37,071 bases of DNA, from NCBI GenBank assembly GCA_030698395.1, contig JAUYKW010000022.1, positions 1 to 37,071 of the forward strand, written 5' to 3'. The notes beneath the pieces are model-generated. The model did not search any database. It was not told the DNA's origin and worked only from the letters and a program-made list of their open reading frames with translations. The stretch is from a bacterium. GTDB lineage: Bacteria > Patescibacteriota > Patescibacteriia > UBA9570. The position numbers and the translations under genes are program-made. Positions 1-37,071 of this stretch are shown one piece after another; position 1 is the stretch's first letter; each line of letters opens with the position of its first letter.

Positions 1-1424
1 CTTGCTTTTTGAATTCCTGAGGCCATCTGAGGTGCCACAACATCTAATAATTGAACATCATTTCTTGAAAAGGTTTCACCTGATAACTTTTGTGAAAGCA
101 CAAGTATGCTAACAAGCTGTTGATCTGTTGTAATAGGAACAATACAATAAATATTATTTGCCTCAAATAAAATCCTTATTTGTGTATATTTAATTAAAAT
201 GGACCGCTCATTTGCAAGCGCAACTTTACGATCTAACTCATCAAGCAGAAGCACTGAATCCGTCTTCATAAGCTCAGACACTAAGTACGAGTTTGCTGAT
301 ATTGATATTGAATTATCTTTATTCCCACTTACTGTATATGGCACATATACATCATCTTTTGGCAAGAGAACCCTTACAGATTCAATACGTAAATCCCGTT
401 GCAGAGTTATACTAAATCTGCTTATCAAGCCAGTCAGTTGAATTTCTTCATTAATCACATCGGAAAGTTCCTTTGTAACAACAGGATAATTAATTGCTGC
501 TTTAAAAAATATTTTATCTGTAACCTTTGCTAATAAACTCTTTGCTGGATCTAGTATTAAAACGACAAAAAGAGATGAGAGAATTAAAATGCCGATCTGT
601 ATAATTTGTGATTCACTGGAAAAATATGTCGAAGTTAAAAATGTAACCAATACAAAAAGTGCTGAGATAAGCACACTTAATATCGTGTACGCTATTGAAC
701 GAGATAGTACAAAACGAATTTCTAATAATCTCAGCTTTATTATAGTATACGCAGTTAATCCTAAAAAAATCAAAGTATATAGTGGTGAAAAAGATACAAA
801 AGTTGCATCAGAAATTAACGCCACAGGAAGAACTAAGGTAAATAAAATCAAACTAAACATTAAAATGATTCCTAATAAAATAAAACTAATCTGCATACGT
901 GCTACACCAGTTGCTTTTTTCAATTTAATAATCAATAAACGCACCGAAGAACTGATGGAAATAATTACATAAAGAACAAAAATAGGAAGGCCATACCCAG
1001 GAACAGGAGATGGAAAATTATCAACCAGATCAATCGACGTAAATGCATAAGGTGAAATAGTTACAAGCATAACTAATCCAGTAATAGACAAAATAACTAT
1101 TAAGTTACCCATGCCAATATCAAACTTACCTTTGGGGATAGAATATGAAAAAAAATATACAAATAAACAAAGTGGTACGGCAAAAAATATTGTTAATCTG
1201 ATCCATATAAGACTTGTACTAACAAAAACTGACAACAATGAAGCATAAGATACAAACAACCATAAAAATATTATTATACTCAATAGAAAAAATATCCTAT
1301 TTGATGCACCCTTTGGGTTGTGTTTCAAAACCAAATAACCTAACCATAAATTAGCTAGCCCAGTACTAACAAATAAAAAGAAACCTACAGATGATATTGA
1401 CTGTGTTAAAACGAGTAGATCCAT
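1..1424 (-). CDS. Membrane sensor protein, N-terminal multi-TM (histidine-kinase 7TM-like) plus GAF-like domain; truncated at the left window edge
   Basis: Not in the ORF track because it runs off the window. Reverse translation from ATG at 1424 gives MDLLVLTQSISSVGFFLFVSTGLANLWLGYLVLKHNPKG... with several hydrophobic helices, ending ...FSRNDVQLLDVVAPQMASGIQKA, like the end of a GAF domain before a kinase core. Frame checked open at 1-60. Confidence 0.75.
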   Translation of the reverse strand, partial: MDLLVLTQSISSVGFFLFVSTGLANLWLGYLVLKHNPKGASNRIFFLLSIIIFLWLFVSYASLLSVFVSTSLIWIRLTIFFAVPLCLFVYFFSYSIPKGKFDIGMGNLIVILSITGLVMLVTISPYAFTSIDLVDNFPSPVPGYGLPIFVLYVIISISSSVRLLIIKLKKATGVARMQISFILLGIILMFSLILFTLVLPVALISDATFVSFSPLYTLIFLGLTAYTIIKLRLLEIRFVLSRSIAYTILSVLISALFVLVTFLTSTYFSSESQIIQIGILILSSLFVVLILDPAKSLLAKVTDKIFFKAAINYPVVTKELSDVINEEIQLTGLISRFSITLQRDLRIESVRVLLPKDDVYVPYTVSGNKDNSISISANSYLVSELMKTDSVLLLDELDRKVALANERSILIKYTQIRILFEANNIYCIVPITTDQQLVSILVLSQKLSGETFSRNDVQLLDVVAPQMASGIQKA

Positions 1425-1749
1425 TTATTTAATTCTATTTTTTTAGTTGTTATTATTAAGTGTAATGCCCAGTACACACATTGCCTTCACTGTTATGTCA
1501 ACAAAGCTATTCATCGGCCAACCACTGTTATGCCTTAACAATTTTGTAAGTACGTGCCTCAGTCTTATTAAACAACATTAAACCCATTACTTACTCTATG
1601 AACTTAAAAACTCAGTCTTTAATGGCAAACTCCTCAACAGATCTAGCATATCAAATTTACCACCCTTAGACAATACCTTACTTGCAGTAGAAACAAATCA
1701 ATTATTCACTGTAGATAAGAAAGCATGAATAATGTTAAAAGCAAAGCAT

Positions 1750-2100
1750 TTATAATAATTGAAAAAAAATACGGTGATTTTTAACATTACAGATTTTGAA
1801 TCTTTTTTTATTTGCAACAGTTGATGTAGTGATAACATCATTGGTAAATGCTTTTACTAGCTCCAATTCAATAGCAATACGCAATGACTCAGATAATTCT
1901 TTGGTTAAAAACTTTATATTACATGGAGAAAGAGTGCATACATTATCTGATTTATAATTTACGTATTTTATAACCACTGAACAATCAAGTAAAAGAATAA
2001 TATTTTCTAATAGCAAAGTACAATCTAGTACTATTTACTCTACCGTCGATCTCCTCCTCGACATACTATCTACAACACCAAGAGTAGTTGCATTTTGCAT
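1750..2100 (-). pseudogene. Possible degraded PAS-like/sensor fragment with in-frame TAA
   Basis: 88-aa ORF (LLENIILLLDCSVVIKYVN...) resembles a PAS N-terminus. The same frame extends upstream across a TAA to MQNATTLGVVDSMSRRRSTVE. Confidence 0.3.
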
Positions 2101-2175
2101 TGTTTTAACTAAAATAACACTAAACATAGCATTGTATAAAGTATACAATAAAACGTTTTTGTAATAAAAGAAAAA

Positions 2176-3699
2176 TTACTTAATATTTTCTTGCTTCTTA
2201 ACCCATTTCTGTTTAACTCCCGACTTAAAGTATGCTGGATCCTCATAACGCCAAAACTTAAGTCTAGGTACTGCCCGATCTTTTAAATAAGTATGCAGTT
2301 CTTTATATTCTGCATTACGCTCATACAAATTAGTCATTATATTTTTTAACAACGACTCTTCTAACTCAACTGTTTTTTCAACATCTTGTTTAAGTTCAAC
2401 ATTAACTTCAAGATATTGATCATGATTATCATCAAATTTTGTTTCAAGCGTAAATTTACCGGTCACAAAATCTAAAAATTCATTCTGCATCATAACTTCA
2501 CGAATATTTTCAGGATAGATTTGCAGACCATATAAGGTTGTAACAAAATCACTTCTCTCAAAAAGATACACAAACGGCAATTTCCTTATACTTTCACTAA
2601 TGCCTAGTTCATCAGCCTTCTTTTCGGCATCTACACCAATTTCATCCAATGCTTTAGTTGCGTCATCATAAGAAAAAATACCTCCTTGATCTCCTATTGC
2701 ATATCTAATAAGAGGAATAGCGTTGTCACCTGTTAATAGTAGTTCTCCATCAGCAGCTTCGAAATTAATAAATAGTGGATTATATTGTGCTAATGTTGGA
2801 GTCTTATGCGTAGCAGAAAATAGGTTAGAAAACAACTCATCATTTTTCAATGCTAATGATCTGAGAAAGATAGTAAATGGAGTTTCCGAACCCATAGCTC
2901 CTAAATCAGCAGAACCGTAGATATTCATTGTATCTAAATACTTGTTCTTTACATGAGCAGTATCAGATAAATAATCTCTAAATTGATCATTAAACCCTTC
3001 AGCTGCAAATAAAAGGCGTAAGTTTAGTATTTCCAAATTTATACCCTTGCTTACTGCTTCATCAATAATATCTTTAACAAAAGGAGGGTAACCAATTAAA
3101 ATTGTCTGCGCATAATTTGGCGCCAACTTTGTTAATGTATTAAGTATCTGTTGCTTATTAATTCCTGGCGTAATAATAGACATAGAATAATCACCCTCAA
3201 AACCAGCAATTTCAAAGGCCTTATACGTTATTAACCCACCAATCCAAACCCCCATACTAAAACCATTTATAACAAGAATAGGTCCAGAATTACCATGAGA
3301 CGAATTATCGATAAATTCACGCAACATAACAGAATATTGCCAATCTAATTGCATGGTTCTTTTAAAATAGAATGGTTCACCAGTTGAGCCAGAAGTTGAA
3401 GTTATGACCGACACTCCATCCATTTTTCCATCCCAACCCAATGCCTCCATTGGATATTGCTTAAGATAGGTTTTTTTATCCATAATAGGCAAAGTCTGAA
3501 AATCTTCCCACGTCCTAATCTGTCCTACTTTAACATCATTTCTCTGTAAAAAATCTTTATATGCAGGTACTCGCTTTGCAGCTTCATGAAAAATCTTAAG
3601 AGCGCGCTCTCTACCTTTCTCTACCCAAATATCACTATTCCAACTTTGTGTAACTTTCCGGATTTCTTCTGCTGAATATGATTCTAAAATATTGGACAC
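2176..3699 (-). CDS. PaaK/LuxE-like adenylate-forming ligase
   Basis: 507 aa; ATP-binding motif TSTSGSTGEPFYFKR, NIYGSADLGAMGSETP, LLLTGDNAIPLIRYAIGDQGG, typical of phenylacetate-CoA ligase-like enzymes. Confidence 0.85.
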   Translation of the reverse strand: MSNILESYSAEEIRKVTQSWNSDIWVEKGRERALKIFHEAAKRVPAYKDFLQRNDVKVGQIRTWEDFQTLPIMDKKTYLKQYPMEALGWDGKMDGVSVITSTSGSTGEPFYFKRTMQLDWQYSVMLREFIDNSSHGNSGPILVINGFSMGVWIGGLITYKAFEIAGFEGDYSMSIITPGINKQQILNTLTKLAPNYAQTILIGYPPFVKDIIDEAVSKGINLEILNLRLLFAAEGFNDQFRDYLSDTAHVKNKYLDTMNIYGSADLGAMGSETPFTIFLRSLALKNDELFSNLFSATHKTPTLAQYNPLFINFEAADGELLLTGDNAIPLIRYAIGDQGGIFSYDDATKALDEIGVDAEKKADELGISESIRKLPFVYLFERSDFVTTLYGLQIYPENIREVMMQNEFLDFVTGKFTLETKFDDNHDQYLEVNVELKQDVEKTVELEESLLKNIMTNLYERNAEYKELHTYLKDRAVPRLKFWRYEDPAYFKSGVKQKWVKKQENIK

Positions 3700-3709
3700 A
3701 ATACTATAA

Positions 3710-4759
3710 TTATAAAAAAATTGATTCTGCTAATTGATCAGCTACATAACTAGTTGAACGATTCTGCTCACGAGCAAGTTGACTAATTTTTTTAACTGTC
3801 TCATGCACACCATCAATTCGTTTTAAAACTCGAACTTTATTATAGCCACCTTCCTCTAATTCATCAACAACGTTAATTAATCCACCACAATTAGCAACAT
3901 AATCAACAATATATAAAATATTTTTCTCAAACAAACTTTCACCAACCTCTTTCTTGCTTAATTGTCTATTTGCCGCACCACAAATTATCTTAGCTTTCAT
4001 TTGAGAAACATCATCTAAACTTAACTCATTACTTAACGCACAAGGAGCATAAATATCTATATCCAATTGTTTAATCTTATCATTGTCTACAGGTATTACA
4101 GTAGGCACAAGTTGTAATAATTTCTGAATTGCATCTTCTTTAATGTCAGATACATAAATCTCAGACTTATCATTACTTAATAAACGTGCTAATTCACCTC
4201 CGACCTTACCTACACCCTTAATTGCAATCTTTTTTCCACTTAAATCACTCGAACCATCAAGTTCCATCACTGCCGTTTGCATAGAATAATAAGTACTCAA
4301 TGAAGCATATGGTGAAGGATCGCCTGCTTTTTCACTATGTCCAATAAAAAACGGACATGTTTTAAGCATATACTGAACATCGGCTTCGCTAATCCCAACA
4401 TCTTCGCCAGTATAAAATTGTCCATCAAGATAATTTATCACTTCAGCATAAGCTGATAACAACTCTGGAGTCTTAATTTTGTCAGGATCACCCATTATAA
4501 CTGCTTTCCCACCACCGTAAGGTACTCCAGAGATAGCACACTTATATGTCATCGCCTTGGACAAACCAAGTACATCTGCTAAAGCTTCGTCTTCAGATGC
4601 ATAAGGAAACATACGTGTTCCACCAACTGCTGGTCCTAAATTTGTATTATGAATAGCAAGAAAACCAATTAACCCACTAGCCTCATCAGTAAATTTAATA
4701 ACCTTTTCATGATTTGAAAATTCTTCCAAAGCTATATTGTCTAAATTTGTTATATTCAT
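3710..4759 (-). CDS. Glu/Leu/Phe/Val-type amino acid dehydrogenase (leucine dehydrogenase-like)
   Basis: 349 aa; VGGTRMFPY, MTYKCAISGVPYGGGKAVI, TGEDVGISEADV, KGVGKVGGELARLL, ICGAANRQL, NCGGLINV. Confidence 0.9.
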   Translation of the reverse strand: MNITNLDNIALEEFSNHEKVIKFTDEASGLIGFLAIHNTNLGPAVGGTRMFPYASEDEALADVLGLSKAMTYKCAISGVPYGGGKAVIMGDPDKIKTPELLSAYAEVINYLDGQFYTGEDVGISEADVQYMLKTCPFFIGHSEKAGDPSPYASLSTYYSMQTAVMELDGSSDLSGKKIAIKGVGKVGGELARLLSNDKSEIYVSDIKEDAIQKLLQLVPTVIPVDNDKIKQLDIDIYAPCALSNELSLDDVSQMKAKIICGAANRQLSKKEVGESLFEKNILYIVDYVANCGGLINVVDELEEGGYNKVRVLKRIDGVHETVKKISQLAREQNRSTSYVADQLAESIFL

Positions 4760-4762
4760 AAT

Positions 4763-5875
4763 CTATATAATTTGATCCATGTTAAATGTATACCTTCCGG
4801 ACGGAACATCCTTTTTATTTAAAATGCCCCTGATAAAATAAGTTAAGACTGCTCCACGCAATAAAGAACACTCTGCAAGTTGTGGTATACCAATAATACT
4901 CTTGCCTATTGCATCGAATGATTCTTTTAATCTATCAACTAAATACTCCTCTCCAACAAAATCCTTGCATAATTGTGTGAACTCTTTTAAATCAGATTTC
5001 TTAAACGCCGGTGAAATAATTTTCTTCATTACATCTGGTTTCAAATGCCCATTTAATATTTCTAAATCGACCTCTATATCATAACGTTCAATATCAATAA
5101 TAATATTTGAACCATTACCAGTAACCATAATTACTGGAATCTTATTTTCTTTTGCCAATTCACGTATTTTAATCTTCAACTTGAGTGCATCCATCTCTTC
5201 CACAATAATATCCAATTTAGGTTCTAATAAAAATTTTTCAATATTTTCTTCATTGAGACCGCTGTCAAAAATATCTATATTGCCATATGGATTTATTTCA
5301 TATACCTGCTGTGCTGTTAATGTTGCTTTGTTAATACCAATGTTACTAATACTTGCACGAAATCGATTTAAGTTCGACATCGAAAACTCATCATTATCGG
5401 CAAACTTCATATTTTCACAACCTCCTTCTAGAGCAACACACGTGGCAGCTGAATTTCCTACATTAAGTCCAACAAAACCAACTAGTGAATTTTTAAAAAC
5501 ATCTTGTTCTTCCTGCGTAATTAACAATTTGTTTCTAGATGTATGTAACTCATAATAATCTCGTTCATCAAGAATATGTACTAATTTTCCTGTCCACGGA
5601 AAATAAACCCATTTACCATCATAAAGTTTTACTTTAGATTTAGAATTATTCTCTTTTACTTCTGCCTTTAATGCATGTGGATTACGAATTAATACTAATT
5701 CATCGAACTGCGATTGATATGAATCAATTACGTTTCTAACTTTACCGGCTTCGATAAGCTCATCAACCTTTTTTTGGTCACCTTCTATAGACAAATCAAA
5801 TATTAACGGTTCAACTAATGAGGAATCATTATCTTTAATTGATAACTCTTGTAACCTCTCAAATAATATATTCAT
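4763..5875 (-). CDS. ThiF/E1-like adenylyltransferase, resembling the ThiF part of Rv1355c-type proteins
   Basis: 370 aa; VGFVGLNVGNSAATCVALEGGCENMKFADNDEFSMSNLNRFR, then VEEMDALKLKIKIRELAKENKIPVIMVT. No CXXC zinc motif pair seen. Confidence 0.85.
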   Translation of the reverse strand: MNILFERLQELSIKDNDSSLVEPLIFDLSIEGDQKKVDELIEAGKVRNVIDSYQSQFDELVLIRNPHALKAEVKENNSKSKVKLYDGKWVYFPWTGKLVHILDERDYYELHTSRNKLLITQEEQDVFKNSLVGFVGLNVGNSAATCVALEGGCENMKFADNDEFSMSNLNRFRASISNIGINKATLTAQQVYEINPYGNIDIFDSGLNEENIEKFLLEPKLDIIVEEMDALKLKIKIRELAKENKIPVIMVTGNGSNIIIDIERYDIEVDLEILNGHLKPDVMKKIISPAFKKSDLKEFTQLCKDFVGEEYLVDRLKESFDAIGKSIIGIPQLAECSLLRGAVLTYFIRGILNKKDVPSGRYTFNMDQII

Positions 5876-5880
5876 ATCTT

Positions 5881-6918
5881 CTATACAGTAACTAGCTTTG
5901 ACTTTACTGGATGCCTTGGTGAAAATGAATCTACTGAATCTGCATAACCCACTGCAAATATAAAATGTGGGATTTTTTCTCCACCAATCACATTCTTAAC
6001 TTTTTTATGTACATCGCCAATTTCAAGTGAAGCAACATAGATTGATGTATTGAGGCCATTTTTATTAAAAAATAACATTAATCTTTCTGCCAATCGCCCG
6101 CTATTCAACCAATCCTCCTTACTATTTGTATCACTGGTGATTACGCAAAGGTATGGTGCAGATGAAATGACATCAGAACATAGCTTTCCTATTTTGTTAC
6201 CAATATTAACACTACGAATAATATAAGGTAACACTACTGATAAAGGTGTATTAACGCCTAATGAATATCCAGGCATTCCAGCCCGTTTACTAGTAAAATT
6301 ACTATTAATCCATTGCGACATTTCTTTTCTAAATAAAGGATCACGATATGCTTCTTTTACCGCGTCTGCTGTTAACTGGGAAATATCATTTATTTTTGTT
6401 TTATCCCTTATAAATTTAATTTGCATTCCAGCCGTATTATTCAATTGCACTGCTTCTTCTAAAAAGCTTAAAGGAACATTTTTATCTTTATATATACTAC
6501 GACTATTAAATCTATTTTTTATAGCGTTAAACAATCCATGAGGATCCTTTTTTATATTATCTTCAGAATCGATAAAAGCAACTTCAGCAACAGTATTACC
6601 ACCTTCTTTTACGTACTTATAACTACTATAAATACCAAAATGTTTTGCGGCCACAATAATGTTTTCCAGACAACACCCTAAACTTATAAATAAATCTCTC
6701 TTTTGTGGATCCCCATAAACAATATTAATATCTTCATTATATTCGAGATAACATTTATTATCTTGAACTCTAAATAACCACGGCTGACTATTATGTGTCG
6801 AAGGAGCAAGAACGGCATAATTTAAAACGAACTCTATCTTATCATCTAGAGTACCTAATTTATTAAATTCAGATGAATCAAGAGCTCGAACTTGTTTTTC
6901 ACTCTCCTTTCTAGACAT
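5881..6918 (-). CDS. Nitroreductase-family flavoprotein (Acg/Rv1355c C-terminal-like)
   Basis: 345 aa; NYAVLAPSTHNSQPWLFRV, RDLFISLGCCLENIIVAA, GRLAERLMLFFNKNGL. Confidence 0.85.
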   Translation of the reverse strand: MSRKESEKQVRALDSSEFNKLGTLDDKIEFVLNYAVLAPSTHNSQPWLFRVQDNKCYLEYNEDINIVYGDPQKRDLFISLGCCLENIIVAAKHFGIYSSYKYVKEGGNTVAEVAFIDSEDNIKKDPHGLFNAIKNRFNSRSIYKDKNVPLSFLEEAVQLNNTAGMQIKFIRDKTKINDISQLTADAVKEAYRDPLFRKEMSQWINSNFTSKRAGMPGYSLGVNTPLSVVLPYIIRSVNIGNKIGKLCSDVISSAPYLCVITSDTNSKEDWLNSGRLAERLMLFFNKNGLNTSIYVASLEIGDVHKKVKNVIGGEKIPHFIFAVGYADSVDSFSPRHPVKSKLVTV

Positions 6919-6950
6919 TTACTCCTAATCCATTAATAATAGGCTAAATT

Positions 6951-6969
6951 TATCATACTAAATATGATA
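6951..6969. promoter_or_regulatory. Operator-like palindrome TATCATA-CTAAA-TATGATA
   Basis: Perfect 7-bp arms with 5-bp spacer, immediately downstream of the predicted minus-strand -10 box. Confidence 0.55.
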
Positions 6970-6971
6970 CC

Positions 6972-6999
6972 ATTATACTGATTAAAAAAAATAATGCAA
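6972..6999 (-). promoter_or_regulatory. Predicted sigma70-type promoter of the nitroreductase-ThiF-LeuDH-PaaK unit
   Basis: Minus strand: -35 TTGCAT (6999..6994), 16-bp spacer, -10 TATAAT (6977..6972). Overlapped by dyad AATTCATT (6998..7005)/AATGAATT (7025..7032). Confidence 0.6.
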
Positions 7000-7049
7000 T
7001 TCATTTAGTTTTAATAACTATTGCAATGAATTAACATTATAAATTTTAC

Positions 7050-7598
7050 CTATTTTATACTTTTATTATAATCATCATCTGATTTTTTACTCTGCTTAAG
7101 AATTCCCCTAATAAATTCTGCTTTATTAATTTTTTTTGTCTCAGCAAGCCAAGTTAAGTAATTATCCAAGCTAGGTGTTAATCTTAACGTAAATTTTATA
7201 CTTGGAACCTCGCTCTCTTTATCTTCAATGACTTTTCGACTCAAAAAAATATGAATAACATCACTAATATTGGATTCCGTATATGATTTTATTTCTAATG
7301 ACTTTGGTATATTTTTTCGCCTTAGATGCGCCAAAATTTCTCTTGGTCTGTTATTTTTTTTATATAAACAAAGAGTCGGTTTCTGCAAAATTATTGCCTG
7401 AGCTAACACATAATGCATATCAGGAGACGTATCAGCAATATCAATAATTACCCCATCAACCCAATCAAGTACACTCAAAGCTTGTGGCTCTCCTACATAA
7501 ACATAAGCATCTTTAAAAGTTGTCCATACTTGGCAATTTTCATTTCGCGCAAAACTCGCAAAGTCTACACCAGTTTTATTAACAATAAATATTGTCAT
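7050..7598 (-). CDS. NDT-like Rossmannoid domain fused to a C-terminal ribbon-helix-helix domain
   Basis: 182 aa; VDGVIIDIADTSPDMHYVLAQAIILQKPTLCLYK resembles nucleoside 2-deoxyribosyltransferase-like folds. C-terminus IKFTLRLTPSLDNYLTWLAETKKINKAEFIRGILKQ is RHH-like. Confidence 0.65.
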   Translation of the reverse strand: MTIFIVNKTGVDFASFARNENCQVWTTFKDAYVYVGEPQALSVLDWVDGVIIDIADTSPDMHYVLAQAIILQKPTLCLYKKNNRPREILAHLRRKNIPKSLEIKSYTESNISDVIHIFLSRKVIEDKESEVPSIKFTLRLTPSLDNYLTWLAETKKINKAEFIRGILKQSKKSDDDYNKSIK

Positions 7599-8581
7599 AA
7601 ATCAAAAAATTCATCATGTTCAATATTCCAAAACAAATCTTTAAATTCCTTTACAGAAGCAGCTTTGTCAACACAAATCATCGTTTTTGCAACAACGGCC
7701 GGGAAGGTCGCATTACAAACATGAATTATATTTTCACCTACATTAACAACCTCACCGCTACTTAGTATTACAACAGGAATATTGGTTGGTAATTTGAGAA
7801 TCTTTGATATTGCGTATTCATTACATCCTAAAATAACAACCGCTTTCTTATTATCAATAATAGAATTAGGCATTTTTAAACTTGGATTTAAGTCAAAAAT
7901 ATCTATATCTGTCGAAAATGAAAAATCAACTGTTGGCTGTGAAACAAATCGCTTACTAGCTCCTGCTAATAACTTTATGCCTAATTGAATTTTAGCCACA
8001 TCGCTTTCCCCGAAAGATGCAAAAATATCAGCATCATTATAAACTGGCCTTATTGCTCTCACAGCACGCACGATTTTTGAACCATATGCAAGCAACACTC
8101 CACTGCAATCAGATAATGCTAATTGTATGGCAGACACTAAATTTGTCCGCAAACTCAATTCCCGATACCTCATCTGTTCCTCAGAGCTCAATGACAAACT
8201 GCTTTTTTGCAGATAATTTATCCATGATATACCGGTAAAAATAACTGGTTTTCCAATGCTATGTATACAAAACCTCATTAAACTTGCAACGTATTCTACA
8301 TTATCGCTACTGTGGATAATTACAAAACCGTCATAATCATCATAATCTCTCAATATCTCTTGGCCAATTTTTGAAACCATACCCCAATCAACGTCCACTC
8401 CATTGACATTATCAATGTAAACAATATCAACATCAGAAAGCAAACTAATTTCAATAAATGAAGAAAATAGTTTATCTAGTTTCTTATCACTATCCACACC
8501 TAATTGCGATAGACCGCCTGTATATATTATCTTAACTTTTTTTCTTTCCCCTTCACTTATCATAAACGAACTATACTGCAA
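7595..8581 (-). CDS. Asparaginase-family protein with divergent catalytic motifs
   Basis: 328 aa; IIYTGGLSQLG at the TGGTI position, DGFVIIHSSDNVEYVASLMRFCIHSIGKPVIFTG at the HGTDT...KPVVLTG region. Overlaps the next gene by 4 bp (ATGA). Confidence 0.7.
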   Translation of the reverse strand: MQYSSFMISEGERKKVKIIYTGGLSQLGVDSDKKLDKLFSSFIEISLLSDVDIVYIDNVNGVDVDWGMVSKIGQEILRDYDDYDGFVIIHSSDNVEYVASLMRFCIHSIGKPVIFTGISWINYLQKSSLSLSSEEQMRYRELSLRTNLVSAIQLALSDCSGVLLAYGSKIVRAVRAIRPVYNDADIFASFGESDVAKIQLGIKLLAGASKRFVSQPTVDFSFSTDIDIFDLNPSLKMPNSIIDNKKAVVILGCNEYAISKILKLPTNIPVVILSSGEVVNVGENIIHVCNATFPAVVAKTMICVDKAASVKEFKDLFWNIEHDEFFDL

Positions 8582-8627
8582 CCATATCAGTTGATCAAGG
8601 AATTTATATGATAATATTAGTGTGGAG

Positions 8628-9338
8628 CTACTTAAGAACAGTCAACTCCGCCTGATCTCCTAACCATCTCGGCTCACTGCTAGTTATTTCAACCATGTCC
8701 TCTATTCTAATCCCTCCCCAGCCTTTTTCATAGATGCCAGGCTCATTAGTAACAACTTCTCCTACCTGCAGGACACGTTCTCCTCTTTTGCTAGGAGTCA
8801 AAGATGGTGGTTGATGAATTGCCCTGCCAACACCATGTCCGAGGCCATGAATAAATAACTTATGATAATTTTTCTTTTTTAAATAATTCCGCGCAATGCT
8901 ATCAATCTTTTTACCAGACACCCCAGCCTTCATATATTTAAATGATCTCTTCTGTGCTGTAAGTACTGCATTGTAACGATTTAAGAATTTTGTGGTTGGC
9001 TTACCAAAAAAAAATGTTCTAGTGATGTCACCTCTCATGTCATTATATACCGCACCAGCATCAATTTTTATCATCTGACCATCTTTCAAACGACGTGATG
9101 TTGGAACATGATGAGGTTCTGCAGCACTTGGGCCAAACGCTGCAATAACTGGAAAAGCACGTTTCTCTGATCCATATTTCTGTAATAACCTACCCATTCT
9201 CCACGCAAGCTGCCTTTCATTAATACCCAGAACAATATATTTACTAATATCACGAAAAGCCGCGTGCGTTATTTTAGCTGCTTTACGAATAGCTGGTAAA
9301 TTATAACGCTTTGGATCAGCTTTTAAGCCAGGCTCCAT
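8628..9338 (-). CDS. M24 metallopeptidase (Xaa-Pro aminopeptidase-like catalytic domain)
   Basis: 236 aa; IDAGA, GDITRTF, HGLGHGVGRAIHQPP, VVTNEPGIY, GGIRIEDMVEIT: all five metal ligands apparent. Confidence 0.9.
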   Translation of the reverse strand: MEPGLKADPKRYNLPAIRKAAKITHAAFRDISKYIVLGINERQLAWRMGRLLQKYGSEKRAFPVIAAFGPSAAEPHHVPTSRRLKDGQMIKIDAGAVYNDMRGDITRTFFFGKPTTKFLNRYNAVLTAQKRSFKYMKAGVSGKKIDSIARNYLKKKNYHKLFIHGLGHGVGRAIHQPPSLTPSKRGERVLQVGEVVTNEPGIYEKGWGGIRIEDMVEITSSEPRWLGDQAELTVLK

Positions 9339-10614
9339 ATTGACGTACTAACATTTTTTTTGCCTCTTCAGGATTTTTCATTATCGCTTTTACAACTTTT
9401 TCCATTCTCGCACTCTGCGAACCCTTTACCAAAATCAAATCACAATCAATTAACCTACCTTTTAAGTCTACTCCGGCTACATCTGATGTATTAAATGTTT
9501 TTACATAACGTTGCTCCATACCATTTACAACAGCAGCTTCAGCTATCCATTTTGCCTTATCGCCTACTGTGTATAAGTAATCAATTTCCATTTCTGCAAT
9601 CTTTTTGCCAATTAATGTATGAGCTCTCTTCTCTTGTTTACCTAATTCCTCCATATTCCCCAAACAAACAACTCTGTATCCACTACTTTTAACCTTCGTT
9701 AAAACTTCTAGAGCTTCACGAACTGCAGCTGGTGATGAATTATAGGTATCATCAATAATTAAAGTTTCCTCCAATCCAACGATTAGATTCATTCTACCTT
9801 TTGCAGGATTATATAACTTCATAGCTTCACTAACTTGCACTAAATTCATCCCATAAATTTGCCCCACTGCTGCTGCAATCAAAGTTGCATATACCGGTGG
9901 ATTACCAACAACACGCGGAATAAAAAATGGCACTATACTTCCATTGCTATTAATTTTGAATCTTAAACCTGCAATATGTGATGTTTTTTTAAGTTCTCGT
10001 GGGTCAGTTGAATATTCTATCTCAACTGCCTGTAAATCTGCTAATTGATTAATACCAATTGATATGGTCTTACTTTTTACTTTTTTTTGAACATCTCTTG
10101 TGCGTGATTCATCTAAATTTAAAATAGCCCAATCATCTTGAGTTTGATGTGTATACATCATCATCTTTTCCTTGGCTAAATCATCAACATCCTTAAAAAA
10201 TTCTAAATGTACAGGCTGATCACCAATAGCAGTTACGATTCCAATATGTACTGGAGATAATTCACATAAATACTTAATGTCTCCAGGTTTATCCGCTCCC
10301 ATCTCCAAGACGAGCATGTCCGGATATGGTAGCGGTAATAAACCATAGACAAAACCTTTAAAAAGGATCCACAACCATTTGAATGGGTTCTTACCACCGC
10401 TTGAATTTCCAATAATTGTTAAAGGAACACCAATCTCATTATTATAATTTCCTTGTGTTTTTCTAATTGAATATTTCGCAGACAAAACTGTTGATACCGC
10501 TTCTTTAGCTGAAGTTTTACCTACACTACCAGTAATACCAATAACATCAGGCTTATGTCGCTTTAATATCTGTTGCGAAATATTATATAGAATTTTTTCT
10601 AAAAGCTCTTTCAT
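9316..10614 (-). CDS. murF: UDP-N-acetylmuramoyl-tripeptide--D-alanyl-D-alanine ligase
   Basis: 432 aa; GITGSVGKTSAKEAV, NYNNEIGVPLT, LEMGADKPGDI, IDDTYNSSPAAVREAL; dcw context. Confidence 0.93.
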   Translation of the reverse strand: MKELLEKILYNISQQILKRHKPDVIGITGSVGKTSAKEAVSTVLSAKYSIRKTQGNYNNEIGVPLTIIGNSSGGKNPFKWLWILFKGFVYGLLPLPYPDMLVLEMGADKPGDIKYLCELSPVHIGIVTAIGDQPVHLEFFKDVDDLAKEKMMMYTHQTQDDWAILNLDESRTRDVQKKVKSKTISIGINQLADLQAVEIEYSTDPRELKKTSHIAGLRFKINSNGSIVPFFIPRVVGNPPVYATLIAAAVGQIYGMNLVQVSEAMKLYNPAKGRMNLIVGLEETLIIDDTYNSSPAAVREALEVLTKVKSSGYRVVCLGNMEELGKQEKRAHTLIGKKIAEMEIDYLYTVGDKAKWIAEAAVVNGMEQRYVKTFNTSDVAGVDLKGRLIDCDLILVKGSQSARMEKVVKAIMKNPEEAKKMLVRQYGAWLKS

Positions 10615-12371
10615 AAAGTTATTTCCCTATCAGGTGGAATTTGATAATACTGTACTAAATATTGTGCAATTTCACCCCATAATGGTGCGGCAGAATCTGC
10701 AGACCATTGTACATTGGTTGGTTCTTCGAATTTTATCAGCATCACAAACTGCGGATCGGATGTTGGCCCATAACCTACGAATGTATCATTATGACGAGTT
10801 GCTGAATAAGTACCATCATCTGCTACTACTTGAGCAGTACCTGTTTTACCAGCCATAAAATAGCCGGGAACTTCCGCCTTAGTTGCATGTCCCGAATCAA
10901 TTACATTTACCAACATAGCTGAAACAATCCTAGCAGTATTTGGCGTAACCACTTCTCTAATTGCTTGTGGTTCAGTTACATCCACCTCATCGAATGGCTT
11001 CAATACTCTATCTACAATATATGGTTTCATCAAAGTTCCATTATTTGCCAAAGCACCATAGCCTACCAATAACTGAAGTGGGGTTACTGTGATTCCCTGC
11101 CCAAATGATGCTGTTGCTGAATAGATGTCTTTTAACTTTGCCAACTCTGATATATTACCATTATGTTCTGCTGCAAGTTCAATATCTGTATACTCGCCAA
11201 ATCCAAAATTTACTACATACTGATAAAAGGCTTCTTTTCCTAATAAAGTAGCTACATGAATTGTTCCTGTATTTAGGGATTTTTCTAATACTGCTGTCAT
11301 GGTTTGAGTACCATGGGCTTTACTGTCAGAATTCTTAATCGTATATTTATCAATTTTCACCTCCCCTTTATCAACATAAGTACTATTTGCTTGAATTACG
11401 CCCATATCCAAGCCGGCTGCAATAGTAAAAGCTTTAAAAACAGATCCTGGCTCATATTCACGGCTAATAGCATCATTATTAAACACCTCAATGGCATCAA
11501 CCTCATTATAATGATTTGGATCGTAGCTTGGATAGTTACACATGGCAATAATTGCACCAGTTTGTGGATTCATAATTGCAACTGTACCACCTTTCGCTCC
11601 ATATTTATCTACTGCGGTTTTTAATTTATCACAAGCATAAAACTGAATATTTTTATCAATCGTTAATACCAGATCCGTGCCATCTTTAGCATTATCAACC
11701 AAACTATCACTTATGGTTAAAAATCTACCAAATGCATCCTTCTCAGCATTAATAAAACCAGGATCACCACTTAATTCCTCATTAAAAAAACCTTCCACAC
11801 CATACTGTCCCACACGATCATCATCAGAATAACCAAAATAGCCAGTAATATGAGCCGTAGACTCACCTTCTGGATAGTACCGCCACTGTTCATGCACAAA
11901 CTTAATTCCAGGTAATTGTAACTCTTCAATTGCCTCTACCACTTCCTCCGGTACGCGCCTTTTTAAAATCTCATCTGTATCATCTGGCTTATCCAATTTT
12001 AGTAATAAATCTTCTACAGTGATATTAAGCAACGGAGATAAAGCCTCTGCAGTTGCTTGCGGATCTGTAATATGAATTGGTTCTGCATGGACTTCTGCTA
12101 AATCATTATTTGTAGCAATAGTTGATTGACCAGAATCGCTGTATTTATCCTGTACTAGTATCTCTCCCCTCTCTGGAACGAGTTTTTTATATAATCTATG
12201 TGTATCTAAAGCTAATGCTTCATAATAATTATTATGTAACACCTGAATAACAAACAATCGTCCCACCATAATAACTCCTAGGAAAATAAAAAAAATACGC
12301 AATGCGTCTAATCTAGAATATTTTGGAGATGTTTTTACTCTCCTCCCGTTTCGATATGATTTACGAGACAT
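10611..12371 (-). CDS. ftsI: Penicillin-binding protein 2 / FtsI-family transpeptidase
   Basis: 586 aa; N-terminal TM, YEPGSVFKAFT (SxxK), AGKTGTAQVV (KTG); dcw context. Confidence 0.93.
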   Translation of the reverse strand: MSRKSYRNGRRVKTSPKYSRLDALRIFFIFLGVIMVGRLFVIQVLHNNYYEALALDTHRLYKKLVPERGEILVQDKYSDSGQSTIATNNDLAEVHAEPIHITDPQATAEALSPLLNITVEDLLLKLDKPDDTDEILKRRVPEEVVEAIEELQLPGIKFVHEQWRYYPEGESTAHITGYFGYSDDDRVGQYGVEGFFNEELSGDPGFINAEKDAFGRFLTISDSLVDNAKDGTDLVLTIDKNIQFYACDKLKTAVDKYGAKGGTVAIMNPQTGAIIAMCNYPSYDPNHYNEVDAIEVFNNDAISREYEPGSVFKAFTIAAGLDMGVIQANSTYVDKGEVKIDKYTIKNSDSKAHGTQTMTAVLEKSLNTGTIHVATLLGKEAFYQYVVNFGFGEYTDIELAAEHNGNISELAKLKDIYSATASFGQGITVTPLQLLVGYGALANNGTLMKPYIVDRVLKPFDEVDVTEPQAIREVVTPNTARIVSAMLVNVIDSGHATKAEVPGYFMAGKTGTAQVVADDGTYSATRHNDTFVGYGPTSDPQFVMLIKFEEPTNVQWSADSAAPLWGEIAQYLVQYYQIPPDREITL

Positions 12372-12372
12372 A

Positions 12373-12744
12373 TTATCTAGAAAATGCTACAGCAGAATCA
12401 GTGTCAATGTAATCAATCTCAGTAGCGGTTACGAGATCGTATTGCTCACTCATTTCACTAATATGATGTAATGATAATACTTCTGAAATTGCCACTTCTG
12501 TATCACGGTTCTGTTGCTGAGTCTCCTCAATTCTTTGACTTAATTCATGAACTGTAAATGTATCAGCAGCAGTTGAATTCATAATACCCAAATAACTCAA
12601 TCCTAATACGCATAAAGTCAAAATCATTACTGTATTAACTAATACAGTATTTTTTAATAAATTTTGTAATGTCTTAACTTTAGGAACTGAAGCTTGCTTC
12701 TTTATTCTTAATCTATCGTTGCTAAGACGCGCGTACTTGGTCAT
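12373..12744 (-). CDS. ftsL: FtsL-like division protein
   Basis: 123 aa; basic N-terminus, one TM, short coiled-coil-like tail, between rsmH and ftsI. Confidence 0.7.
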   Translation of the reverse strand: MTKYARLSNDRLRIKKQASVPKVKTLQNLLKNTVLVNTVMILTLCVLGLSYLGIMNSTAADTFTVHELSQRIEETQQQNRDTEVAISEVLSLHHISEMSEQYDLVTATEIDYIDTDSAVAFSR

Positions 12745-12754
12745 TTTGAGCTAA

Positions 12755-13699
12755 TTATATTTTTTCAATTATTCTTAATTTGGAACTTCTTGATTGTGGA
12801 TTTTGTTCAATTTCTTCCGCTGTTGGAATGATTGGTTTTTTGCTAATTCTTTTTACACTTGCTTTGTGTTCACATCGACATTCTGGTAATTCCGATGGAC
12901 ATATACAATCAATTGATGCTTTTTTAAATACTTGCTTCACAATTCTATCCTCTAAAGAATGAAAAGTGATAACTGCCAATCTACCGCCTATGGCCAAAAT
13001 ATCTATCATCTCCTCAAGTGCTGGCTTTAATAAATCTAGTTCTTCATTTACTGCAATTCTGAATGCTTGAAATGTGCGCGTTGCCAAGTGTGATCGTGGT
13101 TTAGACCTTCCGCTGTACCCACGATATGCGCATTCCAGCAAATCACCTACTGTTGTTAATGGTATTTGCTCACGCTGTTCTACAATAGCCTTTGCTATTC
13201 TCCGGGCATTCGGTTCTTCACCGTAATTCCGCAAAATGGTTATCAGCTGTTCAAGTGGTAGTGAATTAACAAGGTACTGTGCTGTTTTCTCCTGACGCAC
13301 ATCCATGCGCATGTCTAGCGGAGCATCGACTTCTTTAAATGAGAAGCCGCGTCCTTCATCTCTGATTTGACTGTTAGATATCCCAAGGTCCAGTAGAATC
13401 GCATGAATATTTCCCAATGATGATAGTCGTTTCGCATGTTGTGTTATGTGTAGAAAATTATCATGAATCAAATGCAATTGTTCAGTGGAGAAGTCCTTAC
13501 CTAACGTGGCTTGGACATGATCAATTGCATTTTGATCACGATCGAACCCAATTAATGTACCACCAGGCGAAATCCTCCTAAGAATCTCTCTGGCATGACC
13601 ACCCCCACCAATAGTGCCATCAACTACAACTTGTTTTGGTTGTAGCTGCAAAGCATCAACTACTTCTGTTAGCATTACTGGTATGTGATAACTGTTCAT
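12755..13699 (-). CDS. rsmH: 16S rRNA (cytosine(1402)-N(4))-methyltransferase
   Basis: 314 aa; YHIPVMLTEVVDAL, VDGTIGGGGHAREIL, LDLGISNSQI, FHSLEDRIVK. Confidence 0.95.
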   Translation of the reverse strand: MNSYHIPVMLTEVVDALQLQPKQVVVDGTIGGGGHAREILRRISPGGTLIGFDRDQNAIDHVQATLGKDFSTEQLHLIHDNFLHITQHAKRLSSLGNIHAILLDLGISNSQIRDEGRGFSFKEVDAPLDMRMDVRQEKTAQYLVNSLPLEQLITILRNYGEEPNARRIAKAIVEQREQIPLTTVGDLLECAYRGYSGRSKPRSHLATRTFQAFRIAVNEELDLLKPALEEMIDILAIGGRLAVITFHSLEDRIVKQVFKKASIDCICPSELPECRCEHKASVKRISKKPIIPTAEEIEQNPQSRSSKLRIIEKI

Positions 13700-13710
13700 T
13701 GATTCAAGGT

Positions 13711-13751
13711 CCGCATCGTTGGGCTCATACCACCTGAACCCAGCGATGTGG
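13711..13751. promoter_or_regulatory. Imperfect 17-bp-stem hairpin in the mraZ-rsmH intergenic gap
   Basis: CCGCATCGTTGGGCTCA-TACCACC-TGAACCCAGCGATGTGG; ends about 12 nt upstream of the rsmH start codon. Confidence 0.6.
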
Positions 13752-13761
13752 CGCTTTAATC

Positions 13762-14193
13762 TTAAACACCTAGTTCACCTAATGTCTCTGCTATCTCATT
13801 GCTATCTTTTTCTGTATTTGTTTTATATTTATTCCAAGCAGCTTCATCCCAGATTTCTAAACGATTATACAAACCAGCTACAACTACTTTCTTTTTCATG
13901 CTGGCATATTTACGTAAATACTCGGGCAACACTACTCTACCCTGCTTATCTAGTTCTACATCCATCGCTCCAGCTAACATTAATCTGGCAAATGCTCTTG
14001 GTTTTGCCTGAGAAATTGGTAACTCTGCTAATTTCTTTGCCAATTTTTCCCATTCCTCAAAAGTGTATAAAAACAAACAATTATCTAATCCCCTAGTAAC
14101 TACAGCTCCTCTATTCAAATCATCACGAAACTTCGTTGGTACCGCCAATCTTCCTTTTTCATCAATTGAGTGCGAATATTCGCCAATAAACAT
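13762..14193 (-). CDS. mraZ: Transcriptional regulator / division protein MraZ
   Basis: 143 aa; FIGEYSHSIDEKGRLAVPTKFR ... VELDKQGRVVLPEYLR (two MraZ/AbrB-like repeats). Confidence 0.95.
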   Translation of the reverse strand: MFIGEYSHSIDEKGRLAVPTKFRDDLNRGAVVTRGLDNCLFLYTFEEWEKLAKKLAELPISQAKPRAFARLMLAGAMDVELDKQGRVVLPEYLRKYASMKKKVVVAGLYNRLEIWDEAAWNKYKTNTEKDSNEIAETLGELGV

Positions 14194-14231
14194 TGTTATC
14201 TCTTTAATTATGTCTATTTATTAAAAGATAG

Positions 14232-14293
14232 TTATCCACCAAAACGTGAGTTTATCCCCACATTTATCCACCTTCAAACCACTTTTATCCATT
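14232..14293 (-). promoter_or_regulatory. Cluster of GTGG(GG)ATAA repeats upstream of mraZ (MraZ-box or DnaA-box-like)
   Basis: Plus strand TTATCCACC (14232), TTATCCCCA (14252), TTATCCACC (14264), TTATCCATT (14285). Confidence 0.55.
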
Positions 14294-14319
14294 ATACACC
14301 ACATACATTTACTAGTAAA
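14291..14319 (-). promoter_or_regulatory. Predicted dcw (mraZ) promoter
   Basis: Minus strand: TTTACT, 17-bp spacer, TATAAT. Confidence 0.5.
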
Positions 14320-14453
14320 CCCTAACCATCACATTTGTCGATTACGCCACTTACATCCCCTTTTTGTCTAGCAAGGTGTCTAAACCCATTGTCCTCATCC
14401 CCCTAACCCCCTTCTCCTTTAAAGATAAGTATCAAGGGAGTGATATTATAAAG

Positions 14454-14480
14454 ACGTAAAAAAACCGCGTCATGCGCGGT
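14454..14480 (-). terminator. Rho-independent terminator of the histidine kinase operon
   Basis: Minus strand: ACCGCG-CATGA-CGCGGT followed by a T-run, just downstream of the kinase stop. Confidence 0.8.
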
Positions 14481-14503
14481 AATAAGTTATAAATTATTGC
14501 GAT

Positions 14504-16156
14504 TTAATCAATCGTCAACGGAATAGTGATTGTAAAGGTTGTTCCTTCACCTAGTTTTGAATCAAACTTAATTCTTCCACCATGATGTTCAGAAATACTT
14601 CGCACAATATAGAGTCCCAATCCAGATCCAGTAGGATCTTTCATGGCTGCCTCTTTACCACGAAAAAACTTAGTAAATAATTTTTCCTGAGTTTCATCAG
14701 ACATACCAATGCCACCATCTACAACTTTAATAATTACATTATCTTCTTCTTTAGAAAGCATTATTTTCACTGCGCCGCTCTCATGAGAATATTTAATAGC
14801 ATTATCAATTAAGTTTCGTATCGCTATTTTAATCTTTTGTCTATCAAAGTTCATATGATCAATGCCAGCAGTAACTTTGTTAACCAAAGTAATGTTCATT
14901 CTCTCTGCATGCACCGCAGATTCTTCAATAACCTGATTAACTGTATCAGACATAGAACCCTCAGAAAATTTATAGGGAAACCTTCCTTCTTCAATCTCAG
15001 AAACATCCAATAAACTATTTACTATTTCAATAACTTCATTATTTCTTTTAAAACCTTTATCTAATAAATCATGTTGTTTGTCTGAAAGCTTTCCGGTATC
15101 TCCATCCAGCATGATTTTAAATAACCATTTCAAAGTTGCTAACGGTGTTCTTAATTGATGAGCTGCTACCGAGATAAAATCAGATTTCATTTGATCAAGA
15201 TCTTTCTCACGCGTAATATTATGCAAAATAATCAACGATCCAATTGTATATCCCCGAGAATCAGCCATCTGTAATGCAGTTGCTTGCAATACGATTCGAT
15301 CATCCTCTTCTATGATATCAATCTCCTCACTTCGATATACGGTATCATCTCCAGTTTCAGTGATGAAATGTATCAATGGCTGCAATGACGTAGAAAAATC
15401 ATGTGGCTTTAAAATTCCTGAACCAACTTGATTTAATCTTACCTGCAAAACTCGCTGTGCATAAGGATTCATCAATAAAATATGACCCTCACGATCAAGC
15501 ATTATTATACCATCGACTAAATTATCAATAATAGCCGCAATTTTATCACGCTCTGAAGCAATTCCACTTTCCCGAGATCTAATTAAATTACTAATAAAAG
15601 CAGCAAAAAATGATGTGAATGTTAAAATAAATACGACAGTTACAACATTATTGCTTGTTACTCCAAAATTTCCATAAAAACCAGGATCAAAATAAAATCT
15701 ATTATAATGTGGCAAAATTGCATAATACTCCAAAACAATAACACCTATATATAAAGCAATCGTAAAAATTGAAAAAAGTATTATCTGAAACTCCCGGAAT
15801 AAGATAATTGCAATAAATATTGTAAAGAAATAGAACAAGAACGATAAACTTTCAACGCCACCTGTAGTATATAAAACCAAAGTATATACAAGTTGATCTA
15901 GTACAACTTGTAACACACTAACAATAGATAATCCCCTTCTACTAATATTTACTGGATCTCGTTTCAAATATAAATAATAAGCAAAATTATATGAATAAGT
16001 AACAAATAACAAACCAAAAATTCTAAAATCAAATTCTGCAACATCAATAACTTTTTGCACAATTCCCAGAGCAACAATACCAGCATGTAAAAGCCACCTA
16101 CTGGCTACAATATATTGAAGGGTTTGAATTCTTTTTAATTTATCTTCTAAATTCAT
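14504..16156 (-). CDS. Membrane sensor histidine kinase (multi-TM, PAS, HisKA, HATPase)
   Basis: 550 aa; IIDNLVDGIIMLDREGHILLMN (PAS), DFISVAAHQLRTPLATLKW (H-box), NLIDNAIKYS (N), VDGGIGM, GSGLGLYIV. Confidence 0.93.
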   Translation of the reverse strand: MNLEDKLKRIQTLQYIVASRWLLHAGIVALGIVQKVIDVAEFDFRIFGLLFVTYSYNFAYYLYLKRDPVNISRRGLSIVSVLQVVLDQLVYTLVLYTTGGVESLSFLFYFFTIFIAIILFREFQIILFSIFTIALYIGVIVLEYYAILPHYNRFYFDPGFYGNFGVTSNNVVTVVFILTFTSFFAAFISNLIRSRESGIASERDKIAAIIDNLVDGIIMLDREGHILLMNPYAQRVLQVRLNQVGSGILKPHDFSTSLQPLIHFITETGDDTVYRSEEIDIIEEDDRIVLQATALQMADSRGYTIGSLIILHNITREKDLDQMKSDFISVAAHQLRTPLATLKWLFKIMLDGDTGKLSDKQHDLLDKGFKRNNEVIEIVNSLLDVSEIEEGRFPYKFSEGSMSDTVNQVIEESAVHAERMNITLVNKVTAGIDHMNFDRQKIKIAIRNLIDNAIKYSHESGAVKIMLSKEEDNVIIKVVDGGIGMSDETQEKLFTKFFRGKEAAMKDPTGSGLGLYIVRSISEHHGGRIKFDSKLGEGTTFTITIPLTID

Positions 16157-16524
16157 GAAATATTTGGTGCTTTAGAATAATGTGGAATAATATATTCAAC
16201 CGGTTCACGCATTTGCGCTAAAATATCTACTGGGGCACTTAAAGCTGAAGGCAATACATACAATTTAGCTTTTTTACAATAGGCTAAGGTGTTGCAAATT
16301 GTAACCAATATTCTGATGAGAGTAAAGGACTCTGCCTGATTTACCACAACGATATTATCTAATGGATAGTCCTGTACTAAACTATTGATGACTTCTAATA
16401 CGTGTTCCGTTTTTGGTTTTTGCATTTCCTCCTGCTTTACTTCTCCCGTTGAAAAATCACCAAACGTTAAAATTAGTTTGTCTTTTTGAGAAGGATTACA
16501 ATATAATGTTTGACTACTTGGCAT
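16153..16524 (-). CDS. TsaB-like protein, short and motif-divergent
   Basis: 123 aa; VVVNQAESFTLIRILVTICNTLAYCKKAKLYVL parallels the TsaB GPGSFTGLRIG...LAY region; ATGA overlap with the kinase gene. Confidence 0.5.
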   Translation of the reverse strand: MPSSQTLYCNPSQKDKLILTFGDFSTGEVKQEEMQKPKTEHVLEVINSLVQDYPLDNIVVVNQAESFTLIRILVTICNTLAYCKKAKLYVLPSALSAPVDILAQMREPVEYIIPHYSKAPNIS

Positions 16525-16527
16525 ATT

Positions 16528-17247
16528 TTAATGGTGTGGTACCCAGGCGCCACTGACTTCTAAATTTGCACCTGAGATATATTTTGATTTATCTGCTAGT
16601 AAGAAATCAACCACGTTAGTGATATCTTTATAATTTGCGGATCTATCCATGGGTGTATCCTGTTTAATTTCACTATTTTCCACAATACCTGGAGATATGA
16701 CATTAATTCTAATATTATCAGCTGCTAATTCTTCTGCCCATGATTTAGTTAAAGTTATCACTCCAGCTTTAGCAATATAATAAACTGCCGTGTATTTTCT
16801 AGCCATGTTTTGTTCTGCAGTTGTACAAGCAAAATTTATAATATTCCCACCATTACTTGCTTTTAACAATGGTAATGAACTATTAATACAAAGAAACGTC
16901 GCGCGTAAGTTAGTATCAAGTACATCATCAAATTCTTCGATAGTTACATCTGATAAGGCGTGATAATTACCAAAGTTTCCAACATTATTAACTAAAACAT
17001 CTAATTTTCCATACTTTTTGGAAATTTCCTGAAATAATTTACTAACTTCAGCATGATTTGTGAGATCTGCCTGCATGATAGAAGATTCTGGTGCATACAC
17101 TTTCAACTCTTCTAACAATGTCGCAGCTGCATCTGCACTGTTATTATAATGAACCACAACTGTATATTTCTGTTGCGCCAGATGTTTTGCTATAGCCCCT
17201 CCAATCCCCCGTGTGCTACCAGTAACTAATGCAATTTTCATAGACAT
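16528..17247 (-). CDS. Short-chain dehydrogenase/reductase (FabG-like)
   Basis: 239 aa; ALVTGSTRGIGGAIA, LVNNVGNFG, YYIAKAGVITLTKSWAEELAADNIRINVISPGIV. Confidence 0.93.
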   Translation of the reverse strand: MSMKIALVTGSTRGIGGAIAKHLAQQKYTVVVHYNNSADAAATLLEELKVYAPESSIMQADLTNHAEVSKLFQEISKKYGKLDVLVNNVGNFGNYHALSDVTIEEFDDVLDTNLRATFLCINSSLPLLKASNGGNIINFACTTAEQNMARKYTAVYYIAKAGVITLTKSWAEELAADNIRINVISPGIVENSEIKQDTPMDRSANYKDITNVVDFLLADKSKYISGANLEVSGAWVPHH

Positions 17248-17275
17248 ACTATATCAAATGTGGCACACTTTAGCT

Positions 17276-18196
17276 ATGTTAGATATATTTATTTTGCTCC
17301 TGCCCTTATTTGGTTTGATGGGAGTTGGATACATTATTGGAATCAGCAAAAAAGCAAATGAGCAGTGGGTAAAAGTACTTAATCTTTTTGGATATTATAT
17401 AGCTTTTCCAGCTTTAATATTTAATAGTCTATCTATTGCATCCATTTCCCTTGCAGTAGATGGAAAGGTTATGTTGTTGCAAGCCTTCATAGGCATTACT
17501 TTAATGGGCGTTACATATGCTATCTGTTCCGCCATGAAGCTGAGCCGAGAGTTAAAAAATACCTTTGTAATTGGAATTTACTTTGCTAACGCTGCCTATG
17601 TTGGTATACCGGCTTTAGATGCTGTTTTTGGCACCACTGCTGCCGGCGAAGGCGCTATATTTGCGGCCGTAATGATATTTATCACCTTTACGATGGGTGT
17701 TGGTATTTTAGAAGCCTCACGACACGAAAAAATCCATACCAAAAAAATATTTGTTAGTATCCTAAAAAATCCACTCATTTGGTCTGCTGTCCTTGGTATT
17801 CTAGTATCTATCTTTAATATTCAAATGCCGAGTGTAGCTGAAAAACTACTAGACTATTTAGCAGGAGCCGCAACTCCAGCGGTTTTAGTTGCTCTCGGAA
17901 TATTCATTTCTTATACTCGTCCAGAGATGGACACCATCAAAGCTGCTGGACTTTTATCGGTTATAAAAATGTTAGCAATTCCGCTTGTTTTTACGTTAAT
18001 AATGTTTATTACACCAAACCACGACTGGCTAGATGTAACATATATTCAAATGAGCATGCCTTTGGCAGTAACAACATTCGCCTTTGCAGAAATCTATCCG
18101 ATGGATAAACATGTTATTTCTAATTCCATTCTATTTAGTACCATCGGAGCAATTATAACCGTGCCATTAGTAATGTGGTTAACGACTGTTATCTAG
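17276..18196 (+). CDS. AEC-family (auxin efflux carrier) transporter
   Basis: Multi-TM protein MLDIFILLLPLFGLMGVGYIIG...FPALIFNSLS...GIYFANAAYVGIPAL...AVTTFAFAEIY. Start moved from 17213 to ATG 17276, since the longer ORF overlaps the divergent SDR gene. Confidence 0.85.
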   Translation: MLDIFILLLPLFGLMGVGYIIGISKKANEQWVKVLNLFGYYIAFPALIFNSLSIASISLAVDGKVMLLQAFIGITLMGVTYAICSAMKLSRELKNTFVIGIYFANAAYVGIPALDAVFGTTAAGEGAIFAAVMIFITFTMGVGILEASRHEKIHTKKIFVSILKNPLIWSAVLGILVSIFNIQMPSVAEKLLDYLAGAATPAVLVALGIFISYTRPEMDTIKAAGLLSVIKMLAIPLVFTLIMFITPNHDWLDVTYIQMSMPLAVTTFAFAEIYPMDKHVISNSILFSTIGAIITVPLVMWLTTVI

Positions 18197-18299
18197 AAAT
18201 AAACGTATTAAAAAGTAGGCTCATGCCATGGCACGCGCCTACTTTTTATTATTGTTTATAGCCACGTGATAAATCGCGTGGCTACTACGTTTATTTCTA
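18194..18299. repeat. Nested inverted-repeat element containing a bidirectional terminator between convergent genes
   Basis: Outer perfect 14-bp arms TAGAAATAAACGTA (18194-18207)/TACGTTTATTTCTA (18286-18299). Inner hairpin AAAAAGTAGGC...GCCTACTTTTT (18210-18247) and TAGCCACG...CGTGGCTA (18259-18284). Confidence 0.85.
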
Positions 18300-19532
18300 C
18301 TCTTTCTTTTCTTCTGGTGGTGTTGCTACCGGCTTTTCTACAGGTTTTTCTTCCTCAACTGACTTTGTAGCTGGCTGTTCAGATTTTACTGCATCAGATT
18401 TCTTCTTACCCATTTTAACAAGCATGAATACACCAACTCCTAACACAGCTAAAACAATGATAATCAACCAAATATTCTTCAATACCAGTACCATGGCATA
18501 CAATATAATCCACATAACAAAGCCAATTAAAGCTGCAATAAACTGAATCATAGAATCAAGGCCTTTATCAAGCCGTTTACCCAACCATGGAATAAACCGG
18601 AATACATTAGTAAATATTGTTAAAGGTCCAAATATCATCACAACACCAAGTACCATCAAAACCAAAGATGCAATCCGTAATCCCCACTTAGATGCAGAAT
18701 CCTGAGCCTCTAGATCTTCCATGGTGCCTTGATAATTCAAGCTTGATACTACATATGGCTTCTTATCATAAGCTCCTTTGATTTGATTATTATCAGCATC
18801 ACCAGCAACCAACAAGGTTTGATCCGCATTTAAATAAGTATATGTATATCTCAAATCACCTACCTCATATGCGCCAGTATTTTCTCTAGTAGTATCTACT
18901 TCATCATCATAATAAACATCGTCATAAAGACCATCTTCAGTTAATCCGGCTTCATAATCAGCTAACAGATCATATTCTGTAAATTCTTTAGTACCGATAA
19001 AATTTGCTCCATCTGATGGAGTAATTTCATACTTACCTAATAAGAATGATGCATATTGACTATCAGTTGACTCTGTTTCCCAATCATACTCCTCTACTAG
19101 GTAACAAGACTCACAATTGGTACCATCAGCGTCACATTCATCTTGCAATTGTCTAACTACCGTTTGATTAGAACTTAATGAACCACAATGTTCCTTTTCT
19201 TGTACTCCGTATCGTTCTACCTGCTCTTCAACATAAACGCAGTTCTCTTCTTCCATCTCAGCATCAATCTCATTAAATGGAACTGGACATACTAAAGGCT
19301 GTTTATTTGTTGCAGTTGCTTCTACAACTACATAACCCTCTTCTGAACTATCTGCTTCAACTACAGTTGCGGCTGTAAAATCTGCTGCTCGATGTTGCGA
19401 TTCAGCATACCAAGCTGTTAATGGTGAAGCTACCACTACAAACAGCAAACCAATCATCATTCCGATAATGCTCGAAAAGATGCCTCCTTCTTTACGAACG
19501 CGATATGATTTATTACCAAGATTTTGTTGCAT
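18297..19532 (-). CDS. TMEM43-family membrane protein
   Basis: 411 aa; N-terminal TM, large extracytoplasmic region, GPLTIFTNVFRFIPWLGKRLDKGLDSMIQFIAALIGFVMWIILYA. Confidence 0.8.
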   Translation of the reverse strand: MQQNLGNKSYRVRKEGGIFSSIIGMMIGLLFVVVASPLTAWYAESQHRAADFTAATVVEADSSEEGYVVVEATATNKQPLVCPVPFNEIDAEMEEENCVYVEEQVERYGVQEKEHCGSLSSNQTVVRQLQDECDADGTNCESCYLVEEYDWETESTDSQYASFLLGKYEITPSDGANFIGTKEFTEYDLLADYEAGLTEDGLYDDVYYDDEVDTTRENTGAYEVGDLRYTYTYLNADQTLLVAGDADNNQIKGAYDKKPYVVSSLNYQGTMEDLEAQDSASKWGLRIASLVLMVLGVVMIFGPLTIFTNVFRFIPWLGKRLDKGLDSMIQFIAALIGFVMWIILYAMVLVLKNIWLIIIVLAVLGVGVFMLVKMGKKKSDAVKSEQPATKSVEEEKPVEKPVATPPEEKKE

Positions 19533-19637
19533 ACTACAAATTTATTAATTATTTATTATACATAATAATAGCATAGCGCAATATTTTCAGCTATTAAATG
19601 AATATGACAACAGATATGATGTGATTTTAGTTTTCTA

Positions 19638-20495
19638 TTATTTCAACGATTTATAGTCGCTAAGATAATCTCTCTTCAATCCAGCTAATAAGGGTGTAAA
19701 TTCTATTCCTAATTCCTTTATTTTGTCATTACTACAAATAAAACTCTCGTTTGCAAACGGGAATTCTTTTTCATTATGTTTAATACCGTCTGTTTTAAAA
19801 TTATACTCAATAATAGGCTCTTGCTTAGAAATTTCTCCCATCTCCCTAACCAATCCTTCTAGAGTAATTATTTCATCACCTACACAATTAAATGCTCCCC
19901 TAGCCTGTTGTTCCGCCATTGCGACGATAGATTTAGCAACGTCCTGCACAAATACAAATTGCACCATGGCCTGACCATTGCCGGGCAAGATAATTGGTAA
20001 TTTCATTAATAAGCGCTGATAAATAAACGCTTCTCTGTCCAAATAGTTCTGTGATCCCAATATATAAGTTGGCCGGATAATCCCATAATTAATGATACTA
20101 GCCGCCAACACTTCTTCACATTGCACTTTTCCAATATTATAATCGGACCATAACTCCCACTTCCCTATTGCATCATCCTCTGTAATAGGAAACATATGCT
20201 TTTTTTGATATGCAGCTACTGTACTAAAATGAAGTAGAAATTTAAATTTTATCTTATCAATCACTTGTAAAGTATGAGCTCCTTCATATGCGCAAGTATC
20301 AATTACCACATCAAATTCACCATTGATTTTTCCTAAATCCACATTACGATCGCCCTTAACAAAGGTTACTGATTCTGCATATTTCTGCTTGGCAGTTCCA
20401 CGATTAAAAACAGAAACATCGTGCTTATGATTAATAAGTTCATTTATAATATACGGTCCAACAAATCTGGATCCACCAATTACTAGTACATTCAT
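19638..20495 (-). CDS. NAD-dependent epimerase/dehydratase family protein
   Basis: 285 aa; MNVLVIGGSRFVGPYIINELINHKHDVSVFNRG. Confidence 0.88.
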   Translation of the reverse strand: MNVLVIGGSRFVGPYIINELINHKHDVSVFNRGTAKQKYAESVTFVKGDRNVDLGKINGEFDVVIDTCAYEGAHTLQVIDKIKFKFLLHFSTVAAYQKKHMFPITEDDAIGKWELWSDYNIGKVQCEEVLAASIINYGIIRPTYILGSQNYLDREAFIYQRLLMKLPIILPGNGQAMVQFVFVQDVAKSIVAMAEQQARGAFNCVGDEIITLEGLVREMGEISKQEPIIEYNFKTDGIKHNEKEFPFANESFICSNDKIKELGIEFTPLLAGLKRDYLSDYKSLK

Positions 20496-20507
20496 GCCTA
20501 TTTTAAT

Positions 20508-22565
20508 CTATCTTAAATCCATTTCTCCAACCCGCTCCCAATCTTTCTCAGATAACACTACAATTTTATCAGTTCCGACAATATAAAGATTATCATTTAC
20601 ATATAATGCTCGTAATGGATTAATTTCACTAACTGCTTTCACCATTGATAAGGTGTTATTTTCATATGAAAATATATATCCGCCACCAGAAGCTGGCAAG
20701 AAAAATACACCAAAATCAGCATCCTGTAAAAATGCATGATGATCATCGATTACATCAGACCAATATGCATCTAATAAATATTTAGAAATCTCTTGTGGAT
20801 CACTTGGATCACTCACATCGAACAAAGACAGCTTAACCTTACTATCTTCCTGACCAACTCCTAAGACTAAAGTATCAGTCAATGGATGTAAGTATGAAGA
20901 ATAACCAGGAATTTTAAGCTCTCCTGTTTTAACTGGTGCATTTGGATCTGATAAATCAAATACATAGAAAGGATCTGTTTCTCGAAAAGTAACCATGTAA
21001 CCTGCGTTACCAACAAATCTTGTTGAATAAATACGCTCTCCTTCCCCTAAATCACGCACCACGCCAGTAATATCCAGATCATTATCTAAAACATATAAAT
21101 CATTTACACTTTCAGCAGAGGCACTAAACGAATAGAATCTAAAATTATCACCAATATTTGTAGCCACTCTTAAGTGATTTTCATATTCATCCAAAGAAAA
21201 CTGATTTAAAGGAACTCCTGGCACTTGGCCAGTTGCAGCTATAGAAAAATCAGCTAAACCAATTCTGGTAATGCCGGTAGTTTCCAACTCTCGGATATGC
21301 TCAGTAATATATGTATCCATTCTATTTTCTAGCTCATTATCGATCCGCAATTCTTCATCTGCAGATAAAGAAGCCATGTATTCTTCGATAGTATAGTTCA
21401 ATTCTGTCATCTGAGAATCCCTAGATATGTCATAATCCTTCAGCTCTGCTAACCTATTAATAACATCCTTTGATACTAAATCACTACCTTTGGTGGCAAA
21501 AAAATCATATGTAATGTCTAGTACATCACCCGGAAACGAATACGCAATATACATATTTTCTGGTGACATATAAATTACCGAATTTGATTCTCCAGCTGCA
21601 AAGGAAAGTTGATCCAGTATCGTGCCAGTTTCGGGATTTAACTTCATGGCAGTAAAGGTTGAATCCGTAGGTACAACAGTTTTAGGATGATAAATATCCA
21701 TACATGGAATAGTCAACGCTTTACCTTCAAGGATTATTGGATCATATGGACACGGCTGATAACGATCAATATATGTGTTTGTGATCAGATAAAGATTACC
21801 ATCCAATAATCTTGCTGATTGATAATAAGTATTACTATTAAATTCTAATTCCCAAGCCTTGACTGGGGTTGCAAGATTCGACATATCAACTCCTACAATT
21901 TTTTCATAACCAATTACCACCAACATATCTCCTACTAACAACAATTCACCCACTTCATCAACCTCCCCTACTATTTCCATTGCATCGACTGGTAAAGTGT
22001 TTACTACTTTTGTAGACTGAGAAATTTCTGGATAAGAATAATCATCATATAAATAATCGTAATCAGTATAATAATAATCCTGCAATTTCGAGATAAAAAT
22101 ATTCTTTCCATCAGTTTTTACCAAATCAGGCTCGTCTATATTAGCTACTTGTACATTTGTTTCAGAAACTCGCTGTACAGTTGGTGAAGATGCAGAAACA
22201 TCCATATCATCCATCATTGCACCTTCATTAGATATAGCATCTACAGACAAAGCTGACTCCATAGCCAAAGAAGTAGTTGCCATAGATTTAAATTCACCAT
22301 AACCATAATCTGTCACCTGATCCGCTGCTAGCAGATAAGTAACAAAGTCTTGCTCTGAAGAAAATTGAACTACTGATGAGTCCACATCTTGAATTACTGC
22401 GTCTAATTTATCAAGTTTAGCATTATCATTTACATCCTCTTGAGACGCGACAAACATAATTAAAATTGCTCCTATGATTACCAAAGCAATACATAAGATG
22501 ATGGGTAATGAAATAATTATAAGAATAAGCAATAGTGCTTTATCTGTTTTTTTCTTTTTGGCCAT
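20508..22565 (-). CDS. Membrane-anchored beta-propeller domain protein
   Basis: 685 aa; N-terminal TM, then VQVANIDEPDLVKTDGKNIFI and repeated VFDLSDPNAPVKTGELKIPGYSSYLHPL-type blades. Confidence 0.85.
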   Translation of the reverse strand: MAKKKKTDKALLLILIIISLPIILCIALVIIGAILIMFVASQEDVNDNAKLDKLDAVIQDVDSSVVQFSSEQDFVTYLLAADQVTDYGYGEFKSMATTSLAMESALSVDAISNEGAMMDDMDVSASSPTVQRVSETNVQVANIDEPDLVKTDGKNIFISKLQDYYYTDYDYLYDDYSYPEISQSTKVVNTLPVDAMEIVGEVDEVGELLLVGDMLVVIGYEKIVGVDMSNLATPVKAWELEFNSNTYYQSARLLDGNLYLITNTYIDRYQPCPYDPIILEGKALTIPCMDIYHPKTVVPTDSTFTAMKLNPETGTILDQLSFAAGESNSVIYMSPENMYIAYSFPGDVLDITYDFFATKGSDLVSKDVINRLAELKDYDISRDSQMTELNYTIEEYMASLSADEELRIDNELENRMDTYITEHIRELETTGITRIGLADFSIAATGQVPGVPLNQFSLDEYENHLRVATNIGDNFRFYSFSASAESVNDLYVLDNDLDITGVVRDLGEGERIYSTRFVGNAGYMVTFRETDPFYVFDLSDPNAPVKTGELKIPGYSSYLHPLTDTLVLGVGQEDSKVKLSLFDVSDPSDPQEISKYLLDAYWSDVIDDHHAFLQDADFGVFFLPASGGGYIFSYENNTLSMVKAVSEINPLRALYVNDNLYIVGTDKIVVLSEKDWERVGEMDLR

Positions 22566-22709
22566 AAATATGAATATTATTTATTTTATATAAGTATATC
22601 ACACCTATACCGATACGTGAGATAAATAACGCGTAATTATGAATAAACCCAAAATATTGGTATAATAGTTAATATCATTTTAATATGTATTTACATTTAT
22701 CAAACATAT

Positions 22710-24971
22710 ATGAAAATTAATAAAAAAATATCCAGCATTCTAGGATTAACGCTAAGTTTAGCAATGTTTATCTTATTTTCTGCTAGTGCTAATGCAGCTA
22801 CCTTTACCGTTAACATTACAACAGATACAGATGATGCATCAGCTGGAAATGGAGCATGTGTAGATGCCGGAGGAAAGTGCAGTCTGCGTGCAGCCATCCA
22901 AGAAGCCAACGCCCTTGCAGGTGACGATATTATTACCCTGCCAGCTGGTACGTATACACTTACTCAAGTAGGTACTGATGATAATGCTGCTGCTGGAGAT
23001 CTAGATATTATAACTGACATTACAATCAATGGTGCTGATACAAAAACTACAATTGTAACAGCTGGTGGTAGCACTGGAATTGATGACAGAGTATTTCATA
23101 TGAGTGATGTTGGTGAATTAAAAATGTCTAATCTGACAGTTACCGGTGGATACTCTGCTAGTAGTGGCGCTGGAATTTTTGTATTTACAGGACTTTATGA
23201 CACTTTTGTATTCAGTCTTGATCACGTAAATGTAGAAGGTAACGAAATCACTGGTACATCCACAGGGGGTGGGATTCATTTAGAGTCCCTTAACAATGCG
23301 ACGATAGTTAATGCGTCCATCACAAACTCTTCAATTATTAATAATATATCCGGTGTTTCTGGAGGTGGCATGTATATTACAGCAAGTAATCAAGGAGAAT
23401 TGAACACTAATATAACCAATACCACTATTGCAGGTAATGATTCTCTAACAAACTATGCAGAAGATGGGGGTGGTATGTATATTTATAACGATGCACTTTC
23501 CAAGTTAGATCTTAATATCCAACACAGCACAATAACTGGAAATTCAGCATCAAATGGCGGAGGACTTAGTGCTAGTGACGACGGTTCTGTTTTTGATGTA
23601 AGTATTGGTTCTACTATCATTGCTGATAATACTGCATCTGGTTCCTTTAGTAACTGCGGTGGTACTGCATCACAAACATCTAATGATTACAACATAGAGG
23701 GAGACACAAACGAGTGCGATTTTAATGGCACCAATGATCAAGCTGCTGTTGATGATACAACTGTACTAAACGTAGCTGGTTTAGCCGACAACGGTGGTGA
23801 CACAAAAACTGTTGCGTTGATTGGATTAGCTTCAAATCCAGCGATTAATTATATTCCAAATGCTGCTTGTCGTGATGCCACAGGATCTTTACTTACCACC
23901 GATCAACGGGACGAAGAAAGATCTGGTTATTGCGACGTAGGATCGTATGAATATCAAGACAATGCAAATCCTGTTATCACAGTTCAAGGATTAAGCCCTG
24001 ATTCTGTAGAGTGTGCAGTTATATACACTGATGATGGTGCGACCGCAACTGATAATATTGATGGCGACGTTAGCGGTAATATTATAACCGATACCAGCGA
24101 TGTTGAAACGGACACTCCAGGAACATACACTGTTGAATATTCAGTCACCGATTTATCAAATAACGACGTTACCGCTACCAGAACTGTAACCGTTGCAGAC
24201 ACCACTGATCCAAGCATCATTTTAACCGGCGATGATACAGTAACAGTTAAACAAGGAGATTCATATACAGATGGAGGGGCAACTGCGGCTGATACTTGTG
24301 ATTCTAACATTGCTATTGCTAGCTCCCCTACCGGCACATTGGAAACAGATTCCAGTGATGTAAACACAGATGAAGTTGGTAGTTATACTGTTACATACAC
24401 AGCAACTGATGCTTCTAGTAATGTTGCAACCACCACCAGAACTGTGAATGTAATCTCGCGTGGCAAAGTTACCAAAGCAACTCCTTTAAAGAAAGGTAAA
24501 GTTAAACTTACATACAAAGATGGTTCTACATTAACCTGTACTGCTTTTAACAAAGGAAAGCCTAAAGCTAAATTATCTACTGATAAAAACAGACTAGTTG
24601 TTCTGAAAAAAAATGGCACTAAAATTAAAGTACTAGATGCAAAAAACTGCGTAAAAAAATCTTCGAAGAAAGTTAGAAAAAAAGCTCAAAAAGTTGTTAA
24701 GTTAGGAGTTTATAACTATTACAAAGCAAACAAGAAAAATGAAGTAATTGTAGCTACAAAGAAAAATGGTAAACTGAAAGTTACTTCGTTAAAGCTTGCT
24801 CCTAACAAGAAAGGTAGTGGTTTAGCAAAGAGAAATACAAAAACTATAGAACCATTCACATATAAGAAATTCCAATTGAATAAGAAAAAGAAAAACATTC
24901 AATTAAAAAACAGTGGTAACGTGATTCAAGAGTACCGTGTTAATAAAAAAGCTAGATTAAAGTTTATTTAA
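22710..24971 (+). CDS. Secreted CSLREA-type right-handed beta-helix protein with DUF5011/Ig-like repeats and Lys-rich C-terminal domain
   Basis: 753 aa; signal peptide, CSLRAAIQEANALAGDDIITLPAGTYTL, GGGMYI repeats, two Ig-like repeats (DDGATATDNIDGDVS...), basic C-terminus. Confidence 0.88.
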   Translation: MKINKKISSILGLTLSLAMFILFSASANAATFTVNITTDTDDASAGNGACVDAGGKCSLRAAIQEANALAGDDIITLPAGTYTLTQVGTDDNAAAGDLDIITDITINGADTKTTIVTAGGSTGIDDRVFHMSDVGELKMSNLTVTGGYSASSGAGIFVFTGLYDTFVFSLDHVNVEGNEITGTSTGGGIHLESLNNATIVNASITNSSIINNISGVSGGGMYITASNQGELNTNITNTTIAGNDSLTNYAEDGGGMYIYNDALSKLDLNIQHSTITGNSASNGGGLSASDDGSVFDVSIGSTIIADNTASGSFSNCGGTASQTSNDYNIEGDTNECDFNGTNDQAAVDDTTVLNVAGLADNGGDTKTVALIGLASNPAINYIPNAACRDATGSLLTTDQRDEERSGYCDVGSYEYQDNANPVITVQGLSPDSVECAVIYTDDGATATDNIDGDVSGNIITDTSDVETDTPGTYTVEYSVTDLSNNDVTATRTVTVADTTDPSIILTGDDTVTVKQGDSYTDGGATAADTCDSNIAIASSPTGTLETDSSDVNTDEVGSYTVTYTATDASSNVATTTRTVNVISRGKVTKATPLKKGKVKLTYKDGSTLTCTAFNKGKPKAKLSTDKNRLVVLKKNGTKIKVLDAKNCVKKSSKKVRKKAQKVVKLGVYNYYKANKKNEVIVATKKNGKLKVTSLKLAPNKKGSGLAKRNTKTIEPFTYKKFQLNKKKKNIQLKNSGNVIQEYRVNKKARLKFI

Positions 24972-24973
24972 AC

Positions 24974-25519
24974 TCAATCAGTTTTTTTCAATAACTCAGA
25001 ATAATGTTTACGAAGCTTCTCTAGCTTTGGTGCAATATTAATTTGGCAATATGGTTGCCCTGTATTCTTTTGATAGAATTTTTGATGATACTCCTCTGCT
25101 GGATAAAATTTATCTAATTCAACAACTTCAGTAACTATCTTTTTATCTGTGAATTGTTTACCTAATTCCAAAATGTACTTATCTATCTCACTCTTTTGTT
25201 CCGCAGAATTATAAAGAATGATGGACCGATATTCTGGACCTTCATCATATCCCTGTCGATTCAATGTTGTTGGATCATGAAACGCAAAAAATATTTCTAA
25301 CAATTTCTCAAAAGGAATAACTTCAGAATCAAATACAACCTTGATAACTTCTGCGTGTCCTGTTTGCTTTGCCGCAACTTCCATATAAGAAGGATTTTCT
25401 ACATGTCCCCCAGCATAACCACTTACAACATCCTCTACTCCGTGCAAAGCATCAAATACAGCTTCTGTGCACCAGAAACAACCACCTCCAAAAACTATTT
25501 CTGCTAATTTATTTTTCAT
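24974..25519 (-). CDS. msrA: Peptide-methionine (S)-S-oxide reductase
   Basis: [33 protein letters not shown]; start taken at [11 protein letters not shown] opens at 25531. Confidence 0.95.
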
Positions 25520-25877
25520 CTTGCGGAACAAACTTAATAGATAAAGAATTTACACAATGCCTGGTATTCTTTTCTGTTAGATGTTCACCTTCAAATACAT
25601 GACCCAAGTGTCCACCACAATTATTGCAAGTAATTTCTGTGCGTGAACCATCTGCATCTGTTGTTCTTTTTACGGCTCCTGGTATTTCCTGATCAAAACT
25701 GGGCCAGCCACAGTTGGATGCAAATTTATCATCCGACTTATAAAGTTGTGTGTTGCATTGCCGGCAAACAAACATTCCTGGCCGAAAGAAATCATGATAC
25801 TCACCTGTAAATGCTGGCTCTGTACCCTTATTAATAATGACCCGATCCTCTTCTGGGGTTAATTTATTGTATATCAT
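25509..25877 (-). CDS. msrB: Peptide-methionine (R)-S-oxide reductase
   Basis: 122 aa; two CxxC pairs (CRQCN, CNNCG), [25 protein letters not shown]. Confidence 0.95.
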
Positions 25878-25895
25878 AAATTAAAGTATAACGTA

Positions 25896-25918
25896 AATCC
25901 TACCAAGGTGGTAGGATT
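25896..25918. terminator. Hairpin between helicase and msrB (weak terminator or processing hairpin)
   Basis: AATCCTACC-AAGGT-GGTAGGATT, perfect 9-bp arms; U-tract weak on the minus strand. Confidence 0.5.
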
Positions 25919-25956
25919 CTCACGTTCACTCTAGATTGAATATTTTAAAGTTTGAA

Positions 25957-27312
25957 TTACCTACTTCTACTGCTACTTCTGGAATTACCTCCGCCACTAC
26001 TACGTCTACCACTACTAGTACTTCTTGATCTACTATTTCCGCCACTTCTTCTAGTGCTAGTTCCACCGCCACCTCTGTATCCACCACGAGAACCTCCACC
26101 GCTTCTACCTCCACCACCTTTGTATCCACCACGTCTACCACCCTTACTAGAAGAACCTTTTTTCAACTCAGCAGATGGGACAGACTCTAGCCTAGTGTGT
26201 TCAATTTGAATATTGATCAATTTTTGAATTGCCTGTAATTCTGAAGCTTGATTAGTACATACAAAAGAAATTGCATAACCCTTACGCCCAGCACGGCCAG
26301 TTCGTCCTATACGATGAATATAATCATCTGGATTATCTGGCAAATCATAATTAATTACCATTTCAATGTGTGAAATATCAATTCCCCGAGCTGCAATATC
26401 AGTTGCAACTAAAATACGTGATTTCTTAGATTGGAGCGCAGCTACTGCAGCCTTCCGTCGAGGCAAAGAAAGATTACCATGTAACTCTTCAGATTTATGA
26501 CCCTTAGCCCGTAATAGTTGATTGATTTTTTTTGCTTGAAATTTTGTTCGAGAGAATACTAATATCGCACCTTTAGTTCGATTAACCATTTCCAGTAGAG
26601 CATCTATTCTATGAGCACTATCAAGAACTACAATCTCGTGCCGAACATTATCTGCCGTAGAACCATGAGCTGCTACTTCAATATGAACTGGTTCGCGCAT
26701 ATAATTTTTAATCAAATCAATCACTGCATCGGCCATGGTTGCAGAAAATAAAAGAGTTTGACGCTCCTGCGGAGGTGGCGCATATTGCAACATTTCCTTA
26801 ATCTGTGGTTCAAAACCCATATCAAACATACGATCAGCTTCATCTAGTACGATGTGTTCAATGTTATCAAAGTTAAGTTTCTTTTGGTTTAATAAATCAT
26901 TCAATCTACCCGGTGTGCCAATCACAACTTGTGGTTTCCGTTTCAACTCTTGAAGCTGTCGACCAACTGAAGCACCGCCTACAATAACAACAGAATAGAT
27001 TCTAAATAGCTTTTCGAACCACTTAAAAGTTTCTTGAATTTGAGCTGCAAGCTCACGCGTTGGCAACACTATTAGTACTGTTGCTGTGTTTTTACTTTTC
27101 TTTGCATGTAGCATTTGTATCAATGGCAAAACAAAAGCCAAGGTCTTTCCAGTTCCTGTTTTTGCAACACCCAAAACATCATCCCCCTTTAAAATTGCAG
27201 GGATGCCTTGTTCCTGGATAGGTGTTGGTTCAGTTATTTCATGTCCAGTTAAAATTTGGGCAAGTTCAGGACTTACTCCGATCTCTTCGAACAGATTTTT
27301 ATTTGTACTCAC
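25957..27312 (-). CDS. DEAD-box RNA helicase with Gly/Arg/Ser-rich C-terminal tail
   Basis: 451 aa; AKTGTGKT, PTRELA, DEAD, SAT, HRIGRTGRAGRKG; tail RGGYKGGGGRSGGGSRGGYRGGG. Confidence 0.97.
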   Translation of the reverse strand: MSTNKNLFEEIGVSPELAQILTGHEITEPTPIQEQGIPAILKGDDVLGVAKTGTGKTLAFVLPLIQMLHAKKSKNTATVLIVLPTRELAAQIQETFKWFEKLFRIYSVVIVGGASVGRQLQELKRKPQVVIGTPGRLNDLLNQKKLNFDNIEHIVLDEADRMFDMGFEPQIKEMLQYAPPPQERQTLLFSATMADAVIDLIKNYMREPVHIEVAAHGSTADNVRHEIVVLDSAHRIDALLEMVNRTKGAILVFSRTKFQAKKINQLLRAKGHKSEELHGNLSLPRRKAAVAALQSKKSRILVATDIAARGIDISHIEMVINYDLPDNPDDYIHRIGRTGRAGRKGYAISFVCTNQASELQAIQKLINIQIEHTRLESVPSAELKKGSSSKGGRRGGYKGGGGRSGGGSRGGYRGGGGTSTRRSGGNSRSRSTSSGRRSSGGGNSRSSSRSR

Positions 27313-27480
27313 GTTTTTAATGTTATATAGCCTCTATTACTGGAGTACTAAGCTATATTTCCGCTGAGCACATGCACAATAATGAAAGAATTTTAAATCG
27401 ATGGTTATTATACAGGAATATGATATCTTGTCAATGGGTGACCCTAAATATTTTTCAACTTTGCCAAACAATGGACCAAT

Positions 27481-27884
27481 ATGACAAAAAAATCTAACTT
27501 GCTAGATTTCCAACAAGTTGATACATTTTAGAGACTCCATCGACAAGATTAGAAGCTGACGATCCAGGTACAAACGACAACTGGTTTAAATTAGTTCGCA
27601 GTTCATCCGATATGGAACGGACATTCCCATCAAACTTTGATGATGATAATTATCGATATCTGATAAATGCATCACGATTTCGATATCGTCAAGCACGTGT
27701 AAGTGATCTCAACCAGGAAGTACGTAATTCTGAAAACCTAAAAAATGAAATAAAATTCCGGTTAACAGGAGAGTTGCGTGAGGATGCTCTCTGATTTCTA
27801 GCACTTTATAATGCATATGAATATGGCGGATATTCGGTGGATGATATTGTAACTGAAATAGAAACATATAAAAACTGCGGATAA
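27481..27884 (+). pseudogene. Small unknown protein gene broken by a frameshift and an in-frame TGA
   Basis: ATG 27481 gives MTKKSNLLDFQQVDTF*. One extra T in ACATTTTAGAG would join it to LETPSTRLEADDPGTNDNWFKLVRSSSDMERTF...LREDAL, then TGA (27792), then same-frame FLALYNAYEYGGYSVDDIVTEIETYKNCG*. Confidence 0.5.
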
Positions 27885-27895
27885 CAAAAAAAATT

Positions 27896-27932
27896 AAAAA
27901 GAGCTTCTCTAACAATGGCGAAGCTCTTTTTT
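27896..27932. terminator. Bidirectional rho-independent terminator
   Basis: AAAAAGAGCTTC ... GAAGCTCTTTTTT between convergent units. Confidence 0.85.
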
Positions 27933-27943
27933 GTAAAACAAGC

Positions 27944-30403
27944 CTAAATATTTTTTAAATTCCCTTTTTTATTTAATAGATATTTCACTAATAAGCTATT
28001 TTTTCCATTTTTAATGGATACATATTTATCCTTCTTCTTCATTTTGAAGTTATCCTGCTTGTATGTTTCAAAAAGTTTAGTGTCTTTTCCTCCAATCTTT
28101 CCAGTCTTTGGTTTGAAGGTAAAATGAGTGGTTCGAATTTGTCCTTTCTTGCGTGTTACTATGATTACATCGTTCTTATTATTTTTTGTATAATAATTCT
28201 TCCGATACAATTTTACTTTGCTTTGTTTCTTATTTAGTAATGTCTTTGAACTTACTGTAGAACCATCTATTACATCAAGAGTTTTAATTTTTGTTCCAGC
28301 TTTATTTGCTACAACTACCCACTTCTTATTTTTATGCAATTTTGCCAATGGCTTTTTCGTGCCAGTATTGAAAGCTGTAAATGTTTCAGTTAAACCATCT
28401 TCATATTTAATCTTAACCTTGTTATTCTTCAATGGTGTTATGGATACTGCATTACCATGATCTACCAATTCAACTACAGTAACTGTTCTCGTACTATTAG
28501 TAGAATTACTAGAAGCATCTGTTGCCGTATAAGTTATTGTATATATGCCCGGGGTATCACTATCAACTGGATTATCAGTTACTAATTCTGGACTAGCATC
28601 ACAAGTATCAGCCGTAGTAACTCCAGCATCAGTATATGTATCACCCTGATCTACCGAAACTGCACTAGCACCAACCAAAGTTACTGTCGGATCAATAGTA
28701 TCAGTTACATTCACAGTACGTGTAGCTGTACCAGTATTATCATCAGTATCTGTTGCAGAATGTTCCACGCTATATGATCCAGGAGTATCTTCGTCTAGAG
28801 CAGACGTATCAATATTAGTGCTAACAGATCCGTCATTATTATCTAACGCAGTAGAACCGGCATCTGTATAGGTAGTAGAACACTCCAGCGAAACTGTACT
28901 TGCACCAGTTAGTGTCACAACAGGTCCTGTTGAGTCTGCTTCAAACGCACCAATATCACAAGCGCTACCATTTGGCCGCGAATTTCCCCGCTGATCAGTT
29001 ATAACTGTAGTAGCACTATTATCAGTACAAGTTCCAGCATCCTTAGCTGGCGAGGTTCCTTGTAAAGCAATCGTATAAGTTTCACCGCCGTTATCTTCTA
29101 AGCCTGCCACCGCTAGTTTAGGGTCGGTACTTTCTTGATCTCCAGTATTTGCAAATATACAGGTTGTACCACTATCTATATTATAACCATTCGATGTTAA
29201 TAATCCGTTAGTTAAAGAGGTTGTACAATTTTTATGTGCTACTGAATCTGCTGTGTTATCGCTTATAATAGTATTTTTAATATTAAGATCAACAGTATCA
29301 TCACCTCCGTCCTCTAAATAAATACCAGCTCCGCTAGATAAGGCTGTTGAATTACCAATAATAGTTGAATGCGAAATATTTATTGTAGTTGTGTAAACGC
29401 CAGCATTATTGCAACTAGCATACAAACCACCGCCTCTGCCAAAAGTTGCATGGGTAGCAGAATTATTAGCAATTGTAAAATTATTAATATCAACCGTAGT
29501 ATTTCCCCAACAGGAAGACATGGCAATCCCAGCTCCTCTGGATGATGAATTGCCACTAATTGTGCTTCTAACAATGTTTGTATTTCCCACAGAAAGTATA
29601 CCGCCACCAGCAACACCAGACGTTGAATTCTGCATTGTATTATTTGTTACAGAACTATCAGTTAATGTGAGAGTGTAATCTTGATGTCCAAAATAAATTC
29701 CACCAGCATTCACACCACCTTGATTGTTATTAATATTAGTTCTGGTAATATCTGCATCACCCCCACTAATATACATACCACCTGCTACATCATTTACTCC
29801 TGATGTATTAGACGAAAAAGTAGAATCTGTAATCGTTAATGTTGCTATTCCAGATTTATATATACCACCACCACCTTGAGCTGTAGTATTATTGATAACA
29901 TTCACCGAATCGATGGTAAATGTCGAAAGTGTAGATATCCCACCACCACTTTCACTACCAATTGCATTACCACCTTGAATGGTCAAATTATCAATCGTTA
30001 CATTAGTGCTCGCAATTGCTTCAATTGCCCGATCCTCCAAAGTTACACCTTGAGCATTAATGATTGTGCTTGCAGCTCCTGCTCCACTTAAGATATCACT
30101 CCCTGTTGTGTCTCTAAAATCTAAATCACCAGTTGCATTAGAATCTTCATCTCCAGCAACATTTGGAATACTCAAGGTATATGTTCCGGCTAGTAATGTA
30201 ATAACATCATCGGTTGTAGTACCGTTTGCTTGTTGAACTGCTTCTCGTAACGAACAATCACTCGGAATATCAGTACAGGGAGTCGCTCCCCCATCAAGTT
30301 CGTCAGTAAAAATTGTAACTGCGTAGGTAGCCGCATGAACTGAACCTACACTGAATAGAAAAAGTGTAACAGATAAAATTATAATACTAATTCTTTTTGT
30401 CAT
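27944..30403 (-). CDS. Secreted CSLREA-type beta-helix protein with DUF5011/Ig-like repeats and Lys-rich C-terminal domain (paralogue of 22710..24971)
   Basis: 819 aa; signal peptide, CSLREAVQQANGTTTDDVITLLAGTYTL, beta-helix repeats, YTDAGSTALDNNDGSVS-type repeats, basic C-terminus aligning with the paralogue. Confidence 0.88.
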   Translation of the reverse strand: MTKRISIIILSVTLFLFSVGSVHAATYAVTIFTDELDGGATPCTDIPSDCSLREAVQQANGTTTDDVITLLAGTYTLSIPNVAGDEDSNATGDLDFRDTTGSDILSGAGAASTIINAQGVTLEDRAIEAIASTNVTIDNLTIQGGNAIGSESGGGISTLSTFTIDSVNVINNTTAQGGGGIYKSGIATLTITDSTFSSNTSGVNDVAGGMYISGGDADITRTNINNNQGGVNAGGIYFGHQDYTLTLTDSSVTNNTMQNSTSGVAGGGILSVGNTNIVRSTISGNSSSRGAGIAMSSCWGNTTVDINNFTIANNSATHATFGRGGGLYASCNNAGVYTTTINISHSTIIGNSTALSSGAGIYLEDGGDDTVDLNIKNTIISDNTADSVAHKNCTTSLTNGLLTSNGYNIDSGTTCIFANTGDQESTDPKLAVAGLEDNGGETYTIALQGTSPAKDAGTCTDNSATTVITDQRGNSRPNGSACDIGAFEADSTGPVVTLTGASTVSLECSTTYTDAGSTALDNNDGSVSTNIDTSALDEDTPGSYSVEHSATDTDDNTGTATRTVNVTDTIDPTVTLVGASAVSVDQGDTYTDAGVTTADTCDASPELVTDNPVDSDTPGIYTITYTATDASSNSTNSTRTVTVVELVDHGNAVSITPLKNNKVKIKYEDGLTETFTAFNTGTKKPLAKLHKNKKWVVVANKAGTKIKTLDVIDGSTVSSKTLLNKKQSKVKLYRKNYYTKNNKNDVIIVTRKKGQIRTTHFTFKPKTGKIGGKDTKLFETYKQDNFKMKKKDKYVSIKNGKNSLLVKYLLNKKGNLKNI

Positions 30404-30553
30404 AAATTCATTATAATTACTGAAAAGAAGTGTTGTAAATAATAATATTGGCGATGACCATACCGCATCAATAATAAATACGGTAAAAATCGTACTGTGT
30501 TATTCAATATTAAGTATACACAAAATTAATAACTACTGACAATAATAGCTAGT

Positions 30554-30934
30554 CTATTGAAAAAAATCTTGCATTGGATCGAAATAGTTTTCCTGCCAAC
30601 CAGACCTGTAAGCATCCTCTTGGTCTGGCGGTGTATCTGAATGTTCCAAAGTAAGCTCTGTCCCACCGTTTACTTCTTTTAAGGTAATAGTTAATTTTGA
30701 ATCGAGATCATCATCTGCAAACTCACTCGTCCGCCATGATTGTACAATTTTTTTATTTTTTATTAACTCCAAATTCTCACCAGCAATATATCCATCCCAA
30801 GCTGTAAAGATATCCCCTATTTTGTCGGATATTTCTGCAGTAGCTCCCGTCATTTTACTATGGCCATCACTACTCAACCAAGCAGAATAAATTTGCTCAG
30901 GTATAGCTGAGATTGTTATTTTATGTTTAATCAT
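30554..30934 (-). CDS. SRPBCC/AHSA1-like protein
   Basis: 126 aa; IPEQIYSAWLSSDGHSKMTGATAEISDKIGDIFTAWDGYIAGENLEL...GGTELTLEHS. Confidence 0.85.
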   Translation of the reverse strand: MIKHKITISAIPEQIYSAWLSSDGHSKMTGATAEISDKIGDIFTAWDGYIAGENLELIKNKKIVQSWRTSEFADDDLDSKLTITLKEVNGGTELTLEHSDTPPDQEDAYRSGWQENYFDPMQDFFQ

Positions 30935-30948
30935 AGGTAAAAAAATAA

Positions 30949-32574
30949 CTAATTATTTAAGATGTCTCGAATTGCTTCAGATGTTCTTTTATAAATTTTT
31001 CCCTGATCAAGCTTATACTTATAAAACTGTTCTTTATGAATAAGTCTTTCAATTTCTTTATTTATCCCTGAAAGTAACACATGTTTATTATTCTTCTTTA
31101 ATACTTCAACAATTTCACCTAAATAATCTATACCATCTACATCAGCATAAAATGAATTACGCAATGAAATTATCACATAATTATTATCCTTTATTCTTTG
31201 TACAGCTTCTAAGTGAGCGGGCATATTTATATATGTAAGAGTACCTGATATTTTATATACTACAATATCAGAATCAATCACTTCTTTTTTCAGAAAATCG
31301 TTCTTTAATAGGGCCTCGGTCATCTTTTCATTTTTCCATAACAGAACTTCTGTTTGTCCATAAGATACCTTATTTACAAATATCAACAAAGCAATAACAG
31401 TACCAAAGAGTATTCCAATAATTGGATCTTCTACCACAACAATCAATGCAACGAATAACGAAAGTACAAAGGCAGTTTTTTCATTATCTATCAGATGAAT
31501 AAAATGTTTTTTCTCAATCATACCCATAGCTACGATCACCAAAATTGATGAAATAACTACCATCGGTAAGAATTTAAAAAAACTAATAAAGAAAATTGTA
31601 ATAATTCCAATAAAAATTGAATTAATAACAGCTGATGTTTTGTGATTTGCGCCACTTTTAATATTTAGTGCCGTTCTAGCAAGAGCGGCAGTCGCTGGCA
31701 TACCCCCCATTAAACCTGAACCAATATTTGCAATTGATAATCCAAATACCTCTTTTCTACGACTAAACTTTGTTCCGGTAAGTGAGTCTGCGATTTGACC
31801 TGATAATAAAGTTTCCAATATAGCTATCACTGCTGTTGCAAACGCAAGAAACCACAAATCTTGTGTTAGTAAAATCTGCCAATCAAAGCCCGCTATGGGA
31901 TTTTCAAATAATGTTGCACTAATAGCCTCGTATTTATCACCCAGTGTTACCAACTCCGGAGTATACCCAATCTCCGGCAAAATCATCATAAGTACAATGC
32001 CAAGAAATGCTACTACCGCCGCACCAGGAATTTTTTGAAATTTCTTATTCCAAAATATTATTAAAAGTGTACTAAAAATAAAAAGTAAAAAAACTCCCCA
32101 ATGCGCTTGATTTAAATTTTTAAAAATAATAAATATATTTTCTATAAAACTTTCTGTTTTATGTATATCTGCCATCCCTAATGCACTATCCAACTGGCCG
32201 AATCCTATAATAAATGCAACGCCAAGTGTAAATCCATTCACGACGGATCGAGGTATAAAAATAATGTATTTATCAAGCCGAAATATATACGCAATCATAA
32301 TAATTATTCCAGACAAAATTGCCACCATCGGTAATACCTGATACCCATGTATTAATGTATATGAAACTAGCACACCTGCAAGCGCTCCTGTTGGACCAAC
32401 AATATTGTAATTACTACCTCCTAACAATGCACCAATTAATCCAGCCCAAAATGCAGTAATAATGCCTTGCGTCGGCGTTGCACCTGATGTAATTGCAAGT
32501 GCTAGCGATAACGGAATAGTAACAATACTGACAGTTAGTCCTGATTTCCAGTTTTGTAAAATTTTTGATTTCAT
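30949..32574 (-). CDS. SulP-family anion transporter with STAS domain
   Basis: 541 aa; multi-TM, LSLALAITSGATPTQGIITAFWAGLIGALLGGSNYNIVGPTGALAGVL; C-terminal STAS-like region. Confidence 0.93.
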   Translation of the reverse strand: MKSKILQNWKSGLTVSIVTIPLSLALAITSGATPTQGIITAFWAGLIGALLGGSNYNIVGPTGALAGVLVSYTLIHGYQVLPMVAILSGIIIMIAYIFRLDKYIIFIPRSVVNGFTLGVAFIIGFGQLDSALGMADIHKTESFIENIFIIFKNLNQAHWGVFLLFIFSTLLIIFWNKKFQKIPGAAVVAFLGIVLMMILPEIGYTPELVTLGDKYEAISATLFENPIAGFDWQILLTQDLWFLAFATAVIAILETLLSGQIADSLTGTKFSRRKEVFGLSIANIGSGLMGGMPATAALARTALNIKSGANHKTSAVINSIFIGIITIFFISFFKFLPMVVISSILVIVAMGMIEKKHFIHLIDNEKTAFVLSLFVALIVVVEDPIIGILFGTVIALLIFVNKVSYGQTEVLLWKNEKMTEALLKNDFLKKEVIDSDIVVYKISGTLTYINMPAHLEAVQRIKDNNYVIISLRNSFYADVDGIDYLGEIVEVLKKNNKHVLLSGINKEIERLIHKEQFYKYKLDQGKIYKRTSEAIRDILNN

Positions 32575-32948
32575 AAAGATTTGTATATTTTTTTACTTAT
32601 ATTATTATATAATTTAGCACAGAAACTATAGTATATTCTCCTCTTTTAAAAAGTACATACCCCCAAATTTTTGCTTGTTGATATCATATATTTCTTATTC
32701 AAATTATAATGCTATATAACAAACATCGTAATTCCATGCAAGAAACTATATAATTTTTACTGGGCCGTACCCCTTGGGGCATATCCGTTTCGGGCACAGG
32801 CAGGTAAAATTCGATGAACTATCAATTTTTTAAGAATTACATCACTCTGTTCTGGATTTTTTAAGTTAACAACGAATTTCCTACATGTTAAAAGTATGCA
32901 AATAATTGTTCGAACAAACAATCCACCTCTTTAGCTGGAACTTATATT

Positions 32949-33746
32949 TTACATTCTAAATTTATAGCTATAAAAATTTCCCCATTTTAGTTTTCTCCGA
33001 AAAACTTTTCTAGAACCCGATTCCTTGATAATAATTTTAGCTTTTTTGTTTAGACCCTTTAAATTTTTAGCTCTAAATTTGCCTTTAGCATTGGTCGTAC
33101 CGGACCATAATATCTTACCTTTAACAGTTTTAATTTTTACTGTTGCTCCTGGTAAAATATCGCCGTTAGAATTTTTTACCGTGCCCCGTATAATAGAATA
33201 ACTTTTAGCTTGAAGTTTAATATTATCTAAATCAACATATGTTAATAGGTTGTTGTCATTATTAATAGTAAATCTAACAGCAACAAATTTGCCTTTGAGA
33301 GAACTAAGATCATAACTTTGTCGAGTCCAGCCCGCAGTTTCACTGTCAGACGGATAAAAAGAATCATTAATGTAATACTCATTCGTATAAACATCTTGCA
33401 CCTGAATATTAAAGTAATCTTCTCCCTGCCAGCCAGTATTGTCTTCAGTATTGAAATTATAATAAAAGCTTAAATCTAATTTTATGACATAATCCGGCAA
33501 AGTAACATTTTTAGCTATTATCTCCGATCCATTGTAATTACCTAAAGATAAATAATAATCTCCTTTATAAGCATAAACCGGATTATATTTTAAATCCGAG
33601 CCCTCGCAAGAGCATACCCAACTGTTTAAACCGTTTTCAAAATTGCCATCTCCAATTAAGTCGTAGTTGTAAACTGCAGCATAAGACGGTCCTGCCAAAA
33701 ATAGCCCTACTAAAGCAAGGGTAAGAATGAATATTATTTTTTTCAT
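32949..33746 (-). CDS. Secreted protein with carbohydrate-binding-like jelly roll and carboxypeptidase-regulatory-like domain
   Basis: 265 aa; signal peptide, DGNFENGLNSWVCSCEGSD, then IRGTVKNSNGDILPGATVKIKTVKG; basic C-terminus. Confidence 0.7.
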   Translation of the reverse strand: MKKIIFILTLALVGLFLAGPSYAAVYNYDLIGDGNFENGLNSWVCSCEGSDLKYNPVYAYKGDYYLSLGNYNGSEIIAKNVTLPDYVIKLDLSFYYNFNTEDNTGWQGEDYFNIQVQDVYTNEYYINDSFYPSDSETAGWTRQSYDLSSLKGKFVAVRFTINNDNNLLTYVDLDNIKLQAKSYSIIRGTVKNSNGDILPGATVKIKTVKGKILWSGTTNAKGKFRAKNLKGLNKKAKIIIKESGSRKVFRRKLKWGNFYSYKFRM

Positions 33747-33847
33747 ATGAATTTATTGATTAATGATTTAATGTATCATAGCACAAAAGACACAAAACTC
33801 TGGAATGTATTCTAAGAAATAAGATGAAGGATTATGAAAACCCCTGC

Positions 33848-34477
33848 CTACAATTCATCCAGATACTCTCTATACCCTAACTCTTCCATTTGATCTTTAG
33901 CCACAAAATGCAACGCGGCTGAATTAATGCAATATAGTACTCCCCCGCTGTCCTTGGATCCGTCATTAAACAAGTGTCCCAAATGAGAATCGGCCACAGA
34001 TGAACGCAGTTCTATGCGTGGATATAACAACTTATAATCAGTATTCTCTACCATGACATCATCAGAAATTGGTTGAGTAAAGGAAGACCAACCTGTTTTA
34101 GAATCATATTTATCGTGCGAAGAAAACAAGGGTTCGCCGGATACGATATCTACATAAATCCCCTCTTCATAATGCTTGTCATACACATTACTGTGAGCGC
34201 GCTCAGTACCATCTTCCTACGTTACATGATATTGCAGCTCTGATAACTGTTCGCGCAACACTTCGTCTGAAGGTATAACAAATGAATCTGGATTATAAAC
34301 AGTATCAAACTCTAGTTCGTTACTTTTCCGTGTTTCCTGATTACTCGCCTGCTCATCCGGTGCCAGCCAAACCAGACCTACTACAATAATGCCAGTTAGA
34401 AAAACCAGACCGCCAATTACCAAACGTAAAAGTGAGACAAATGAGACACTATAAAAAGGGATTGTCTCGTGTCTCAT
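33848..34477 (-). pseudogene. Membrane-anchored MsrB-like gene interrupted by in-frame TAG
   Basis: ORFs 34217..34477 and 33848..34186 are in the same frame. Read through TAG (34217-34219): ...[59 protein letters not shown]...GGVLYCINSAALHF. Confidence 0.85.
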
Positions 34478-34610
34478 TCTAAATTATAGCGAGCTGAACT
34501 TACATCGGGTGAATGTGGTGTAATATGCTATCTAAGTACTCTCACTTATTTCAAAATATTGAACTACTGGGACACCACGTAAATCCTTCAAAAAACTCAA
34601 ATACACAGAG

Positions 34611-35297
34611 TTAAGCCAGATCCTTTTTCTTTTCTTCAAATTCTTTTTTGTCAATTTCACCCTTAGCATATCGTTCTTTTAAAATTTCAAGCGAGGATTT
34701 CTCATGATTACGAGTATTGCGAGCTTGTGAAACAAACCATTTAATAATAGTAATGATACCAGCGATAATCAGCACCCACCATAATATCATAAAAATCCAG
34801 CCGAACCAGCTAAAAGAAGTAAAGCCAAAATTCATCATATAATTATTTGATTGATTATTAGTAAAAGGAGACGACCACCCTCCCATCATCATGGGCATCC
34901 AACCACCGCTGATTGCCGGAAATGCAGCTGAGGTATCGCAACCAGAAAGACGCTTTCCCATAACGATATGGATTTGTTCTTCTCCATTTTCACCATGCGA
35001 TTGAATCATCATGGCATTCATGGCGACGTGCGATTCACCAGCCATTTGCCCCATAAAGTACTCACCTAAAATCCCAAACTGCTCATCGCTCAAGTTCTCG
35101 CAGGTGACTTCTTTGGCTTGGAGCGTAGTCCAAAGTTCTTTGCCTTCTTGTTCTTCGCGAGCAGTATGCTCGACAACTTCGTTCCAATCAACCTTGGTAT
35201 TGGAGAATCCCCCCATCATTCCTTGCGCAAAGGAAGAAACTGGAAAAGCAAAACTCAAAGTAAAAAAGAATATTGTTAGCGGAAGATATTTTTTCAT
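34611..35297 (-). CDS. Secreted/membrane protein with C-terminal SHOCT-like motif
   Basis: 228 aa; signal peptide, Met-rich MMGG segments, TM, C-terminal LEILKERYAKGEIDKKEFEEKKKDL. Confidence 0.8.
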   Translation of the reverse strand: MKKYLPLTIFFFTLSFAFPVSSFAQGMMGGFSNTKVDWNEVVEHTAREEQEGKELWTTLQAKEVTCENLSDEQFGILGEYFMGQMAGESHVAMNAMMIQSHGENGEEQIHIVMGKRLSGCDTSAAFPAISGGWMPMMMGGWSSPFTNNQSNNYMMNFGFTSFSWFGWIFMILWWVLIIAGIITIIKWFVSQARNTRNHEKSSLEILKERYAKGEIDKKEFEEKKKDLA

Positions 35298-35612
35298 AGT
35301 GCATTTGAATTAACTCTTTAATGATATATGAATATTTTTATTAAAACCATTTCCACATCCAGTATTTTTCAAACAGTATTTTACCCCAGTGCCATATTCT
35401 GCTCGGTCGTTTAATTTTGACAAGCGGTACCGGCTCTACATAAAAATTACCACTAGCGAATCCAGCTTTGCCGAATCCTAACTCCAAGAAGCAAAAAGGA
35501 TTCTGGTTGTTTGACATGTCTAGAATTCAACCGCATGCAACCGTAGCTACACACTGATTCGTTTACTATCCAAAAAAAGTATAGCAGAAAACATTGAATA
35601 AAAAAACTGATT

Positions 35613-35664
35613 GGCCGCGCAGAGTTTCCCGTCTTCGAATGAAGAGGTACTTCTCTGTGCGGCC
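35613..35664 (-). terminator. GC-rich two-level hairpin, probable terminator of the GC-rich gene
   Basis: GGCCGCGCAGAG (35613-35624)/CTCTGTGCGGCC (35653-35664) with inner TCTTC/GAAGA. T-run follows on the minus strand. Confidence 0.6.
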
Positions 35665-35734
35665 TGCCGGCGAGCGCGACCAAGGGCCAAGGGCACAAGG
35701 CTCCAGAAGAACCAAGTGCCCGAGACCCAAGCGC

Positions 35735-36205
35735 CTACTCGCTGACGACCACCAGGAACCGGTTGTACCGATACCACATGCGGCGCAGGTCGAAGCGGTG
35801 CACGTGTCGACCACTCCTGTCCTCGTACACGCAGCCGACGATCAGGCCGTACGTGTCGGTCTGGACGACGCCGTCGATCGCGACCGACGGGTTCGTGGCC
35901 ATTTCGAAATTCTTGAGGTCGAAGGCCGCGACAGCGACGTCGCGGCTGGGGCACCGGAGGTGACGGCTGGTGATCTCGTCGATCACCTCCTGGTTGGTGG
36001 AATCCTTGACGAAGTAGTTCGCCGGGATCCACGCGCACGTCACCGTGCGCCCGTTGACGTCGACCTCGAAGGTCTTCGAGAGGCCCTCGAGGTTGGGCAT
36101 GCCAGAACTGTCCAGAAAAGCCTGGAAGGAGGCCTGGGTGATCGCACCAGCCTGGACCTTCGCCCAGAAATCCCGCCACTGACCGTCAGTGATAGTCCTG
36201 CTCAT
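35735..36205 (-). CDS. Small hypothetical protein in a GC-rich island, resembling accessory CPR proteins
   Basis: Start taken at MSRTITDGQWRDFWAKVQAGAITQASFQAFLDSSGMP, preceded by GTGGAGGACAAG (Shine-Dalgarno-like). The 183-aa ORF opens at 36286. Confidence 0.65.
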   Translation of the reverse strand: MSRTITDGQWRDFWAKVQAGAITQASFQAFLDSSGMPNLEGLSKTFEVDVNGRTVTCAWIPANYFVKDSTNQEVIDEITSRHLRCPSRDVAVAAFDLKNFEMATNPSVAIDGVVQTDTYGLIVGCVYEDRSGRHVHRFDLRRMWYRYNRFLVVVSE

Positions 36206-36330
36206 CTTGTCCTCCACTCTACCGATAATCCTGCACAGCAGCATTGCTGTCACCATGCAAGATACGTCGGTAAGCAGTATGCTCACGAGGTCAAAGCACG
36301 CCTATCCGGAAAACCGATTCCGAATTTGAA

Positions 36331-36406
36331 GTGTGTCTAGATCATTCGCAGCAGACAGAACAAAATACATTTTGCGCTATATACTGCGAATGAGCTAAAA
36401 ACACAC
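36331..36406. repeat. Concentric inverted repeat
   Basis: GTGTGT...ACACAC outer, TAGATCATTCGCAG (36338-36351)/CTGCGAATGAGCTA (36384-36397) with one mismatch, inner CAAAAT-AC-ATTTTG (36361-36374). Confidence 0.7.
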
Positions 36407-36523
36407 CTCTCTGGTGGTATATGTATTGCAAAAGAACACGTCCATTTTTGATAAAATAGACTCAGAAATATAGCATATTCCTACTATTTTGTCCAGTCCA
36501 GCTTAAAAATAGCCTGTTTACTA

Positions 36524-36735
36524 CTACAGGGTAACAATCGATCCATCGTTGGCAACCAGCGTGCCATCAGAAGCCTCGTCGTCGGCCGGTGAATCAGGCA
36601 ACTGCAATTCACCTTTCTTTAGCCGAACTTCTACCAGCTTTTTTATATCTTCTTCATTGTCAAAGCCTTTAAGCCTAATGGTGAATACACCCATGCGAGA
36701 GCTAACTCCATCATTCATCGATTTCCAGTTTGTAG
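36524..36735 (-). pseudogene. Possible C-terminal gene fragment, unknown family
   Basis: Reads [68 protein letters not shown] head-to-head with the ABC fragment. Confidence 0.35.
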
Positions 36736-36965
36736 CAACCAGCTCAGTGGACACACGCACAGAACTTTTAATTCAGAAAGCTATGGATCAGATCATGGAA
36801 GGTCGAACTAGCTTTGTAATCGCGCATCGATTATCCACCATCAAAAATGCAGATCTTATTCTAGTCTTAAGAAACGGACACATAGAAGAGCAAGGCACAC
36901 ATGATGAACTAATTCAACTTAATGGATTTTATAGTGAGCTCTATAATAGTCAATTTGCTGAGTAA
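36735..36965 (+). pseudogene. C-terminal fragment of an ABC transporter ATPase
   Basis: [77 protein letters not shown]-loop and H-loop present, no Walker A or signature upstream. Confidence 0.85.
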
Positions 36966-37024
36966 ATAACTTCTGTTAGAGTGTGTCATGCTACATACTT
37001 CGTGAATCCTCGTGTCCTACCGTA

Positions 37025-37064
37025 AACGATAAAACGCCGGCCTAAAGACCGACGTTTTATCGTT
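37025..37064. terminator. Bidirectional terminator-like hairpin
   Basis: AACGATAAAACGCCGG-CCTAAAGA-CCGACGTTTTATCGTT, 16-bp arms with one mismatch. Confidence 0.75.
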
Positions 37065-37071
37065 GTGCTGG

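Follow-up and report, generated by a model that had tools for sequence, protein, structure and literature searches.

The window analysed here, a stretch of 37,071 nucleotides, is an entire contig of a source genome of 1.32 Mb that is 97% complete. The phylum sampled comprises hundreds of families with genomes of ~0.5–2 Mb and with bacterial cell-wall genes, and from these two features the lineage is very probably Patescibacteria (CPR). Four tightly packed genes lie on the minus strand, as the first-pass annotation described, and their open reading frames were found at 6918 to 2176 with gaps of 5, 3, and 10 bp in that order. The first encodes a 345-aa FMN oxidoreductase of the Acg/Rv3131 family (nitroreductase, 5881–6918), a predicted TyzC-like desaturase. 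It is followed by a putative 370-aa ThiF/E1-like adenylating cyclase resembling TyzB (4763–5875), a 349-aa ELFV amino acid dehydrogenase with an aromatic-type, tryptophan/phenylalanine-dehydrogenase-like pocket (3710–4759), and a 507-aa PaaK-like AMP ligase with a GTG start (2176–3699). Profile searches bear out the earlier family calls for all four in outline.

The minus-strand cluster probably starts in the spacer at 6919–7049, where AGGAG is located just 5′ of the first ATG. A single promoter had been predicted, but promoter-like matches number 53 against 47.2 ± 6.6 in shuffled DNA, which gives that prediction no footing. In G003, a genome of the same family, the genes upstream of the cluster differ and the homologue of 7050–7598 is ~3.8 kb away; therefore, we place the end of the cluster at 6919–7049. 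An extension of the operon into 7050–8581 was rejected because those genes are apart from the cluster in G003. On the other side, the 750-bp spacer between the ligase gene and the next gene (1425–2175) holds no convincing gene, as it contains only short open reading frames (1750–2016, for example) with no cross-locus family and no Rfam match. No structured RNA was found in the window.

Beyond this spacer, positions 3–1424 of the minus strand encode the N-terminal 474 aa of a seven-transmembrane (7TM) sensor histidine kinase (PF16927 HisKA_7TM, E 1.1e-6). The contig ends within the gene and leaves its kinase domains outside, and the remaining N-terminal part is read as a 7TM plus GAF-like region. 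In the genome-wide search, the corresponding PF16927 hit is G000:C19:735-1370. The start of contig C11, which encodes a 154-aa kinase C-terminus, was considered as the missing remainder, but the two contigs share no overlap and the connection is unproven. The first-pass annotation stopped at position 2176 and overlooked the kinase.

The ThiF protein and the nitroreductase resemble the two halves of one known protein. ThiF matches the Rv1355c model NF005901 over residues 16–369 (E 2.2e-79), and the nitroreductase matches its C-terminal half. Because the curated cut-off of that model, 476 bits, refers to a single fused protein, the split genes of the window stay below it with 267.5 and 74.6 bits. 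When the two are fused, as in the sister cluster L099, the full-length model is matched with 452 of the 476 bits. Thus, the resemblance to a split Rv1355c that was noticed earlier holds for both halves. On the other hand, the accompanying statement that product and function are unknown, as for the Rv1355c type, is outdated, since Rv1355c is now TrzS (PMC12856293). TrzS, in which a ThiF cyclase and a flavin oxidase form one protein, makes N-acyl tryptazolones (PMC12856293), converting N-acyl tryptophan to the oxazolone by ATP-dependent cyclisation and O2-dependent desaturation (PMC12856293, PMC10404671). TyzB and TyzC make an oxazolone from tyrosine, and OxzB from tyrosine or phenylalanine (PMC12856293, PMC10404671).

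The adenylation site of the window ThiF is intact, as expected of an oxazolone-pathway cyclase: residues G136, G140, D160, N168, R171, K183, and D229 are invariant among 48 homologues (start methionine aside). The protein also aligns with the profiles of AclA, TcdA, ThiF, and MoeB. D229 would be the equivalent of TrzS D217. The AF2 model has a pLDDT of 93.6, and its best PDB folds are AclA (9EGB), then ThiF and MoeB. The adjoining gene at 5881–6918 encodes an Acg-type flavin-dependent oxidase; it scores 194.1 bits against NF047509 (cut-off 199), its profile matches Acg 2YMV over 14–326 (E 9.5e-34), and both the FMN-site motif APSxxNxQPW and R140 are conserved. Phage defence by an E1–E2 system was also considered and rejected, as there were weak E1-like matches only and none of the four proteins qualifies as an E2 partner.

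An E1-like protein with a flavin oxidoreductase is also the logic of azole installation, and the first-pass annotation accordingly raised a RiPP pathway, in which the two enzymes would put azol(in)es into a precursor peptide. This is very improbable. In a precursor search over 82 loci, every small-ORF family was confined to 3 loci at most, the recurrent ones including an S15-like ribosomal protein. There is no YcaO among the neighbours examined, a RiPP pathway would leave the PaaK-like ligase and the dehydrogenase without a function, and the closest characterised ThiF enzymes use free N-acyl amino acids.

The best curated match of the dehydrogenase is the ScyB tryptophan dehydrogenase model (E 3.8e-90), with 302 bits where the equivalog cut-off is 600; therefore, it is not ScyB itself. 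The catalytic residues K68, K80, and D115 (3VPX numbering) are kept. At the two pocket positions where a leucine dehydrogenase has A113 and V291, the window enzyme has G and L, the same pair as in the tryptophan dehydrogenase 5B37. Position 113 is G in all cluster dehydrogenases that cover the site, and position 291 is L, M, or V in those of the leucine/tryptophan-dehydrogenase type; the dehydrogenases of L049 and L050, both of 406 aa, have A there. In an engineered leucine dehydrogenase, A113G combined with another change widens the pocket (PMC9401909). On these grounds, an aromatic substrate is more likely than leucine. The previous label of a leucine-type enzyme does not fit these residues, and a branched-chain keto acid as its substrate or product is doubtful.

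The ligase is barely detected by Pfam, but its AF2 model (pLDDT 89.9) has a PaaK fold, with PaaK2 carrying phenylacetyl adenylate as the best PDB match, followed by the CoA-free aryl ligases AjiA1, NatL2, and ClxA. The motifs SGSTG and RYxxxD and the C-terminal Lys motif are conserved. Against the PaaK equivalog it scores 61.8 bits (cut-off 646); the fold is shared. Enzymes with this fold can turn the adenylate directly into amides or esters (PMC12519233, PMC7204872), as ClxA forms amides (PMC12519233), and the window ligase is predicted to join an activated aryl or acyl carboxylate to an amino group. The source genome contains no ketoacyl synthase, which is present in 14 of 14 control genomes, and no match over the cut-off to CoaE, which is present in 10 of 14. 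Home-made acyl-CoA donors are therefore unlikely, and these absences fit a CoA-free chemistry.

Conservation was examined around ThiF homologues, which were found in 25 of 381 genomes of the class and 64 of 380 of the phylum and were chosen regardless of their neighbours. The full set of four enzymes is encoded at 24 loci (the window among them) that represent 13 families of the phylum; this is the conserved co-occurrence that the first-pass annotation had named as support for its cluster. Of 380 genomes, 47 carry both ThiF and PaaK, compared with 9.1 expected (p 5e-38), and in L013 the dehydrogenase and PaaK are fused. Since metabolic cousins exist for each enzyme, these could be ordinary cofactor or catabolic genes (a thiamin or molybdopterin ThiF/MoeB, amino acid catabolism, a phenylacetate-CoA ligase) that are grouped by chance. 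Such an origin is highly unlikely, as linkage over 13 families and two fusions refute chance grouping, ThiF scores 267 bits to Rv1355c but at most 57 to ThiS/MoeB activators in the profile search, and the ligase is far below the PaaK cut-off.

Parts of the cluster are exchanged among relatives. Among 55 PaaK loci, the dehydrogenase is present in 24, an aromatic amino acid lyase (PF00221) takes its place in 10, and both are present in none (p 0.003). The PaaK tree shows that the two were switched at least three times. These lyases have a histidase-like S-H pair, and most have T-S-G instead of A-S-G; the NQE pattern, which we take to be that of histidases, is found among them in L046 only. Likewise, a LuxI/FeeM-type acyltransferase or a distant relative occupies the PaaK slot but never together with PaaK (p 3e-5), which argues for an acyl-transfer role of PaaK. 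Sister loci with FeeM/LuxI-like enzymes are L015, L135, L137, L139, and L143, and the L015 GNAT matches both FeeM and Autoind_synth. TyzA has been compared with BjaI and FeeM (PMC10404671). The loci with LuxI/FeeM-type enzymes have no nitroreductase, and some modules do without a nitroreductase, a dehydrogenase, or both; therefore, the products must vary.

The most regular neighbour of these clusters is the kinase. A 7TM histidine kinase of the PF16927 type is located downstream of ThiF on the same strand within 6 kb in 69 of 82 ThiF loci of the phylum, at a median distance of 1.07 kb, when only 0.16 genomes of 40 would be expected by chance to have one in that position. Of the 13 loci without it, 7 end at or near a contig edge, and the 6 uncut ones are L047, L100, L101, L103, L108, and L131. 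The gammaproteobacterial locus L016, from a contig scan with a single ThiF protein, has ThiF and nitroreductase with no kinase. Exactly one PF16927 kinase is present in 30 of the 40 ThiF genomes tested, and the domain is found in 53 of 64 ThiF genomes versus 112 of 316 others (p 3e-12). With PaaK loci chosen outside the ThiF set, the kinase is directly or almost directly 3′ of PaaK in 9 of 12. Relatives carry full-length kinases in the slot that the partial gene occupies in the window, and in G003 the kinase is directly 3′ of PaaK. Thus, the gene at 3–1424 belongs to the system of the cluster, and a synthase conserved beside a sensor kinase is the arrangement of a quorum-sensing-type pair (69/82, with the window kinase partial). 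In genomes without ThiF, kinases of this type are preceded by LuxI/FeeM-like, methyltransferase-like, or DDAH-like enzymes.

From this gene content, architecture, and linkage, together with the folds and active-site motifs, we infer a synthase-plus-receptor module, namely enzymes that produce an oxazolone-type signal from an aromatic amino acid independently of CoA, next to a receptor dedicated to that signal. We hold this reading at even confidence; each reaction, the order of substrates, the product, and signalling itself are predictions. First, the dehydrogenase would interconvert an aromatic amino acid and its 2-oxo acid, providing a building block. Second, the PaaK-like ligase would adenylate a carboxylic acid and couple it, with no need for CoA, to the amino nitrogen of an amino acid, substituting for the acyl-CoA-dependent N-acyltransferases OxzA, TyzA, and TrzA with which known oxazolone pathways start (PMC12856293, PMC10404671). 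Third, ThiF would adenylate the carboxylate of the N-acyl amino acid to yield an oxazolone (azlactone)-type ring. Fourth, the FMN oxidoreductase may desaturate the ring; the flavin step of the known enzymes needs O2. Fifth, the adjoining 7TM kinase would sense the product and pass the signal to a response regulator. Points that count against this reading are the 750-bp distance and truncation of the window kinase, the six uncut ThiF loci with no kinase, the modules without nitroreductase or dehydrogenase, the O2 demand of the known flavin step, and the result from Stieleria described below. That the compound may be a signal had been suggested earlier among other options, and it is the best reading of this conserved biosynthetic cluster, whose genes probably make and sense a small molecule derived from an amino acid.

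A sensor beside a biosynthetic cluster may instead control production, and pairs of kinase and biosynthetic genes are generally common. The compound could then be directed against neighbours or hosts, as an antimicrobial, a surface-active lipid, or a metal ligand, with the kinase triggering production upon an outside cue. Relatives of N-acyl tyrosines are antimicrobial, as cited in PMC12856293, and antibiotics induce oxazolone production in proteobacteria (PMC12856293). However, the clusters share no recurrent gene for transport or immunity, and the 7TM kinase family is also found 3′ of different small synthases, including the LuxI/FeeM type. Because this kinase type follows other small synthases without ThiF, a receptor is favoured over mere regulation, and we consider a compound against neighbours rather unlikely.

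Less probable still is that the module does signal but with another product, such as an acyl amino acid, a dehydro-amino-acid amide, a diketopiperazine-like compound, or another ThiF-made ring. The nitroreductase is absent from the LuxI/FeeM-type loci, and here a 2-oxo or aryl acid would serve as acyl donor in place of a fatty acid. Moreover, no oxazolone was seen in stieleriacine-producing Stieleria species despite their genes for ThiF and nitroreductase (PMC12479983). These points are countered by the match of both halves to the Rv1355c/TrzS model, full-length in the L099 fusion, and by the fact that TrzS, TyzBC, and OxzB alike give oxazolones.

If the synthase-plus-receptor reading is applied to the relatives, Patescibacteria might have a widespread, undescribed class of CoA-free, amino-acid-derived (oxazolone-type) signals, built by interchangeable modules and perceived through a matching 7TM kinase, in many cases the sole one in the genome; we judge this proposal evenly poised. 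The modules would be a dehydrogenase or an aromatic lyase, PaaK or a LuxI/FeeM-type acyltransferase, methyltransferases, and a hydrolase. The physiological role of oxazolones has been called a major unresolved question, and their likeness to cell–cell signals was noted (PMC12856293, 2025). Since an oxazolone-type enzyme pair is linked here with a single receptor family in genomes across the phylum, a signalling role becomes directly testable. It would offer a concrete chemical language for bacteria that live on other cells and mostly resist cultivation, and it suggests a way of making signals without fatty acids or CoA.

Among known enzymes, AclA of Tenacibaculum discolor (PDB 9EGB–9EGD) is the closest solved relative of the window ThiF in the catalytic region, but lacks its ~90-residue N-terminal extension; no paper on AclA was found in the literature searched. 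ClxA and NatL2, which adenylate an aryl acid and, independently of CoA, hand it on to an amine or hydroxyl, share the fold of the window ligase (PMC12519233, PMC7204872), but identity is ~17% and the window ligase has 507 aa compared with ~430 aa. ScyB and 5B37 are akin to the window dehydrogenase, with G and L at both pocket positions in the latter, but there are no scytonemin genes.

Predicted pairs of a LuxI homologue with a sensory kinase, and of CqsA with a CqsS-like protein, were reported in CPR bacteria in a 2020 survey (PMC7567580). They share with our clusters a synthase beside a sensory kinase, and some sister clusters have LuxI/FeeM-like enzymes, but the synthase here is multi-gene and its chemistry is other. 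A text search of PMC7567580 gave no ThiF, oxazolone, or phenylacetate-ligase system, and no paper joining 7TM kinases and CPR was found in the openly readable literature searched. A histidine kinase is unmentioned in the tryptazolone paper (PMC12856293).

The closest systems overall are TrzAS (Rv1356c–Rv1355c) and TyzACB of Mycobacterium tuberculosis and OxzAB of Pseudoalteromonas rubra, which likewise combine a ThiF-type cyclase with an Acg-type FMN oxidase (PMC12856293, PMC10404671). The window pair is split as in TyzB/TyzC, whereas TrzS and OxzB are fused, and the aromatic amino acid theme is common to all. Unlike these systems, the window has no N-acyltransferase but a PaaK-type ligase and an aromatic amino acid dehydrogenase, its genome has no detected fatty acid synthase or CoA pathway, and the clusters are accompanied by a conserved 7TM histidine kinase.

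At eight loci from genomes that lack ThiF, genes for other enzymes precede the 7TM histidine kinase, which suggests that the pairing of a synthase with a 7TM kinase is a general theme across the phylum. The preceding gene is of the LuxI/FeeM type at one such locus (L162) and DDAH-like at another (L174), while a Methyltransf_20-like or other methyltransferase-like gene occupies this place at L164, L166, L168, L170, L172, and L177.

At L012 (7248-13732), two PaaK-ThiF pairs stand in tandem with a methyltransferase in between and a single 7TM kinase at the end. At L015 (8075-10185), ThiF is adjoined by a LuxI/FeeM-type enzyme, and the locus encodes two 7TM proteins without a kinase (225 and 226 aa) and one 7TM-GAF-kinase. 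A group of 409-418 aa ThiF proteins (L100, L101, L103, and L108; families f107/f138) has no adjacent 7TM kinase or PaaK, possibly reflecting a different use of the enzyme.

A second histidine kinase of the window (14504-16524, 550 aa) lies within the mraZ/mraW/PBP/Mur region and resembles the kinases of sister clusters, but without the 7TM label; the 123-aa ORF directly 5′ of it may be its response regulator. Apart from the window's 7TM kinase, the sole 7TM match in the window's genome, G000, is at 5303-5938 of contig C29; the protein there (L158:5279-6652) is 457 aa long, has no kinase domain and is encoded next to a 728-aa ORF. Bacterial surface Ig-like domains occur in two large proteins of the window (22710-24971 and 27944-30403), which also encodes a sulfate-permease-type transporter (30949-32574).

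An alpha/beta hydrolase gene lies between ThiF and the kinase at six loci (L013:9160-10032, L052:10022-10897, L053, L055, L056, and L057), and at L119 the hydrolase and the FMN oxidoreductase are fused into one protein. This hydrolase could serve in product release or destruction. In most of the aromatic lyases of the clusters (L093, L096, L097, L105, L106, L115, and L117), the selectivity pair is S-H and the expected MIO cofactor site reads T-S-G, not A-S-G.
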